Below, one piece after another: positions 1-64,000 of a stretch of 64,000 nucleotides of DNA (position 1 is the stretch's first letter; each line of letters starts with the position of its first letter). Origin of the DNA: Garicola koreensis (GTDB lineage Bacteria; Actinomycetota; Actinomycetes; Actinomycetales; Micrococcaceae); NCBI RefSeq assembly GCF_014195445.1, contig NZ_JACIBT010000001.1:496001-560000 (forward strand), given 5' to 3'. The position numbers and the translations under genes are program-made. The notes beneath the pieces are model-generated. The model had not been told where the DNA came from and did no database searches. It was given only the letters and a program-made list of their open reading frames with translations.

Positions 1-570
1 GAGGAAGAAGATCTTCTCCCCCTCGATCTGTTCGATGCCTGCCGGGTCGTGCCCGCGGGAGAGGATGTGAAAGCTGTCGAGGCAGGTGCCGAGGTTGGGG
101 CGGTCTGCCGCCTGGACCAGGCGCCAGGCGTGCCTGTAGTCACTGACGTACCGGCCCCAGGCCAGCGCCTCATAGGCGATGCGAACCCCGTACTCAGCCG
201 CAGCGTCGGCAAGCTCTCCCAGCTGCCGGGCCGCCACCTGGTCGTCATCGATGCTCGCGGTGCCAGCATTGCTGCAGACCAGCATCAGGTCAGCGCCGAG
301 ACGGTTCATGGTGCGGAATTTCTCCCGAGCGCGCCTGAGGTTCTCCTCGAAGACCTCATCCTCCACGCCCTCTGCGTCACGGAAAGGCTGAAACATGTCG
401 ATCCTCAGACCCAGTCGCTGACACAGGGCGCGGATCTCTTCGGGGGATTCGTAAGCGACTGTGAGGTCTGCATCCATGATCTCGACGCCGTCGAAACCTG
501 CTTTCGCGCAGGCGTGCAGTTTCTCTGTGAGGCTGCCCGACAGGCAGACGGATGCGATCGAGGTCACCAT
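1..570 (-). CDS. TIM-barrel sugar phosphate isomerase/epimerase (3' end outside window)
   Basis: The minus strand is open from an ATG at 570 to the window edge, so about 190 N-terminal residues are visible and the C-terminus is cut off. The reading includes MVTSIASVCLSGSLTEKL near the start, FDGVEIMDADL around residue 30, and LGTCLDSFHILSRGHDPAGI near the edge. These are typical of the AP-endonuclease-2/xylose-isomerase-like TIM-barrel family, in particular 3-dehydroshikimate dehydratase-like and hydroxypyruvate-isomerase-like enzymes. The exact substrate cannot be settled from half a protein. The start is supported by a -10 box (TACATT, 583-578) seven bases before the ATG, suggesting a leaderless mRNA. 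It is divergent from the MFS gene, so import and catabolism of one compound is possible, but that is inference. Confidence 0.75.
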   Translation of the reverse strand, partial: MVTSIASVCLSGSLTEKLHACAKAGFDGVEIMDADLTVAYESPEEIRALCQRLGLRIDMFQPFRDAEGVEDEVFEENLRRAREKFRTMNRLGADLMLVCSNAGTASIDDDQVAARQLGELADAAAEYGVRIAYEALAWGRYVSDYRHAWRLVQAADRPNLGTCLDSFHILSRGHDPAGIEQIEGEKIFFL

Positions 571-577
571 GGCCCGG

Positions 578-583
578 AATGTA
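578..583 (-). promoter_or_regulatory. -10 element of the isomerase gene
   Basis: TACATT on the minus strand, seven bases before the ATG at 570. That distance puts the transcription start at or next to the start codon, so the mRNA is predicted leaderless. TAGACC at 606-601 is a possible weak -35. Confidence 0.5.
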
Positions 584-692
584 CCAAAGATTACATTAGC
601 GGTCTACGCTCGCGCTGTTCGCCCCGAGGGCGGTCCTCCCCCGGGAGGTCTCCCCCGCTGTGGGGAAACCGTCTGGATCCAGGTTTGGTGAC

Positions 693-698
693 TATGCT
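693..698 (+). promoter_or_regulatory. -10 element of the MFS gene
   Basis: TATGCT, eight bases before the GTG at 707. No Shine-Dalgarno sequence is seen, so a leaderless or near-leaderless transcript is predicted. Confidence 0.45.
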
Positions 699-706
699 GT
701 GTCTCC

Positions 707-1960
707 GTGTCCGATCGCCCATCAGCTGCTGCTCCCCTGTTCCCCAAACGGGACGTTGTGGTCGGGGCACTGATACCCGCCTTCATCTTCAGCGTCGGTA
801 ATGGGGCGATTCTGCCGATCGTCGCCCCCTTCGCTGTGGGACAGGGCGCCACGCTGGCGGCGGCCGGCGTCATCGCCGCCATGCTTCCGCTCGGCCAGAT
901 CCTCGCCGATCTGCCCGCAGGTGCCCTGGCATCAAAGATCGGCGACCGTGCGGCGATGGTCCTGGCCGGATCTCTGGCTGCGCTGGCATTCCTCGGTGCT
1001 GCTGCGGCGCCGTCGCTGATCATCTTGGGGGCAGCGGTGCTGCTGGTCGGTGCTGCCAATGCCGTCTTCCACCTGGCCCGCCACTCCTACCTCACCGAGA
1101 TCACACCACCGCTGAAGCGAGCACGCGTGCTCTCCACGCTGGGCGGTGTGCACCGGATCGGACAGTTTGCAGGTCCATTCCTAGGTGCCGGGATCACCCA
1201 CTTTTCGGATATGCGCGCAGTGTTCATCCTGGCGGTCATCACTGCTGCGGCGGCCTCGGTCACCGTCTGGCTGGCCCGACCGACGCGGAAGCACCGGTCG
1301 CAGACTGATTCCACTCAGACCGCGGAGGTGGCCGATAAGCCACGTTTCTGGCAGGTGCTCTCTGCCCATCGCAGAATGCTGGCCACCATGGGTGCTGTGG
1401 GCATGCTGGTGGGCGCAGCCCGTGGCGCCCGCCAACAGGTGATCCCGCTGTGGGGCGAATTCGTCGGTGTGGACCCGACGACCATCTCGCTGCTCTTCGG
1501 ACTGGCCGGCGGAATCGACATGCTGCTCTTCTACCCGGCCGGAAAGGTCATGGATACTTTCGGCCGACTCTGGCTGGGCGTGCCGGCCATGGTCCTGCTC
1601 GGGGTGGCCATGGCCACCTTCCCGCTCACCTCCACCACTGCTGGCCTGGCGATCGTGGCCATGCTGCTGGGCTTCGCCAACGGCCTGGGTTCGGGGATCA
1701 TGATGACCATCTCCTCAGACATCTCCCCCAGCCACGGGCGGCCCCAGTTCCTGGGGGCGTGGCGACTGCTGACCGACATTGGGCTCGGGGCCGGGCCGCT
1801 GATCCTCTCTGCCGGAGCGGCCCTGGGATCGTTGGCGGCAGGGATCTGGGCGGCGTCACTTATGGGCCCGCTGGCCGCAGCCGGCATGCAGAAGTGGTTG
1901 CCGCGCTACTCAGCTCACGCGAATCAGACCACTCGCCGTGCCGCCGGACTGATCGACTGA
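707..1960 (+). CDS. MFS transporter
   Basis: A 417-residue integral membrane protein of the major facilitator superfamily. The N-terminal half has about six hydrophobic spans, with the signature-like loop GALASKIGDRAAMVLAG between spans 2 and 3. A hydrophilic linker of roughly 30 residues (PTRKHRSQTDSTQTAEVAD) separates it from a second six-span half. The length and the two-fold layout are normal for the family. Nothing in the sequence fixes the substrate or direction of transport. It is transcribed away from the TIM-barrel gene and ends 21 bp before the convergent alpha-glucosidase gene. The GTG at 707 is chosen because of the -10 box at 693-698. Confidence 0.8.
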   Translation: MSDRPSAAAPLFPKRDVVVGALIPAFIFSVGNGAILPIVAPFAVGQGATLAAAGVIAAMLPLGQILADLPAGALASKIGDRAAMVLAGSLAALAFLGAAAAPSLIILGAAVLLVGAANAVFHLARHSYLTEITPPLKRARVLSTLGGVHRIGQFAGPFLGAGITHFSDMRAVFILAVITAAAASVTVWLARPTRKHRSQTDSTQTAEVADKPRFWQVLSAHRRMLATMGAVGMLVGAARGARQQVIPLWGEFVGVDPTTISLLFGLAGGIDMLLFYPAGKVMDTFGRLWLGVPAMVLLGVAMATFPLTSTTAGLAIVAMLLGFANGLGSGIMMTISSDISPSHGRPQFLGAWRLLTDIGLGAGPLILSAGAALGSLAAGIWAASLMGPLAAAGMQKWLPRYSAHANQTTRRAAGLID

Positions 1961-1981
1961 CCGCCCCATCCCCGCCCGACC

Positions 1982-3673
1982 CTATGTGGGAGATCCCGCC
2001 GCAAACCATGCTGTCGTGTCGGTGGGGATGAGCCCGTCGTGCAGCGGACCGCTGGCGGCCAGCACGGCTGCCTCAGAGTCGAACGCCACCGGAACTGAGC
2101 TGAGATTGACGATGACGACGACGCCGAGGTTCCGGAAAGCGAGAACATCCTGCGGGTAGCCGCTGAGCCACTGCAGCTCTCCGGCGCCCAGCTGGTGGTC
2201 TCTGCGCAGTCTCAGCAGGCCCCGGTAGAGGTTCAGCGTGGACTGCGGATTGCTCCGCTGCTTCTCGCGTGCCAGCGGTTTCCAGCGCCGCGGCTGCGGA
2301 AGCCAGGACTTGCCGGTGGGGCTGAATCCCAGCGCCGGCGCGCCGCTCCGCCACGGAATCGGGACCCGACAACCGTCCCGGCCGTAGCGGTCGCCGCCGG
2401 TGCGGAACCACGTGGGGTCCTGCCGAAACTCATCGGGAAGGTCGTGCACTTCATCCAGACCCAGCTCCTCGCCCTGATAGAGATAGGCGGACCCGGGCAG
2501 AGCCAGCATCAGAGCCGTAGCCGCCTGCGCTCGCCGCAGGCCCTCGGCAGGATCCCCGAGCCCGGCAAAGTTCGGGCCGATGCCGGTCCCCTGCGGGTTC
2601 TCCTCGGTCAGCGCCAGGCGCGTGGCGTGGCGCACGACGTCGTGATTCGACAGCACCCAGGTCGCCGGTGCACCCACACTGCCGAACGCGCTCAGCGACC
2701 GGTCGATGATGTCCTTCACCTCAACGGCATCCCAGGCGGCCATGAGGAACTCGAAGTTGAACGTCTGGTGCATCTCCCCAGGCCGCACCCACAGCGCCAT
2801 CTTCTCCACTGAGGAGACCCAGGCCTCCCCGCACAGTGCGCGGTCGCCGCTGTACTCGGCCAGCACCTGGTGCCAATCCCGGTAGATCTCATGAACGCCG
2901 GGCTGCTCAAAGTAGGGGGCCGGAGTCTCCTCGCCTCCCATGGAGGCGGCGTCCGGATCGGGGGCGTAGTCCGGGAAGTCCTGATCCTTGACCAGCCCAT
3001 GAGCGACGTCGACCCGGAAGCCGTCCACTCCCCTGTCGAGCCAGAAGCGAAGAATCCGGCGGAACTCAGCCCAGACCTCCTCATTGGCCCAGTCAAAATC
3101 GGGCTGACTGGAGTCGAACAGGTGCAGGTACCACTGACCCGGGCTCCCGTCGGCCTCAGTGACCCGGGTCCAGGCCGGCCCGCCGAATACTGAGGTCCAA
3201 TTATTGGGAGGCCGCTCCCCACGCTCGCCGGTGCCGTCGCGGAAGATGTAGCGGGCGCGCTCTCGGCTTCCCGGGACGGCGGCCAACGCCTGCTGGAACC
3301 ACCGGTGCTGATCCGAGGAATGGTTGGGCACCAGATCCACGATCACCCGCAGGCTGCGGGCATGAGCGGCCGCGAGCATCTCATCGAAGTCTTCCAACGT
3401 GCCGAAAAGAGGGTCCACGTCGCAGAAGTCGGCCACATCATAGCCGCCGTCCTTCTGCGGGGAGGTCATGAAGGGGCTGAGCCAGACGGCGTCAACGCCG
3501 AGGTCTGCCAGCTCCTGGAGCCTTCCGGTCACCCCCTTCAGGTCGCCGACGCCGTCTCCGTCGGCGTCGGCGAAGGACCGCGGGTAGATCTGATAGATCA
3601 CCGCGGTGCGCCACCATGGGACCGTGGTCGAATCAGCGGAGGGCCCCGGGAGGCGCTCATGCGCAGTGCTCAT
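1982..3673 (-). CDS. GH13 alpha-glucosidase / oligo-1,6-glucosidase
   Basis: A 563-residue cytoplasmic glycoside hydrolase of family 13, expected to release glucose from the non-reducing end of short alpha-glucosides. The (beta/alpha)8 barrel starts with WWRTAVIYQIYPRSF (residues 20-34). The conserved GH13 regions are VDLVPNHSS (112-120), DGFRVDVAHG with nucleophile Asp222, GEAW with acid/base Glu283, and LSNHD with Asp345. A short beta-domain closes the C-terminus. The length is usual for the oligo-1,6-glucosidase/maltase subfamily. The choice between alpha-1,4 and alpha-1,6 specificity is open. There is no signal peptide, so substrates must be imported. The ATG at 3673 follows a -10 box by six bases. 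Confidence 0.88.
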   Translation of the reverse strand: MSTAHERLPGPSADSTTVPWWRTAVIYQIYPRSFADADGDGVGDLKGVTGRLQELADLGVDAVWLSPFMTSPQKDGGYDVADFCDVDPLFGTLEDFDEMLAAAHARSLRVIVDLVPNHSSDQHRWFQQALAAVPGSRERARYIFRDGTGERGERPPNNWTSVFGGPAWTRVTEADGSPGQWYLHLFDSSQPDFDWANEEVWAEFRRILRFWLDRGVDGFRVDVAHGLVKDQDFPDYAPDPDAASMGGEETPAPYFEQPGVHEIYRDWHQVLAEYSGDRALCGEAWVSSVEKMALWVRPGEMHQTFNFEFLMAAWDAVEVKDIIDRSLSAFGSVGAPATWVLSNHDVVRHATRLALTEENPQGTGIGPNFAGLGDPAEGLRRAQAATALMLALPGSAYLYQGEELGLDEVHDLPDEFRQDPTWFRTGGDRYGRDGCRVPIPWRSGAPALGFSPTGKSWLPQPRRWKPLAREKQRSNPQSTLNLYRGLLRLRRDHQLGAGELQWLSGYPQDVLAFRNLGVVVIVNLSSVPVAFDSEAAVLAASGPLHDGLIPTDTTAWFAAGSPT

Positions 3674-3679
3674 CGCCTC

Positions 3680-3685
3680 ACCCTA
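3680..3685 (-). promoter_or_regulatory. -10 element of the GH13 gene
   Basis: TAGGGT on the minus strand, six bases before the ATG at 3673. This is a leaderless arrangement identical in spacing to the lipB promoter. Confidence 0.55.
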
Positions 3686-3714
3686 TCTGGGAGCATTCGC
3701 GCCCGGCGGCTGCC

Positions 3715-3770
3715 CGGCGTCGTCGTCGAGCCCCATTTTAGGAGGGCCTCAGCCCGGGACGACGACGCCG
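3715..3770. terminator. Hairpin downstream of the DUF779 gene
   Basis: A 13-bp perfect stem (3715-3727 with 3758-3770, built on CGTCGTCGTC/GACGACGACG) encloses a 30-nt loop. It lies between the stop of the DUF779 gene and the start of the GH13 gene, both on the minus strand. No T-run is present, so it is a terminator candidate only. Confidence 0.45.
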
Positions 3771-3778
3771 CACCGCCG

Positions 3779-4168
3779 CTAGCCGGTGGTGACCGGTTCC
3801 AGATCGGCCTGCTCCTGTTGCGTGAAGAGCCGGGAGTGGATGATGAACCGGTTGCCGGTGGGCCCTTCGATGCTGAACCCTGCCCCGCGGCCCGGGGTCA
3901 CATCAATGGTGATGTGAGTGTGGGACCAGTACTCGAACTGGGCGGCCGAAATCCAGACCGGCACCGGTTCGGGGGTGCCCGGCTCCAAGTGGCCCAGCAG
4001 CACATCGGCCGGGCCGGTCATGAACGTGCCCTGCGTGAAGCACATAGGTGCCGAGCCGTCGCAGCACCCGCCGGACTGGTGGAACATCAGTGCCGCACCG
4101 TGCTCATCCCGCAGCTGCCGCAGCAGAGCCGCTGCCTCCGCAGTCACATCAATGCGCTGAGCAGCCAT
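3779..4168 (-). CDS. DUF779 domain protein
   Basis: A 129-residue protein of the DUF779 family, which is regularly encoded next to aldehyde dehydrogenases in actinobacteria and proteobacteria; its biochemical role is not established. The family hallmark is visible as HQSGGCCDGSAPMCF near residues 30-45, a cysteine-rich stretch that could bind metal or redox partners. A second conserved block, WSHTHITIDVTPGRG, follows near residues 81-95. It lies 22 bp downstream of the aldehyde dehydrogenase gene on the same strand and is almost certainly co-transcribed with it. An auxiliary role in aldehyde oxidation is inferred from this linkage only. Confidence 0.85.
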   Translation of the reverse strand: MAAQRIDVTAEAAALLRQLRDEHGAALMFHQSGGCCDGSAPMCFTQGTFMTGPADVLLGHLEPGTPEPVPVWISAAQFEYWSHTHITIDVTPGRGAGFSIEGPTGNRFIIHSRLFTQQEQADLEPVTTG

Positions 4169-4190
4169 GGCCGCCTCCTTCCGGTTCGGC

Positions 4191-5714
4191 TTAGAAGAAG
4201 CCGAGCTTGTCCTCGCTGTAGCTGACCAGCAGGTTCTTCGTCTGCTGGTAGTGGTCCAGCATCATCTTGTGGTTCTCGCGGCCGAATCCGGAGTTCTTAT
4301 ACCCGCCGAAGGCCGCATGTGCCGGGTACTGGTGGTAGCAGTTGGTCCATATGCGGCCGGCCTGGATGTCACGGCCGGCGTTGTAGGCGATGTTCTGCTC
4401 CCGGGACCACACTCCGGCACCCAGACCGTAGAGGGTGTCGTTGGCGACTGAGATGGCCTCGTCATAGTCGGAGAAGTCTGTCACGGAGACCACGGGACCG
4501 AAGATCTCCTCCTGGAAGATGCGCATGGAGTTGTCACCGCGGAAGATGGTGGGCTCCACATAGTAGCCGCCGCTCAGGTCCCCGCCAAGGTCCACGCGTC
4601 CGCCACCGGTGAGGACCTCAGCGCCCTCCTGCTTGCCGATGTCCAGGTAGCTGAGGATCTTCTCCAGCTGGTCGTTGCTGGCCTGCGCGCCCACCTGCGT
4701 CTCGGTGTCCAACGGGTTGCCCTGCTTGACCGCTTTGGTGCGTTCCACCGCCGCGGGCAGAAAGTCATCGATGATGCTCGACTGGATCAGCGCTCGGGAG
4801 GGACAGGTGCACACCTCGCCCTGATTCAGCGCGAACATGGCGAAGCCCTCCAGGGCCTTGTCGTAGAAGGCGTCGTCGCGGGAGGCGACGTCCTCGAAGA
4901 AGAGGTTGGGGCTCTTGCCACCCAGCTCCAGGGTGACCGGAATCAGGTTCTGGGACGCATACTGCATGATCAGACGGCCGGTGGTGGTCTCACCGGTGAA
5001 GGCGATCTTGGCGATGCGCGGGTTGGACGCCAACGGGGCGCCGGCCTCGGCGCCGAAGCCGTTGACGACATTGAGCACACCGTCGGGAATCAGATCACCG
5101 ATCAGTTCCATCAGTACCAGAATGGAGGCAGGGGTCTGTTCGGCTGGCTTGAGGACGACCGCGTTGCCAGCCGCCAGCGCCGGAGCAAGTTTCCAGGTGG
5201 CCATCAGCAGCGGGAAGTTCCACGGGATGATCTGACCGACCACGCCCAGCGGTTCCTGGAAGTGATAGGCCACAGTGGAGGCGTCGATCTCGCTGACCCC
5301 ACCGTCCTGGGCTCGAATGGTGCCGGCGAAGTAGCGGTAGTGATCGACCACCAGCGGAAGGTCGGCGGCCAGGCATTCGCGCACCGGCTTGCCGTTGTCC
5401 CAGGTCTCAGCGACGGCGAGCTTCTCCAGGTTCTCCTCAATACGGTCGGCGATCTTGTTCAGGATCACCGCGCGTTCGGCAACGGGGGTCTTCCCCCACG
5501 CCGGGGCCGCCTTATGGGCGGCGTCCAGGGCCAGTTCAATATCTTCGGCGGTGGATCGTGCCACTTCGGTGAACGGTTTTCCGTTGACCGGTGAGGGGTT
5601 CTCGAAGTACTGGCCCTTCACCGGGGCAACCCAGTCGCCGCCGATGAAGTTGTCGTAGCGGGCCTTATATTCGACGACGCTTCCCGCAGTGCCCGGCTGT
5701 GAATAGACGGTCAT
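4191..5714 (-). CDS. NAD(P)-dependent aldehyde dehydrogenase
   Basis: A 507-residue cytosolic aldehyde dehydrogenase that should oxidise acetaldehyde-type products of the alcohol dehydrogenase encoded nearby. The cofactor-binding stretch is [20 protein letters not shown] (about 162-181). The general base is Glu263 in LELGGKSPN, and the catalytic cysteine is Cys302 in [11 protein letters not shown]. The protein resembles the ExaC/AldB group by size and by linkage to DUF779. The start is placed at ATG 5714, not at an upstream in-frame codon at 5756, because AAGGAG lies just before it. It forms an operon with the DUF779 gene. An activator-type site and a TAGACT -10 box lie 75-110 bp upstream. 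Confidence 0.92.
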
Positions 5715-5787
5715 GGTGACTCCTTCTTCCTGTGCTGTCAGTGCGTACTCCCCCACGTAATGTGAGGGACATCACGTAGGTTTTTAG

Positions 5788-5823
5788 AGTCTAGCCGCTG
5801 TCAGGTTGCACGAACGTTGCGTC
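5788..5823 (-). promoter_or_regulatory. Activator site plus -10 box of the aldehyde dehydrogenase operon
   Basis: On the minus strand GACGCAACGTTCGTGCAAC (5823-5805) is followed by 11 nt and then TAGACT (5793-5788). The site holds two GCAAC units one helical turn (11 bp) apart. A near copy (15 of 19 bases) with the same 11-nt gap precedes the adhP -10 box. There is no recognisable -35 hexamer, which fits activator dependence. The neighbouring GAF-domain protein is the obvious candidate for the binding factor. Confidence 0.65.
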
Positions 5824-5861
5824 ACGCATGCAGCGGCTGTCCCAGTGGCCGATTCAACGCC

Positions 5862-5867
5862 TACACT
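5862..5867 (+). promoter_or_regulatory. -10 element of the GAF regulator gene
   Basis: TACACT on the plus strand, about 32 bases before the likely GTG start, leaving room for the GAAAGG Shine-Dalgarno sequence at 5889-5894. Confidence 0.4.
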
Positions 5868-5899
5868 GTGAAGTACGACACGTCGGCTGAAAGGTGCAT

Positions 5900-7093
5900 G
5901 TGGTGAAGGCACTGCCGGATGAGCCGGGGACTTGGGCACGGCTGCACCCGATGCTGCGCGAATCCTGGGGCCGTTCCGCCGTCAGTCTGACCGACCCCAC
6001 TGATGCAGTGGCTCCGATTCAGCTCGACGACGCCGATCTGAGCGCCTACCGTCGAGAGCACCCGTTGGCGCCGGTGCTGCCGATATTTCAGCGGCTCCTG
6101 ATGGGGCCCGCCGCCGCGGCAGGGCTCATCGTGGCCATCGGTGACGCGCAGGGGTGCCTGCTGTGGGTGGATGGTGACCATCGGATGCTGCGCCGGGCCG
6201 AGGCCGGGGCATTTCAGCCCGGTGCGAACTGGTCGGAGGCGGCGATCGGCACCAATGCCCCCGGAACGGCGCTGTTCACCGGCAATGGTGCCCAGGTCCA
6301 TCAGGAGGAGCACTACGCGTTCTCTGCCCATGCCTTCTCCTGCTCGGCGGCCCCGATCCGGGACCCGCACAGTGGTGCGCTGCTGGGAGTTGTTGACCTC
6401 ACCGGCGGTGAGGAGGCCATCGCCACCCATTCGCTGCCGCTGATCTACGCCGCCATCGGAGCGGCAGAAAGTGAGCTGCGGGCCATGCCCCTGGTCTCAC
6501 CCGTCCCACAGCTGGCCAGCCTGGGAACGCTGAACCCGCAGCTGCGCGCTGGGGCTGACCAGGTGAGCCTCACTCTGCGGCACGCGGAAATCCTGGCTCT
6601 GCTGAGCTGGCATGCTGAAACTGGCAACGGGGGAATGACCGCTTCAGAGCTGGCTGAAATGCTCTTTGGCGAACCAGGACACGAAGTGGCTCTTCGCGCA
6701 GAGATCGTGCGATTGCGCAGAGTGTTGGAATCAACACCTGCATCGGGGGGCGTCCGGCTCGAGTCCAAGCCGTACCGGCTGTCCGCCTCGCTGGAGTTCG
6801 ATGGCATCACTGCGCTGAACGCAGTCACCGCCGGTGACCGGCGAGCCGCTCTAGATGTGTATGACGGGCCACTGTTGCCCAGCTCCGAGGCCCCAGGAAT
6901 CGTGCAGTTGCGAAGGTCGTTGGCTCTGACCCTGCGCGAAGCCATTATTGCTGATGGATCCGCCGAGGATCTCTGGCGGTACTTGCAGCTGCCAGAGGCA
7001 ACTGATGACGAGCACGCCCTCTACACGGCCCTTCGCATACTTCCCGCAGATTCTCCTCAGCGAGCTGTCCTGGTGGCACGGATGCAACGCTGA
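5900..7093 (+). CDS. GAF-domain transcriptional activator of alcohol/aldehyde oxidation genes
   Basis: A protein of about 397 residues that resembles the input half of AcoR-type regulators without the AAA+ module. The GAF region covers roughly residues 70-180 and contains AIGTNAPGTALF and HAFSCSAAPIRDP, both typical of AcoR-like GAF domains, closing with LLGVVDLTGG. The C-terminal part, beginning LTLRHAEILALLSWH and including TASELAEMLFGE, looks like a winged-helix DNA-binding segment. It sits between the divergent aldehyde dehydrogenase operon and adhP, and matching 19-bp sites lie upstream of both. Regulation of both in response to alcohols or aldehydes is inferred. Start codons at 5894, 5900 and 5903 (all GTG) are possible; GAAAGG at 5889-5894 favours 5900 or 5903. 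Confidence 0.8.
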   Translation: MVKALPDEPGTWARLHPMLRESWGRSAVSLTDPTDAVAPIQLDDADLSAYRREHPLAPVLPIFQRLLMGPAAAAGLIVAIGDAQGCLLWVDGDHRMLRRAEAGAFQPGANWSEAAIGTNAPGTALFTGNGAQVHQEEHYAFSAHAFSCSAAPIRDPHSGALLGVVDLTGGEEAIATHSLPLIYAAIGAAESELRAMPLVSPVPQLASLGTLNPQLRAGADQVSLTLRHAEILALLSWHAETGNGGMTASELAEMLFGEPGHEVALRAEIVRLRRVLESTPASGGVRLESKPYRLSASLEFDGITALNAVTAGDRRAALDVYDGPLLPSSEAPGIVQLRRSLALTLREAIIADGSAEDLWRYLQLPEATDDEHALYTALRILPADSPQRAVLVARMQR

Positions 7094-7116
7094 TGCAACT
7101 TTGTCGAGATTAGAGT
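7081..7116 (+). promoter_or_regulatory. Activator site plus -10 box of adhP
   Basis: GATGCAACGCTGATGCAAC (7081-7099) contains a perfect 8-bp direct repeat, GATGCAAC, with an 11-bp period. Eleven bases later comes TAGAGT (7111-7116). Sequence, orientation and spacing match the aldehyde dehydrogenase promoter. The site overlaps the last codons of the regulator gene. Confidence 0.65.
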
Positions 7117-7178
7117 CACAACCGTAATAGGCATCACAGAATGTTGATGCCGCAAGCGAATGTGACGAAGGAGATGCT

Positions 7179-8204
7179 ATGTCTACGATGACAGCCGCCG
7201 TAGTCGAAGAGTTCGGCAAGGATCTGAATGTCACCGACTATTCGGTGCCAGATCCGGGTCCAGGGCAAGCCCTGGTGAAAGTGATTGCATCGGGTGTATG
7301 CCATACCGACTTGCACGCCGCCCACGGTGACTGGCCCATAAAACCTTCACCTCCATTCGTCCCCGGACACGAGGGGGTGGGCGTGGTCGAGAAGCTGGGC
7401 GACGGCGTCCAGAATCTGAAGGTGGGGCAGATGGTAGGAAACGCCTGGCTATGGGGTGCTTGCGGCACCTGCGAATATTGCCGGACCGGGTGGGAGACCC
7501 TCTGTGAGCAGCAGGTGAACGGTGGCTACACCACCGACGGTTCATTCGGCGAGTATATGTTGGTCGACGCAGCCTATGCCGCCGTCATTCCAGATGGTGC
7601 TGACCCCCACGAAATTGCCCCGCTGCTGTGCGCGGGTGTCACTGTCTATAAGGCTTTGAAGAGGACAGAGGTGCGGCCGGGGCAGTGGGTCGTGATTTCT
7701 GGAATTGGGGGACTCGGTCATGTTGCCGTTCAATACGCAGTGGCCATGGGAATGCGTGTCATCGCAGTCGATATAGCCGATGACAAGCTCGCCCTGGCTA
7801 AGCGGCACGGCGCCGAGATAGCGCTGAATGCGCTGGGCGCGGACCCAGCTGCCGAGATCGAAAAGCAGATTGGTGGTGCCCATGGCGTGCTGGTGACTGC
7901 GGTCCACCCCAGTGCTTTCGGTCAAGCCATCAGCATGACCCGACGCGGCGGGATCATCGTCTTCAATGGGCTTCCGCCAGGCGAGTTCCCCGCACCAATC
8001 TTCGACATCGTGCTCAAGGGGCTGACTATCCGGGGCTCCATCGTGGGCACTCGTCAGGATATGGTCGAGGCCTTGGACTTCTACGCACGGGGGCTCATTC
8101 GCCCGACGTTCACCAAACGGCCGCTGTCTGACATCAACGCGGTCTTAGATGAGATGGAGCATGGAAAGATCGACGGTCGCGTGGTCATTGACTACAGCCA
8201 GTGA
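7179..8204 (+). CDS. adhP: Zinc-dependent alcohol dehydrogenase, AdhP type
   Basis: A 341-residue medium-chain zinc alcohol dehydrogenase, expected to interconvert ethanol-type primary alcohols and aldehydes with NAD. Catalytic zinc ligands are Cys41 (GVCHTDLHA), His64 with Glu65 (PGHEGVG) and Cys151. Structural zinc ligands are Cys95, Cys98, Cys101 and Cys109 in ACGTCEYCRTGWETLC. The Rossmann motif is SGIGGLGHVAVQYA, and an Asp after the second strand (VIAVDIADDK) fits NAD preference. AAGGAG stands just before the ATG. A strong hairpin follows the stop codon, so this is probably a single-gene transcript, controlled by the site at 7081-7116. It should feed aldehyde to the divergent dehydrogenase. 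Confidence 0.93.
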   Translation: MSTMTAAVVEEFGKDLNVTDYSVPDPGPGQALVKVIASGVCHTDLHAAHGDWPIKPSPPFVPGHEGVGVVEKLGDGVQNLKVGQMVGNAWLWGACGTCEYCRTGWETLCEQQVNGGYTTDGSFGEYMLVDAAYAAVIPDGADPHEIAPLLCAGVTVYKALKRTEVRPGQWVVISGIGGLGHVAVQYAVAMGMRVIAVDIADDKLALAKRHGAEIALNALGADPAAEIEKQIGGAHGVLVTAVHPSAFGQAISMTRRGGIIVFNGLPPGEFPAPIFDIVLKGLTIRGSIVGTRQDMVEALDFYARGLIRPTFTKRPLSDINAVLDEMEHGKIDGRVVIDYSQ

Positions 8205-8209
8205 AGGCA

Positions 8210-8249
8210 CACCGAAGTGGCCCGCCCTTCGTGGCGGGCCACTTCGGTG
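8210..8249 (+). terminator. Terminator hairpin after adhP
   Basis: A 17-bp perfect stem (8210-8226 with 8233-8249) with a 6-nt loop, CTTCGT, begins six bases after the adhP stop. No T-run follows. The stem could also act for the convergent gdhA transcript. Confidence 0.8.
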
Positions 8250-8362
8250 CCCATACATATTTGACAGTGCCACGCTGAGTGGAGCCTTGTGAGCACCTCG
8301 TCCCCTGGTGGCCCAGGGGCAGCGCCACGGAAGTGAACGCCCCTGGCAGTATCGAGGTGAGC

Positions 8363-9721
<1,359 letters not shown>

Positions 9722-9769
9722 TCACGTCCTTCCGCTGAAACTCGCAGTACGGGATGACAATACAGCACA

Positions 9770-9775
9770 TAGGCT
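9770..9775 (+). promoter_or_regulatory. -10 element of the YigZ gene
   Basis: TAGGCT, seven bases before the ATG at 9783. A leaderless transcript is predicted. Confidence 0.5.
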
Positions 9776-9782
9776 TACCCCC

Positions 9783-10475
9783 ATGACTGCGTTCTCCTCC
9801 CGTTACACCGTCTTGACCCCAGGTGTGGAGATCCGGGCCGAGGTGGAGCGGAAGAAATCTCGGTTCCTGGTCCTCATGCGGCGGGCCGATTCCACCGATG
9901 ACGCGCAGGGCTTCCTGGACCACCTGCGCAGGCAGCACCACACCGCTCGCCACCACTGTAGCGCGTGGGTGCTCGGGCACGACCGGCGGATCCAGCGAGC
10001 CAACGACGACGGCGAACCATCAGGGACCGCCGGCGCCCCCATGCTGGAGGCGTTGACCAAAGCCCAGATGCCGGCCGGCGCGGAGGACCTCAGCGATGTG
10101 GCGGCTGTGGTGGTGCGTTGGTTCGGTGGAACACTGCTGGGGGCCGGCGGACTGGTCAGTGCCTACTCCGACTCCGTAGTGGCCGGGCTGGACCACGCTC
10201 GGCAGCAGAAGGCATTCCTGACCCGACAGCGGATGGCTGTGTTCTCCCTTCCTGCGCCGATCGCCGAAGCCGGGCGCTGGGAGAACGAACTGCGCAGCCT
10301 GGACATCACAGTCCTGGGCACTGACTATGCGAGCAGCCCCGGCCACGCAGTGCTGAACCTGGCGGTCGCCGATGAGGAAGAACCGATCCTGACCCTGCAG
10401 GAACGCACCGCCTCGCTGAGCTCAGGCGGCGCAGAACTCACCGCAGCCGGCGTCGACTGGGTCGATGCTCCGTAG
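9783..10475 (+). CDS. YigZ/IMPACT (UPF0029) family protein
   Basis: A 230-residue protein of the YigZ/IMPACT family. The N-terminal domain carries EVERKKSRFLVLMRRA, the conserved HHCSAWVLGHDRRIQRANDDGEPS region and VRWFGGTLLGAGGLVSAYSD, the most diagnostic block. The C-terminal ferredoxin-like UPF0029 domain is short and divergent. Bacterial members are widespread and poorly understood; the eukaryotic IMPACT protein acts on translation control through GCN2. The ATG at 9783 is preferred over the upstream in-frame codon at 9699 because the -10 box at 9770-9775 lies inside the longer reading and predicts transcription beginning at the ATG. Confidence 0.87.
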   Translation: MTAFSSRYTVLTPGVEIRAEVERKKSRFLVLMRRADSTDDAQGFLDHLRRQHHTARHHCSAWVLGHDRRIQRANDDGEPSGTAGAPMLEALTKAQMPAGAEDLSDVAAVVVRWFGGTLLGAGGLVSAYSDSVVAGLDHARQQKAFLTRQRMAVFSLPAPIAEAGRWENELRSLDITVLGTDYASSPGHAVLNLAVADEEEPILTLQERTASLSSGGAELTAAGVDWVDAP

Positions 10476-10589
10476 GGGGCTGTGCTGTGACGGCGCAGTC
10501 CTGTGGCGGGGGCTGCTCAGTGCTGGTCCGCGCCGCCCGGTCGTGGTGCCGGCTTTGCCGCCGGGCGACTCCGGGCGGAGGATGGGGCC

Positions 10590-11585
10590 ATGAGCGATTC
10601 AGCCAGCACACACAGCCAGAGCGCACCTGCCATGATGCAAGCGATGCGCCAGAACGCCTTCGGCGGCCCGGAGGTCCTGTACGAAACCCAAGTGCCGCGC
10701 CCGAAGCCGGGCATCAGCCAGGTGCTGGTGCGGCTGCGGGCGGCGGGCGTGAACCCCACTGACTGGAAGCACCGCTCGGGTCGACGGTTCCTCGGCGACC
10801 CGCCCTACACCCTGGGCTGGGACGTCTCCGGTGTGGTGGAACAGGTGGGGCTGGGAGTCACCCTGTTCAAACCCGGTGATGAGGTCTTCGGCATGCTCCC
10901 CTATCCGCACGGGGCCGGCTCCCACGCCGAGTTCGCTCTCGGCCCGGCTCGGGCGTTCGTGCACAAGCCGGCAGCGATCAGCCACGTGCAGGCGGGGGCG
11001 ATTCCGCTGGTGGGGCTGACTGCCTGGCAGTCTCTGGTCGACACCGCAGGCATAGGCGCCGGAGATCGCGTGCTGATCCACGCTGGGGCCGGCGGCGTGG
11101 GTCATGCTGCGGTCCAGATCGCCAAGGCGCGCGGGGCCTACGTCATCGCCACAGCCAGTGCGCCCAAGCATGAGTTCGTCCGCGGGCTGGGCGCTGATGA
11201 GGTCATCGACTACCGCACCGTCGACTTCGCTGATGCGGTGAGCAGTGTCGACGTCGTTCTGGACACTATCGGCGGTGACAATCAGCTGCGCTCGCTGGGA
11301 ACCCTGCGGGCGGGCGGCACCTTAGTCTCCACCGTTCCGGTCCCGGCCCAGGGGCTGCATCATGAGGCCCAACGGCGCGGCGTTCGCGCCGAGCTCATCC
11401 TGGTGGAAGCCGACCAGGCGGGCATGCGAGCAATCACAGATCTCATGGAGGCGGACCTGCTGCGGGCCACGATTGCCGAGACCTTTCCGCTGACCCAGGC
11501 CGCCCGTGCCCACGAAGCCGGAGAGACCAATCGCACCACCGGAAAGCTGGTCCTGACGATGGAGGGTGCGGCAGCCGGCGGCTGA
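10590..11585 (+). CDS. NADP-dependent quinone-oxidoreductase-like MDR protein
   Basis: A 331-residue zinc-free medium-chain reductase. The N-terminal GroES-like fold shows RAAGVNPTDWKHRSG. The cofactor domain has VLIHAGAGGVGHAAVQIAKA (about residues 167-186), the quinone-oxidoreductase form of the nucleotide-binding motif. There are no zinc-ligand cysteines. ADEVIDYRTVDFADAV is typical of this branch. The substrate is unknown; quinones or enones are usual. The ATG at 10590 is used because GGAGG stands about ten bases before it. The reading that begins at 10503 adds an Ala/Arg-rich stretch with no family match. It ends 10 bp before the convergent permease gene. Confidence 0.85.
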   Translation: MSDSASTHSQSAPAMMQAMRQNAFGGPEVLYETQVPRPKPGISQVLVRLRAAGVNPTDWKHRSGRRFLGDPPYTLGWDVSGVVEQVGLGVTLFKPGDEVFGMLPYPHGAGSHAEFALGPARAFVHKPAAISHVQAGAIPLVGLTAWQSLVDTAGIGAGDRVLIHAGAGGVGHAAVQIAKARGAYVIATASAPKHEFVRGLGADEVIDYRTVDFADAVSSVDVVLDTIGGDNQLRSLGTLRAGGTLVSTVPVPAQGLHHEAQRRGVRAELILVEADQAGMRAITDLMEADLLRATIAETFPLTQAARAHEAGETNRTTGKLVLTMEGAAAGG

Positions 11586-11595
11586 GCGCAGAAGC

Positions 11596-13203
11596 TTAGA
11601 GCCTGCGCCTGGGCGCTGCGGCGAAGAAACTGTGGCCGGTGCGCCCCCACCCCCAGAGCATGCCGATCAGCACCAGCACCAGAAGGACCGCTGCCAGCGT
11701 CTGCGGCGACCACGGAAGAACGACGACGGCCAGCACCCCGGTGGTGACCAGAATGACACCATCACCCAACCAGGCCACAATCTTCACCGCGGAGAGGTCC
11801 ATGCCCCCGGGCAGCAGCGTGGGTGCCAAAAACTCCACCGGAATGTCTCTGGGCCGCATCGACTGAAAGTAGCGGGCACTGAGGATCAGCAGGGCCAGCC
11901 CGGCGGTCCACGCCCCGGCTGTGCCCTCGGATGCGGTGAGTATCAGCACAGGAGTCGTGCCCAGGGTTGTCAGCACCGCGGTGGCGGTCACCGGCCACAG
12001 CAGACGCCGGCCCAGTGCGGCACGGGCTGACCATCCGAAGAGGGCAGCCGCGTCGAGTTCGCGCTTCAGCTGCCGCCATCCCTCGGTGAGACTGCCGGTG
12101 CCGATGAACATCAGCAGGCCCCCGAGCAGAGCTGTGGGGACGGTGACGATCAGCGCGCTGTCGGAGAAGTCCGCCCCGACTGCCGCGGCTGCCAGGGTCA
12201 GCAGGGCCGCACCGGTGGGCATGAGAGTCAGGGCCGCCACCGCGGACAGTGGGGATCGCACAGTAGTGACCACATCCTGGCGCAGTCCCAGGAGCAGAGC
12301 TGCGAATGGGCCCGTGCGGGAAGCGACGGCGTGGCCAGAGAGTCGACGCCGAGGCTTGGCGCGGAACAGGTCCGCGGCGTCGCCGACGCTGCCCACGGAG
12401 GTGAACAGCCGGGCATCGGATATCCGGCGGCTCTGCTCCAGGACCCGGTGGGCAGGCAGACGCCCCAGCAGCGCAGGCATCACCGCCAAGGCCGCCAGGC
12501 CCAGCAGTGCCGCCGTGCCCAGCAGCAGAAGCGACCAGCGCTCGGTGCCCACCCCGGCTGCAGGTGCGGACCAGAGTGCGGTGAACCAGCCGGCCGGAGA
12601 AAGTGTGATGCTCGCAGGTGAGAACAGGTGCGCGGCCCCGAGCGGCACAGCTGCGGTGGTGAGCAGCACGACCCACGCCAGCCGCATGCGCTGACCCACA
12701 AATGCCAGCAGTCCCAGGAGCAGTCCGCCGAGGAAGGCTGCGATCACCAGTTCGCCGAACCTCCCCCAGCCCCAGGCCCCGGCCTGGGTGAAGGCGAACA
12801 TGGTGATCACTGCGGGCAGGCAGAGCACCGCTGCGGCTATCAGCAGCGCAGTCAGGGTCGGTCGCAGCAGGATGCGCCGTCGGGAGATATCGGTGCCCAG
12901 CAGCGTATGAGCTAAGAACGGGCTGAGCACAGCTGGACCCTGCGCTCTGCCCAACCACAGGGCGACGACGCCCAGGAGCACCACCGCGGACGCCACATAG
13001 GGGGCGGTCTCGGCGTCGGTCAGCGATCGGGCGAACTCAGGATCCAGATAGTCCCCGATCACGTAGGCCACCGGCAGCACATACCAGCCGGTGAGGAAAG
13101 CGATGAGATACAGCGAGAACCACCGGTCACCGGCTGTGGGCGCCCCGACCCGGTCCCGGTAGATGCTGCGGGCGGCGCGCAGTCGCAGCGACTCGCTGCT
13201 CAT
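11596..13203 (-). CDS. Polytopic ABC-type permease partner (hypothetical)
   Basis: A 535-residue integral membrane protein with about 12 hydrophobic spans and long cytoplasmic stretches near residues 225-275 and 330-390. I do not recognise a characterised family; it is most like the large actinobacterial permeases (DUF6297-like) that pair with a single-domain ATPase. It begins 30 bp after the ATPase stop on the same strand, so the two should form one transporter. No substrate-binding protein is nearby, which argues for export or lipid-type transport rather than high-affinity uptake. That is inference. Confidence 0.6.
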   Translation of the reverse strand: MSSESLRLRAARSIYRDRVGAPTAGDRWFSLYLIAFLTGWYVLPVAYVIGDYLDPEFARSLTDAETAPYVASAVVLLGVVALWLGRAQGPAVLSPFLAHTLLGTDISRRRILLRPTLTALLIAAAVLCLPAVITMFAFTQAGAWGWGRFGELVIAAFLGGLLLGLLAFVGQRMRLAWVVLLTTAAVPLGAAHLFSPASITLSPAGWFTALWSAPAAGVGTERWSLLLLGTAALLGLAALAVMPALLGRLPAHRVLEQSRRISDARLFTSVGSVGDAADLFRAKPRRRLSGHAVASRTGPFAALLLGLRQDVVTTVRSPLSAVAALTLMPTGAALLTLAAAAVGADFSDSALIVTVPTALLGGLLMFIGTGSLTEGWRQLKRELDAAALFGWSARAALGRRLLWPVTATAVLTTLGTTPVLILTASEGTAGAWTAGLALLILSARYFQSMRPRDIPVEFLAPTLLPGGMDLSAVKIVAWLGDGVILVTTGVLAVVVLPWSPQTLAAVLLVLVLIGMLWGWGRTGHSFFAAAPRRRL

Positions 13204-13233
13204 ACGGGACGGCTGCTCATACGGCCTGGGTCC

Positions 13234-13875
13234 TCATACGGCAGAGACGCTGTGCTCGAGCTCGATCTGAGAGTCGGTGTGCGCTATCAGCTCAGCACGG
13301 TGGGTCGCAGTGATCACCAGAGCACCGGCCTGCACCCGCTCCTGGACCACCCCCAGCAGCGCGTGCACTCTTTCGCCGTCCAGGTGCCGTTCGGGTTCGT
13401 CCAGAAGCAGCAGGCTCGATGGCCGGCTGAGCGTCAGCGCCACGGCGAACAGCTGCAGCTGACCGGCCGAGAGCTCGAACGGGAAGCGCTCCGCCAGCTG
13501 TGCGATGGTCAGCCGGTCCAGGAACTGCTGGGCAGCGCCGAAGGCGTCGTCGTCGTGCCCCCAGGAGACCCGCACCAGGGCCAGCTGCTCCAGCAGCGTC
13601 ATATCCCGGGCGATCGGCGGAGTGTCGATCAGCGAGGCCACTGTCGCGCGGAATCCCGGGTCGAACTCGTAGGGCGTCTGGCCATCGATGAGGCACTGAC
13701 CCGAGGTGGGCAGCTGACGGCCCGCCAAGGTCTTCAGCAGCGTGGTCTTACCCGACCCGTTGGGTCCGGTGAGTGCGATGAGACCCGGAGCCTGGTGGCA
13801 GAAGCTGGTCGGAGCCAGCAGCGCGGTGTCCTCGACGACGACGCTGAGGTCCCGGCACTCCACGCGCACACTCAT
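13234..13875 (-). CDS. ABC transporter ATP-binding protein
   Basis: A 213-residue stand-alone ABC ATPase. Walker A is TGPNGSGKTTLLKTLAG (about residues 35-51). The signature is ELSAGQLQLFAVAL, with LSAGQ in place of LSGGQ. Walker B is SLLLLDEPERHLDG, and the H-loop appears as ITATHRAEL. It lies 9 bp after ctaB and 30 bp before the permease gene, all on one strand, so heme o synthase and this transporter may share a transcript. It energises the neighbouring permease; the cargo is unknown. Confidence 0.85.
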   Translation of the reverse strand: MSVRVECRDLSVVVEDTALLAPTSFCHQAPGLIALTGPNGSGKTTLLKTLAGRQLPTSGQCLIDGQTPYEFDPGFRATVASLIDTPPIARDMTLLEQLALVRVSWGHDDDAFGAAQQFLDRLTIAQLAERFPFELSAGQLQLFAVALTLSRPSSLLLLDEPERHLDGERVHALLGVVQERVQAGALVITATHRAELIAHTDSQIELEHSVSAV

Positions 13876-13884
13876 CGCAGCGGG

Positions 13885-14844
13885 TCAGCCCAAGAGGGGG
13901 CTGCCGATGAATGGGTCGATCCACAGTCCGACGAACAGCAGGGTGAGGTAGAGAATGGAGAGGTGGAAGACCTTCATGGCCTTCTTGTCTGTGAGTGACT
14001 CGTCTTGGGCTTGACGGTAGAGGACGTGGGCCTCGTAGAGGAACCAGCCCCCGGCCACCAGTGCGAAGGCGGTGTAGGTGATGCCGGCCGAGCCCAGCGG
14101 GATCAGCAGCAGCGAGCACACCACAGTGGCCCAGGTGTAGAGCACCACCTGCACGGAGACGGTCTTCGCGGTGGCAATGGCCCCCAGCATTGGAACGTCG
14201 GCGTTCTGGTAGTCGCTGCGGTACTTCATCGACAGCGGCCAGTAGTGCGGCGGTGTCCAGAGGAAGACGATGAAGAACAGCACGAAGGCTGAAGGTTCCA
14301 GCGTTCCGGTGACCGCGGCCCAGGCGATGAGCACCGGGAAGCACCCGGCCAGTCCGCCCCAGATGATGTTCTGCTTGGTGCGCCGCTTCAGGAGCAGGGT
14401 GTAGATGACGACGTAGAAGAATATCGCCAGCGCGCCCAGACCGGCCGCCAGCGGGTTGGTGCCGAACCAGAGGACGGCAAGTGCGGCAATCCCCAGCAGG
14501 GACGCGAAGATGAGCGCTTCGGTGGGGCTGAGCTCTCCGGTGACCAGCGGCCGCTTTTTGGTGCGGTTCATCAGCCGGTCCATGTCACGGTCGAAGTAAC
14601 AGTTGAACGCCGAGGCTGATCCGGCGGCGAAGGCCCCACCGAACATAGTGGCCAGTGCGGTCCAGAAATCGGGAAGGCCGCCCTGGGCGAAGAACATCGT
14701 GGGCAGGGTCGTGACCAGCAGCAGCTCCATGACCCGCGGCTTCGTCAGCGAGATGTAGGCGCCGACCTTGCGTCGCAGCGGAGTGCGTTCGGCGGAGGCG
14801 GGTGCGGTATCCCCTTCAGCGGTGCGAGCAGTCAGTTCGGTCAC
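13885..14844 (-). CDS. ctaB: Protoheme IX farnesyltransferase (heme o synthase)
   Basis: A 319-residue UbiA-family membrane prenyltransferase that adds a farnesyl group to heme b to give heme o for cytochrome oxidase. Motifs are [20 protein letters not shown], the first Asp-rich loop [19 protein letters not shown] and the second conserved loop [17 protein letters not shown], all diagnostic of CtaB. About nine membrane spans are visible. The length is normal. The GTG at 14844 is fixed by a -10 box (TACACT) six bases upstream, a leaderless layout. The ABC ATPase gene follows after 9 bp. Confidence 0.95.
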
Positions 14845-14850
14845 CTATCC

Positions 14851-14856
14851 AGTGTA
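14851..14856 (-). promoter_or_regulatory. -10 element of ctaB
   Basis: TACACT on the minus strand, six bases before the GTG at 14844. A leaderless transcript is predicted. Confidence 0.55.
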
Positions 14857-14895
14857 ACTGTCCGCGACTGACTTCTACATCTCGTAGAACAATTG

Positions 14896-16956
14896 CTACG
14901 CATCGATCATGCCCTTGTCCAACGCGTGGGCACCAGCGATGATGAAGTCTTTGCGCGGTGCCACCACGGAGCCCATCAGCAGGTCGAAGACCCGCTCGGC
15001 CGCTTCGGCGTCCTCGACCCGGATTCGGCGCAGGGACCGGTGGGCGGGGTCCATCGTGGTTTCTGAGAGTTGATCGGCGTCCATCTCCCCCAGGCCCTTA
15101 TAGCGCTGGATGGGCTCCTTGTACTTCTTGGACTGCTTCTCCAAGTCAGCCAGCAGCGTGACCAGCTCCGACTCCGAATAGGTGTAGCGGACCTCATTGG
15201 GCCGGGAGCCGGAATTGATGATCTCCACCCGGTGCAGCGGAGGCACCGCCGCGAAGACGCGGCCAGCTTCGATCAGCGGCCGCATATAGCGGAAGAAGAG
15301 GGTCAGCAGAAGAGTGCGGATATGGGCGCCGTCGACGTCGGCGTCGGTCATCAGCACCACTTTTCCGTAGCGGGCCGCATCCAGGTCGAAGTTGCGCCCT
15401 GACCCGGCACCGATCACCTGCAGCAGAGCGGCGCATTCGGAGTTGGAGAGCATATCGGCCACTGAGGCCTTCTGAACATTGAGGATCTTGCCGCGGATGG
15501 GAAGCAGCGCCTGGAACTCTGAGGAACGAGCCAGTTTGGCCGTACCCAGTGCTGAATCGCCCTCGACGACGAAGAGCTCGGAGGACTCGACGTCCTTGGA
15601 GCGGCATTCGACCAGCTTGGCCGGCATCGAGGAGTTCTCCAGGGCGTTCTTGCGCCGCTGAGTCTCCTTGTGCTGCCGTGCGGCGATCCGAGCCTTCATC
15701 TCCGAGACGACCTTCTCCAGCACAGAGGTCGCTTCCTGCTTTTCGGTCCGCTTGGTGGAGTTCAGCCTGGCCTCCAGCTGGTCAGAGACGACCTTGGTGA
15801 CGATCTGTCGGGCCGCGGGAGTGCCGAGCACCTCCTTGGTCTGGCCCTCGAACTGCGGCTCTGCGATGCGCACGGTGACCACAGCGGTCAGACCGGCGAG
15901 CACATCGTCCTTGTCCAGCTTGTCCCTACCAGCTTTGAGCCGGCGGGCGTTGGCCTCCACCACTTTGCGGAACACCTTGACCAGGGCCTGCTCGAATCCG
16001 GCCATATGGGTGCCGCCCTTGGGGGTGGCGATGATGTTGACGAACGACTTCACCGCGGTGTCATATCCCACGCCCCAGCGCATGGCGATATCGACTTCAC
16101 AGTCACGCTCAATATCCTGCATGCGGCCGTCGACGGGGATGCGCTCGGTGAACTTTCCGTGGCCCTGGATCCTCCAGATTCCAGTCACCGCGGAGTCGGG
16201 GCTGAGGTGATCGACGAATTCGCTGATGCCGCCGTCATACTGGAAGACCTGTTCGCTGGACTCGCCGCCGCGCTCGTCTCGGATGCTCAAGCGCAGCCCG
16301 GGGACCAGGAACGCGGTCTGCCGGGCACGGTTCACCAACTCGTCTTCGAGGAAGTGTGCATCGGGGGTGAAGATCTCTCGGTCGGCCCAGTATCGGATAG
16401 TGGTGCCGGTAACTCCGCGTTTGGCCTTTCCCGAGACCTGAAGCGGTGACCCTTCCTCCGCGGGGGTGAAGGAGTCGTTGGGCCCGTTTCCGGCGAAGGT
16501 GCCAGGTTCGCCGCGGCGGAAGGAGAGCTGGTGAACTTTGCCGCCGCGGGTCACTGTGGCGTCCAGCCGCCCGGAGAGCGCATTGACCACTGAGGCGCCG
16601 ACTCCGTGCAGGCCCCCGACTGCGTTGTAGGACCTGCCGCCGAACTTGCCGCCGGCGTGGAGTTTGGTGAAGACCACCTCCAGTCCGGAGAGCCCGGTGC
16701 GAGGCTCGATGTCGACAGGAATGCCGCGACCGTCGTCGGTGACTTCCACAGAGTCATCTTTGTGCAGGGTGATGGAGATGGAGGACGCGTAGCCGGCCAG
16801 GGCCTCGTCGACGGAGTTGTCGATGATTTCCCACAGGCAGTGCATCAGCCCGCGGGAGTCGGTGGAGCCGATGTACATGCCGGGGCGCTTGCGCACAGCC
16901 TCAAGGCCCTCCAGGACCGAAAGGTGCCGTGCGTTGTACTCATCACGCTGGGCCAA
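14896..16956 (-). CDS. parE: Type IIA DNA topoisomerase subunit B (ParE/GyrB-like)
   Basis: A 686-residue ATPase subunit of a type IIA topoisomerase. The GHKL ATPase part has VLEGLEAVRKRPGMYIGSTD, IIDNSVDEALAG, DDGRGIPVD and GGLHGVGASVVNALS. The Toprim part has VVEGDSALGTAK and LMTDADVDGAHIRTLLL. The protein ends with RYKGLGEMDADQL and related B-subunit motifs. The position beside DUF7455 and the principal sigma gene is the standard actinobacterial site of the second, topoisomerase IV-like, GyrB paralogue. The start is taken as TTG 16956, with GGAGG six bases before it. The longer reading to 17178 adds an Arg/Pro-rich leader and is not favoured. ParE is the usual annotation; true topoisomerase IV activity is not shown by sequence. 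Confidence 0.9.
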   Translation of the reverse strand: MAQRDEYNARHLSVLEGLEAVRKRPGMYIGSTDSRGLMHCLWEIIDNSVDEALAGYASSISITLHKDDSVEVTDDGRGIPVDIEPRTGLSGLEVVFTKLHAGGKFGGRSYNAVGGLHGVGASVVNALSGRLDATVTRGGKVHQLSFRRGEPGTFAGNGPNDSFTPAEEGSPLQVSGKAKRGVTGTTIRYWADREIFTPDAHFLEDELVNRARQTAFLVPGLRLSIRDERGGESSEQVFQYDGGISEFVDHLSPDSAVTGIWRIQGHGKFTERIPVDGRMQDIERDCEVDIAMRWGVGYDTAVKSFVNIIATPKGGTHMAGFEQALVKVFRKVVEANARRLKAGRDKLDKDDVLAGLTAVVTVRIAEPQFEGQTKEVLGTPAARQIVTKVVSDQLEARLNSTKRTEKQEATSVLEKVVSEMKARIAARQHKETQRRKNALENSSMPAKLVECRSKDVESSELFVVEGDSALGTAKLARSSEFQALLPIRGKILNVQKASVADMLSNSECAALLQVIGAGSGRNFDLDAARYGKVVLMTDADVDGAHIRTLLLTLFFRYMRPLIEAGRVFAAVPPLHRVEIINSGSRPNEVRYTYSESELVTLLADLEKQSKKYKEPIQRYKGLGEMDADQLSETTMDPAHRSLRRIRVEDAEAAERVFDLLMGSVVAPRKDFIIAGAHALDKGMIDA

Positions 16957-17158
16957 CAGGAGCCTCCGTGGGGTTGTTTTGGGCAGGGCTTCCCTACAGC
17001 CTACGACGCCTGGGGTGCGATTGCCGGCAGGAGCGCCGGTGCCGGCCGCGCGTATTCGCCGGTGGCGAAAGGCGCGCCGATCGCGGGCTTTTCGCGAATG
17101 AGCCGGGGCATTGCGTGGTTGTATGGGTGACACATCAAGTTTGACGCTAGGAGGCGAG

Positions 17159-17365
17159 ATGACCGGGACTACTGGCACTCTGGAAGAACGACCGACCCTG
17201 ACGGCCCTGGACCGCTGTGATCGCTGCGGCGCACAGGCCTACATCCGCGCTGAGCTCGCTTCCGGCGGCGCGCTGCTGTTCTGCAACCACCACGGACGTG
17301 AGGTGGAGTCCACCCTGCGGCCCAAGACTGCGACGTGGACTGACGAGTCGGCCCGCATTTCCTGA
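17159..17365 (+). CDS. DUF7455 small zinc-ribbon-like protein
   Basis: A 68-residue protein with CDRCGAQAYIRAEL and LFCNHHGREVE, a CxxC...CxHH arrangement that probably binds one zinc ion. It is conserved in actinobacteria between the topoisomerase B subunit and the primary sigma factor genes, as here. Its function is unknown. AGGAGG stands six bases before the ATG at 17159; the in-frame codon at 17111 has no such signal. A strong bidirectional hairpin follows. Confidence 0.85.
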   Translation: MTGTTGTLEERPTLTALDRCDRCGAQAYIRAELASGGALLFCNHHGREVESTLRPKTATWTDESARIS

Positions 17366-17383
17366 GGGACGCTGGTCACGCAC

Positions 17384-17421
17384 CAAAGATGCCCCGGAGA
17401 ATCCTCTCCGGGGCATCTTTG
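17384..17421. terminator. Bidirectional terminator between DUF7455 gene and sigA
   Basis: A 17-bp perfect stem (17384-17400 with 17405-17421) with a 4-nt loop, ATCC, lies between two convergent genes. The ends carry AAAGA on one strand and TCTTT on the other, so each strand has a short T-stretch at the base. Confidence 0.85.
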
Positions 17422-17464
17422 TGTCGGGAACCGTATCCCGCTAGTCCGTAAAAAAGACCTCGTC

Positions 17465-18856
17465 TCAGTCCAGGTAGTCGCGCAGCACCTGAGAGCGGCT
17501 CGGGTGGCGCAGCTTGGACATGGTCTTGGACTCTATCTGCCTTATACGCTCACGGGTCACCCCATAAACCTTGCCGATCTCGTCAAGGGTCTTGGGCTGA
17601 CCATCGGTGAGGCCGAAGCGCATGGCGACCACGCCAGCTTCCCGTTCGGCCAGGGTGTCCAGTACCGAGTGCAGCTGCTCCTGCAGAAGGGTGAAGCTGA
17701 CAGCGTCGGAGGGAACGACCGCCTCGGAGTCCTCGATGAGGTCACCGAACTCTGAGTCGCCGTCCTCCCCCAGGGGCGTGTGCAGGGAAATGGGTTCGCG
17801 GCCGTACTTCTGGACCTCGACGACCTTCTCCGGGGTCATGTCCAGCTCTGCGGCCAGTTCCTCCGGAGCGGGTTCGCGTCCCAGATCCTGCAGCATCTGC
17901 CGCTGCACTCGGGCGAGCTTGTTGATGACTTCGACCATGTGCACCGGGATACGGATGGTGCGCGCCTGGTCGGCCATTGCTCGAGTGATGGCCTGGCGGA
18001 TCCACCAGGTGGCATAGGTGGAGAATTTGAATCCCTTGGTGTAGTCGAACTTCTCCACCGCGCGGATCAGTCCCAGGTTGCCCTCCTGGATGAGGTCCAG
18101 GAACAGCATGCCGCGTCCGGTGTAGCGCTTGGCCAGCGAGACCACCAGACGCAGGTTCGCCTCCAGCAGGTGATTCTTCGCGCGCCGCCCATCGGCCACA
18201 ACCAACTCCAGGTCGCGCTTGAGGCGCTTGTCCTTGCGAGCCTCATTGGCCAATTTGTGGGCTGCGTAGAGACCCGCCTCGATGCGCAGGGCCAGGTCAA
18301 CTTCCTGTTCGGCGTTGAGCAGCGCCACTTTGCCGATCTGTTTGAGGTAGTCCTTGACCGGATCGGCGGTGGCGCCGGCGGAGACGACCTGCACAGCAGG
18401 TGCGTCATCATCATCGGCGTTGGAGATGACGAACCCGCGGCCAGAGCCAGCTTCGTCCTCATCCAATGCCCCCGACTTGGCGGTGACCAGGTCCGCAGCG
18501 TCTTCACCCTCGTCCTCGGCCTTGGCCACGGCGCTCTCCAGCGCCTCCGTGGGTGAGGCCTCGTCGACCTCGGCCAGAATCTCGTCGACGGCGTCGGGCG
18601 CCTTCTTGCGGCCACCTGTCTTCTTCGTCGCCGTGGGCTCCGAGGTCTCGGCCTCGGCCGGTTCGGCCGTTTTGGTGGTCCCGCTCTTGGTGCTCTTCGC
18701 TGATGAGGACTTCTTGGCGGTTGAAGACTTCTTAGCGGTTGAGGCGGAGCTCTTGTTGGACTTGGCGCGGGTGGTCTTGGCGCGTGTTGATGTAGGCTGC
18801 TTCTCCTCCGCTTCGGCGGCAGTCTCTTCTGTGGACTTCGACGCAGTAGTGGGCAC
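17465..18856 (-). CDS. sigA: Principal RNA polymerase sigma factor (SigA/HrdB)
   Basis: A 463-residue group 1 sigma-70 factor for housekeeping transcription. Residues 1 to about 140 are a Lys/Ala/Thr/Glu-rich low-complexity stretch typical of actinobacterial HrdB/SigA. Region 1.2 begins at [20 protein letters not shown]. Region 2 contains [37 protein letters not shown] and the -10 recognition helix [20 protein letters not shown]. Region 3 has [17 protein letters not shown], and region 4.2 has [20 protein letters not shown]. The GTG at 18856 is favoured by GGAAGG upstream. The longer reading to 19030 would add 58 residues without family support. The roughly 240-bp gap upstream (18857-19096) must hold its promoter; I could not assign it with confidence. 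Confidence 0.95.
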
Positions 18857-19096
18857 GGTGACCTTCCGACTCGTTACGTAGATGCTGCGCGCCGACCAGA
18901 GGCCGCGTGGGAATGCGTCCCCGGTGGCCAACGCGCCAATGACCCTGTCAAGTCCGCTGGGGAGAACGCACTCCGACCAGGGCTGCAGGGTCCTATATGG
19001 GGATGCTAACACCATAAGTGGCCGAGTCATTCCCGCCCTGCCGAGATAATCCGCAGCGACGGGTGGAAAAGTGTGAGCCGACTGCTCTATACAGAG

Positions 19097-20326
19097 CTAG
19101 ACAGACTGCCTGCTCCGCCACCAGCCGTGGCTGTGCTGTTTGACCCGAGCCCACTGGCAGGGGCCGCTGACGTCGAAGAGTTCGGCGAGAATACCTGCCA
19201 GCTGATGGTCCGGCTGGTCTGCGAGACAGGTGTTGACGGCAAGGGTGGCACTGCTGCCGCAGCCTTTGGCCCATTCTATCCACCCTTTCAGAGCGACCAG
19301 GTTCACTTGCTGGGGCCCGGGGTACGGGACCAGCAGGTGCAGCAGGGCGTCCAAAGCATCTACGCGGGCCCACTGCGGGGCGTAGTCGGTCTGACCGGTC
19401 AGTGCAGCGAGATACTGCTGATGGCACTGTTCGGTCACCGGCGGTCTCGGCTGCGCCGGCCAGCTGCCCCGGTCCGGCTCAGCAGGGCTCCGGATGCTGG
19501 CCGCCTCGATGCTCACTGCCGCCAGCGGAGCCAGGGATTGGACCAGCAGCGAATCCTCAGCGCTGTGCAGCAGCTGTGCGGCGTGCTCCGGCCGCTGGAC
19601 AGACTCACAGCCGCCGGTGGTGGTGATCTCGGTGATGGAGTGCTCCCACAGGTGCAGGGCTGCGTTGATGTCATGGTGGAACGCAGCGCACTCGCGCAGC
19701 GCGGCCACCTGCTGGGGGCTCGGCGCTGAGGGCGACAGCGGGACCCTGAGGAATGTCTCGATGGTCTCTTCCGGCGGGGTGGGTCGGGTCAGGATCTCCA
19801 GCTGGGGAGAGCGGGTCAGCGCGGCGGCCAGTTCGTCGTCGACAATGAGTCCCGGGTAGGGGCAGCACCGGGCATCGGTGCAGTCGAAGTCCCGGACGGA
19901 GCCTGCGCCGACATACCAGGTCCTCAGCAGCTCACACTGGTACTGGTGCTGAAGGATCTCTGACAGCTCATCGATGACGGCGCGGCCGTGGTGCTGCTCG
20001 GGGTGCGGGGCGGACTCGGTGAGCACGGCCGCCACCACGGCATCGGGGACGGGATCAGCCTCTGGGCCGGCCAGCCATGCTGCGGCCCTCTGCGCACAGC
20101 TGCGCGGCTGCTGCAGGGCCGGGGCGAGATCCATGCGCAGATGCCCGCCGCTGGTGCCGTTGTACAGTCCGATCAGCACCAGCGACTCTCTGGGCAGTTC
20201 GCCGAAGCTGTGCCGCACCAGGGCCAGCGCGTCACCAGCCCGGTCAATGATGAGCGGTGCGCCGCCCTCCCGGCGTCGGTGGTGAGAAGGGTCAGGGTCT
20301 GGGTTGCGGTTCTGCTGAATCGTCAT
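19097..20326 (-). CDS. DUF4192 domain protein
   Basis: A 409-residue soluble protein of the actinobacterial DUF4192 family. The family start is visible as IIDRAGDALALVRHSFGELP followed by ESLVLIGLYNG. Another conserved block is DARCCPYPGLIVDDELAAAL. The C-terminal third, ending in WIEWAKGCGSSATLAVNTCL and GILAELFDVS, resembles the helical end of the family. The function is not known. It is encoded downstream of the PAC2 gene on the same strand after about 130 bp. The ATG at 20326 is chosen over 20410 because the extra 28 residues are Ala-rich and without similarity. Confidence 0.75.
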   Translation of the reverse strand: MTIQQNRNPDPDPSHHRRREGGAPLIIDRAGDALALVRHSFGELPRESLVLIGLYNGTSGGHLRMDLAPALQQPRSCAQRAAAWLAGPEADPVPDAVVAAVLTESAPHPEQHHGRAVIDELSEILQHQYQCELLRTWYVGAGSVRDFDCTDARCCPYPGLIVDDELAAALTRSPQLEILTRPTPPEETIETFLRVPLSPSAPSPQQVAALRECAAFHHDINAALHLWEHSITEITTTGGCESVQRPEHAAQLLHSAEDSLLVQSLAPLAAVSIEAASIRSPAEPDRGSWPAQPRPPVTEQCHQQYLAALTGQTDYAPQWARVDALDALLHLLVPYPGPQQVNLVALKGWIEWAKGCGSSATLAVNTCLADQPDHQLAGILAELFDVSGPCQWARVKQHSHGWWRSRQSV

Positions 20327-20458
20327 GGACCCAGCGTCACCGGCCCCTGGGGTGGCAGCTACCGTGGCCGCCGGCGCTGGTGAGTGCTCAGCGTGTCGCC
20401 AACAGCCCACCCCGGGTGGGGAAAAGTCCCAGCGGGGACACGTTCCGGTGGGAAGACG

Positions 20459-21583
20459 TCAGGACCCGGAAGGGCCCTCGTCCTCGGATTGATTGTCGTC
20501 GGAGCCATTGGTGTCCGGCTGGTCACCGGACTGCGGCTCGCCGTGGTGGTCGTCCTGGGCTTCCGCAGACCCTGCCTTCTCCGCAGACGATGCGCCACCG
20601 AAGATGACGTCGTCGGGGCGGCTGCGCAGATACTCCTCCACCGCAGCGCCCAGCTCTTCGGCATCGGGCACATCGTTGTCATCGGTCAGCAGCAGCGACC
20701 GCTGCGCAGGAGTCGCGTACTCGTCGAAGTTGGTCTCCAGACGCTCCACCAGCTGGGTGATCTCCGGGCTGCGCTCCACCTGGCGGGAGATGTCGACGTC
20801 GACGGTGCGGGCGGCCTCACGCAGCTCATCGGTGGGCAGCATCAGCTCACAGGCCGCGCCGGCGTACTCCAGGGCCGCGACAGCCACCTGAGGATATTTG
20901 CCGCCGGCCAGGTAGTGCGGCACATGGATCGTGTAGCCGACCACCTCGTGGTCGGAGGCATCGGCGCGCATCTCCAGCATCTGGCTCAGGCCAGCCTCCA
21001 ACTGAGCGTCCGGCGACCAGGTGGAGATCCCGTCGATGAGATCCTGACGGTTGCCGTGCGCCGTCACGCCCAGCGGACGGGTGTGCGGGGTGGGCAGTCC
21101 GAGGGAGTCGACCAGCACCATCAGGGAGACATCAAGACGGTCCACGAGCTCCAGGACGGTGTCGGTGACCCGCTCCCACTGAAAGTCCGGCTCGTCGCCG
21201 CTGAGGAGCAAGAACGGCCTGTCCATCGCGTCACGCACCTCGTAGAGGTTCAGCTGCAGGCCCTGATAGTCGGTGAAGCGGTTGTCGGTGAAGGTGATGT
21301 GCGGACGGCGGGAGCGGTAGTCATAGAGCGCGTCGACGTCGAAGCTGGCCAGCTGCTTGTGCGGCAGCGTGCCCAGCAGCGACTCAGCCAGCTGTTCGCT
21401 CAGCGTGCCCGCATCGGTGTGACCGGCCAGGGACACCACCAGCGGCATTCTGGGGGCCGGGGCCGTGCTCCAGGGGCTGGACTGGGCATGAAGCACCAGT
21501 TCGGTGCTGATCGCGGCGGGGTCCTCGGGGTTCTCCTGCGCAGCTTCAGCATGCACATGCAGAAGGTCGAATGGATCTCTCAT
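20459..21583 (-). CDS. PAC2 family (proteasome-assembly-chaperone-like) protein
   Basis: A 374-residue protein of the PAC2 family, related to proteasome assembly chaperone 2 and common in actinobacteria. Diagnostic parts are LVVSLAGHTDAGTLSEQLAE, RRPHITFTDNRF, PFLLLSGDEPDFQWERV and LGLPTPHTRPLGVTAHG. The C-terminal 60 residues are an acidic, Ser/Gly-rich tail. The actual function in bacteria is unsettled. The ATG at 21583 has AAGGGAGA upstream; an in-frame codon at 21652 would add 23 residues and overlap the divergent promoter region of pepA. Confidence 0.82.
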   Translation of the reverse strand: MRDPFDLLHVHAEAAQENPEDPAAISTELVLHAQSSPWSTAPAPRMPLVVSLAGHTDAGTLSEQLAESLLGTLPHKQLASFDVDALYDYRSRRPHITFTDNRFTDYQGLQLNLYEVRDAMDRPFLLLSGDEPDFQWERVTDTVLELVDRLDVSLMVLVDSLGLPTPHTRPLGVTAHGNRQDLIDGISTWSPDAQLEAGLSQMLEMRADASDHEVVGYTIHVPHYLAGGKYPQVAVAALEYAGAACELMLPTDELREAARTVDVDISRQVERSPEITQLVERLETNFDEYATPAQRSLLLTDDNDVPDAEELGAAVEEYLRSRPDDVIFGGASSAEKAGSAEAQDDHHGEPQSGDQPDTNGSDDNQSEDEGPSGS

Positions 21584-21674
21584 CAGCTGCTCTCCCTTCA
21601 CGGTGACGTGGGCTGCTGACAGTCGATAGCGACAACAGTCTGCCTGATCCACACATTCCCGGCGCGTATTTGGA

Positions 21675-21680
21675 TAGGAT
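21675..21680 (+). promoter_or_regulatory. -10 element of pepA
   Basis: TAGGAT, seven bases before the GTG at 21688. The reading that starts at TTG 21670 overlaps this box and so cannot be the start from this promoter. Confidence 0.55.
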
Positions 21681-21687
21681 CAGGAGC

Positions 21688-23238
21688 GTGATTAATGAAT
21701 TCTCTCCCTCAGTGACCGCCGTATCCTCCGCAGTTGAGAAGGTCGACGCCGACGCCCTGGTGCTCGGTGTGGCCAAGGGCCCCGACGGCCCGGTGCTGCT
21801 GCCGAACCCGCTGGCCGAGAAGGCCGCCACAGGCGTGGGTGGTTCGCTGGCCGCCCTGGGCGCCACCGGCGCCGCTGACCAGCTGCTGCGGCTGCCGGGA
21901 GTTGATGGATTCAAGTCCGAGACCCTGGTCCTGATCGGTGTGGGCCCACTCACCGGTGAGCCCGACGGCGGCGTCTCGACAGAGGCACTGCGTCGGGCTG
22001 CCGGCTCTGCAGTGCGCCAGCTCGCCTCTGCCACCTCAGCAGCCTTGGCGCTGCCGTGCGCGACCGTCGAGCAGGTCTCCGCGGTGGCCGAGGGTGCGGC
22101 CATGGGGGCCTACAACTTTCTGCATTTCAAGGGCAGCCAGGAGGCCCGGCAGAAGACCCCGGTCTCCGAGATCGTGGTGCTGACCCCGCTGAAGGACAAG
22201 CACACCAAAGCCGCCGTCGCCCGCGCATCCGTGGTCGGATCGGCGGTGCGAGCTGCGCGGGACCTGGTCAACACGCCCCCGAGCCACCTCTATCCGGAGT
22301 CCTTCGCAGACATCGTGAAGACCCAGGCCAAGGGCACCAAGCTCAAGGTCAAAGTCTGGGACGAGAACCAGCTCCAGAAGGAGCATTTCGGCGGACTGCT
22401 CGGGGTCGGCGTCGGATCCTCCCGCAAGCCCCGACTGGTGCGCATGGAGCACTCCCCCGCGAAACCGGTGGCCCATATTGCCCTGGTGGGCAAAGGCATC
22501 ACCTTCGACTCCGGAGGGCTGTCGCTGAAGCCTGCCAATGCCATGACGACCATGAAGCTGGATATGGCCGGTGCCGCCACAGTGGCCGCAGTGGTGCGGG
22601 CGGCCGCCGACCTGGACCTGCCGGTCAAGGTCACCGGCTGGCTCTGCCTGGCGGAAAACATGCCCTCAGACACCGCCCAGCGGCCCGAGGACGTCATCAC
22701 CATCTACGGCGGCAAGACGGTGGAGGTCCTCAACACCGACGCAGAGGGTCGACTGGTGCTCGCCGACGGGATCGTAGCCGCCGGTGAGGAGCACCCCGAC
22801 GCAATCATCGACGTCGCCACCCTGACCGGGGCACAGATGGTCGCCCTGGGTGCACGCACTGTCGGGGTGATGGGCAGCGAGGAGCTGCGCGGCACTCTGG
22901 TGGGCGCATCAGAGGGTGCCGGGGAGTCGCACTGGGGCATGCCGATCCCGGAGGAGGCCCTCAGCGGCTTCGAGTCTCAGGTGGCGGACCTGACCAACAC
23001 CGGAGACCGATTCGGCGGCATGCTCAACGCGGCAGCCTTCCTGCGCGAGTTCGTCGCCGAGCGGCCCGACGCCGACCCCAAAGCGTTGGACAAGGAGGCC
23101 TCACGCATCCCGTGGGCTCACATTGATATTGCCGGTCCGGCCTTCAACGAGAAGGGTGCCTACGGGTACACGCCCAAGGGCGGCACGGGGGTGACTGTGC
23201 GCACGCTGATGAGCTATCTGCAGGGTCTGGGCCGCTGA
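21688..23238 (+). CDS. pepA: Leucyl aminopeptidase (M17)
   Basis: A 516-residue dinuclear-metal aminopeptidase that removes N-terminal residues from peptides in the cytoplasm. The C-terminal catalytic domain has the metal/active-site blocks GKGITFDSGGLSLKP, TMKLDMAGAATV and VLNTDAEGRLVLADGI, the last being the family signature NTDAEGRL. The N-terminal domain (about 1-170) is less conserved. The length is normal. The start is GTG 21688, set by the -10 box at 21675-21680. Lpd and the SucB-type E2 follow on the same strand, but a TAGTCT box overlapping the pepA stop (about 23236-23241) could start a separate lpd transcript. Confidence 0.93.
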   Translation: MINEFSPSVTAVSSAVEKVDADALVLGVAKGPDGPVLLPNPLAEKAATGVGGSLAALGATGAADQLLRLPGVDGFKSETLVLIGVGPLTGEPDGGVSTEALRRAAGSAVRQLASATSAALALPCATVEQVSAVAEGAAMGAYNFLHFKGSQEARQKTPVSEIVVLTPLKDKHTKAAVARASVVGSAVRAARDLVNTPPSHLYPESFADIVKTQAKGTKLKVKVWDENQLQKEHFGGLLGVGVGSSRKPRLVRMEHSPAKPVAHIALVGKGITFDSGGLSLKPANAMTTMKLDMAGAATVAAVVRAAADLDLPVKVTGWLCLAENMPSDTAQRPEDVITIYGGKTVEVLNTDAEGRLVLADGIVAAGEEHPDAIIDVATLTGAQMVALGARTVGVMGSEELRGTLVGASEGAGESHWGMPIPEEALSGFESQVADLTNTGDRFGGMLNAAAFLREFVAERPDADPKALDKEASRIPWAHIDIAGPAFNEKGAYGYTPKGGTGVTVRTLMSYLQGLGR

Positions 23239-23295
23239 TAGTCTGATGAGCAGGATTGTAATTTGAGAATTCCACACACCAAAGGAGCCTGACAC

Positions 23296-24660
23296 GTGGC
23301 CGAAGAATTCGACGTACTGGTCCTCGGAGGCGGCAGCGCAGGATATGCCGCGGCACTGCGCAGCGTCCAGCATGGTTTCAGCGTCGCCCTGGTGGAGAAG
23401 TCCAAGCTCGGCGGCACCTGCCTGCACACCGGCTGCATCCCCACCAAGGCCTACCTGCACGCCGCAGAGCTGGCAGACGATGCTCGTTCGTCCGAGAAGT
23501 ACGGTGTGAAGACCACCTTCGAGGGCATCGACATGGCGAAGGTCCGCGAATATAAGGACGACATCGTCGCCGGAAAGCACAAGGGGCTCACCGGACTGCT
23601 GAAGATGCGCAAGGTCCAGGTCATCGAAGGTGAGGGAAAGCTCGTCTCGGAGAACGAGGTCGACGTCGAGGGCACCACATACCAGGCCAAGCACATCGTG
23701 CTGGCGACCGGCTCCACCGCCAAGACCTTCGGACTGCCGGTGAGCGACCGGATCATGACCTCCACCGAGGCGCTGGAGCTGGACTACACGCCCAAGTCCG
23801 CCATCGTGCTCGGCGGCGGGGTCATCGGCAGCGAGTTCGCCTCCGCCTGGACCAGCTACGGCACCGAGGTGACCATCATCGAGGGGCTGCCCAGCCTGGT
23901 CCCCAATGAGGACCCTGCGATCATCAAGCAGCTGGAGCGCAGCTTCAAGAAGCGCGGCATCACCGCCAACACCGGCACCTTCTTCAAAGACGTGGAGGAA
24001 ACCTCCGACGGCGTCAAGGTGACCCTGGAGGACGGCAAGACCTTTGAGGCGGAGATCTGTCTGGTGGCCGTGGGCCGCGGACCAGTCACCGAGGGCCTGG
24101 GCTTCGAAGATCAGGGCGTCACTCTGGACCGCGGGTTCGTGATCACCGATGAGCGTCTGCACACCGGGGTCGGCAGCATCTACGCCATCGGGGACATCGT
24201 GCCGGGGCTGCAGCTGGCCCACCGGGGCTACCAGCAGGGCATCTTCGTCGCCGAGGAGATCGCTGGCAACAGCCCCCTGGTGGTGGAGGACATCAACATT
24301 CCGAAGGTCACCTTCTGCGAGCCGGAGATCATGTCGGTGGGCTACACCCAGCCCAAGGCTGAGGAGGAGTTCGGCAAGGACAACCTGCAGATCACCGAGT
24401 ACAACCTGGCCGGGAACGGTAAATCCTCGATCCTGGGCACCGGCGGCATCATCAAAATGATCGGGGTCAAGGACGGACCCATCGTCGGGGTCCACGGCAT
24501 CGGCTCCCGTATCAGCGAGCAGATCGGTGAGGCTCAGCTCATCGTCAACTGGGAAGCCTACCCGGAGGACGTCGCCACGCTGGTCCACGCCCACCCCACA
24601 CAGAACGAGGCCATGGGGGAAGCCGCCATGGCGCTCTTCGGTCACCCCCTGCACGGCTAG
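23296..24660 (+). CDS. lpdA: Dihydrolipoyl dehydrogenase (E3)
   Basis: A 454-residue FAD-dependent disulfide oxidoreductase that reoxidises dihydrolipoyl groups of 2-oxoacid dehydrogenase complexes. The FAD motif is VLVLGGGSAGYAAALRSVQ. The redox disulfide is in GGTCLHTGCIPTKAYLHAA. The NAD motif is AIVLGGGVIGSEFASAW. The second FAD block is IYAIGDIVPGLQLAHRGYQQ. The C-terminal dimer interface carries the catalytic pair in VHAHPTQNEAMGEAA. AAAGGAG precedes the GTG at 23296. The E2 gene follows after 55 bp, so E3 and E2 are co-encoded. Confidence 0.95.
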   Translation: MAEEFDVLVLGGGSAGYAAALRSVQHGFSVALVEKSKLGGTCLHTGCIPTKAYLHAAELADDARSSEKYGVKTTFEGIDMAKVREYKDDIVAGKHKGLTGLLKMRKVQVIEGEGKLVSENEVDVEGTTYQAKHIVLATGSTAKTFGLPVSDRIMTSTEALELDYTPKSAIVLGGGVIGSEFASAWTSYGTEVTIIEGLPSLVPNEDPAIIKQLERSFKKRGITANTGTFFKDVEETSDGVKVTLEDGKTFEAEICLVAVGRGPVTEGLGFEDQGVTLDRGFVITDERLHTGVGSIYAIGDIVPGLQLAHRGYQQGIFVAEEIAGNSPLVVEDINIPKVTFCEPEIMSVGYTQPKAEEEFGKDNLQITEYNLAGNGKSSILGTGGIIKMIGVKDGPIVGVHGIGSRISEQIGEAQLIVNWEAYPEDVATLVHAHPTQNEAMGEAAMALFGHPLHG

Positions 24661-24715
24661 AGCACAGGCCACCAACGACCAGGCACCTAAGAACCACGAG
24701 TAGGAGACGGACATC

Positions 24716-26542
24716 ATGTCTGAGACTGTCAACCTTCCCGAACTCGGTGAATCCGTCACCGAAGGCACTGTCACCCGCTGGCTCGTCGAGGTCGGAGAGG
24801 AGGTCGAGGTCGACCAGCCGCTGCTGGAAATTTCCACCGATAAGGTCGACACCGAAGTTCCCTCCACTGTTGCCGGCGTCGTTGAGGAGCAGCTGGTCGC
24901 TGAGGACGAAGAGATCGAAGTCGGCGCACCCCTGGTGAAGATCGGCGACGGCTCCGGCGCAGGCGGCGGCTCCGAGGATGAAGGCTCAAAGGACGAAGGG
25001 TCAGAAGAAGGCGGCGAGGACGAAGCAGAGTCCGAAGAAGCGCCTGCGGAGTCAGAGTCGGCCGAGTCCTCGGAGTCCACGCAAGAGGCCGCCGAGGAGG
25101 AGGCCCCCACCCCAGCGGCCGGTGAGTCCGGCGGCGGCGAGGCCACCACCGAGGAGGACAGCCCGGCCGAGGACACCTCCGGCGACTCCGAAGAGGTCAC
25201 CCTGCCTGCCCTGGGCGAGTCCGTCACCGAGGGCACCGTGACCCGTTGGCTCGTCGACGTCGGTGACGAGGTGGAGGTCGACCAGCCGCTGCTGGAAGTC
25301 TCCACCGATAAGGTCGACACCGAGGTCCCCTCCCCCGTGGCCGGCACGGTGCAGGAGCTGAAGGTCAGCGAGGACGAGGAAGTCGAAGTCGGTGCCGTGC
25401 TGGCACTTGTGGGCTCCGGCTCCGGCGAATCTGCTCCGAAGTCTGAAGAGCCCACTGAGGAGGCCGCCGAAGTCTCCCAGGAGAAGGAGGAGAAGCCCGA
25501 GCCTGAGCCTGCTGAGGAGCCGAAGCAGGAGCAGAAGCCGCCCAAGGAGGAGCCGAAGCAGGACTCGCAGAAGACCTCCACTCCGGCCCCGGCGAACAGC
25601 TCCTCGGACAGCTCGGCCGAGGGATACGTCACTCCGCTGGTGCGCCGACTGGCCAAGAAGGAAGACGTGGACCTCTCCCAGGTCACAGGGACCGGAGTTG
25701 GCGGACGCATCCGCAAGCAGGACGTGCTGGACGCCGTGGAGTCCAAGAAGAGCTCGGCTGAGGCCGACGGCGGCGAAACAGAGGCAAAGCCGGCGCCTCA
25801 GGTCCAGGTGGACACCACCAAGCGCGGCACCACCGAGAAGGCGCCACGCATCCGCCAGGTCATCGCCCAGCGCATGAAGGAATCCCTGGACGTCTCCGCG
25901 CAGCTGACCCAGGTCCAAGAGGTGGACATGACCCGCGTCGTCAACCTGCGGGCCAAGGCCAAGCAGAGCTTCCAGCAGGCCAACGGTGTGAAGCTGACCT
26001 ACCTGCCGTTCATCGCCACGGCCGTGACGGAGGGCCTGAAGCAGCACCCCAAGCTCAACGCGGAGTACAACCAGGACGAGCAGCAGATCACCTACCACGA
26101 CGCTGAGCACCTGGCCATCGCAGTCGACACCGAGAAGGGGCTGCTGGTACCGGTGGTCAACGACGCCGGAGACCTGTCCATCGCGGGCCTGGCCAAGCGG
26201 ATCTCCGATGTGGGTGAGCGCACCCGCGACGGCAAGATCGGCCCCAACGAACTCTCCGGAGGGACCTTCACCATCACCAACATCGGGTCGGTGGGGGCGC
26301 TGTTCGACACTCCGATCATCAATCAGCCGCAGGTGGGCATCCTGGGCACCGGCATCATCGAGAAGCGGCCCAAAGTGGTCGCCGACGCCGATGGCAATGA
26401 CACCATCGGCATCCGCCACCTGATGTACCTCTCGCTGACCTACGATCACCGGATCGTCGACGGCGCCGACGCCGGCCGTTTCCTCCAGACGCTGAAGGCG
26501 CGCTTGGAGGAGGGGAACTTCGAGGCCCAGCTGGGCCTCTGA
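24716..26542 (+). CDS. sucB: Dihydrolipoamide acyltransferase E2 (2-oxoglutarate dehydrogenase type)
   Basis: A 608-residue E2 component. Two lipoyl domains with the lysine motif [13 protein letters not shown] / [13 protein letters not shown] lie near residues 1-80 and 160-240, separated and followed by long acidic Glu/Ser/Pro linkers. The E3/E1-binding domain is [20 protein letters not shown] (about 302-321). The catalytic acyltransferase domain follows and ends with [17 protein letters not shown], which contains the HxxxDG active site. Two lipoyl domains and an actinobacterial setting fit SucB, although actinobacterial E2 enzymes of this type may serve both pyruvate and 2-oxoglutarate complexes. 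LipB and LipA, encoded about 1 kb downstream, would modify these lysines. The 3' end overlaps a convergent gene by 97 bp. Confidence 0.92.
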
Positions 26543-27504
26543 GTCCCACGCGATCTGAACCCGAAGCGCCTCAGGAGCCCGGTCCATTTCGATGGGCCGG
26601 GCTCCTGGCGCACTGGAAGCTGTGTGGGAAGCTCTGCCAGGGCCTCATCATCGACGTGAGCGGCCAGCCGCAGGGCGGTGGGCTCTGCGCAGTCGTAGAG
26701 CTCTGCGGCGAACTCCTCCGCACTGGGGCGCTGCCCCGGCGGCGCGCCCAAACACTCCTCCAGCAGCGACACCAGTGCCAGTGGAAGCTCCGGCCGCAGC
26801 GCGCCGAGCGGCGCCCGGTGCGGACTCTGATCCGGACGCCGGGCGGTGAGCAGCTCCCATGCCGCAGCGGCCAGGGCGGCGACGTCGTCCTCGGGCGAGC
26901 CGTCCACGGACCCCATGCCCAAGAGTGCTGCCTCCCCCAGGTCCGCCAGGGCGGGCCGACCCTCATAGCTGAGCAGAATATTGGCTGTGCTGACATCTGC
27001 GTGGCAGGCGCCCAACCGGTGCAGATGCTCCAGGGCTGAGGCCACCGGTGTCAGTGCGGTCACCACCGCACCAGCCGACAGGCGGCCGGCGGAGCGCAGC
27101 AGCTGGGCCAATGAGCCGGCCGGGTAGGCGTCCATGAGCACGCCCGGCACACCCTGGGTGCGTGTCAGCCCCCAGGCACGCACCAGATGGTCGTGGTGCA
27201 GCGGAAGCATCGCGTCCAGCTCCTCGCGGCCGCTGCGCAGGCTCATCACTGCCTGCGGCTTCGCCAGCGGAACCTTCAGCGCCAGCTGCTGCGGAATCTC
27301 GGACCCGCCGCTGACCCACACGACCTCGGCGTTCGAGCGGGGCTCGGCCCCCGGCCGGGGATGCACCAGCCATACGGCGGCGCGACCACCGAGGCCCAAC
27401 AGGCGTCCCACACTCAGTCCCGGCACCTGGGGAGGCGACGCGAGACCGGCGATGCTCCGGGACGCTGCGGCAGGGGCTGGATGAGGATTCTGGTGCTGAC
27501 TCAT
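26446..27504 (-). CDS. Serine/threonine protein kinase-like protein
   Basis: A 352-residue protein with a divergent bacterial Ser/Thr kinase fold and no membrane span. The glycine loop is [15 protein letters not shown] (about 33-47). The ATP lysine is probably Lys77 in LALKVPL. The catalytic loop is [13 protein letters not shown] with Asp170 and Asn175 (HAD in place of HRD). The metal site is ADLGEA with Asp188 (DLG in place of DFG). All core residues are present, so it may be active, although the HRDxK lysine is replaced by Ser. The last 32 codons overlap sucB on the other strand. A weak -10 (CAGTCT, 27516-27511) sits six bases before the ATG. Confidence 0.75.
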
Positions 27505-27647
27505 GGTCCCAGACTGCCGAGAATCGCCGAACTCTGCAGAAGTTATCCACAGGCTGGGCGTCCCCCATGGAGAATCTGCTGATCAGGCGGGATCTGACAC
27601 GTTCGCATGGCGATGACTTACGGCGTCATCGACTCCGGCACAAGGCG

Positions 27648-27653
27648 TAGGGT
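27648..27653 (+). promoter_or_regulatory. -10 element of lipB
   Basis: TAGGGT, six bases before the ATG at 27660. A leaderless transcript is predicted. Confidence 0.55.
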
Positions 27654-27659
27654 AAGAGC

Positions 27660-28388
27660 ATGGAACTACCGACCCGCAATCTCGGCTTCGATCCGAAACT
27701 GGTCGACTATGCCGAGGCCCTGGACCTGCAGCGCAGCCTGCACGCGCAGGTGCTTGACGGGCAGGCCCCCTCGACTCTGCTGCTGCTGGAGCATGCCGAC
27801 GTCTACACCGCAGGCAGACGCACCGAACCCCAGGATCGGCCCAAGGACGGCACACCGGTGGTCGACGTCGACCGGGGTGGGAAGATCACCTGGCACGGCC
27901 GCGGTCAGCTGGTCGGCTATCCGATCCTCAAACTCCGGAACCGAGCACTGGTCAAGGACTATGTGTGTGCCTTGGAGCAGGCCATCATCAGCGTCTTGGC
28001 TGCGGACTACGGGATCCGGGGCGAGCGGGTCGAAGGGCGTTCGGGGGTATGGATCACCGGCGGCCCCGCGGACAAGAAGATCGCCGCAGTCGGCATCCGT
28101 GTCCACCAATCCGTGACGACCCACGGATTCGCCCTGAACTGTTCCAACGACCTCTCCCCGTTCAGCAATATTGTGCCCTGCGGCATCTCCGACGCCGGCA
28201 CCACAACGGTCAGCGCTGAGCTGGGCCGCACCGTGACCCCGGCCGAGATCTCCGAGCGCATGGCGGCGGAATTGGGTCGTACTCTGCCGCGCTACACCTC
28301 ATCAGAGGAGAGCGCCCCCTCAGGTCAGCACGCTGAGGAGCGCTCTGCCTGTTCAACCTCGCAGCCGAAGGAAGGAATCCCCTCGTGA
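27660..28388 (+). CDS. lipB: Octanoyltransferase LipB
   Basis: A 242-residue enzyme that moves octanoyl groups from acyl carrier protein to lipoyl domains, the first step of endogenous lipoate synthesis. The family blocks are [20 protein letters not shown], the catalytic lysine region [15 protein letters not shown] and the catalytic cysteine region [15 protein letters not shown]. The last 35 residues are a hydrophilic tail longer than usual. Its stop overlaps the lipA start by 4 bp, giving a translationally coupled pair. SucB, encoded nearby, is a natural substrate. Confidence 0.95.
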
Positions 28389-29428
28389 GCGGATGTGCAC
28401 CCACCTCCACTGCCTCAACCGGAGCGCTGGCCCCTGAAGGTCGCCGGATGCTGCGCGTTGAGGCGAAGAACGCCGCGACCCCGGTGGAGCGGAAACCAGA
28501 ATGGATGCGGACCAAAGTCACGATGGGTCCCGAGTTCGCCGAGATGAAGCGGCGCGTGGGAGGCAAGGGCCTGCACACGGTGTGCGAAGAGGCTGGCTGT
28601 CCGAACATCTTTGAATGTTGGGAAGACCGCGAAGCCACCTTCCTCATCGGCGGGTCCGCATGCACCCGACGCTGCGACTTCTGCGAGATCGACACCGGCC
28701 GACCCGCCGCCCTGGATGAGAGTGAGCCGCTGCAGGTGGCTGAGTCGGTCCGGGAGATGGAGCTGCGCTACGCGACCGTCACCGGTGTAGCACGCGATGA
28801 CCTGCCCGATGGCGGAGCCTGGCTGTACGCGGAGACCATCCGCACGATTCACCAGCTGAATCCGGGCACCGGGGTAGAGATCCTCATCCCCGACTTCAAC
28901 GGCCATGAGGAGAACATCGCCGCGATCACTGAGGCCAAACCTGAGGTCTTCGCCCACAATGTGGAGACTGTGCCGCGCATCTTCCGCAGGATCCGGCCGG
29001 CGTTCCGCTACGAGCGGTCCCTGGATGTGCTGAGCCAGGGCCGCAAGCGCGGAATGATCACCAAGTCCAATCTCATCCTGGGTATGGGCGAGACGCGCGA
29101 AGAGATCAGCGAAGCGCTGCAGGACCACCACGACGCCGGTTGTGATCTGCTCACCATCACCCAGTATCTGCGTCCCACGCCCCGGCACCTGCCGGTGGAC
29201 CGGTGGGTGAAGCCCCAGGAGTTCATGGAGATCTCTCAGGAGGCCGAGGAGATCGGCTTCCTGGGTGTGATGTCCGGGCCCCTGGTCCGCTCCTCCTACC
29301 GGGCCGGGTCCCTGTGGGCCAAAGCCATGCAGAAGAAGGGGTGGGAGATCCCTGAGGAGCTCTCCCACATTCAGCCCTCCGGACAGACCAAGCAGGAGGC
29401 TTCCACGCTGGTTGCGGCAGGCTTCTGA
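28385..29428 (+). CDS. lipA: Lipoyl synthase LipA
   Basis: A 347-residue radical SAM enzyme that inserts two sulfur atoms into octanoyl-lipoyl domains. The auxiliary cluster cysteines are in [13 protein letters not shown], and the radical SAM cluster motif is [11 protein letters not shown]. The C-terminal serine region [13 protein letters not shown], which contributes to the auxiliary cluster, is present. The GTG start overlaps the end of lipB, with GAAGGAA just upstream inside lipB. The length is usual. Confidence 0.96.
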
Positions 29429-29482
29429 GGCCCAGCTGCGTCTGGGGATTATGCAGGCCCATCGGATACGATGGAGGACATC

Positions 29483-30277
29483 ATGGCAGACAAATCCTCC
29501 GTTACCGAGCCCACCTCCAAGCAGGCAGCCAAGGCTGAGCTGAAGAAGCTGCGCGAGCAGCAGAAGGTCGATAAGAAGAAGCGCAAGACCAATAAGAAGG
29601 CCAAGGGTGAAGGGTTCTTCGCCCGCATCAAGCAGGTCTTCACCATGACACGGGCCCACGACCCGAACATTGTCTGGTGGATGCTGCTTGCCGCGCTGGT
29701 GACCTTCGCCGTCGCCTTCGTCCTGGTCACCCTGCTGCTCAATTGGATCACCGGCCTGCTGGTCGCCACGCCCTTCGCCCTGCTGGCGGCCATGATCGTG
29801 ATGAACCGTCGTGCAGAGAAGGCTGCGTTTGCGCGCATCGAGGGCCGTCCCGGAGCTGCGGCGGCCGCGCTCAACACCCTGCGCCGGGGCTGGGTGGTCT
29901 CCGAAGAGCCGATCGCCATGGACGCCAAGACTCAGGACGCCGTCTTTCGTGTGGTCGGCAAGCCGGGCGTCATCTTGGTCACCGAAGGCCCCCCGGCCCG
30001 GGTGAAGAAGATGGTGGAGAAGACGCGCAAGCGCCTGCGGCCGGTGCTGCGCAACGAGGTCCCCATCGTGGTGGTGCAGTCCGGACGCGCAGGCAACCAT
30101 CAGGTGCCGCTGCCCAAGCTCACCAAACACCTCAAGAAGCTGGACAAGAAGCTCACCAAGCACGAGGTCCACGAGATTGAGCGCCGCCTCTCGGCCCTGC
30201 CGATCTCTCAGCCGCCCATCCCCAAGGGCGTGGACCCCTTCCGCTCACGGCCTGACCGCAAGGCACTGCGCGGCTGA
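29483..30277 (+). CDS. DUF4191 membrane protein
   Basis: A 264-residue protein of the DUF4191 family, conserved downstream of lipA in actinobacteria. It has a Lys-rich N-terminus (about 1-45), then two hydrophobic spans around residues 60-105 (WWMLLAALVTFAVAFVLVTL and the stretch after it). A basic soluble domain follows, with LNTLRRGWVVSEEPIAMD and FRVVGKPGVILVTEG. The function is unknown. The ATG at 29483 is chosen because GGAGG stands five bases before it; the in-frame ATG at 29471 lacks a ribosome site. Confidence 0.85.
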   Translation: MADKSSVTEPTSKQAAKAELKKLREQQKVDKKKRKTNKKAKGEGFFARIKQVFTMTRAHDPNIVWWMLLAALVTFAVAFVLVTLLLNWITGLLVATPFALLAAMIVMNRRAEKAAFARIEGRPGAAAAALNTLRRGWVVSEEPIAMDAKTQDAVFRVVGKPGVILVTEGPPARVKKMVEKTRKRLRPVLRNEVPIVVVQSGRAGNHQVPLPKLTKHLKKLDKKLTKHEVHEIERRLSALPISQPPIPKGVDPFRSRPDRKALRG

Positions 30278-30291
30278 GGGCGCTCCTCTGA

Positions 30292-30297
30292 TAGACT
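30292..30297 (+). promoter_or_regulatory. -10 element of rpsD
   Basis: TAGACT, 168 bases before the rpsD start, implying a long 5' leader. No clear -35 is seen. Confidence 0.5.
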
Positions 30298-30304
30298 AGA
30301 GCGT

Positions 30305-30465
30305 TGTCTGGCAGGCGAAAGCACGTCTTTCGTCGTAGTCATCGAGCAATCGGCAGCTCGAGCTCTCCCACTGACTGATCTGACGGAGGCCAGGAGCTGC
30401 TCATGACACTGCCATGAGCAGCGGATAAACACGATGCCGTCCACGAAGAGCAGAAAGAGACACCT
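30305..30465 (+). promoter_or_regulatory. Structured 5' leader of rpsD
   Basis: About 160 nt of untranslated leader. It holds a 6-bp hairpin (30316-30321 with 30327-30332) and a strong 10-bp perfect hairpin, GCTGCTCATG/CATGAGCAGC (30396-30405 with 30413-30422), with a 7-nt loop. S4 is an autoregulatory ribosomal protein in several phyla, so a role as an S4-binding regulatory leader is plausible but inferred. Confidence 0.45.
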
Positions 30466-31095
30466 ATGCCTACCAGTCCCCTGCGCAGTCGTCGTACTGT
30501 GAAGGCCAGCCGCGCCCTCGGCGTCGCGCTGACGCCCAAGGCCCAGAAATACCTGGATCGTCGCCCCTACGGCCCCGGCCAGCACGGCCGTACCCGCCGC
30601 AAGGCCGATTCCGACTACTCGGTGCGTAAGCGCGAGAAGCAGCGGCTCCGCGCCCAGTACGGCATCCGCGAAGCACAGATGCTGCGCTACTACGAAGAGG
30701 CCCGCCGCCAGGAGGGCCTGACCGGTGAGACGCTCATCGAGCTGCTGGAGTCCCGGCTGGACGCACTGGTGCTGCGTGCAGGCTTCGCCCGCACCATTGC
30801 TCAGGCTCGCCAGTTCGTGGTGCACCGCCACATCGTCGTCAACGGCAAGCGCGTCGACCGCCCGTCATTCCGCGTCAAGCCCGGCCAGATGATTCACGTG
30901 CACGAGCGCAGCGATAAGTTCGAGCCTTTCCAGGTCGCCGCCGCCGGCGCCCACCAGGAAGTTCTGCCGGCGGTCCCGGGCTACCTGACTGTGGAGATCG
31001 AGAAGCTGCAGGCCACTCTGACCCGCAAGCCGACTCGCGCAGAAGTTCCCGTGACCTGCGAGGAGCAGCTCGTGGTCGAGTACTACGCGCGCTGA
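30466..31095 (+). CDS. rpsD: 30S ribosomal protein S4
   Basis: A 209-residue primary assembly protein of the small subunit that binds 16S rRNA. The N-terminus has LRSRRTVKASRALGVALTPK and RRPYGPGQHGRTRRK and lacks zinc-binding cysteines (the C-minus form). The S4 RNA-binding domain is LLESRLDALVLRAGFARTIA followed by QARQFVVHRHIVVNGKRVD. It stands alone, outside the alpha operon, as is common in these actinobacteria. The AGAAAGAG stretch just upstream serves as ribosome site. Confidence 0.97.
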   Translation: MPTSPLRSRRTVKASRALGVALTPKAQKYLDRRPYGPGQHGRTRRKADSDYSVRKREKQRLRAQYGIREAQMLRYYEEARRQEGLTGETLIELLESRLDALVLRAGFARTIAQARQFVVHRHIVVNGKRVDRPSFRVKPGQMIHVHERSDKFEPFQVAAAGAHQEVLPAVPGYLTVEIEKLQATLTRKPTRAEVPVTCEEQLVVEYYAR

Positions 31096-31120
31096 TTCGC
31101 ACACACTTTATCCGCTCAGG

Positions 31121-31151
31121 GCCCGCCGCATCCGCTTCGGAGACGGCGGGC
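31121..31151 (+). terminator. Terminator hairpin after rpsD
   Basis: An 8-bp GC stem, GCCCGCCG/CGGCGGGC (31121-31128 with 31144-31151), encloses a second 4-bp stem, TCCG/CGGA, with a 3-nt loop. It lies 25 bp after the rpsD stop. Confidence 0.7.
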
Positions 31152-31166
31152 TCTGTGCGTTCGGCG

Positions 31167-31172
31167 TAAACT
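31167..31172 (+). promoter_or_regulatory. -10 element of alaS
   Basis: TAAACT, about 50 bases before the alaS ATG, which has AAGGAC upstream. No T-box features are present in this leader. Confidence 0.45.
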
Positions 31173-31221
31173 TATCCAGTCACCTGAACCCGCGCCTCAA
31201 CGATAAGGACACTGCACACCG

Positions 31222-33918
31222 ATGAAGTCGCAGGACATCACGAGCACCTGGCATGACTACTTCAGCGCCAAGGGTCATACCAAGGTCCCCTCAGCCTCGC
31301 TGGTCTCGCCGGAACCCTCGCTGCTGTTCACCATCGCGGGAATGGTGCCCTTCATCCCCTATTTCACCGGCGCTGAGACACCTCCCTACCCCCGGGCGGC
31401 CTCAGTGCAGAAGTGCATCCGCACCGAAGACATCGAAGAGGTCGGCAAGACCGCACGGCACGGCACCTTCTTCCAGATGTGCGGCAACTTCTCCTTCGGC
31501 GACTACTTCAAGGAGCAGGCCATCCCCATGGCATGGGAGCTGCTGACCACATCGGTGCAGGGCGACCCAGCCACCGGGCTGCGCGGCTACGGCCTGGACC
31601 CGGAACGGCTGTGGGTGACGGTCTATGAGCACGACGACGAAGCCTACGAGATCTGGCGCGACTCCGTGGGGGTGCCCGAGGAGCGGATTCAGCGCTTCGA
31701 CGCTGAGGACAACTACTGGCACACCCACCAGCCGGGCCCCGGGGGCCCGTGCTCGGAGATCTACTACGACCGCGGCCCCAGCTACGGCGTCGAGGGCGGT
31801 CCGGCCGCCGATGAGACGCGCTACGTGGAGATCTGGAACCTGGTGTTCATGCAGTACCGGCTCTCTGAGGTCCGCTCGCAGACCGACTTCGACGTCGCCG
31901 GGCCGCTGAAGTCCAAGAGCATCGACACCGGGCTGGGGCTGGAGCGGCTGGCCATGGTGCTTCAGGGCGTGGACAGCATCTACGAGACCGACCAGGTGCG
32001 CCCGGTGCTGGACCGGGCCGCTGAGTTGGCCGGGGTGAGCTACACCTCCACCGAAGACCCGCAGGATCCCAACCACGCCGTCGACGTTCGGCTGCGCATG
32101 ATCGCTGATCACACCCGCAGCGCGCTGATGCTGATCTCCGACGGTGTGCGCCCCTCCAACGAGGGCGGCGGCTATATTCTCCGGCGCCTGATCCGCCGGG
32201 TGATCCTCGGCATGCGGCTGCTGGGCGTGGAGGACGCGGTCTTCGCAGACCTCATCGCAGCCTCCAAGGACGCGATGAAGGCCGTCTACCCGGTGGTCGA
32301 AGAACGATTCGACGCCTTCAGAGCCACCGCAGTCCGGGAGGAGCAGGCCTTCCTGCGGACCATCTCCGCCGGCACCACCCGCCTGGAGAGCGCCGTGGCA
32401 CAGGCGAAGCAGTCTGGCTCCCCACTGACCGGAGACGACGCGTTCGCGCTGCACGACACCTACGGCTTCCCCATCGACCTCACCCTGGAGATGGCCGAGG
32501 AGGCCGGGGTCAGCGTGGACCAGGCCACCTTCACCCAGCTGATGACCGAGCAGCGCAACCGCGCCCAGGCCGATGCCAAGGCCAAGCGGTCCGGACACGC
32601 CAACACCGAGATGTACCACCAGCTGCTGGCCGACTCCCCCACCGCCTTCACCGGATACACCGAAGAGGCCACTGAGTCCCATATCCGCGGCATCCTGGTC
32701 AACGGCGAATATCGCACCAGCGCCGCAGCCGGCGAGGAGATCGAGATCGTCCTGGATGCCACCCCGTTCTACGCGGAGGCTGGCGGCCAGGCCGCCGACA
32801 CCGGACGTATCACCGGCGACGGCTTCACCCTTGAAGTCCGCGACGTGCAGTCCCCCATCAAGGGGCTCTCCGTGCACCGGGCCACAGTTGCTGAGGGCGA
32901 AGTGGCCGTCGGCGCCCAAGCGGTGGGCGCGATCGATGTGCGGCGTCGTCTCGATGCGGAGAAGGCGCACACGGCCACCCACATCATCCACGCCGCCCTG
33001 CACGATGTGCTCGGTCCGGAGGCCGTCCAAGCAGGCTCCTTCAACAAGGAGGGCTACCTGCGCTTCGACTTCACCCACGACGACGCCATGTCACCCTCCG
33101 CCCGCCAGGAGCTGGAGGAGGTCGCCAACTTGGCAGTGCGCGATAATCACCCGGTGCAGACCAAGGTCGTGCCCTTCGAGGAGGCCCAGGCGATGGGTGC
33201 GATGATGCTCTTCGGCGAGAAGTACGGAGACCAGGTTCGAGTCGTGGAGCTCAACGGCCCCTGGTCCCGCGAGCTGTGCGGGGGCACGCACGTGGACACC
33301 ACCGCTGAGATCGGCACCCTGGCACTGATGTCGGAGGCCTCAGTGGGCTCGGGCAACCGCCGGGTGGAGGCACTGGTCGGCCTGGACGCGTTCCGCCACT
33401 TCGCCGCTGAACGCACTCTGGTCAATCAGCTGACGGAGATGCTCAAAGTTCCTGCCGACCAGGTCCCTGACCGGATCTCAGCAACATTGCAGAAGCTGAA
33501 GGACACTGAGCGTGAGGTGGAGCGGCTGCGCTCCGAACAGCTGCGCGCCCAGGCGGGCCAGCTCGTGCAGAGCGCGGTGGACGCCGACGGTGTCGCCGTC
33601 GTGGCCCATCATGCAGGTGAGGCCGGCGGTGACGACCTGCGTCAGCTGGTGCTGGACCTGCGCGGACGCTTCGGCAGCCACCCAGCGGTGATCGCAGCCG
33701 CCGCAGAGTCCAAGGGCCGGCCCGTCATCGTCATCGCCACCACGGAGGCAGCGCGTGCCGAGGGAATCGCCGCAGGCGACCTGGTGAAGCGGGCCTGCGG
33801 GGTGCTCGGCGGCGGAGGCGGCGGAAAGCCCGACCTGGCCCAGGGCGGCGGACAGGACGTCTCAAAGATCTCCCAGGCACTGGACCTCGTGGTCGCCGAC
33901 GTGCGCAGCCGCGGCTGA
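31222..33918 (+). CDS. alaS: Alanyl-tRNA synthetase
   Basis: An 898-residue class II synthetase that charges and proofreads tRNA-Ala. The aminoacylation core (about 1-440) has TSVQGDPATG-type motif 2 surroundings, FFQMCGNFSFGDYFKEQAI and the motif 3 region GLGLERLAMVLQGV. The editing domain carries the metal ligands HTATH (HIIHAAL follows) and CGGTHVDT. The C-terminal oligomerisation/C-Ala part ends with GGGGGGKPDLAQGGGQD. The length is complete. ruvX starts on the base after the alaS stop, so the two genes are translationally linked. Confidence 0.97.
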   Translation: MKSQDITSTWHDYFSAKGHTKVPSASLVSPEPSLLFTIAGMVPFIPYFTGAETPPYPRAASVQKCIRTEDIEEVGKTARHGTFFQMCGNFSFGDYFKEQAIPMAWELLTTSVQGDPATGLRGYGLDPERLWVTVYEHDDEAYEIWRDSVGVPEERIQRFDAEDNYWHTHQPGPGGPCSEIYYDRGPSYGVEGGPAADETRYVEIWNLVFMQYRLSEVRSQTDFDVAGPLKSKSIDTGLGLERLAMVLQGVDSIYETDQVRPVLDRAAELAGVSYTSTEDPQDPNHAVDVRLRMIADHTRSALMLISDGVRPSNEGGGYILRRLIRRVILGMRLLGVEDAVFADLIAASKDAMKAVYPVVEERFDAFRATAVREEQAFLRTISAGTTRLESAVAQAKQSGSPLTGDDAFALHDTYGFPIDLTLEMAEEAGVSVDQATFTQLMTEQRNRAQADAKAKRSGHANTEMYHQLLADSPTAFTGYTEEATESHIRGILVNGEYRTSAAAGEEIEIVLDATPFYAEAGGQAADTGRITGDGFTLEVRDVQSPIKGLSVHRATVAEGEVAVGAQAVGAIDVRRRLDAEKAHTATHIIHAALHDVLGPEAVQAGSFNKEGYLRFDFTHDDAMSPSARQELEEVANLAVRDNHPVQTKVVPFEEAQAMGAMMLFGEKYGDQVRVVELNGPWSRELCGGTHVDTTAEIGTLALMSEASVGSGNRRVEALVGLDAFRHFAAERTLVNQLTEMLKVPADQVPDRISATLQKLKDTEREVERLRSEQLRAQAGQLVQSAVDADGVAVVAHHAGEAGGDDLRQLVLDLRGRFGSHPAVIAAAAESKGRPVIVIATTEAARAEGIAAGDLVKRACGVLGGGGGGKPDLAQGGGQDVSKISQALDLVVADVRSRG

Positions 33919-34410
33919 ATGAGCGCTCAGCGGCCCGGCGTGCGGCTCGCCGTCGACGTGGGCGAGGCCAGAGTGGGACTTGCCGCCTCCGACCCCGATG
34001 CGCTGCTGGCCACACCAGTGATGACGCTTCGGCGCGACCCGAAGCGCTGCTCGGACCAGCGGATGCTGGTCAGGATCGCCCGGGACCGCGACGCGCAGGT
34101 GATATACGTGGGCCTGCCCCTGTCACTCTCGGCGGCGGAGACTGCGTCGACGCAGAAGGCCCGCGACTACGCCGCCGAACTGGCTGTGCGGCTGAGCCGG
34201 GCGGAGCAGCAGGTGCAGGTGCGCCTGGTGGATGAGCGCCTCTCCACCGTCTCGGCGGCCGAAAAGATGCGCGCGGCAGGCGTGGAGGCTAAGCATCAGC
34301 GCGGCAGCATTGACCAGGCGGCGGCCGTGGAGATCCTCACCCACGCCCTGGACATGCGAGCATCTCTGGGATCGGAACCGGGTGAACCGGTGACCAGCCC
34401 AGCGGACTGA
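33919..34410 (+). CDS. ruvX: RuvX/YqgF family putative Holliday junction resolvase
   Basis: A 163-residue RNase H-fold protein of the RuvX/YqgF family, linked with Holliday junction or 16S rRNA processing. The N-terminal strand with the first catalytic Asp is LAVDVGEARVGLAASDPD. YVGLPLSLSAAE and VRLVDERLSTVSAAEKM follow, and the last acidic residues lie in SIDQAAAVEIL. It directly abuts alaS, the classic actinobacterial order, but the usual next gene, mltG, is absent here. Confidence 0.9.
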   Translation: MSAQRPGVRLAVDVGEARVGLAASDPDALLATPVMTLRRDPKRCSDQRMLVRIARDRDAQVIYVGLPLSLSAAETASTQKARDYAAELAVRLSRAEQQVQVRLVDERLSTVSAAEKMRAAGVEAKHQRGSIDQAAAVEILTHALDMRASLGSEPGEPVTSPAD

Positions 34411-34499
34411 CGCTGCGCTGTGGAAGAGGCCGGCCGGTCTTATCCACAGCTGAAGTGACCCCTCTTGTGTCGGCTCAGCTCAGCGAGCATTGTTGAGCC

Positions 34500-35240
34500 A
34501 TGGAAACAGCAGCAGCCCCACTGACGGGCATCTACCGCCCCGGCTACCCCTTCACCGCAGCGGAGCTGCAGACCATGGTCGCCCAGGGTGTGCTGCGCCA
34601 TATGCTCGCCGATGTCTACGCCGAGCGCCAGCTCTCGGCCACCGCCACGGTCCGCTCAGCGGCTGCCGCGGCGCTGCTGAGCACGGCACTTCGCAGCTGC
34701 GGGGTGCTCTGCGGTGAGACCGCCGCATGGGTGCACCTGGGCCTGGACCCGCCGCACCGGGCGCAGGTGATCACTCAGGGCGTCTACCGGCGCCCCACCG
34801 ACGGCGCCTGGCGGGTCTATCAGGTGCCACTGTCTGCGCAGGAGACGCAGCGCATCGGGCGTATGACCATCACCAATCCCACGCGCACCGCCGCAGACAT
34901 CTACTGCGGCATCGGGGCAGCGGGTAGTCGCCGCAGCCTGGATCAGCTGCTCGACGGGGAGGGGCTCAGCGACCAGCTGCACTACTGGCCGCGCAGCAGC
35001 GAGCCGCTGCATGAGCGCGACCACAGCGTGCTGAGCCCCTCACCGGAGGACGAGCAGGGTACGGCACATCGGATGGACCTGATCGGTGAGCTGCTGCGGT
35101 ACGCCCCGGGCGTCCGCGACGACGTGCTGGCAGCCGTGGTGCGGATTCTCGGGCTGCCTGGACCTCGCAGCAGGCGCGCAGTCCGTGCGGAGCAGCTGGT
35201 GGATCAGTGCGCCTCGCGGCGCTTGCCCACTGTGCGATAG
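34500..35240 (+). CDS. AbiEi-like winged-helix protein (hypothetical)
   Basis: A 246-residue protein. The first 55 residues, including [19 protein letters not shown] and ADVYAER, resemble the winged helix of actinobacterial AbiEi-type antitoxin-like regulators. The middle part, [15 protein letters not shown] and [12 protein letters not shown], matches the second domain of the same broad family. No AbiEii-type nucleotidyltransferase toxin gene is adjacent, so it is an orphan and may not function as an antitoxin. Similar orphans are common in this family of organisms. The ATG at 34500 follows a weak CATTGT box by six bases. Its last 37 bp overlap the convergent rel gene. Confidence 0.6.
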
Positions 35241-37669
35241 ACGTCATAGACCCCATCGATGCGGCGCACCGAGTTCAGCACGTGATTCAGGTAGCGCGGA
35301 TCGCCCATCTCGAAGCTGAAGCGCGAGATCGCCACCCGGTCGGTCGAGGTCTGCACGGATGCGGAGAGAATATTGACCTGGGACTCCGCCAAGGTGCGTG
35401 TGACATCGGAGAGAAGCGACTTGCGGTCCAGGGCCTCGACCTGGATCTCCACCAGGAAGACGGAGCTCTTGGTGGGGGCCCAGTCTACCTCCACCAGACG
35501 GCCCGGCTCCTGGCGCAGCTGTTGGACGTTGCGGCAGTCTGCCCGGTGCACCGACACACCATGACCCCGGGTGACGAACCCTTCGATCTCGTCCGGGGGC
35601 ACCGGCGTGCAGCAGCGCGCCAGTTTGGCCAGCACGTTTCCTGCTCCGCGGACGATCACCCCGGCGTCGGCGTACTCACTGGTGCGCAGCGGCGGTGAGG
35701 TGATGGGGGTGGTGTCGTGCTCCTCGGACTCTTCGTCGTCGGGCTCGAAGAGTGCGGTGAGGTGCTCCATCACATTCTGCGTGGAGACGTGGTCCTCCCC
35801 CACACCGGCGTAGAGTCCGGAAATGTCGGTGTAGTGCAGTTCCTCGGCGACGGTGAGCAGCACATCGGGGCTCAGCACCTTCTGCAGCGGTAGATTCGAC
35901 CGGCGAATCGCCTTGGTCAGCGACTCCTTGCCACGTTCGATCGACTCTTCGCGGCGCTCCTTGGAGAACCAGTGCCGAATCTTGTTCCTGGCCCGCGCCG
36001 ACTTAACGAACATCAGCCAGTCCTGGGACGGGCCGGCACCCTCGGCCTTCGAGGTGAAGATCTCCACCCAATCACCGTGCTGCAGCTCAGAGGTCAGCGG
36101 CACAAGCTTTCCATTGACGCGGGCGCCGATGGTCTTATGGCCCACGTCGGTGTGAATCACGTAGGCGAAGTCCACAGGTGTGGCACCGGCCGGCAGCGAG
36201 ATGACTTCACCCTTGGGGGTATAGACGAAGACTTCGCGGGCGTTGATCTCGTAGCGCAGCGACTCCAGGAACTCGTCGGGGTCGGTGGTCTCAGACTGCC
36301 AATCCACCAGGGACCGCAGCCAGCTGATGTCTGCAGTGGCCTGGTTCTGCTGGGTTGCCTGCGGCGACTGCGCGGTGCCGGTGGCAGCAGCCGCTGTGGC
36401 GCTGTCGGTGGCCGGCGGCTTCGACCCATCGCGCTGAGTCTGCTTGTACTTCCAGTGGGCGGCCACACCGTACTCGGCTCGGCGGTGCATCTCATAGGTG
36501 CGGATCTGCACCTCCACCGGTTTGCCCTGGGGGCCCAGCACCGTGGTGTGCAGGGACTGATACATATTGAACTTGGGCATGGCGATGTAGTCCTTGAACC
36601 GCCCCGGCAGCGGACTCCAGCGTGCATGCAGGGTCCCCAGTGCCGCATAGCAGTCGCGCACCGAGTCCACCAGCATGCGCACACCCATCAGGTCATGAAT
36701 ATCGTCGAACTCGCGGCCGCGGACGATCATCTTCTGATAGATGGAGTAGTAGTGCTTGGGGCGACCGGTGATTGTTGCTGCGATGTTGGAGGCGTTGAGG
36801 TCATCGGCGATCGTGGTGCGCACTTCGGAGAGGAACTTCTCCCGCTGCGGAGTGCGGTCGCCGACCAGCCGGACGATCTCTTCATAGACCTTCGGGTACA
36901 GGGCGGCGAAGGAGAGATCCTCCAACTCCCACTTGATCGTGTTCATGCCCAACCGGTGAGCCAGCGGGGAGAATATCTCCAGGGTCTCCTTCGCCTTGCG
37001 CGCGCTGGACTCGGCAGCGACGTAGCGCCAGGTGCGCGCATTGTGGAGCCGGTCGCCGAGTTTGATCATCAGCACCCGGATGTCCTTGGCCATCGCGAGG
37101 ACCATTTTGCGCACGGTCTCGGCCTGTGCGGCGTCGCCGAACTTCAGCTTGTCCAGTTTGGTGACACCATCGACCAGCAGGGCGATCTCGTCACCGAAGT
37201 CCTCGGTGAGGCGCTCCAGCGAATAGTCGGTGTCTTCCACCGTGTCGTGCAGCAGCGCCGCAGCCAGGGTGGATCCGTTCAGCCCCAGCTCCGCAAGGAT
37301 CGTAGCGACGGCGACCGGATGGGTGATGTAGGGGTCACCGGATTTGCGCTTCTGATCCTGATGGTGATGGTGAGCGACGTCGAACGCCCTGCGGATCAGC
37401 GGCAGGTCAGCCTGCGCATCATTGGCCCGCATCGCGCGCAGCAGCGGCTCCAGCAGCGGCGAGTCCTCCGAACTGTTCAACGCACCCACACTGCGGCTGC
37501 GGCGCTGGGCTGCGGCCGGTGCCGCCGACCCGGACGAGCTGTCACCGGTGGAGCGGCTGCTGGCGGTCTCCGCCAGCTGATTGCCGTAGGCGGAGCCAGT
37601 GGGCGAAGGCACACCTGTTGCAGACCCAGCTGCCGCCTGGTCCGTGGGCCGTGTGCCGTCGTCGTTCAC
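35204..37669 (-). CDS. rel: Bifunctional (p)ppGpp synthetase/hydrolase Rel
   Basis: An 821-residue stringent-response enzyme. An Ala/Ser-rich N-terminus of about 80 residues precedes the HD hydrolase domain with [19 protein letters not shown] and [20 protein letters not shown]. The synthetase domain has [17 protein letters not shown] and [17 protein letters not shown]. The TGS domain carries [20 protein letters not shown], and a C-terminal ACT domain begins near [20 protein letters not shown]. Both catalytic halves look intact. It is encoded downstream of secF, the usual order. The start is uncertain: GTG 37669 is preferred, GTG 37732 is also in frame. Confidence 0.95.
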
Positions 37670-37738
37670 TTGCTCAGTGCCTACTCTCCTCCGACCAACA
37701 TCCGTCTCAGCAGTTCCGTCTAGACAGTGCACACCAGT

Positions 37739-38890
37739 CTACCGGTTTCCCCCGCTGGGGGCAGAAGGGGACCCGTCGTCGGAGATGACGATCTCATAGC
37801 CGAGATCCTCGTCCTCGTCGTCGCTGGGCTCAGGTTCGGGCAGCGCGGGGAACGCAGTCGGCCGGCCCTCGGCGTCCAACGGGGTGCCGGAGTGGGTGAC
37901 CGTTCCGACACCGCGCTCCTCACGCAGGGCCAGCACTTGCCGGGTGTGTTCGACCACATCAGCATCGCTGCGGCGCATCCGCGCGAACAGCGGAGCCTGG
38001 ATGAAGATGGTGGCGATCGTGCCGACAATGATGCCGGTGAACAGTGCCAGGGCAATGTCGCGCAGCGTGCCGGCCCCCAGGAGCCAGGAACCGATGAACA
38101 GGATGGAGCCCACCGGCAGAATGCCGACCACCGAGGTGTTGACCGACCGAACCAGAGTCTGGTTGATCGCCAGATTGACCCGCTCAGTGAAGGTCTGGTC
38201 CTTCTGAGCGTGCAGGCTGTTCACGTTTTCGCGGATCTTGTCGAAGACCACCATCGTGTCGTAGAGCGCATAGGAGAGGATGGTCAAGAACCCAATGATG
38301 GCGCTAGGGGTGACCTCGAAGCCGGTGAGCGCGTAGATGCCCACAGTGGTGACCACCACGAAGCCGAGTCCGGCCATGGCAGCTACCGACATCTTCCAGG
38401 TGCGGAAGTAGACGGCCATATACATGGTCACCAGCCCCAGGAAGATGACCAGGCCGATCAGCATCTGCTGGGAGACGTGCTCACCCCAGACCGGGCCGAT
38501 GAACGTGGAGGAGACCTGGTCGGCGCTGACACCGTAGCCCTGCTGCAGTGATTCGGCGACCTGCAGCGTCTCTTCGTCGTCGAGCTGCTCCGTCTGCACC
38601 CGGATGGTGTCACCGGAGATGTTGGTGACGGTGGCCCCCTGGCCGGAGGACTCCTGCACCGCCTCCTCACCGATGCTGACATCGGCCTGGTCGGTCTGCG
38701 AGATGGTGAACTCGCTGCCGCCGGTGAACTCGATGCCCAGGTTGAAGCCGCCCCGCAGGAACGGAATGGCGATGGAGATGACCACCACAGCCGCTGCGAT
38801 GAGGAACCACAGGTGGGAGCGCTGGATGAACGGATAGGCGCGCTCACCGGTGTAGAGCTGGTTGCCGGCCTTGGCGAATCCTGCAGCCAT
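37739..38890 (-). CDS. secF: Protein translocase subunit SecF
   Basis: A 383-residue membrane protein of the SecDF complex, which uses the proton gradient to assist Sec export. The first span is HLWFLIAAAVVVISIAIPFL, followed by the signature GGFNLGIEFTGGSEF. Then come a periplasmic-side domain of about 90 residues and five C-terminal spans, with IIGFLTILSYALYDTMVVFD as the conserved block. A hydrophilic tail of about 75 residues ends the protein. Its ATG overlaps the secD stop by one base (TGATG). Confidence 0.96.
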   Translation of the reverse strand: MAAGFAKAGNQLYTGERAYPFIQRSHLWFLIAAAVVVISIAIPFLRGGFNLGIEFTGGSEFTISQTDQADVSIGEEAVQESSGQGATVTNISGDTIRVQTEQLDDEETLQVAESLQQGYGVSADQVSSTFIGPVWGEHVSQQMLIGLVIFLGLVTMYMAVYFRTWKMSVAAMAGLGFVVVTTVGIYALTGFEVTPSAIIGFLTILSYALYDTMVVFDKIRENVNSLHAQKDQTFTERVNLAINQTLVRSVNTSVVGILPVGSILFIGSWLLGAGTLRDIALALFTGIIVGTIATIFIQAPLFARMRRSDADVVEHTRQVLALREERGVGTVTHSGTPLDAEGRPTAFPALPEPEPSDDEDEDLGYEIVISDDGSPSAPSGGNR

Positions 38891-40824
38891 CAGCGATCAC
38901 CTCCTACAGTGTCCGGTGGTACCTCCGGGGCGGCGCCGGACGAGGAGCCCACGGCGGACTCCTGATGCTGCCGCTCTCGGCTGCGGGCCGCGGCGCTGCG
39001 GGCTTCGCGACGTTCGGCGATGGTCATCTGTGCCCATTGCTGCTCCGAAATGTCAGGCACCTCCTCGGCACGGTCGCCCGCGGCCGACTGCGACTCGGCG
39101 AGGTCGGCACCCTCGGCCTGTTGGGCGTGGAATCGTCGTCGGGCGAACCGCCCCGCCCCGCGGTAGAGCACGTCCACGCCCAGCGCTTTGGCGCTGAGCC
39201 CGGAGAACCGCTTGCCAGCTGCGAAGAAGGTGCGCCGCGCCAAGAGCTGCATCATCGGATGGGTGAACAGGAAGACCAGGATCACATCGATCAGCGCCGT
39301 GAGCCCCAAGGTGAAGGCGAACCCTCGCACATTGCCCACAGCCACCAGGTAGAGCACGACGGCGGCGAGGATGTTGACGGCCTTCGAGGCCAGAATCGTC
39401 CGTCTGGCCCGGGACCAGCCAGCCTCCACCGATCCGGCCAGCGAACGGCCTTCGCGCAGTTCGTCCTTGACGCGTTCGAAGTAGACCACGAACGAGTCGG
39501 CCGTCAGCCCGATGGACAGGATGAGCCCGGCGATGCCGGCCAAGGACAGCCGATACCCGTCGGTCCAGCCCAGCAGTGAGATGGCCCACCAGGTCAGTGC
39601 GGCGTTGACCACCAGCGAGGGGATGGTCACTGCCAGCGCCAGGGACCGGTACTGGAAGATGGCGTAGCCGGCGGTGAGCAGCAGACCGATGATGCCGGCC
39701 AGCAGACCCATGCGCAGCTGGTCAGCACCCAGGGTCGCTGAAATCTGCTGCTCGGATTCGATGGAGAAGGAGATCGGCAGGGAGCCGTAGCGCAGCTGCT
39801 CAGCCAGCTGTTCGGCCTCCTCCTCGGAGTAGTCACCGGTGATGCTGGCGTTGCCGTCGGTGATGGGGGCGTTCATGCTGGGAGCAACCACCACATGTCC
39901 GTCCAAGACAATCCCGAACCTGTTCTGGGCCTCATTCTGGCCGAAGCCGTAGAGGCGGGTGGAGGATTCGCGGAACTCTTCGGTGCCGGTGCTGTCGAAG
40001 TGCACGGTCACCTGGTAGAAGCCCGAGGACTGGCCGCCGGGTGTCTGCTCGGCGCCCCAGCTGGCGTCGTCGATATGCTCTCCGTCGACGTCGACGGGGC
40101 CCAGCAGGAACTTCTCCCCGCGCTCGGGGTCACAGGTGATCAGCGGCTCGTCCGGCTCCTGAGCCTGACGCTGCTCCAGCGAGATGTCGCGTTGGCACTC
40201 ATAGTTGGCGAACTCAGCGGCCAGCTCGGGGGTGATCCAGTTCAGGTCGGAGTTGTTCTGCGGCTCGCCGTCGGGCTCCTCAAAGTCCTCCGGCACCGCC
40301 TCCTCCTGAGTCTCGGAGTCGTCCTGGGATTCGCGTTGGGCTTCCAGTTCGGCTTCGAGCTCTTCAAGCTCCTCGTCGCTGAGCTCCTCACGCTGGGCGT
40401 CCAGAATGACATCATCGAGGAACTCAGGGTCGGTCTCAGCGCGCAGCACGGGCCGGAACTCCATGTCTGCCGGAGCCTGGATCAGCTCGCGGGTCTCCTC
40501 ATCCGGTGTGCCCGGCAGGCTGACGACGATGTTCTCCGAGCCCTGAACGGCGATGTCGGCTTCGGCGACGCCAGTGCCGTCAACGCGCTGACGAATGATC
40601 TCTACGGCCTGCTGCAGCTGTTCGTCGTCGACCTGCTCACCGGGTTCAGTCTGCGGCGAGAGCACCATCTGGGTGCCGCCCTCCAGGTCAAGTGCTAGCA
40701 GCGGAGCCCACTGGGCGCGGCCCTCCTGGACGCCGTAGGCCAGCAGCCCGCCCATGGTGACCAGGATCAGAAAGAGGGCGACCAGGGCCCCGCGGGCGGC
40801 ACGGACGGGCTTCGGTGCAGCCAT
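38890..40824 (-). CDS. secD: Protein translocase subunit SecD
   Basis: A 644-residue partner of SecF. An N-terminal span is followed by LLALDLEGGTQMVLSPQTEP, the SecD signature. A very long extracytoplasmic P1 region contains an acidic Glu/Asp/Gln-rich insert (about residues 140-190). Five C-terminal spans follow, including LSLAGIAGLILSIGLTADSF. The C-terminal tail after residue 560 is hydrophilic, Arg/Ala/Glu-rich and longer than in the E. coli protein. It starts 11 bp after yajC and ends overlapping secF. Confidence 0.96.
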   Translation of the reverse strand: MAAPKPVRAARGALVALFLILVTMGGLLAYGVQEGRAQWAPLLALDLEGGTQMVLSPQTEPGEQVDDEQLQQAVEIIRQRVDGTGVAEADIAVQGSENIVVSLPGTPDEETRELIQAPADMEFRPVLRAETDPEFLDDVILDAQREELSDEELEELEAELEAQRESQDDSETQEEAVPEDFEEPDGEPQNNSDLNWITPELAAEFANYECQRDISLEQRQAQEPDEPLITCDPERGEKFLLGPVDVDGEHIDDASWGAEQTPGGQSSGFYQVTVHFDSTGTEEFRESSTRLYGFGQNEAQNRFGIVLDGHVVVAPSMNAPITDGNASITGDYSEEEAEQLAEQLRYGSLPISFSIESEQQISATLGADQLRMGLLAGIIGLLLTAGYAIFQYRSLALAVTIPSLVVNAALTWWAISLLGWTDGYRLSLAGIAGLILSIGLTADSFVVYFERVKDELREGRSLAGSVEAGWSRARRTILASKAVNILAAVVLYLVAVGNVRGFAFTLGLTALIDVILVFLFTHPMMQLLARRTFFAAGKRFSGLSAKALGVDVLYRGAGRFARRRFHAQQAEGADLAESQSAAGDRAEEVPDISEQQWAQMTIAERREARSAAARSRERQHQESAVGSSSGAAPEVPPDTVGGDR

Positions 40825-40835
40825 TCAGAGCTGCC

Positions 40836-41189
40836 TCAGCTGGTTTCGTCGCTGGGCTGCTGTCCGGGAGCAGGAGTGAGAATCTGCTGGACGGCAACAA
40901 GCAGGAAGTCGACGCGGTCGCCGTTGGAGAACTCGAGGACGATGCGCTGGGACTCCTCATCGCGGGAGACGATGGTGCCGACCATGCCCCCGGCGGTCAC
41001 CACTTCGGCGCCGACCACGGCACCGGCGTGGGCCTGCTGCTGGGACTGGCGGGCCTTGCGGCTGCGACGGAAGGTCATGAAGATGAGCAGGGCAAGCATG
41101 CCCAGCATGACGAACATCAGGATGCCGCCGCCTGCTGGCTCGCCCGCAGCATCGCCGGCCTGGATTTGGGTCAGAAAGGTGTCAATCAC
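40836..41189 (-). CDS. yajC: Preprotein translocase subunit YajC
   Basis: A 117-residue single-span protein that accompanies SecDF. The span is GGGILMFVMLGMLALLIFMT, followed by the basic RRSRKARQSQQQ and the conserved TAGGMVGTIVSRDEE. The start is GTG 41189, not the TTG at 41198. The TAGTCT -10 box (41203-41198) covers the TTG and leaves eight bases before the GTG, so a leaderless mRNA is predicted. Transcription of yajC-secD-secF can therefore be separate from ruvCAB upstream. Confidence 0.88.
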   Translation of the reverse strand: MIDTFLTQIQAGDAAGEPAGGGILMFVMLGMLALLIFMTFRRSRKARQSQQQAHAGAVVGAEVVTAGGMVGTIVSRDEESQRIVLEFSNGDRVDFLLVAVQQILTPAPGQQPSDETS

Positions 41190-41197
41190 AACGGGCA

Positions 41198-41203
41198 AGA
41201 CTA
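41198..41203 (-). promoter_or_regulatory. -10 element of yajC-secD-secF
   Basis: TAGTCT on the minus strand, eight bases before the GTG at 41189. Confidence 0.5.
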
Positions 41204-41249
41204 GCAGGTCGGGGTGAATTTCTGTGCCTGGGCGCGGCCGGGAGCGGAA

Positions 41250-42338
41250 CTATTCGTCCCAGAGCTTAGGGGCGGCCGGTCCCTCGTCAGTGGTGGTGGG
41301 CTTCGGCGCCTCCAGGCCCAGGTGCTCCCAGGCGGCGTCGGTGGCGATGCGTCCGCGCGGAGTGCGGGCCAGCAGCCCCTCCCGGACCAGGAAGGGCTCC
41401 GCCACCGACTCCACCGTCTCAGTCTCCTCCCCCACCAGGATCGCCAGCGTGGAGAGCCCGACCGGGCCTCCGCGGAACTTGGTGCACAGGGCATCCAATA
41501 CGGCCCGGTCCAAGCGGTCCAGCCCCAGGGAGTCCACCTCATAGGTGTTCAGCGCCTCCGAGGCGGCCTGCTGGTCCACCTGGTCGATGCCGTGCACCAG
41601 CGCCCAGTCGCGGACCCGGCGAAGCAGGCGGTTGGATATGCGCGGCGTGCCGCGTGAGCGTGAGGCGATCTCGGCGAAGCCGTCCTCGGTGACGCTGATG
41701 TTGAGCATGCTCGCCGAACGGCGCAGCACCTGGTGCAGCTCATCGACGCTGTAGAACTCCAGATGGGCGGTGAAGCCGAACCGGTCACGCAGCGGACCCG
41801 GCAGCAGCCCAGCACGAGTGGTGGCACCGACCAGTGTGAATGAGGGCAGCTCCAGCGGAATCGAGGTGGCCCCGGCTCCTTTGCCGACGATGATGTCGAC
41901 GCGGAAGTCCTCCATAGCCATGTAGAGCATCTCTTCGGCGGGTCTGGACATGCGGTGGATCTCGTCGATGAAGAGCACCTCTCCGTCGGTGAGTGAGGAG
42001 AGGATCGCGGCTAAGTCTCCGGCATGCTGGATGGCCGGACCCGAGGTGATGCGCAGCGCGGCCCCCATTTCGGCGGCAATGATCATCGCTAACGTGGTCT
42101 TTCCCAGTCCCGGCGGACCCGAGAGCAGCACGTGATCAGCTGCGGCACCACGCATCGCCGAGGACTGCAGCACCAGGGAGAGCTGTCCGCGCACCGTGGA
42201 CTGGCCCACGAAGTCTTCCAGCGCCTTGGGCCGCAGTGCGGCCTCCATGGTCTTCTCCTCCGCTGCAGGTGCGGTGTTGACCAGCTCGCGGGGCGCCGCC
42301 TGCTCTGCTGCAGCGTCGTGGTGCTCGGTCTCGCTCAT
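41250..42338 (-). CDS. ruvB: Holliday junction branch migration ATPase RuvB
   Basis: A 362-residue AAA+ motor for branch migration. Walker A is [20 protein letters not shown], Walker B is [12 protein letters not shown], and sensor 1 is [20 protein letters not shown]. The C-terminal winged helix has [17 protein letters not shown]. The first 30 residues are an acidic extension. Its ATG overlaps the ruvA stop by 4 bp, so RuvA and RuvB are coupled. Confidence 0.97.
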
Positions 42339-42979
42339 CGACTGCCCCCGGCCTTGGCCGCACCCAGGGAGCGCAGCGTGCTGCGCAGCACAGTTGAGGT
42401 GTCGGCATCGGCCAGCTCAGGTTCGGCCCGCAGGGTGGCATCAACTGCTGCCGAGGCGTCCTTCTCCGTCCAGCCCAGCGAGGCCAGCGCGGCCCGGACC
42501 TCGGCCACAGTCGCCGAGGCGGTGGCCGCACCCCCCGCGCCGGTCTCGGCCGTCCCGGCAGCGTCCTCCTGAGGTTCGATGACGAGCTTGCCGGCCAGCT
42601 CCAGCAGGATCCGCTGGGCAGTCTTCTTCCCGATTCCGGGGACCTTGGTGAAGGCGGCCGTATCGGAGTTCCGGATGGCGGTGCGCACATCGTCGGGCGG
42701 GTGGACGCTGAGCACCGCCAGCGCCAGCCGCGGTCCGATGCCTGAGATGGCCAGCAGCGTTGTGAAGATCTCCCGCTCGTCGGCGTCGGCGAAGCCGAAC
42801 AGCAGCGGAGCGTCGTCCTGGCGGGGAACGAATGCGGTCTGCAGCAGCGCCGTGGTGCCTGCGCGCAGGGTGCTCAGCGTCTGCGGGGTGGCGTGGACGC
42901 TCAGGCCGAAGCCGGAGACTTCCACCACGGCATGGTCCAGCCCCAGCTGGAGCACCTCACCACGGATGCTGGAAATCAT
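42335..42979 (-). CDS. ruvA: Holliday junction DNA helicase subunit RuvA
   Basis: A 214-residue junction-binding protein. The OB-fold N-terminus is [20 protein letters not shown], the helix-hairpin-helix region has [20 protein letters not shown] and [17 protein letters not shown], and the C-terminal RuvB-binding three-helix domain has [17 protein letters not shown]. An Ala/Gly-rich linker of about 35 residues is longer than in E. coli. GAAGGGAAGG precedes the ATG. A gap of 140 bp with its own promoter elements and an SOS-like site separates it from ruvC. Confidence 0.96.
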
Positions 42980-43006
42980 AGAACCTTCCCTTCGCTGGGT
43001 CCGCCC

Positions 43007-43052
43007 AGAATACGACAGAGCAGAATACCATCAGATTAGAATCTATCTTCGA
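43007..43052 (-). promoter_or_regulatory. ruvAB promoter region with SOS-box-like site
   Basis: On the minus strand TCGAAGATAGATTCTA (43052-43037) agrees at 9 of 12 defined positions with the actinobacterial LexA consensus TCGAAC-N4-GTTCGA. Two TATTCT -10-like boxes follow at 43027-43022 and 43012-43007. The position between ruvC and ruvA fits DNA-damage control of ruvAB. Confidence 0.45.
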
Positions 43053-43119
43053 CTACCCTATCCCTCGAGGGTGACAGCAGGGCTGACCGAGCGGCGCGTG
43101 TCCTGCTCCCCCGGGTTGC

Positions 43120-43803
43120 TCAGCTGCGGCCGGAGGGCCTGCCGGCTCGCTTCTCGGCTTCCGCCCAGGCCTGCTGGGCTCGGGTCAGCCCAGCGGTACG
43201 TTCTTCGGCAGCCCGCTGCAGTGCGGTGCGCGCTCCCTGGTGGGTCTGCGTGGCGGCAGTGGCGCTGAACTTCGCTCCGACTCCGGAGCGCCAGCCGTGA
43301 CAGATCGCCACCGCATAGGCGTCGGTGGCATCGACTGGTTTGGGCAGTCTGGGCAGTCCCAGGATGCGCTGAACCATCCGGGCCACGGCGTCCTTGTTCG
43401 CCCGGCCGTCGTCGGTCACCGCGGCCTTCACCTCAGAGGGGGTGTGCCAGGCGACCGGCACACCGCGTGCCGCCGCAGCGGCGATGATGACGCCCGAGGC
43501 CTGCGCCGTGGCGATCGCGGTGGGCGCGTTATTGGAGGCGAAGACCCGCTCGATGGCCAGCACATCGGGCAGATAGCGCTCCAGAACCGTCTCAGCGGCC
43601 CGCTGGATGGCCAGTATCCGCTCAGCCAAGTCCTGATCGCTGCGGGTGCCTTTGACCTCCACGTGCAGGGAATCACCCCGACGGTTGGGCAGCATCTCCA
43701 CCACCGCGAAGCCGCACCGGGTTAGGCCGGGGTCCACCCCCAGGATGCGCTGAGCCACCCGGGAGGTGCCGGCTGTGCCGCTGAGTGCGCGGGTCGAGAC
43801 CAC
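43120..43803 (-). CDS. ruvC: Crossover junction endodeoxyribonuclease RuvC
   Basis: A 227-residue Holliday junction resolvase. Catalytic acidic residues lie in RILGVDPGLTRCGFAVVE, LAIERVFASNNAPTAI and VDATDAYAVAICHGW. The core ends near residue 170; a further 50 residues, Ala/Thr/Gln/Arg-rich, form a C-terminal extension not found in E. coli RuvC. The GTG at 43803 lies 3 bp after the yebC stop, so the gene is co-transcribed with yebC. Confidence 0.95.
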   Translation of the reverse strand: MVSTRALSGTAGTSRVAQRILGVDPGLTRCGFAVVEMLPNRRGDSLHVEVKGTRSDQDLAERILAIQRAAETVLERYLPDVLAIERVFASNNAPTAIATAQASGVIIAAAAARGVPVAWHTPSEVKAAVTDDGRANKDAVARMVQRILGLPRLPKPVDATDAYAVAICHGWRSGVGAKFSATAATQTHQGARTALQRAAEERTAGLTRAQQAWAEAEKRAGRPSGRS

Positions 43804-43806
43804 CGA

Positions 43807-44568
43807 TCAGCTCTCGGCGTCGAGTGCGGCCAGGGTCTCTTCGCTGAGGTCGGCGTTGGTGTGAATGCTCTGCACATCGTCCACGTCGTCCAGCGCGTCA
43901 TGCAGCCGCAGGAACTTCTTGGCGTCCTCCAGCTCAAGATCGACCTTGATGTCGGAGAGGAACGCCACCTCGTCGGAGTCGTAGTGGATCTCGGCGGCCT
44001 GCAGCCCATTGAGCACCTCGGAGAAGTCAGTGGGCTCCGACCGGATGTGGAAGTGGGTCTCCTGCTCGACGACGTCCTCGACTCCCGCCTCCAGCACGGC
44101 ATCCAGCACATCATCTTCGCTCAGTCCCTGAGTCTTGGGCACGGTGACCACGCCCTTGCGCTGGAACATGTAGGCGACCGACCCGGGGTCTGCCACGGTG
44201 CCGCCTGAGCGGGACACCGCAACCCGCACGTCTGAGGCGGCCCGGTTGCGGTTGTCCGTCAGGCACTCCACCAGCAGGGCTGACCCGGCGGGACCGCGCA
44301 CCTCGTAGGTGACCTCCTCGTAGTCGACGGCCTCTCCGCTCAGCCCGGCGCCGCGCTTGATCGCCCGGTCGATGTTGTCGTTGGGAACCGACTCTTTCTT
44401 CGCCTTGGACACCGCAAGGTCCAGCCCTGGATTCCCGTCAACATCGGGGCCGCCGTTGCGTGCGGCAACTTCGATCTGTTTGATGTAGCGTGCGTTGATC
44501 TTCGCCCGCTTGGCGTCCACGGCAGCCTTGCGGTGCTTGGTGTTGGCCCATTTTGAGTGGCCGGCCAT
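43807..44568 (-). CDS. YebC/TACO1 family protein
   Basis: A 253-residue protein beginning [20 protein letters not shown], the family signature, with [16 protein letters not shown] and [20 protein letters not shown] further on. YebC proteins have been described as transcriptional regulators and, more recently, as translation factors for difficult nascent sequences. The position before ruvC is conserved across bacteria. GAGGAGA precedes the ATG at 44568. Confidence 0.95.
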
Positions 44569-44677
44569 GGTTCTCCTCGTGGATTGTGTGAAACGGCTTC
44601 GTTGCAGGTGGCAACAGTTCGATACTCTGCAGCCAGTTTACTAGCGTGCGGGGACACAGTGGTTTATGGGCAAATGA

Positions 44678-45283
44678 TCAGCGCTGCTGGGACTGGCGGA
44701 CCACAGTGATCATCCGCTGGATCACGGTGATCAGCGAGGCTGCCGCCAACAGGGTCAGCACTGCCAGCAGCACCACCTCGGGCAGTCCCAGCCCCACAAA
44801 GCCGGTGAACACCAGGGTGGCCACCATCCGCTCGGGCCGTTCGGCGATGCCGGTGTTCGCGTCATAGTCCAGCGATTCGGCGCGGGCACGGATGTAGGAG
44901 ACCATCAGCCCCAGAATGAGGCAGACCGCAGCGGCCACCCCGATCCAGTAGTTCTGCCCCGACCCGAAGAACCACAGCATCAGCCCCAGGAAGACTGCGC
45001 TGTCCTGAAAGCGGTCACAGACTGAGTCCAGGAATCCACCGACTTCACTGTGCTGATCACCCAAAGTGGCCATCAGCCCGTCGATCAGATCGCTGAAGAC
45101 GAACAAGGTGATCACTACGGTGCCCCAGAACAGGTGACCCATGGGATAGATGACCAACGCACCCAGGCTCACCCCGAGCGTGCCGATGACAGTCACCGCA
45201 TTGGGGGTCAGCCCCATCCGCAGCAGAGTCTTGGCCAGGGGCGTGAAGATCGCGTGGAAGAAACGCCGAGCGTACTTCAGCAT
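44678..45283 (-). CDS. CDP-alcohol phosphatidyltransferase (PIP-synthase-like PgsA)
   Basis: A 201-residue membrane enzyme with about six spans, most like actinobacterial phosphatidylinositol-phosphate synthase, which joins CDP-diacylglycerol to inositol phosphate. The family motif D-x2-DG-x2-AR-x8-G-x3-D-x3-D is present as SDLIDGLMATLGDQHSEVGG and FLDSVCDRF (Asp65, Asp68, Gly69, Ala72, Gly82, Asp86, Asp90), but the usual Arg is Thr73. It follows the HIT gene with a one-base overlap, the standard actinobacterial order before PIM biosynthesis genes. The acyltransferase and mannosyltransferase genes that often come next are missing; yebC follows after 109 bp. Confidence 0.82.
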   Translation of the reverse strand: MLKYARRFFHAIFTPLAKTLLRMGLTPNAVTVIGTLGVSLGALVIYPMGHLFWGTVVITLFVFSDLIDGLMATLGDQHSEVGGFLDSVCDRFQDSAVFLGLMLWFFGSGQNYWIGVAAAVCLILGLMVSYIRARAESLDYDANTGIAERPERMVATLVFTGFVGLGLPEVVLLAVLTLLAAASLITVIQRMITVVRQSQQR

Positions 45284-45849
45284 CAGGCGTGGGTCTCGGT
45301 TTTGCTGGCGCGAGCCCAGGCTTCAGCCAACAGCTGCTGAGTCTCCCCCAGGGTGGCTGAGAGGTTCTTGGTCTGGGCGATGATCGGCATGAAGTTGGTG
45401 TCGCCTGCCCAGCGCGGCACCAGGTGCTGATGCAGGTGGGCGGCGATGCCCGCGCCGCCGACCTTGCCCTGGTTGATGCCCAGATTGATGCCAGAGGGCT
45501 TGGCCACCTCGCGCAGCACCCCCATCGCCTGCTGGCTCAGCCGCATGAACTCCGCTGACTCCTGATCGCTGAGGTCGGTGAGATCGGGCACGTGGCGGTA
45601 GGGGCACACCAACAGGTGCCCCGGGTTGTACGGATACAGGTTCAGCAGAACGAAGCAGCTGCGACCGCGGTGGACGATGAGCGACTCCTCGTCGCTGCGC
45701 TGAGGAGCTAGGCAGAACGGACAGTCGCCCTCCCCGGTGACCTGGTTCTGTCCCCGGGAGTGGTAGGCGGCTCGATGGGGGCTCCACAGCCTTTGGAAGG
45801 CGTCGGGGACACCGGCCAGCTCAAAGTCGTCGACGCTGTGGGGCTGCAT
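45283..45849 (-). CDS. HIT family hydrolase/transferase
   Basis: A 188-residue histidine-triad protein acting on nucleotide phosphates (Ap4A-phosphorylase-like branch in actinobacteria). The core has FVLLNLYPYNPGHLLVCPYR and the triad AAHLHQHLVPRWAGDTNFMP. Two cysteines in CPFCLAP before the core suggest a zinc ligand pair. The ATG is 3 bp after the thrS stop, and the stop overlaps pgsA by one base, so thrS-HIT-pgsA are translationally linked. Confidence 0.9.
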   Translation of the reverse strand: MQPHSVDDFELAGVPDAFQRLWSPHRAAYHSRGQNQVTGEGDCPFCLAPQRSDEESLIVHRGRSCFVLLNLYPYNPGHLLVCPYRHVPDLTDLSDQESAEFMRLSQQAMGVLREVAKPSGINLGINQGKVGGAGIAAHLHQHLVPRWAGDTNFMPIIAQTKNLSATLGETQQLLAEAWARASKTETHA

Positions 45850-45852
45850 CGC

Positions 45853-47859
45853 TTAAACCTCGCGGTCCTCGATCGTCCGGACGATGCGCTCAACCGCCTC
45901 ATCCACCGGCACCTGGTTCTCCTGGCTGCCGTCCCGGAACCGGAAGGAGACGGCGTCGGACTCGGCGTCGTCGCCCCCGGCGATGAGCACGAAGGGAATC
46001 TTCTCCTTGGAGGCGGTGCGGATCTTCTTGGGGAACCGGTCGGTGCCGTCCTCCAACTCGGCCCGGACTCCGCGGCGCTTCAGCTTCTCGATCACCTCGG
46101 CGAGGTAGTCGTTGAAGGGTTCGGCCACCGGGATGCCGCGCACCTGCACTGGGGCCAGCCAGGCGGGGAACGCCCCGGCGTAGTGCTCCACCAGGATGGC
46201 GGCAAAGCGCTCGATGGAACCGAAGAGCGCCCGGTGGATCATGATGGGCCGCTGCCGGGACCCGTCGGCGGCGGTGTACTCCAGGTCGAAGCGCTCCGGC
46301 AGGTTCGGATCCACCTGCACCGTGGAGAGCTGCCATTTGCGACCGATCGCGTCGGTGATCTTCAGGTCGATCTTCGGCCCGTAGAACGCGGCCTCACCGG
46401 GAATCTCGGTGTACTTCAGCCCCGAGGCGACTGCCACGTTGCGCAGCGCCTGGGTGGCAGACTCCCAGTACTGCTCCGAGCCGATCCACTTCTCCTGCTG
46501 CTCATCACGCAGGGAGAGCTCCAGCTCGAAGTCCTCTAAGCCGAAGTCGCGCAGCAGCGAGAGCACGAAGTCCACCACTTTGGTGATCTCCTCCTCCAGC
46601 TGATCCTCACGGACGAACAGGTGGGCGTCGTCCTGGGTGAAGCCGCGGACCCGCGTGAGCCCGTGCAGAGTTCCGGAGCGCTCGTTGCGGTAGACCGTGC
46701 CGTTCTCCGCCAGCCGCATGGGCAGCTCGCGGTAGCTGCGGCCGCGCTCGGCGTAGATCAGGATGTGCATGGGGCAGTTCATGGGTTTCAGGTAGTAGTC
46801 CTGACCCTGCTTGGTGACCTGGCCCTGTTCGTCGCGCTCTTCGTCCATATGGATGGGCGGCCACATGTCCTCGGCGTAGGTGCCCAGGTGCCCGGAGGTC
46901 GCGAAGAGGTCGCTCTTGGAGATGTGCGGGGTGTAGACGTAGCTGTAGCCCGCCTCCAGGTGGCGGCGTCGTGCGTGCTGCTCCATCTCACCGCGCACCA
47001 CCGCACCTTTGGGGTGCCACACCGAGAGCCCGGAGCCGACCTCTTCGGGGAAGCTGAACAGGTCCAGCTCCTTGCCCAGGCGGCGATGATCGCGCCGCTC
47101 AGCCTCCGCCAGCCGCTCCTTATACGCTTTGAGGTCGTCCTTGGTGGGCCAGGCGGTGCCGTAGAGCCGCTGCAGCTGGGGGTTGGACTCCTGGCCCCGC
47201 CAGTAGGCGCCGGCGGCGCGCATCACCGCGAAGGCATTGGTGATCAGCTTGGCGTTGGGCAGGTGGGGTCCGCGGCACAGGTCGCTCCACACGCGTTCGC
47301 CGGTGCGGTCCACGTTGTGATAGACGGTGATGACGTCGCCGCCGACCTCCACGCCGGCGCCCTCCGCCATCGAGTCGGCACCCTGGCCGTGCCCCAGCAG
47401 CTCGAGTTTATAGGGCTCGTCGGCCATCTGTCGGGTGGCCTCCTGAAGGTCGACCACTTCACGTTCGAAGGTCTGGTTCTGGTTGATGATCTTCTGCATG
47501 GCCTTCTCGATCTTCTTCAGATCATCAGGCGTGAAGGGACTCTCGACGTCGAAGTCGAAGTAGAACCCGTCGGTGATGTAGGGGCCGATCCCCAGCTTGG
47601 CGTCCGGGAAGAGCTGCTGGACGGCCTGGGCCATCACATGGGCAGTCGAGTGGCGCAGCACATCCAGGCCCTCGGGCTCGGAGATTGAGACCGGTTGGAC
47701 CTCGGCGTCGGCGGGGATCTGACGGGCGAGGTCCCAGAGCTCGCCGTCCACCCGCATCACCACAGTGGAGGCAGAGTCGGCGAACAGTGCAGTTCCAGTG
47801 GTGCCCGCCTCAAGGGTCGTGGGTGCGCCGTTGAGTGTGATGCTGATGTGTTCGGACAC
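45853..47859 (-). CDS. thrS: Threonyl-tRNA synthetase
   Basis: A 668-residue class II synthetase for tRNA-Thr. An N-terminal TGS domain (about 1-65) is followed by the editing domain with [20 protein letters not shown] and the catalytic core with [34 protein letters not shown] and [20 protein letters not shown]. The anticodon-binding C-terminus has [20 protein letters not shown]. The zinc-ligand Cys in NCPMH and His residues in the core are present. The start is GTG 47859 with AGGAGA about 11 bases upstream. Confidence 0.97.
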
Positions 47860-47987
47860 TTCGCCTATGCTCTCCTGATCGATTGTCCAGGACCGCGCGA
47901 GCCCTGATGAACCTCTGACGTCGTGATTCTACGGGACACCAGCTGTGCCCGCCTGCCGCAGCCGCCGGCGAACCGAGAACTGGGCAG

Positions 47988-48929
47988 TCACCGAACCTGG
48001 CAGCCGGGGCACCAGTACAGCCGCCTGCCCTGCAGCTGGCGCATCTGCACCGTCTCACCGCAGCGCAGACACGGGGTGCCCTGATGCTGATACACCCAAT
48101 GACGCCGCACAGCTGCCCCGGAGCGAACGGCCGCGCCAGCCCGGTAGTCGTGCACATCGGCCCCGCGCAGACCCAGGTATGGGTCGTTTTCACGCAGCGT
48201 GCGGATGATGCCTTCTGCCGCCCCGGTGCGCAGCTGATCAGTCAGCGTCTGCCAGAGGGCATCGACGCGGGCCCCCGGCAGCTCGTTCGCTGGGGTGTGC
48301 GGGTCGATGCCCGCCACAAAGAGCGATTCAGCCCGGTAGATGTTGCCGACCCCTGCGATGACCGCCTGGTCCATCACCGCGGCGGCGATGCTGACCCGGC
48401 GCCGGGCGAGGTTCACTCGGAACTGCTCCAGCAGAGGCTCCCGGATCTCCCCGGGAGGCTGACGCAGCGGGTCAGGGCCGAGGCGGGCGATCAGCGCCTC
48501 GTACTGCATCGGATTGAGCACCCGGCACCGGGCGGGGCCCCGCAGGTCCGCCCACCCGTTGGGCACGTGGATCCGTGCGCGAACCGCACCCACGGCGGCC
48601 ACCGGGATGATCCAGCCGTCGTCGGCGTACTCAGGTTTCAGCTGCGCCGCGGCCGTTCGCGGAGCCCCGAGCGTTTCGGCGGCGTCAAAGCTGGTGTCGC
48701 CGCGGAAGCTGAAGGCCCCGTAGAGCCCCAGATGCACCTGCCAGATGTCGGCACCCACATGCACCAGCAGCTGCTTTCCCCAGGCCTCTGCGCGTTCGGG
48801 GGCACGGCCGCTCAGCTGTGCCGCACCGGCGGTGAAGCGCCCCTGCGGTGAGGTCACGCGCCAGCTTCGGCCGATGAAGAGCCGCTGGAACTGGTCGGCC
48901 AGGCGGTGGAGTGTGTGTCCTTCAGGCAC
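47988..48929 (-). CDS. Fpg/Nei family DNA glycosylase (Nei2-like)
   Basis: A 313-residue base-excision repair enzyme. The N-terminus MPEGHTLHRLADQF holds catalytic Pro2 and Glu3, and the HTLHR form is typical of the actinobacterial Nei2/endonuclease VIII branch. The helix-two-turn-helix part has AVMDQAVIAGVGNIYRAESL. The C-terminal zinc finger is complete, with CLRCGETVQMRQLQGRRLYW followed by CPGC. Oxidised pyrimidines are the expected substrates. GTG 48929 is the start. It ends 128 bp before the thrS start on the same strand. Confidence 0.92.
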   Translation of the reverse strand: MPEGHTLHRLADQFQRLFIGRSWRVTSPQGRFTAGAAQLSGRAPERAEAWGKQLLVHVGADIWQVHLGLYGAFSFRGDTSFDAAETLGAPRTAAAQLKPEYADDGWIIPVAAVGAVRARIHVPNGWADLRGPARCRVLNPMQYEALIARLGPDPLRQPPGEIREPLLEQFRVNLARRRVSIAAAVMDQAVIAGVGNIYRAESLFVAGIDPHTPANELPGARVDALWQTLTDQLRTGAAEGIIRTLRENDPYLGLRGADVHDYRAGAAVRSGAAVRRHWVYQHQGTPCLRCGETVQMRQLQGRRLYWCPGCQVR

Positions 48930-48944
48930 CAGGAGTCAGCAGTC

Positions 48945-49418
48945 TCAGTCGAGGATCTCGCCGGTCTGCTCATAGTGGCTGATCTTGCCGATCCGGCGCG
49001 TATGGCGCTCCTCGCCGCTCCACTGAGCGCTCAGGAAGGCCTCGACGATCTCAGTGGCCTCGGCCAGGCTGTGCTGGCGTCCTCCCAGAGCCACCACATT
49101 GGCGTTGTTGTGCTCGCGGGCCAGCCGTGCGGTCTCCAGGTTCCAGGCCAGGGCGGCGCGAATGCCGGTGACCTTATTGGCGGCGATCTGCTCGCCGTTG
49201 CCGGAGCCTCCCAGCACCACGCCCAGGGCGTCCTGACCGGCGGTGAGCTCTGCCGCTACCGCCTCAGCCGCATGCAGGCAGAACCCGGGATAGTCATCCT
49301 GCGCGTCATAGGTCTGCGGACCATGGTCGATGACCTCATACCCCAGCGATCCGAGGTGCTTCACCAGGTGTGCGGAGAGTTCCATGCCGGCATGATCAGT
49401 GGCGATGTGGACGCGCAT
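48945..49418 (-). CDS. rpiB: Ribose-5-phosphate isomerase B
   Basis: A 157-residue RpiB/LacAB-family enzyme of the pentose phosphate pathway. HIATDHAGMELSAHLVKHLG has the conserved Asp-His, and LGVVLGGSGNGEQIAANKVT is the actinobacterial form of the active-site loop, in which Ser stands at the position of the E. coli catalytic Cys. ALAWNLETARLAREHNNANV completes the match. An open reading continues upstream to 50144, but it runs antisense to the hemoglobin gene. The ATG at 49418 gives the family length. It lies 15 bp before nei2 on the same strand. Confidence 0.95.
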   Translation of the reverse strand: MRVHIATDHAGMELSAHLVKHLGSLGYEVIDHGPQTYDAQDDYPGFCLHAAEAVAAELTAGQDALGVVLGGSGNGEQIAANKVTGIRAALAWNLETARLAREHNNANVVALGGRQHSLAEATEIVEAFLSAQWSGEERHTRRIGKISHYEQTGEILD

Positions 49419-49514
49419 CAGTAACTTAAGGACCTTTCGTCGTCGGGCGACTCTGCAGCGGACCCGCCCAGCGTATCTGGGAACAGTCACGACGCCGGTA
49501 TCGTTGCCCTCATC

Positions 49515-50162
49515 ATGGACAAGCAGAACCACACCCCCGACGACGACGGCGACCAGCGTGACTCCCCGGCGTCGGAGCGGCCGAAATTCTCCCGCCGGCT
49601 CGGCGCCCCCATCCAGACTGTCACCCCGGTGGGCAAGCCTCCTTCCCAGGTGACCGGAAGACCGCAGTCCGCTCAGCAGGAGCAGGCTCCTCAGGCGCAG
49701 TCCCCTCAGCAGGGCCAGTCGGCAAACTTGGGTGTGTTGCCGGGGCCCGACGGTCAACCGGTGGCCGGTGAGGACGCTGCTGATGAGGTCGATCCCAACA
49801 GTTTCTACGCTCAGGTCGGTGGCCGGGAGACGTTTCAGCGGATCGTCGACGTCTTCTACGACCAGGTCGCAGAGGACCCGCATTTCCGGGCCCACTACCC
49901 CGAAGCGGATCTCGGTCCGGCGCGGGAGCGGCTGCTGATGTTCCTGGAGCAGTACTGGGGCGGACCCAAGACGTACCAGCAGCGGCGCGGACACCCTCGG
50001 CTGCGGATGCGGCACATGCCCTTCCGGGTCGACGCCGAGGCTCGCGACACCTGGTTGAAGTACATGAGGGTCGCCGTGGAGTCCGCTGACCTCTCGCCGA
50101 TGCACCAGGAGGTCCTGTGGGACTACCTGGACCGTGCCGCCCACGCCATGGTGAACAGCTGA
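49515..50162 (+). CDS. Truncated hemoglobin, group II (trHbO) with long N-terminal extension
   Basis: A 215-residue protein. The globin domain is the last 120 residues: [20 protein letters not shown] (with B10 Tyr), [20 protein letters not shown] and [13 protein letters not shown], where the His in RMRH is the heme ligand and the Trp in YWGGP is the group II G8 Trp. The first 95 residues are Gln/Pro/Asp-rich and look disordered; standard trHbO proteins of about 130 residues lack this. A shorter product from an internal TTG/GTG start cannot be excluded. Oxygen or nitric oxide chemistry near the membrane is the family role. The tRNA-Arg gene follows. Confidence 0.9.
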
Positions 50163-50180
50163 GTCGCTGGGCAGAACCGG

Positions 50181-50186
50181 TAGACT
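50181..50186 (+). promoter_or_regulatory. -10 element of the tRNA-Arg gene
   Basis: TAGACT, 25 bases before the mature tRNA 5' end and 19 bases after the hemoglobin stop codon. Confidence 0.55.
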
Positions 50187-50211
50187 GTTGTGCCGGGTCG
50201 CACAGACCCAC

Positions 50212-50284
50212 GCCCGAGTAGCTCAGGGGATAGAGCAGCGGCCTTCTAATCCGCTGGTCGGGGGTTCGAATCCCTCCTCGGGCA
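50212..50284 (+). tRNA. tRNA-Arg(UCU)
   Basis: A 73-nt tRNA with a perfect 7-bp acceptor stem GCCCGAG/CTCGGGC (50212-50218 with 50277-50283), discriminator A84, D-arm GCTC...GAGC, anticodon loop CTTCTAA with anticodon TCT at 50245-50247, and T-arm GGGGGTTCGAATCCCTC. CCA is not encoded. Its last 21 bases plus two following bases form one copy of the island's 23-bp direct repeat, so the 3' part of the gene may have been supplied by the integrating element. Confidence 0.96.
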
Positions 50285-50286
50285 CA
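50264..50286 (+). repeat. attL-like direct repeat copy (tRNA-Arg 3' end)
   Basis: A 23-bp sequence starting GTTCGAATCCCTCCTCGG and ending GCACA, perfectly repeated at 52859-52881 in the same orientation. It covers the T-loop, the T-stem 3' half and the acceptor 3' strand, the usual target of tyrosine integrases. Confidence 0.85.
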
Positions 50287-50342
50287 ATAAGATCGTTGAT
50301 ATAGCAGGGATGCAGAGCCGGTAGATCTGAGATTGTCCCCTC

Positions 50343-50742
50343 GATTCCGCTTTCCAAGCGGCTGACCCTGATGGGTTCCAATTTGCGGTGCTGTCATCAT
50401 CGATGTTCATTACCTGGCAAAAGACTGTGGGGACGCCTCAAGTCAGATCTGCGGTTCGGCTCAACTCTGTCGTGGTACACGCTTCCTCTCCCGCCCACCA
50501 GCGATGATCTGCGGGAACGGATCATTACGGCGGGCAAAGGGGTGCTACGGGCTCGCGAGCAACACCCCGAACGTTCGCTCGCCGACCACTACACTCCGCT
50601 CGCCATGGACCCAGCCCTCTTAAAAGCACACGATGCACTGGATGCCGTGGTAGACCGGGCATTCGGTGCGAAGAGCACCTGTAGTTCTGAGAAGGAGCGG
50701 CAAGAGGTCCTGTTCACCCGCTACGCGGAGTTGACTGCATAG
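50343..50742 (+). pseudogene. C-terminal fragment of an MmeI-like type IIL restriction-methyltransferase, frameshifted
   Basis: Two reading frames together give the C-terminal end of MmeI-type enzymes. Frame A (50343 to about 50430) reads ADPDGFQFAVLSSSMFITWQ followed by KTVG. After a frameshift near 50430-50435, frame B reads GRLKSDLRFGSTLSWYTLPL, then ERIITAGKGVLRAREQHPER, SLADHYTPLAMDPALLKAHD, ALDAVVDRAFG and ERQEVLFTRYAELTA. The ending (hDPLxMP-hhKAH-LDxAVD, ERxxxLFxxYxxLT) is a hallmark of this family. The N-terminal nuclease and methyltransferase parts are missing, and a TGA stands in frame at 50328. It cannot encode a working enzyme. Recognition is from memory of the family, without a search. 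Confidence 0.75.
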
Positions 50743-50916
50743 TCCGTCCTCAACGCAGCACGGCAGAATCGTGACGCCGAAATACGGCGCCGCCACCCCG
50801 CCGGCGTGACCATGTATCGCATAGCGGCATGGTTCGGAATCTCGTAGCAGTCCGTCCGCAAAATTGTGAGAACACTGCTGTCAGAAATCACTCCGAAGAC
50901 TGGTTACGAAGGTTAG
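50743..50916 (+). pseudogene. Helix-turn-helix gene remnant with internal stop
   Basis: Continuing in the frame of the MmeI remnant after its TAG, the sequence reads RQNRDAEIRRRHPAGVTMYR, then IAAWFGIS, a TAG, and QSVRKIVRTLLSE. This resembles a resolvase- or DNA-invertase-type helix-turn-helix in which a codon before QSVRKI has become a stop. No start codon with a ribosome site is present. It is a remnant of unknown origin. Confidence 0.45.
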
Positions 50917-50921
50917 AAACC

Positions 50922-51098
50922 ATGCAGACCTCCACTCGGAACCACGGAACGAGCGCCCAGGCCGACCTGGTCGAAGCACTGGAGATCGTCCACGACTACG
51001 CATGAATCGACCGGCTGGTGGTCGTCCTCCACGGCCACCTGTCTCGACCCGAATCCGCGCCTTATGGCAACCTGGACGACCTAGGTGCAAAACCATAA
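50922..51098 (+). pseudogene. Short unidentified remnant
   Basis: An ATG at 50922 opens a 27-codon reading (MQTSTRNHGTSAQADLVEAL and so on) that ends at TGA 51003. The same frame then continues as IDRLVVVLHGHLSRPESAPY to a TAA at 51096. The continuity across one stop suggests a small decayed gene, but I do not recognise it. Confidence 0.3.
51081..51089 (+). promoter_or_regulatory. Shared 9-mer upstream of the first lipoprotein gene
   Basis: CTAGGTGCA, 24 bases (start to end distance) before the ATG at 51113. The same nine bases stand 23 bases before the second lipoprotein gene. TAGGTG could serve as the -10 box, or the 9-mer may be an operator. Confidence 0.4.
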
Positions 51099-51112
51099 AG
51101 GGGGGCTCCACC

Positions 51113-51865
51113 ATGAGTAACCGAAATCTCCGCACTACGCTCGCCGCCGCCGCGCTCGCCGTCGTTGGGATGCTGGCCGCTGGGTGCAGTGCCGAGGATC
51201 CGGGGCCGCAGTCGGAGCCTACTGAGCCGACACAAACGGCTTCCGCAGAAGCCTCCGCTGAGACCGAGACCACGAAAGCTGAGGCCGAATCCTCCGGTGA
51301 GTGGGACAAAGACGGAGACTGGAACGCAGAATGGGATGAGAATAGGCCCGAATCCGCGAAGGCCGGCGACACTTACCATCTGGCAGACGGCACCACCTAC
51401 ACCCACGCTGAGATGAAGGCCAAGCGGGAGGATCCAGAGCCGACCTTTGACTCCACGCCTGTTGAAGATATAGCTGAGGATGACTTACCGATCACAGAAG
51501 GCTCGTTCTCTGCTGAAAAGCACATGGAAGTTCCGGAGCCGGTGACCCCAAACACTTGCACCGACCCGGAGGCAATAGAGGCGAACGAAGGCCACGAGCC
51601 TGCCGGGTGGCCCGCCGGGGTCGCCGAAGGCGAGGAACTGCCCGACCCCGAGTGCCACCCGGACTTCATCGAGCTCCCTACGTGGGAGCACTACCACAGC
51701 ACCTGCATGGATCCGATTGCTCACGGGACAGCACTGCCGCCGGAGCACCCACAGAGCACTGCCTCCGAGGAAGAATACCGGTCCTTTGCGTGGGAAGCCT
51801 CCCAGATGCGCAGCTGGTGGACACCCCCCGCTGAGGGTGAGGACTGCTACGGCCACGAGGGGTGA
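51113..51865 (+). CDS. Island-encoded lipoprotein with four extracellular cysteines (paralogue 1)
   Basis: A 250-residue predicted lipoprotein. The signal peptide has NRNLRTT, a hydrophobic core and the lipobox LAAGC (Cys near residue 23). A Ser/Thr/Glu-rich linker follows, then an acidic body with TYHLADGTTYTHAEMKAK. Four cysteines in the C-terminal half are spaced 31, 16 and 46 residues apart (NTCTD, DPECHPD, YHSTCMDP, GEDCYG) and could form two disulfides outside the cell. WEHYHSTC and WWTPPAEGEDCYG match HVHYLC and VWTPEQ...QCFG of the downstream lipoprotein. I know of no characterised relative. AAGGGGGG precedes the ATG at 51113. A terminator separates it from the second gene. The function is unknown. 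Confidence 0.75.
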   Translation: MSNRNLRTTLAAAALAVVGMLAAGCSAEDPGPQSEPTEPTQTASAEASAETETTKAEAESSGEWDKDGDWNAEWDENRPESAKAGDTYHLADGTTYTHAEMKAKREDPEPTFDSTPVEDIAEDDLPITEGSFSAEKHMEVPEPVTPNTCTDPEAIEANEGHEPAGWPAGVAEGEELPDPECHPDFIELPTWEHYHSTCMDPIAHGTALPPEHPQSTASEEEYRSFAWEASQMRSWWTPPAEGEDCYGHEG

Positions 51866-51882
51866 TAGGGCGCAGGACCAGT

Positions 51883-51914
51883 GCGAGGACTGGGGTCTCG
51901 ACCCTAGTCCTCGC
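51883..51914 (+). terminator. Terminator hairpin between the two lipoprotein genes
   Basis: A 14-bp stem (51883-51896 with 51901-51914, one G-T pair) closes a 4-nt loop, CTCG, 18 bp after the first lipoprotein stop. It implies that the two paralogues are separately transcribed. Confidence 0.75.
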
Positions 51915-51933
51915 CTCATGGGTACCTACACAT

Positions 51934-51942
51934 CTAGGTGCA
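51934..51942 (+). promoter_or_regulatory. Shared 9-mer upstream of the second lipoprotein gene
   Basis: CTAGGTGCA, identical to 51081-51089 and at nearly the same distance from the start codon, after the terminator. Confidence 0.4.
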
Positions 51943-51964
51943 CCTGCGCGACAAGGAGATCACC

Positions 51965-52690
51965 ATGAAGAAAACCGACCGCACCACCTTCGCCGCTGCG
52001 CTCGCTCTCGTCGGCCTGTTGGCCGCTGGGTGCGCTGACGTCGAGCCATCGTCGGCACCGCCGTCGGAGTCCTCCGAGCCTGCCGAGACCGAAGCCGCGG
52101 AGCCTGAAGAATGGGAGCCGCACGACGATCTCTTCGAGCTATGGATCGACGACGATACCGGACCCGCCGCAGCGTATGAAGCCGTGCTCGATATGGGATA
52201 CTCACCGGACGGCAACGGCATCATCGAGCTGCCCGGAGCCGCCGATTGGGCGACGGCCCCGAATAGTGAACTCTGGGATGTCGATGTGTTCTACGACCTC
52301 GACGTCCTCGTGGAGGAACGCGCCCCGGCGACCCCGGATCGAGAGATGAGCGCAGTCGACTGCGTCACGGAATGGGAAGACGTCGATGCCCTTGCACTAC
52401 AGTCGGCCCCTGAGGGTAATGCGACGTATGGTCCAGGGGCTGACGCCGGACCGACTTGCTTCGATGCGCCCGGCGGTGCTCCCACTGCCCCAGCGGTGCG
52501 TCATGTTCACTACCTCTGCCAGGCCGCGAACACGACGGCGCGAGCACTGGTGTCGCACATAGACGAGGAGGCGGCGGTGTGGACCCCGGAGCAGACCACC
52601 GGCAAGGGGCGCCAGTGCTTCGGGTTCGGCGGTGATGAAGTTGCGGTTCATCAGGTCGAGGTCGTGAACCACCAGGTAGGGCGCAAATAA
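51965..52690 (+). CDS. Island-encoded lipoprotein with four extracellular cysteines (paralogue 2)
   Basis: A 241-residue predicted lipoprotein beginning MKKTDRTTFAAALALVGLLA with lipobox LAAGC. A short Ser/Glu-rich linker leads to an acidic domain with WEPHDDLFELWIDDDTGPAA and LDMGYSPDGNGIIELPGAAD. Four cysteines (VDCVTE, PTCFD, HYLCQ, RQCFGF) have spacings 31, 19 and 32; the first equals that of the upstream lipoprotein. The C-terminal HVHYLC and VWTP...CFG parts match it as well. AAGGAG precedes the ATG at 51965. With the upstream gene it forms the only intact cargo of the island. No function can be assigned. Confidence 0.75.
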   Translation: MKKTDRTTFAAALALVGLLAAGCADVEPSSAPPSESSEPAETEAAEPEEWEPHDDLFELWIDDDTGPAAAYEAVLDMGYSPDGNGIIELPGAADWATAPNSELWDVDVFYDLDVLVEERAPATPDREMSAVDCVTEWEDVDALALQSAPEGNATYGPGADAGPTCFDAPGGAPTAPAVRHVHYLCQAANTTARALVSHIDEEAAVWTPEQTTGKGRQCFGFGGDEVAVHQVEVVNHQVGRK

Positions 52691-52858
52691 GTCCGACCAT
52701 TAGTGCGATGACCAGGGCCTCGCCATTCAGGGGACAACATGCCGCCTGAGACCACCAATACCGCCGTAAACGTAAGGTCTATACATGGGCCATGAATCGG
52801 CCTGCATCCCTTTATTCGTGCGACATCGAGGGGTGTTAGACTCGATCCGGCCCGGAGA
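52691..52858 (+). other. Right end of the island without a gene
   Basis: A 168-bp stretch between the second lipoprotein stop and the right repeat. No credible reading frame is present. It includes CTATAC near 52772-52777 and a TAGACT box at 52837-52842. Confidence 0.5.
52837..52842 (+). promoter_or_regulatory. -10-like box at the island right end
   Basis: TAGACT, 16 bases before the right repeat copy and about 70 bases before the DUF2079 start. It could drive the chromosomal gene from inside the island, replacing read-through from the tRNA promoter. Confidence 0.4.
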
Positions 52859-52881
52859 GTTCGAATCCCTCCTCGGGCACA
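52859..52881 (+). repeat. attR-like direct repeat copy
   Basis: Perfect 23-bp copy of 50264-50286. Bases on either side differ from those flanking the tRNA copy, so the repeat is exactly bounded, as expected for an integration core. Confidence 0.85.
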
Positions 52882-52910
52882 GCTCACCGCTCGTCACTGA
52901 AGGAAGCCGC

Positions 52911-54383
52911 TTGCCCCTGCGTCATAAGGTCCAGCTGGGACTGGTCATGCTTGCCGGCGGGCTGCTGGCTCTGATCCACTCGCTGCTGCGCTTCCGCAAC
53001 TTCGAGGCCAAAGGCTATGACCTGGGCATCTTCGATCAGGCGGTGCGCCAGTATGCGCTGTTCAAACCGCCGATCGTGCCGATCAAGGGCGAGGACTTCC
53101 ACCTGCTCGGTGATCATTTTCATCCGGTCATAGCCCTGTTCGCACCGCTCTACTGGATCTGGGATGACCCGCGGATGCTCAACATCGGCATGATCGGACT
53201 GCTGGTCTCCACCGCGATCCCGGTCTACCTGGTGGTTCGGTCCTGGTTCAGCCATCGCCCGGCTCTGCTGAGTGCGGCCGCACTGCTGCTGTGGTGGCCG
53301 TTCCAGGCCATCGTCAACTGGGACTTTCACGAGGTCGCCTTCGGCGTGCCCCTGATCGCCTGGATCATCTGGGCCATCGAACGACGTCGGATGTGGCTGG
53401 CAGTGGCCCTGGCTGCCGCAATGCTGAGCGTGCGCGAAGATATGGGGGCCACCGTGCTGGCGGTGGCCATGGTGCTGGCAGTGCGCAGGCAGTGGTGGCC
53501 CGCGGTGGTGACGGCGCTGCTGGGGCTTGGCGGCCTATGGTTCGCCATCGGCGTGGTGATCCCCCACTTCTCAGCAGGCGCAGACTTCCAGTACTGGGAG
53601 TACACCGCTCTGGGGGCCTCGGCCAGTGCGGCCATCGTCACCATCTTCACCCAACCGTGGAACGCCGTCGTCGCACTGTTCGACCACCCGCTGAAAGTCG
53701 GGCTGTGGCTGCTGCACCTGGTGCCGCTGTGGCTGGCACCGCTGCTCTCACCCTACGTGCTGCTGGCCGGGCCCATCGTGCTGTCCAGGCTGTGGAACGA
53801 CCGGCTCAATGTGTGGGCGCCGGTGTACCAGTACGACGCCATCATCGCCCCGGTGCTGCTGCTGGCCGCTATGGATGTGGTGCGTCGGCTGACCCACAGC
53901 GGACTGGTGGTGCCGCGGATTTCCCTGAAGCGGCCGCTGACCCGGCGTCTGGCGACCGCGCTTCCGGCCACGGTGCTCATCGCGGGCGCCATCGGGTCGA
54001 TGCTCTTCCCCCAGGTGTTCCCCTATCAGCGCACGCTGACCGCGGCGAACTGGTCGATGAGCGAACGAGCTGAGGCCCACGCCCGAGCGGTGGAGCAGAT
54101 CCCCGACGACGTGTGCGTCGAGGCCGCCGACACCGCAGTGCCGCACCTGGTGGACCGAACGTATGTGGGCCTGAACGGAACCACCGCCGAGGAGGACCTG
54201 CAGTGGCTGATCATCGATGAGCAGGTCGAGGAGCTCGGCGGCAACACTCCGCTGACCCCGGATGAGGCGTTCGCGCGCGCCGAGAGGCTCGGCTTTGACA
54301 CGGTCACCGAGGACGACCACGGGCTCTGGGTGCTGCACCGTGACATTGAGCAGGCGGACAAGTGCGCGGAATACCTGCGCTGA
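52911..54383 (+). CDS. DUF2079 polytopic membrane protein
   Basis: A 490-residue membrane protein of the DUF2079 family, with about ten spans. The family start is LRFRNFEAKGYDLGIFDQAV, followed by GEDFHLLGDHFHPVIALFAP and INWDFHEVAF-like residues (VNWDFHEVAFGVPLIAW). The fold is thought to resemble GT-C glycosyltransferases, but no reaction is known. The TTG at 52911 is the preferred start, with GAAGGAAG five bases upstream. The longer reading from 52785 crosses the right repeat of the island and would be an artefact of insertion. A MshA-like gene follows. Confidence 0.85.
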   Translation: MPLRHKVQLGLVMLAGGLLALIHSLLRFRNFEAKGYDLGIFDQAVRQYALFKPPIVPIKGEDFHLLGDHFHPVIALFAPLYWIWDDPRMLNIGMIGLLVSTAIPVYLVVRSWFSHRPALLSAAALLLWWPFQAIVNWDFHEVAFGVPLIAWIIWAIERRRMWLAVALAAAMLSVREDMGATVLAVAMVLAVRRQWWPAVVTALLGLGGLWFAIGVVIPHFSAGADFQYWEYTALGASASAAIVTIFTQPWNAVVALFDHPLKVGLWLLHLVPLWLAPLLSPYVLLAGPIVLSRLWNDRLNVWAPVYQYDAIIAPVLLLAAMDVVRRLTHSGLVVPRISLKRPLTRRLATALPATVLIAGAIGSMLFPQVFPYQRTLTAANWSMSERAEAHARAVEQIPDDVCVEAADTAVPHLVDRTYVGLNGTTAEEDLQWLIIDEQVEELGGNTPLTPDEAFARAERLGFDTVTEDDHGLWVLHRDIEQADKCAEYLR

Positions 54384-54394
54384 GGGCCACGCTG

Positions 54395-54400
54395 TAGCAT
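54395..54400 (+). promoter_or_regulatory. -10 element of the MshA-like gene
   Basis: TAGCAT overlapping the in-frame ATG at 54399. It therefore excludes that ATG and supports the start at 54435. Confidence 0.4.
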
Positions 54401-54434
54401 GAGTACCACCTATCACCGGCCAACCGGAGAAAGC

Positions 54435-55721
54435 ATGACCGATGACTCCGTGACCGCTGAGCAGCTCACCCGGCCTCAGCGGCGGATTGTCATGCTGAGC
54501 CTCCACACCTCCCCGTTGGCCCAGGCCGGCCGCGGTGATGCTGGTGGCCTCAACGTCTACGTCAACGCGCTCTCCAGGGCCTTGGCCGCGCAGGGCTATG
54601 CGGTCGACATCGTCACCACAGACCTCGACGGCACCTACGACGACGGCACCGCAGGTGACTCCTGGCGCACCCTCGACGACGGACGACGCGTCCACGTGCT
54701 GCGTGTCTGCACCAAGTGCAGAGAGGACAAGAGCCAGCTGCTGCAGTGTCTCGACGAACTGGGGCATCGCGCTCAGCAGAGCCTGCTGCAAGCCTCCCCG
54801 CAGCCGGTGGACGTGCTGCACTCCCACTATTGGATCTCAGGTCTGGCCGGTCTGACGCTGGCTGAGCAGCTGGGCTGCGAACTGGTGCACACTATGCATA
54901 CCATCGGTGCGGTCAAACTCGAACGTGACCCCGATGCGCAGGAGGATCCGCGACGGCATCAGGCCGAAGAGCGGATCGTCGCCGCTGCGGCGCAGCTGAC
55001 CGCCAACACCTACGACGAGGTTGCTGACCTGCAGCGGATCTTTGCGGTGCCGGCCGAGCGGATCACCCTGGTCTCCCCCGGCACGGACCTGTCCGTATTC
55101 CACCCGCCCAGCGGTGCGGACCCGCGGCTTCAGCCGGTGGGTCAGCGTCCGCTGCGGCTGACCTTCGCCGGGCGTCTGCAGCCGCACAAGGGGCCGCAGG
55201 TCGCTGTTGCGGCCGTGGGACGGCTGCGCGAGCTGCTGCCGCAGATCACCGTGCAGCTCACCGTAGCGGGCCGACAGTCCGGAGCAGATGAGGTGGATAT
55301 CGCTGACCTGGCCCACCAGGCCGGGGTCTCCGACGTCGTCGTCCTCACCGAGCCGCTGCCCCATCCCGAGCTTGCCGACCTGTTCCGCGCCTCCGACGCG
55401 GTGCTGGTCCCCTCCTACAGCGAATCCTTCGGTCTGGTCGCGCTGGAGGCCATGGCCTGCGGCACACCGGTGCTGGCGCACCGAGTGGGAGGACTGATCG
55501 AACTGATCCAGCACGGCGGCAGCGGAAAGCTCATCGACTCCTTGGACCCGCAGCAGTGGGCCCGGCAGATCAGCAGCCTGGCCACCGACCACAACCAATG
55601 GCGGCGCTGCAGCGAAGCGGCGGCGGCACTGGCTGAACAGTACTCCTGGGAGTCGACCGCCCGGCAGACACTGAGCGCCTACCGAGCGGCCTCAGTCCAG
55701 GTAGCGGGAACGCCAGGTTGA
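54435..55721 (+). CDS. mshA: GT4 glycosyltransferase, MshA-like (D-inositol-3-phosphate glycosyltransferase)
   Basis: A 428-residue GT-B fold enzyme. MshA uses UDP-GlcNAc and inositol 3-phosphate in the first step of mycothiol synthesis. The N-terminal signature VMLSLHTSPLAQAGRGDAGG with LNVYVNALSRALA matches MshA closely, as does LHSHYWISGLAGLTLAEQLG. The donor-binding half has LTFAGRLQPHKGPQVAVAAV and the E-x7-E region SYSESFGLVALEAMACGTPV. GGAGA precedes the ATG at 54435. Another GT4 role is possible, but the match to MshA is good. It overlaps the convergent tesB by 30 bp. Confidence 0.82.
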   Translation: MTDDSVTAEQLTRPQRRIVMLSLHTSPLAQAGRGDAGGLNVYVNALSRALAAQGYAVDIVTTDLDGTYDDGTAGDSWRTLDDGRRVHVLRVCTKCREDKSQLLQCLDELGHRAQQSLLQASPQPVDVLHSHYWISGLAGLTLAEQLGCELVHTMHTIGAVKLERDPDAQEDPRRHQAEERIVAAAAQLTANTYDEVADLQRIFAVPAERITLVSPGTDLSVFHPPSGADPRLQPVGQRPLRLTFAGRLQPHKGPQVAVAAVGRLRELLPQITVQLTVAGRQSGADEVDIADLAHQAGVSDVVVLTEPLPHPELADLFRASDAVLVPSYSESFGLVALEAMACGTPVLAHRVGGLIELIQHGGSGKLIDSLDPQQWARQISSLATDHNQWRRCSEAAAALAEQYSWESTARQTLSAYRAASVQVAGTPG

Positions 55722-56708
55722 GCTGTACTTCTGATTCAGCTGCCGCTGCGTGCGGCTTCCGCTGACAGCTCTGCGCTGCAGCGTTTCACGGATCTTGGGC
55801 CGAATGCCCTGGGGAGGGCGAATCATCCCCTCCTGAGCGACGGTGGCGACCAGCTGACCATCGCGGGTGTAGATCGAACCGGTGCCCAGTCCGCGCGAAC
55901 CCTGGGCGCTGGGTGATTCCTGCAGATAGAGCAGCCACTGATCAGCCCGGGCGTCGCGGTGCCACCAGAAGGCGTGGTCCAATGAGGCGACCTTCAGGCT
56001 CGGCTTGGCCCAGTAGTAGCCGTGAGCACGCAGCACCGGTTCTAACAGCGTGTAGTCGGAGGCGAAAAGGATCGCCGCCCGGTGGATATTGGGGTCATCC
56101 GGCAGCAGTTCGCGCGTCTTCATCCACACCGCGTTGGTTGCTCGCAGGTCTCGGTCCGCGTCGAGATAGATGGGACGGTCGATGTGGCGAATCTCAAAGG
56201 GCCTGCCGTGGCCCCACTCCTGGGCCACCGGATGCTTCACATGACTCACTAGCTCCTCCGGGGCCGCCAAATCCTCCGGTTGGGGGATGTTCTCCGGCAT
56301 CTGCTGCTGGTGGGTCAGGCCCGCAGAGGGCTTCTGAAAGCTGGCGATCATCGACAGGATCGGCTTGCCGTCCTGATAGGCCTGGGACCGTCGGGCAGAG
56401 AATGAGCCGCCGTCGCGCAGCTCATCGACCACCACCTCAATCGGCTTTTTCGCATCCCCGGGTCGCAGAAAGTAGCCGTGCACCGAGTGAACCACCCGAT
56501 CGCTCTGCACCGTGGCCATGGCCGCAGCAGTCGACTGCGCCAGCACCTGACCGCCGAAGACCCGCCAGAACGCCTGCGGAAACACCGGTGCCATAAAGCG
56601 CCGCTGACCGGACTCGGCGTCGGACGCCACGAGCTGCAGCTCCAGCATGTCCACCAGCTGCTTCGCGGCCTCCCGGGGCTCACGTCCCGAGTGCTCAATC
56701 TCCGGCAT
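55692..56708 (-). CDS. tesB: Acyl-CoA thioesterase II
   Basis: A 338-residue double-hotdog thioesterase that hydrolyses acyl-CoA to fatty acid and CoA. The first hotdog has FWRVFGGQVLAQSTAAAMAT, then RVVHSVHGYFLRPGDAKKPI and DGGSFSARRSQAYQDGKPIL. The second has LDHAFWWHRDARADQWLLYL and GSIYTRDGQLVATVAQEGMI, the family ending. AAGGAG stands five bases before the ATG at 56708. It is divergent from the hypothetical gene at 56749. Confidence 0.94.
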   Translation of the reverse strand: MPEIEHSGREPREAAKQLVDMLELQLVASDAESGQRRFMAPVFPQAFWRVFGGQVLAQSTAAAMATVQSDRVVHSVHGYFLRPGDAKKPIEVVVDELRDGGSFSARRSQAYQDGKPILSMIASFQKPSAGLTHQQQMPENIPQPEDLAAPEELVSHVKHPVAQEWGHGRPFEIRHIDRPIYLDADRDLRATNAVWMKTRELLPDDPNIHRAAILFASDYTLLEPVLRAHGYYWAKPSLKVASLDHAFWWHRDARADQWLLYLQESPSAQGSRGLGTGSIYTRDGQLVATVAQEGMIRPPQGIRPKIRETLQRRAVSGSRTQRQLNQKYSSTWRSRYLD

Positions 56709-56748
56709 TGAAGGCTCCTTAAGCGTTGATTTCTGACACAATCATCCT

Positions 56749-57417
56749 ATGACTCAGCTGCTCCGCTTCGCCGAGGCCGCATCGCTCCAGGACCTAGGGA
56801 CGTTCGTCAAACGAGGACGCCGCATCAACGAACAGGGTATCCGACTGCAGGCGGTCGGGACCGTCCTGGCAGCGTGGCTGCCGGTGATGACCCCGGGATC
56901 GTTGAACTCCACGATCCCCGCCGTCCTGGGCCTGCGCACCATGGCGCTGGCAGAGTCGAGCCACGCAGATGTGACCGTGGAGCTGGGCTCCATCAGTGAG
57001 CGGCTGGCCCGGCTGAACCCGGCATCGATGGAGCTGCCGCTTCCGCCGGCAAGCATCAACGCGCCCTGGACGGCCGTCACTCCTCCGCGCTCAGGCTGGG
57101 AACCGCGCGGCCGGCTCTCGGACGCCACCCTGCGCAAGACCGCCGAGGACGGCATCGCCGAAGTCGCCGATGTGGTGCCCGAGACGGCCGGCGCACACGT
57201 GGTGGAGCAGGTTCGCGAACGTGTCTGGGGCCGGGCCGTAGAGCCGGCGCCCTCCGACGACGTGGTGGCAGGCACCCCCATACCGGCCGGGGCGGCCTTC
57301 GGCGCGTTCTCGCTCGGCTTCCTCTCGGCCCAGGGCGGAGTCAGTGACGTCTATTCGCTGGGCAAATGGCTGCGCATCAGCTGCACCGGAGGCTTCATCC
57401 TCTGCCGCGTCAGCTGA
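56749..57417 (+). CDS. Conserved hypothetical protein (actinobacterial)
   Basis: A 222-residue protein without signal peptide or clear membrane span. The N-terminus, LLRFAEAASLQDLGTFVKRG, looks helical. The middle is Pro/Ser-rich, and the C-terminus (AGAAFGAFSLGFLSAQGGVS and LGKWLRISCTGGFILCRV) is mildly hydrophobic. I do not recognise a characterised family, though similar proteins seem to occur beside tesB in related genera. It is separated from the next small membrane protein gene by 26 bp on the same strand. Confidence 0.6.
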   Translation: MTQLLRFAEAASLQDLGTFVKRGRRINEQGIRLQAVGTVLAAWLPVMTPGSLNSTIPAVLGLRTMALAESSHADVTVELGSISERLARLNPASMELPLPPASINAPWTAVTPPRSGWEPRGRLSDATLRKTAEDGIAEVADVVPETAGAHVVEQVRERVWGRAVEPAPSDDVVAGTPIPAGAAFGAFSLGFLSAQGGVSDVYSLGKWLRISCTGGFILCRVS

Positions 57418-57443
57418 GGCGCGTCCATGACTGAGGCGAATTC

Positions 57444-57923
57444 ATGACTGAGACTCCCCGCCCATGGGTTGAGGAGCGTGCTCCGTTGCTCTTCGGCGGT
57501 CTCAGCTTGATCTGGATCATCAGCGGTGGGCTGGTCGCTGCGGTCACCGGGCCATTGGACTTAGAGCACGGGTCGTGGTCTGCGGCCTATCAAGTGCTGG
57601 TCGGCGGAGTTGTTCAAGCGGGGCTGGGCGCCGCCCAGCACGCACTGGCAGCTCAACGACCCGGCGTCCCCATGCTGGTGGCGCAGCTGGCGGCATGGAA
57701 CATGGGCAGTGCGGCCGTCATCGGGGGAACTCTGCTGACCATGCCGCTGCTCGTCGACGCCGGTGGTCTGCTGCTGGTGGTCACGCTGGTGCTGATGATC
57801 CGCACAGTCCGAGGCAGTCGCCAAGGACCTGCGTGGGCTCTGTGGACCTACCGGATACTGCTCACAATAACCCTGATCAGTATTCCCATCGGCCTGGTCC
57901 TGGCGCATCTGCGCGCCCTGTGA
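57444..57923 (+). CDS. Small polytopic membrane protein (hypothetical)
   Basis: A 159-residue protein with four predicted spans: LLFGGLSLIWIISGGLVAAV, YQVLVGGVVQAGLGAAQHAL, GSAAVIGGTLLTMPLLVDAG running into LLLVVTLVLMI, and RILLTITLISIPIGLVLAHL. Lengths of loops are short and no catalytic motif is visible. It starts 26 bp after the preceding hypothetical gene and is probably co-transcribed. No function can be proposed. Confidence 0.6.
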   Translation: MTETPRPWVEERAPLLFGGLSLIWIISGGLVAAVTGPLDLEHGSWSAAYQVLVGGVVQAGLGAAQHALAAQRPGVPMLVAQLAAWNMGSAAVIGGTLLTMPLLVDAGGLLLVVTLVLMIRTVRGSRQGPAWALWTYRILLTITLISIPIGLVLAHLRAL

Positions 57924-57945
57924 GCGTAGCCAGTTCGTCGTGATC

Positions 57946-58107
57946 TCAGACGGAGGGCAGCTGGCGACTGCGTTGGGGGCCGTAGTTGTCCACATCCCAA
58001 CAGGGATCCGGAGACACACCGAGCGCTGCACACAGCAGGCAGCGGGCGGTGCGAACAGTCACCCGGCGTTCAACACTGGTAGCAGCCGCTGGCGGCGACC
58101 AGTTCAC
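57946..58107 (-). CDS. Possible 53-residue small protein with CxxC
   Basis: A GTG at 58107, preceded by GAGGG, opens 53 codons ending at TGA 57946-57948. The product includes TARCLLCAALGVSPDPCWDV followed by DNYGP. The composed second half (GVSPDPCWDVDNYGP) looks protein-like and fills an otherwise empty 235-bp gap. I do not recognise it. It may equally be the tail of a decayed gene. Confidence 0.35.
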   Translation of the reverse strand: MNWSPPAAATSVERRVTVRTARCLLCAALGVSPDPCWDVDNYGPQRSRQLPSV

Positions 58108-58158
58108 GGCCGGCCCTCAGCGGAGAAGTGATCCGAAGGCCGTGGAGTCAGGAAAATC

Positions 58159-58731
58159 ATGTCCGACACAATCACAGTACGAGGCTTCGCCGGCACCGAC
58201 CCGGAGCGCAGAACCCCGCCCTCAGGCACTGAGGTGACCACCGTGAGGCTCGGTTCCACCCCGCGTTGGCGCAACTCCCACACTGGAGAATGGGCCTCCG
58301 GAAGCACCAACTGGTACACCGTGGCAGCCTTCGGGCGACTGGCCGGCAACGTGGCTGAATCCATCAGCAAAGGAGACCCGATCGTCGTGGTGGGCCGTCC
58401 CAAAGTCCGCCAATGGGAGAACGACGACGGCGTCCGCGGCACAGACGTGGAGATCAGTGCCCAGAGTGTGGGCCATGATCTGAGCTTCGGGCGGACCGAG
58501 TTCTCCAAGGTCACCAACGGCAGCTTCCGGTCCGAAGGCCACCAGGAGCCCGCCGAGCAGGATCAGCCGCATCCGCAGCAGTCAGCCGAGTCACCAGAAT
58601 CAGCCGACCCCAGCGAATCCGCTGACCCCGGCGAGTCCCCCGGCCCGGCGGCCGAACCGGCTCAGGACCAGCCCGCTGACCCACAGGCTCCTCCGTGGGA
58701 GGGGGAGCCGCAGCTGCAGCGGGCTGGCTGA
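58159..58731 (+). CDS. ssb: Single-stranded DNA-binding protein paralogue
   Basis: A 190-residue OB-fold protein. The fold covers about residues 1-115, with ITVRGFAGTDPERRTPPSGT, STNWYTVAAFGRLAGNVAES and KGDPIVVVGRPKVRQWENDD. A Glu/Pro/Ser-rich tail of about 70 residues ends EGEPQLQRAG and lacks the acidic DDDIPF-type tip that binds partner proteins. This is typical of an accessory SsbB-like protein rather than the essential replicative SSB beside rpsF. AGGA precedes the ATG at 58159. It ends 9 bp before the convergent ettA gene. Confidence 0.9.
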   Translation: MSDTITVRGFAGTDPERRTPPSGTEVTTVRLGSTPRWRNSHTGEWASGSTNWYTVAAFGRLAGNVAESISKGDPIVVVGRPKVRQWENDDGVRGTDVEISAQSVGHDLSFGRTEFSKVTNGSFRSEGHQEPAEQDQPHPQQSAESPESADPSESADPGESPGPAAEPAQDQPADPQAPPWEGEPQLQRAG

Positions 58732-58740
58732 GACCTCAGC

Positions 58741-60423
58741 TCAGCCGCGGGTGAGTCGGCGGTGGGTCACACGGCTGGGGCGAGCCGCATCGGCGCCGAG
58801 GCGCTCCACCTTGTTCTTCTCATAGGACTCGAAGTTGCCCTCGAACCAGTACCACCGCCCGGGCTCATCCTCGGTGCCCTCCCAGGCCAGAATATGGGTG
58901 GCCACTCGGTCGAGGAACCACCGGTCGTGGGAGATGACCACGGCACAGCCGGGGAACTCCAGCAGCGCGTTCTCCAGTGAACCCAGGGTCTCTACGTCCA
59001 GGTCGTTGGTGGGCTCATCGAGCAGCAGCAGGTTTCCGCCCTGTTTCAGGGTCAGCGCAAGGTTGAGCCGGTTTCGCTCACCGCCGGAGAGCACCCCGGC
59101 CTTCTTCTGCTGGTCCGGGCCCTTGAACCCGAACTGGGAGACATAGGCGCGGGAGGGAATCTCGACCTTGCCGACCTGGATGAAGTCCAAACCGTCGGAG
59201 ACCACCTCCCACAAACTCTTGTCCGGGTCGATGCCGGCACGAGACTGGTCAACGTGGGAGATCTTCACCGAGTCACCGATGGTCAGCTTGCCGTCGTCGA
59301 GGTCCTCCATGCCCACGATACTGTTGAACAGGGTGGTCTTGCCCACTCCGTTGGGGCCGATCACACCGACGATGCCGTTGCGCGGCAGCGAGAACGAAAG
59401 CCCGTCGACGAGCTGACGGTCACCGAAGCCCTTCTGCAGGTTCTCGGCCTCGATGACCTGGGTGCCCAGGCGGGGACCGGGCGGAATCTGGATCTCTTCG
59501 AAGTCCAGCTTCTTCGTCCTCTCTGCCTCATCGGCCATCTCCTCGTAGCGGGCCAGACGAGCCTTGGACTTCGACTGACGGCCCTTGGCATTGGAACGGA
59601 CCCACTCCAGCTCCTCGGCCAGCCGCTTGGCGAGCTTGGCGTCCTTCTTGCCCTGGACCTCCAGGCGAGCGCGCTTCTTCTCCAGGTAGGTCGAGTAGTT
59701 GCCCTCGTAGGGGTAGAGCCGGCCGCGGTCGACCTCGCAGATCCATTCGGCCACATGGTCCAAGAAGTAGCGGTCGTGGGTGACGGCCAGCACAGCGCCC
59801 TCATAGGAGGCCAGGTGCTGCTCGAGCCAGAGTACCGATTCGGCGTCGAGGTGGTTGGTGGGCTCATCGAGCAGCAGCAGATCCGGCTTGGACAGCAGCA
59901 GCTTGCACAGTGCCACGCGGCGGCGCTCACCACCGGAGAGGTGGGTGACCGGCTCATCGCCTGGGGGGCAGCGCAGCGCATCCATGGCCTGCTCCAGCTG
60001 TGAGTCGATGTCCCAGGCATTGGCGGCATCGATCTCTGCCTGAAGCGTGCCCATCTCCTCCATCAGTGCCTCGAAGTCGGCATCCGGGCTGGCCATCTCC
60101 TCGCTGATCTCGTTGAAGCGGACCACCTTCTGGTAGATCTCGCCCACGCCCTCCTGGACGTTGCCCAGCACCGTCTTCTCCTCGTTCAGCGGAGGTTCCT
60201 GCAGCAGGATCCCTACTGAGTAGCCTGCGCTGAGCCGGGCCTCACCGTTGGAAGGCTCGTCGAGGCCGGCCATGATCTTCAGGATCGTAGACTTGCCCGC
60301 GCCGTTGGGGCCGAGCACGCCAATTTTGGCACCCGGGTAGAAGGACATCGTGACGTCATCGAGGATGACTTTGTCGCCCACCTTTTTGCGGGCTCTGACC
60401 ATGTTGTAAATGAACTCTGCCAT
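58741..60423 (-). CDS. ettA: ABC-F ATPase EttA (energy-dependent translational throttle)
   Basis: A 560-residue soluble twin-ABC protein that acts in the ribosomal E site. Walker A motifs are LGPNGAGKSTILKIMAGLDE and IGPNGVGKTTLFNSIVGMED. Signatures are VTHLSGGERRRVALCKLLLS and VLSGGERNRLNLALTLKQGG, each followed by LLLDEPTNHLDAES or LLLDEPTNDLDVET. The arm/linker between the domains and the short C-terminus match EttA. The ATG at 60423 follows a TAGGCT box by seven bases. Confidence 0.95.
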   Translation of the reverse strand: MAEFIYNMVRARKKVGDKVILDDVTMSFYPGAKIGVLGPNGAGKSTILKIMAGLDEPSNGEARLSAGYSVGILLQEPPLNEEKTVLGNVQEGVGEIYQKVVRFNEISEEMASPDADFEALMEEMGTLQAEIDAANAWDIDSQLEQAMDALRCPPGDEPVTHLSGGERRRVALCKLLLSKPDLLLLDEPTNHLDAESVLWLEQHLASYEGAVLAVTHDRYFLDHVAEWICEVDRGRLYPYEGNYSTYLEKKRARLEVQGKKDAKLAKRLAEELEWVRSNAKGRQSKSKARLARYEEMADEAERTKKLDFEEIQIPPGPRLGTQVIEAENLQKGFGDRQLVDGLSFSLPRNGIVGVIGPNGVGKTTLFNSIVGMEDLDDGKLTIGDSVKISHVDQSRAGIDPDKSLWEVVSDGLDFIQVGKVEIPSRAYVSQFGFKGPDQQKKAGVLSGGERNRLNLALTLKQGGNLLLLDEPTNDLDVETLGSLENALLEFPGCAVVISHDRWFLDRVATHILAWEGTEDEPGRWYWFEGNFESYEKNKVERLGADAARPSRVTHRRLTRG

Positions 60424-60430
60424 GGCACTC

Positions 60431-60436
60431 AGCCTA
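60431..60436 (-). promoter_or_regulatory. -10 element of ettA
   Basis: TAGGCT on the minus strand, seven bases before the ATG at 60423. A leaderless transcript is predicted, starting 19 bp after the upstream GAPDH stop. Confidence 0.5.
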
Positions 60437-60442
60437 GTCGCA

Positions 60443-61888
60443 TCAGCCGTCCAGAGGGTATTTGGCCGGCTCCGACTGCGTCATGTGCTCCAGGACGCGC
60501 ACCACCTGAGCCGAGTAGCCGAACTCATTGTCGTACCAGACATACAGAATGGCCTGGGTGCCGTTGACAATGGTGGCCAGGCCATCGACGACGCCGGCCG
60601 CGGTTGAGCCGACAAAGTCAGTGGAGACCACTTCAGCGGAGTCGATGTAGTCCACCTGCTGGGCCAGCGGGCCCTCCAGCGATTGGCTGCGCAGAAACCG
60701 GTTGAGCTCTGCCTTGGTGGTTTCGCGCTCCAGCTCCAGATTGAGGATCGCCATGGACACATCGGGGGTGGGAACACGGATCGCATTGCCGGAGAGCTTG
60801 CCCTGAAGCTCCGGCAGCGCTTTGGCGACTGCCTGGGCGGCACCGGTCTCGGTGAGCACCATATTCAGCGCCGCGGAGCGTCCGCGCCGTTCGCCCTTGT
60901 GGTAGTTGTCAATGAGGTTCTGATCATTGGTGTAGGCGTGGACGGTTTCGACGTGCCCGTGATGAATGCCGTACTCATCCTGCATCAGCTTGGCCACCGG
61001 GGTGATGGCATTGGTGGTGCAGGACGCCGCCGATACCCGGGTGTCCTCCTGAGTGATGGTGCGCTCATTGACCCCGAAGACGATGTTCTTGATGCCGCCC
61101 TTGCCGGGGGCGGTCAGCAGCACCCGTGAGGCGCCCTTGGACTGCAGGTGCTTGGCCATACCCTCTTCATCGCGCCAGATGCCGGTGTTGTCGACCACCA
61201 CGGCATCATCGATCCCATGGGCGGTGTAGTCGACCTCTTCGGGGCTGTCAGCGTAGATCACCTGAATGTAGGTGCCATTGGCGATGATGGCCTGCTTCTC
61301 CTCGTCCACCCGGATGGATCCCGCGAAGGGCCCGTGAACTGAGTCGCGGCGCAGCAGCGAGGCGCGCTTGGCGAGGTCTTCGCCCTTGGCCTTGCGCACC
61401 ACGATGGCCCGCAGCCGCAGTCCGGAGGCGGAGGAGGCATGGCCGACCAGGATCCTGGCGATCAGTCGTCCGATGCGCCCGAACCCGTAGAGGACCACGT
61501 CGCGAGGCTCAGCTCGCCCCTGGCCCTTCTGGCCGACCACGTCGCTGAGCTCCTCGCGCAGGAAGGCCTCCACATCACTGGTGCCGGAGGCCTTGAACTT
61601 ATTGTGCAGCCGGGCCAGATCGATGCTGGCTGCACCCAGGTCCAGGGTGGTCAGCGTCTGCACCAGCGGCAGCGTGTCCCTGATGGGAAGTTCGACTTCG
61701 TCGACCTGCCGGGCGAACCGGTGAGCTTTGAGAATGTCGATGGCGGATTGGTTGACCAGCTGACGGCCGTAGATGCCGGTCACTACATTATTTTCCCGGT
61801 ACAGGCGGCCGATCAGCGGGATCATGGCTTCAGCCTGAGCCTCGCGGTCGATCCATTCGTTGAGGTGTTCGCTCACAGGTGCAGACAC
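60443..61888 (-). CDS. gapB: Glyceraldehyde-3-phosphate dehydrogenase, long GapB-type
   Basis: A 481-residue GAPDH. About 125 extra N-terminal residues (EHLNEWIDREAQAEAMIPLI and on) precede the NAD(P)-binding start VVLYGFGRIGRLIARILVGH. The catalytic cysteine is in VSAASCTTNAITPVAKLMQD, and the C-terminal WYDNEFGYSAQVVRVLEHM is typical. The length matches the second, gluconeogenic GapB of Corynebacterium rather than the 335-residue glycolytic enzyme. That assignment is by length and family knowledge. AGGAGG lies about ten bases before the GTG at 61888. rnpB lies immediately upstream on the same strand. Confidence 0.9.
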   Translation of the reverse strand: MSAPVSEHLNEWIDREAQAEAMIPLIGRLYRENNVVTGIYGRQLVNQSAIDILKAHRFARQVDEVELPIRDTLPLVQTLTTLDLGAASIDLARLHNKFKASGTSDVEAFLREELSDVVGQKGQGRAEPRDVVLYGFGRIGRLIARILVGHASSASGLRLRAIVVRKAKGEDLAKRASLLRRDSVHGPFAGSIRVDEEKQAIIANGTYIQVIYADSPEEVDYTAHGIDDAVVVDNTGIWRDEEGMAKHLQSKGASRVLLTAPGKGGIKNIVFGVNERTITQEDTRVSAASCTTNAITPVAKLMQDEYGIHHGHVETVHAYTNDQNLIDNYHKGERRGRSAALNMVLTETGAAQAVAKALPELQGKLSGNAIRVPTPDVSMAILNLELERETTKAELNRFLRSQSLEGPLAQQVDYIDSAEVVSTDFVGSTAAGVVDGLATIVNGTQAILYVWYDNEFGYSAQVVRVLEHMTQSEPAKYPLDG

Positions 61889-61942
61889 GGGGTTAGTTCC
61901 TCCTGGTGAAGACGTCGTTGTCTCGGACAGAGTCTAGTCGAG

Positions 61943-62315
61943 GGGACGGGTCGGCCGATAAGCCGGGTTCTGTCGTGGACCATCATCCATCTGGGCGCCG
62001 TGTTGCCACGGGCCTCAAGCAGTCAACCCGGATGCTCGGGCGGGCAGCCCTGCAGGAGCCGTGAGGCTCCGCGCATCCTGTTCGACCTTGCTCCGGATGG
62101 GGTTTGCCGAGCCGCACCGGTCACCCGGTGCACTGGTGGTCTCTTACACCGCCGTTTCACCCTTACCCCGGCGTGCCGGGGCGGTCTGTTTTCTGTGGCA
62201 CTGGCCTGCGGGTCACCCCGAGTGGGCGTTACCCACCATCCTGCCCTGCGGAGCCCGGACTTTCCTCGATGCACCTCATCAGTGCACCGCGATGGCCTGG
62301 CCGACCCGTCCTGCA
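61943..62315 (-). ncRNA. rnpB: RNase P RNA (bacterial class A)
   Basis: The minus strand shows the P1 helix formed by GACGGGTCGGCC (62310-62299) with GGCCGACCCGTC (61956-61945). The conserved 5' core GAGGAAAGTCCGGGCTCC is present, as are GGGTAAGGGTGAAACGGCGG and the universally conserved ACAGAACCCGGCTTATCGG near the 3' end. The length of about 370 nt is normal for an actinobacterial type A ribozyme. It processes tRNA 5' ends together with RnpA. Ends are approximate. Confidence 0.95.
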
Positions 62316-62321
62316 GCTAAG

Positions 62322-62327
62322 AGTCTA
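62322..62327 (-). promoter_or_regulatory. -10 element of rnpB
   Basis: TAGACT on the minus strand, which places the RNA 5' end near 62315. It is divergent from the yaaA promoter. Confidence 0.6.
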
Positions 62328-62345
62328 CGCCCCGCAGGGCGCTGT

Positions 62346-62351
62346 TAGTGT
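62346..62351 (+). promoter_or_regulatory. -10 element of yaaA
   Basis: TAGTGT, six bases before the GTG at 62358. A leaderless transcript is predicted. Confidence 0.5.
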
Positions 62352-62357
62352 TCTGGA

Positions 62358-63146
62358 GTGTTTGTCTTCCTGCCTCCCAGTGAGGGAAAAGCCGCCCCGC
62401 CCGATACGTCCCAGAGTCGGCTGGACCTGGATGCGCTGGCCCTGCCGCAGGTGCGTGAGCAGCGCATGCAGGTGCTGGAGGCGCTGATCGAAGCCAGTGG
62501 GCGCCAGGACGCTCAGCAGGTGCTGAAGGTCGGGTCCACGGTGATGGCGGAGGTTGAGGCGAACCGCAGCCTGCTCACCGCCGCGGCGGCACCGGCGCAC
62601 CAGATCTACACCGGAGTGCTGTTCGAAGCGCTCGACGCCGACTCGCTGAGCGCCGTCGAGATGCAGCGTGCCGCCGATCAGGTGCTGATCTTCTCCGGAC
62701 TCTTCGGTGTGACAAATTTCACCGATATGATTCCGGCCCACCGGCTGTCGATGGGCGTGACCCTCTCCCCCTTCGGCGACCACCGGGACCCAGGACGCTT
62801 GGCAAGCTTCTGGCGCTCGGCGTTGGAGACGCACCTGTCCAGCGTGGTGGGTGACCAGCTGGTGATCGACTGCCGCTCCTCCACATACGTGCCGGCATTC
62901 AGACCGGGTGCGCAGCAGACTCTGGTGGTCAACAGTTTCACCCAAAAGCACGGTCAGCGCAGAGTGGTGACGCACTTCGCCAAGCACGCCCGGGGGCTGT
63001 TGGCTGGGATGCTGCTGCGTCAGCCTCAGCTGCCCAGCCGCCCAGACGAGGTCGCGGAGATCGCCTCAGCCCACTGGGAGGTTGAGCTGCGCGAGGCAGC
63101 GGGAAAGCGGCCGCACCAGCTGGACCTCATCGCACGGGCTGAATAG
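62358..63146 (+). CDS. yaaA: YaaA (DUF328) family peroxide-stress protein
   Basis: A 262-residue protein of the YaaA family, which limits free iron and DNA damage during peroxide stress in E. coli. The N-terminus VFLPPSEGKAAP is the family start. QIYTGVLFEALDADSLSAVE, QVLIFSGLFGVTNFTDMIPA and the positively charged core VVNSFTQKHGQRRVVTHFAK follow. The GTG at 62358 is set by the -10 box at 62346-62351. Its last 20 bp overlap the convergent RNase HI gene. Confidence 0.88.
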   Translation: MFVFLPPSEGKAAPPDTSQSRLDLDALALPQVREQRMQVLEALIEASGRQDAQQVLKVGSTVMAEVEANRSLLTAAAAPAHQIYTGVLFEALDADSLSAVEMQRAADQVLIFSGLFGVTNFTDMIPAHRLSMGVTLSPFGDHRDPGRLASFWRSALETHLSSVVGDQLVIDCRSSTYVPAFRPGAQQTLVVNSFTQKHGQRRVVTHFAKHARGLLAGMLLRQPQLPSRPDEVAEIASAHWEVELREAAGKRPHQLDLIARAE

Positions 63147-63579
63147 CGCTGGCTGAGGCATCCCACTCGGTGCCTGCAGCGCAGGCGTCCATCGCCTCAT
63201 TGCTGAGCGCATCGGCGTCGCCGTTCTGCCCGCGCGGGATCCAGGTGTAGGTGATCTGTGCACCGGGCAGCACACCAGCGGCCTCAGCGGCCAAGCGCCG
63301 CATGTCGGCGTGTTTGATCTTCCACCGCCCGCTCATCTGCTCAACCACCAGTTTGGAGTCCATACGGACCTCCACCCGGGCCTCAGCGTCGAGGCTGCGG
63401 ACCAGCTTGAGCCCTTCGACCAGACCGGTGTACTCGGCAACGTTGTTGCTGGCCCGTCCCAGCGGGATCGCCACAGCTGCCAGCACACTGCCCTGCTGGT
63501 TGCGCACCAGGGCTCCGGCACCGGCGATTCCAGGGTTTCCACGGCTGCCGCCGTCTGCCTCAACGATCAAGTCACTCAC
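63127..63579 (-). CDS. Ribonuclease HI family protein
   Basis: A 150-residue RNase H-fold protein that should cut RNA in RNA-DNA hybrids. The four acidic positions are visible: Asp in IVEADGGSRGNPGIAGAGAL, Glu in SNNVAEYTGLVEGL, Asp in VRMDSKLVVEQMSGRW and Asp in RGQNGDADALSNEAM. The C-terminal phosphatase domain found in the mycobacterial Rv2228c homologue is absent; only about 20 residues follow the core. It lies 48 bp after the Nif3-like gene on the same strand. Confidence 0.9.
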   Translation of the reverse strand: MSDLIVEADGGSRGNPGIAGAGALVRNQQGSVLAAVAIPLGRASNNVAEYTGLVEGLKLVRSLDAEARVEVRMDSKLVVEQMSGRWKIKHADMRRLAAEAAGVLPGAQITYTWIPRGQNGDADALSNEAMDACAAGTEWDASASAIQPVR

Positions 63580-63627
63580 GAGCGACCAGCCTATCCCCCA
63601 CCGCGTCGATCAGCGGCACTGGCGCAG

Positions 63628-64000
63628 CTACTGGCCCGGGGTGATGACAAAGTCCCACGGATCCGTGTTGATCCCGGAGACGGCGATCTCGACCTCGAAG
63701 CCGGCGTCGTTGAGCCTGCGGTCCAGGCTCTGTGCGGCTGCCGGCAGCCACAGCCATTCGCTGGCGAAGTGTGAGACGTCCAACAGGAACGGGCGTTGAT
63801 CGCCCACCGCCTCCCGCGCCTCCGATGCCGGGTGGTGGCGCAGGTCTGCGGTGATGTAGACATCGGCGTCGGCCTCCCTGGCGGCGGCGAGCAGCGAGTC
63901 TCCAGATCCCCCGCACAGTGCGACCCGCTGGATGAAGGCATCCCGGTCCCCGGCGGCGCGCACTCCCTGCGCCACAGCGGGAAGGACGCCGAACACGGTG
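63628..64000 (-). CDS. Nif3-like dinuclear metal centre protein (5' part outside window)
   Basis: The C-terminal 124 residues of a Nif3/YbgI family protein. Visible blocks are RVALCGGSGDSLLAAAREAD, ADVYITADLRHHPASEAREA and LLDVSHFASEWLWLPAAAQS, in which the GGSG turn and the HF-SE segment carry conserved metal-site residues. An ATG at 63996 lies within the family's middle region and is not the real start; the gene continues beyond the window. Its role is uncertain; some members are annotated GTP cyclohydrolase I type 2. RNase HI follows directly. Confidence 0.85.
   Translation of the reverse strand, partial: TVFGVLPAVAQGVRAAGDRDAFIQRVALCGGSGDSLLAAAREADADVYITADLRHHPASEAREAVGDQRPFLLDVSHFASEWLWLPAAAQSLDRRLNDAGFEVEIAVSGINTDPWDFVITPGQ

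Follow-up and report, generated by a model that had tools for sequence, protein, structure and literature searches.

A 2.6-kb segment at tRNA-Arg(UCU) of Garicola koreensis is probably a decayed tRNA-integrated element with both attachment cores retained

Results

Organization of the segment

The window analysed here is a 64,000-nucleotide stretch of the Garicola koreensis genome (contig NZ_JACIBT010000001.1). Within it, a 2.6-kb segment bounded by two exact copies of a 23-bp sequence separates a tRNA-Arg(UCU) gene from a gene for a DUF2079 membrane protein. The features of the locus are listed below.

50212..50285, + strand: tRNA-Arg(UCU) gene, the integration target (ARAGORN; Rfam RF00005, 65.7 bits)
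50264..50286, + strand: left 23-bp copy, the tRNA-side att core; exact direct repeat at the 3' end of the tRNA
50287..50342, no strand assigned: left end of the element, as far as the presumed deletion junction; similarity to MmeI begins at ~50343
50343..50742, + strand: 3' remnant of an MmeI (type IIL restriction-modification) gene in two reading frames, starting at about residue 786 of the 936 residues of the homologue in genome G029
50743..51110, + strand: remnant DNA whose short frames are interrupted; at its end it resembles the DNA that precedes a further lipoprotein gene in this genome
51113..51865, + strand: lipoprotein gene A, an intact frame of 250 aa; by our reading it has a signal sequence and a lipobox-like Cys
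51965..52690, + strand: lipoprotein gene B, intact, 241 aa; its leader resembles that of A, its body is unrelated to A
52731..52858, + strand: right end of the element, common to the island at the same tRNA in genome G009 (70% identity without the att core, 73% with it)
52859..52881, + strand: right 23-bp copy, the distal att core and displaced tRNA 3' fragment; exact direct repeat
52911..54383, + strand: DUF2079 membrane protein gene (PF09852, 3.2e-58), which adjoins the tRNA in 18 island-free relatives

The left copy comprises the final 22 nt of the tRNA and one further base, and 29 nt separate the end of the right copy from the TTG start codon of the DUF2079 gene. The closest other match to the 23-mer on either strand of the window has 7 mismatches, which excludes a chance origin of the second copy. 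No integrase or transfer gene was recognised in 50287-52858, and the six PF00589 matches of the genome (79.9% complete) all lie outside the segment, the nearest ~184 kb away. Thus, the sequence-only reading of this locus was accurate in describing a same-orientation repeat at the tRNA 3' end and before the DUF2079 gene, a content of remnants and two lipoprotein genes, and the absence of an integrase.

The open reading frame at 50371-50742 matches PF20467 (2.5e-18), and tblastn divides the MmeI stub into two pieces in differing frames. Of the full set (N, helicase spacer, methyltransferase, TRD and C), only the MmeI_C domain and the extreme end of the TRD are left; judged from its sequence, the gene is truncated and frameshifted. 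The stub is 73% identical in DNA to the MmeI gene of G029 over 360 nt and accounts for all plasmid matches to the island (11 records). In the DNA that follows, 51041-51187 shows 75% DNA identity to contig C14 of the same genome. The first reading-frame piece of this remnant has no plasmid match, and its three pieces gave no convincing match among the fetched loci.

No Pfam, NCBIfam or PHROGs family was matched by lipoproteins A and B above the cut-off or with clear value, and the weak family matches fall mostly on the signal sequences and low-complexity regions. Their AlphaFold2 models are poor, with a mean pLDDT of 56.9 for A and 36.4 for B. Neither protein has a match in 50,697 phage records or in viral contigs, and every relative found for lipoprotein A is in Nesterenkonia. 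A role in superinfection exclusion would be a guess.

The right end has no plasmid match, and the whole island has no phage match. Two candidate signals in the segment were considered and are not claimed. A 14-bp imperfect inverted repeat joins the two ends (50337-50350 and 52820-52833), as integrase arm sites might, and by eye is missing from the ends of the G009 island. A TAGACT motif, considered as part of a promoter in the right end, precedes the right core by 16 nt in the window and by 15 nt in G009; a sigma-70 scan of the segment gave no promoter-like site.

Empty and occupied sites in the genus

Thirty genomes of the genus were examined at this site. The tRNA lies 0-184 nt before the DUF2079 gene, with a single 23-bp copy, in 18 of them, and just before a glycosyltransferase gene, the next gene along, in seven (G001, G002, G006, G014, G019, G026 and G029). 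The site is therefore empty in 25 genomes and occupied in two, the present genome (G000) and G009; it could not be judged in three (G005, G007 and G025). Neither lipoprotein gene is found at tRNA-Arg(UCU) in any other of the 30. The empty sites show that the segment is an insertion, which bears out the earlier interpretation of the locus as an insertion into a tRNA 3' end, the tyrosine integrase being presumed. The single-copy junction that this interpretation predicted is present, and the relatives do not in general have two repeat copies together with the two lipoprotein genes.

The island of G009 is an independent one of 3.3 kb at the same tRNA, with different cargo; its three called proteins include no integrase. 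Comparison of the two islands showed that ~130 bp at their right ends are alike (70-73%), whereas their left ends have no significant similarity and the right core of G009 has drifted. G006 has similar flanks, yet its site is empty. When the right end was searched in 295 genomes of the family, including 23 of the 30 genus genomes, long matches were obtained in G000 and G009 only, and all other matches were short and fell largely on the att core. A follow-up with a core-free query covered nine genomes: the seven remaining genus genomes, G000, and G009 as the positive control. It failed to recover G009, and its negatives weigh little. No full-length parent with the right end of the window island was found in the family genomes searched, with limited sensitivity.

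Integrase-bearing relatives

G029 (L092) carries a 15.4-kb element at tRNA-Lys(UUU), with a repeat that is exact over the 46 nt tested. Its integrase adjoins the tRNA, and a regulator, a complete MmeI of five domains and one lipoprotein-like gene (by our reading; no Pfam family) are present. The eight proteins scanned, a part of its gene set, have no structural family match. The element has in common with the window island the MmeI gene, the repeats of a tRNA 3' end and a lipoprotein-like gene, but it occupies another tRNA and retains the integrase, the regulator and the complete MmeI.

A larger integrase-bearing island at the same tRNA, which the sequence-only reading had named as possible support, was found in G318 (L156), of another genus of the family. 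This 12.5-kb element targets the same tRNA species and is likewise flanked by directly repeated copies of the tRNA 3' end. However, its exact repeat is 38 bp long, it carries an integrase on the tRNA side, a regulator and an AAA protein, and it shows no significant similarity to the window island in its ends or in MmeI. Among the best 30 loci of the G318 integrase family, taken one per genome, the top three (G318, G060 and G297) have a tRNA-Arg(UCU) gene within ~1.1 kb of the integrase. The repeat starts in the T-loop in the window and near the anticodon loop in G318; thus, the G318 integrase need not be of the type that inserted the window island. In both the G029 and the G318 elements the integrase is on the tRNA side, the side of the presumed deletion in the window. 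The left end of the window island (50287..50342) is not significantly similar to the element of G029, G009 or G318, and no intact element at tRNA-Arg(UCU) was found to combine MmeI with both lipoproteins.

Two further relatives lie in a different setting. In G017, a relative of lipoprotein A and an MmeI gene are located between a gene for a GH18-domain protein and an integrase; in G023, a relative of lipoprotein B is located between genes with GH18 and LysM/amidase domains and an integrase. We read the GH18 and LysM/amidase genes as phage tail and lysis genes. The MmeI relatives are thus found on the G029 element, with no recognised phage gene among the eight scanned proteins, and in a possibly phage-like region of G017.

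Lipoprotein genes beside tRNAs

A less ordinary aspect of the island is that the families of lipoproteins A and B often lie just downstream of tRNAs. With the window left out, 25 stretches contain a relative of A or B, and in 16 of them the gene follows a tRNA 3' end at a distance of no more than 2 kb. Ten of the 16, from ten genus genomes, share tRNA-Leu(GAG) next to relatives of lipoprotein A and were taken as one orthologous place; two more of the 16 represent one duplicated contig. Two of the other stretches likewise count as one, being duplicates of each other. After this grouping, six of 14 independent loci have a tRNA no more than 2 kb upstream, compared with ~3.4% expected. The binomial value of 3.7e-6 is only a guide, as both the distance limit of 2 kb and the grouping were set post hoc. 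At one locus (L098) the lipoprotein gene is at a contig end, where a tRNA could be missed.

A second tRNA copy within 5 kb is clear in four of the 16 tRNA-linked stretches, marginal in one and absent in 11. In G012, a pair of tRNA-Leu(UAG) ends (45 of 46 tested nt) encloses a relative of lipoprotein A in 1.6 kb; in G026, an imperfect pair of tRNA-Leu(GAG) ends encloses another in 3.6 kb. No integrase was recognised in the island of either species, and the two islands are 74-82% alike over their common parts despite the different tRNAs. In G023, one of the four clear cases, the lipoprotein gene lies outside the pair. In G020, two contigs share an identical 2.4-kb stretch that contains a relative of lipoprotein A.

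Discussion

Origin of the segment

Taken together, these comparisons make it probable that the segment is a tRNA-integrated element that has decayed but retains its two att cores, a remnant resembling a cis-mobilizable element. Its parent may have been a phage, an integrative plasmid-like element or an integrative element of some other kind. A mobile element, presumably carrying a tyrosine integrase, would have inserted at the junction of tRNA-Arg(UCU) and the DUF2079 gene with the tRNA 3' end as its target, so that the tRNA was restored at one border and the 23-bp fragment came to lie at the other. A later internal deletion would have removed the stretch from just inside the tRNA-side end to about residue 786 of the MmeI gene. 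The MmeI remnant and the layout of the intact relatives suggest that this deleted stretch probably included the integrase and accessory genes. The two att cores, the MmeI stub and the two lipoprotein genes would then be left, with self-excision impossible. Between the alternatives of a deletion derivative and a satellite mobilised in trans, both raised from the sequence at the outset, the former is favoured because the segment opens with a truncated and frameshifted MmeI gene that has a whole relative on the integrase-bearing element of G029. Since the two cores are identical, excision could still occur if an integrase of the right specificity enters the cell; trans-mobilisation of the island is possible but unsupported.

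A prophage parent, with the lipoproteins as lysogenic-conversion or superinfection-exclusion genes and MmeI as defence cargo, is a narrower version of this explanation, and its chances overlap with it; taken by itself it seems rather unlikely. The neighbourhoods in G017 and G023 speak for it, but the window island contains no phage structural gene, the phage and viral collections hold no match to either lipoprotein, and none of the eight scanned proteins of the G029 element matches a structural family. That the second 23-bp copy arose by chance or by recombinational duplication of the tRNA end, next to lipoprotein genes that are ancestral neighbours, is very improbable. The recurrence of lipoprotein-A relatives at tRNA-Leu(GAG) would fit old chromosomal residents. 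However, neither gene occurs at tRNA-Arg(UCU) in the other 29 genus genomes examined, where empty junctions predominate, the 23-mer has no close match elsewhere in the window, and in a second species this tRNA also bears an island, whose right end is similar.

The segment could also be a functional satellite, a small lipoprotein unit with conserved ends that the integrases of other elements move in trans between tRNA genes. The identical cores of the window, the similar right end with other cargo and no called integrase in G009, the G012 and G026 pairs, the enrichment of lipoprotein loci near tRNAs and the duplicated stretch of G020 would all suit such a unit. Nevertheless, we consider it improbable: the MmeI stub resembles a random truncation rather than a designed end, G009 differs in its drifted right core and its left end, and most lipoprotein-linked tRNAs lack a second copy, with the G023 gene outside its pair. 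It is equally doubtful that genus-restricted, tiny integrase-free lipoprotein cassettes hop between Nesterenkonia tRNA genes by means of others' recombinases, with the window, G012 tRNA-Leu(UAG) and G026 tRNA-Leu(GAG) islands as members. The segment looks like a common kind of genomic remnant, a larger mobile element minus its integration machinery.

Relation to known systems

A cis-mobilizable element (CIME) is a decayed ICE or IME, by the definition that PMC5704250 gives with reference to Pavlovic et al. 2004. The window island resembles a CIME so defined in having attL and attR at a tRNA and in keeping its cargo with the integration and transfer genes gone. The founding cases of CIMEs are streptococcal and larger, whereas the present segment has 2.6 kb and a Nesterenkonia-like host. 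No second element is in tandem at the window site, and neither cis-mobilisation nor accretion is seen there. Islander, as described in PMC4383910, maps tRNA-integrated genomic islands and requires an integrase gene inside them. Like the islands so mapped, the window island has its ends marked by a regenerated tRNA and a displaced fragment, but it would be filtered out under that description for want of an integrase.

The locus provides a clean example of a tRNA-integrated element decaying to a stub with cargo and both attachment cores; the genus also offers empty sites and a further occupied one, and the family intact relatives. If the association of the lipoprotein genes with tRNAs exceeds what decay accounts for, Nesterenkonia would be convenient for asking whether integrase-free units move in trans.

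Occupied and empty tRNA-Arg(UCU) sites

The window comes from a 2.25-Mb draft genome (27 contigs, 79.9% complete). The 3' end of its tRNA-Arg(UCU) gene recurs downstream as a 23-mer, which has at least 7 mismatches at every other place in the window on both strands. The features of the locus are as follows.

50212-50285: tRNA-Arg(UCU) gene
next to the tRNA, about 56 bp: island left end, without significant match
after the left end: 3' end of an MmeI (type IIL restriction-modification) gene; PF20467, 2.5e-18
between the MmeI stub and lipoprotein A, about 370 bp: remnant DNA
51113-51865: lipoprotein A, 250 aa, intact
51965-52690: lipoprotein B, 241 aa, intact
52859-52881: exact second copy of the last 22 nucleotides of the tRNA gene plus one base
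52911-54383, + strand: DUF2079 gene

DUF2079 is present in all 30 genus genomes, and tRNA-Arg(UCU) precedes it at an empty site in 18 of them, where the gap between the tRNA and the homologous TTG start is 0 nt in 13 genomes and 24-184 nt in 5. In 7 further genomes (G001, G002, G006, G014, G019, G026 and G029) the tRNA lies directly before the glycosyltransferase gene (PF00534, 1.2e-34; presumably mshA-like) that follows DUF2079 in the window; the conserved glycosyltransferase motif LHTSPL is found 33-157 nt past the tRNA. Three of the 30 genomes stand outside the occupied and empty counts: only 147 bp of contig lie beyond the tRNA in G005, and G007 and G025 have no close tRNA-Arg(UCU) match and a partial DUF2079 match at a contig end or on a small contig. 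The sequence-only reading had taken the repeats as the footprint of an insertion into the tRNA 3' end and had named relatives with an empty site as support. Two occupied sites (the window genome and G009) among many empty ones are of this kind; the observation is borne out and the reading is correct in its main branch. Together, the empty sites and the repeats establish insertion at the tRNA 3' end.

At 13 of the 18 empty sites (stretches L020-L030, L033 and L041) the conserved DUF2079 TTG start abuts the encoded tRNA, and the glycosyltransferase gene of G014 and of G001 likewise has an in-frame ATG or GTG 0 nt from the tRNA. Judged from these junctions, processing of the tRNA 3' end would yield an mRNA with almost no leader. 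Two more sites in the window (24806-25323 and 59005-59880) have exact direct repeats of at least 20 bp no more than 5 kb apart.

Contents of the window island and of the G009 island

Aligned with the G029 homologue (936 aa), the MmeI stub starts near residue 786, and it uses two frames; thus, the gene is truncated and frameshifted. The leader DNAs of A and B are alike (57 nt at 77%), as is a motif upstream of them (33 nt at 82%), and their bodies are unrelated. The GC content is about 0.58-0.62 in the left half of the island, compared with 0.65-0.71 in most of the flanking DNA.

In G009, 3.25 kb separate the tRNA from a degenerate copy of its 3' end, which scores 14 (shuffled sequences reach no more than 12) and lies directly before the glycosyltransferase gene. 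In G006 the tRNA immediately adjoins flanking sequence closely similar to that of G009. Three proteins are called in the G009 island: a methyltransferase (UPF0020), an AraC/GyrI-like regulator and a small, secreted-looking protein without a Pfam family. The right end resembles that of the window island (70% identity over the 131 aligned bp that lead up to the copy, 73% including it), whereas the cargo differs, so related elements entered tRNA-Arg(UCU) twice. No integrase is seen in either island.

Intact relatives and mechanism

G029 carries a 15.4-kb element in tRNA-Lys(UUU), with a repeat exact across the 46 nt tested, an integrase and HTH regulator adjoining the tRNA, a complete MmeI of five domains and a lipoprotein-like gene. 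G318, from another genus of the family, carries a 12.5-kb element in tRNA-Arg(UCU) with an exact 38-bp repeat, an integrase 75 bp from the tRNA, an HTH regulator, a small HTH protein and an AAA protein. Among 30 fetched loci of the G318 integrase family (one per genome), tRNA-Arg(UCU) lies within about 1.1 kb in the top three, which are those of G318 itself, G060 and G297; the tRNA is another one in 14 loci, and the fetched stretch contains no tRNA in 13. The window repeat starts in the T-loop, and that of G318 near the anticodon loop; because the starts differ, an integrase of another type than G318's may have acted at the window tRNA. Work by Williams in 2002 is said to tie the repeat start to the integrase subfamily.

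A tyrosine integrase would have carried out the insertion, and a single internal deletion would then have taken the integrase and most of MmeI. In both the G029 and the G318 elements the integrase is on the tRNA side, the side of the window's deletion. The lipoprotein genes may have been kept as useful, or simply not lost yet.

CIMEs are described in PMC5704250 as elements that have lost integration and transfer genes and kept attL and attR. The window island has both features, although its ancestor may be an ICE/IME or a phage. Islander (PMC4383910) maps tRNA islands containing an integrase; since one is required inside, integrase-free islands such as the window's fall outside its scope. A word search of the Nesterenkonia comparative-genomics paper PMC8875376 gave no mention of the island, nor did a limited rather than full check of literature on Nesterenkonia genomic islands and tRNAs. 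The island is a fresh example of an already known kind.

The cargo of the G318 element (L156, G318:C38:8000-23000) includes a 711-aa GDSL lipase/esterase-domain protein. Elsewhere in the window's own genome, three tyrosine recombinase genes lie in a row on one strand (G000:C3:96141-99403, L135), with a fourth integrase match near; similar trios occur in G001 and G006. We take the trio to resemble a recombinase-in-trio (RIT) element.

Lipoprotein genes at tRNA sites

The lipoprotein genes at tRNA sites are a side question of modest interest. Counting the window's genome, A relatives occur in 16 and B relatives in 5 of the 30 genus genomes; none of the matches outside the window is at tRNA-Arg(UCU). 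A search of 84,980 species genomes with two peptide patterns of A confirmed 12 loci, every one of them in a Nesterenkonia record. With the window left out, a lipoprotein gene lies just downstream of a tRNA in 16 of 25 stretches, and in 6 of 14 once places that are shared or duplicated are merged; from the 46-52 tRNAs per genome (four genomes), 3.2-3.9% of the DNA is expected that close to a tRNA. The association could exceed routine decay. However, A relatives also occupy ordinary chromosomal places (in G026, for instance, one adjoins a class II tRNA synthetase gene), and the link to tRNAs may thus reflect only where new genes arrive.

Over 5 kb in 16 lipoprotein-linked tRNA stretches, the window among them, a second tRNA-end copy is clear in four (window, G012, G026 and G023), marginal in one (G006) and absent in 11; in G023 the lipoprotein gene is outside the pair. 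The G012 and G026 islands have common DNA (74-82% identical), yet lie at different tRNA-Leu genes. Three further proteins were scanned in G026: one is a rhodanese, another an AsnC-type regulator, and the last has no family.

Within one genome, lipoprotein genes with unrelated bodies have promoter-side DNA or a signal sequence in common, as in A and B of the window (51041-51201, 51895-52047) and the A-type L098 and B-type L105 of G023, and also at L096 9594-9745, suggesting that these genes are mosaics with exchanged bodies.

In family genomes, tRNA-Leu(CAA) or its 3' fragments border 2-4-kb segments (L149, L153, L155; L150, L151), and some genomes have several same-strand fragment copies. In L149, L153 and L155 a ribbon-helix-helix and Fic/DOC gene pair is at the segment end, adjoining the fragment, and the gene calls include no recognised integrase.

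In G020 the contigs C1 (2.9 Mb) and C2 (103 kb) share, at 100% identity, a 2,428-bp stretch with an A relative (L094 7084-9511, L095 7774-10201), indicating recent movement or copying. In the window's own genome, contigs C14 (L096) and C19 (L097) are 99.95% identical over 12.7 kb and have an A relative beside tRNA-Lys(UUU); the duplication may be genuine or may stem from the assembly.
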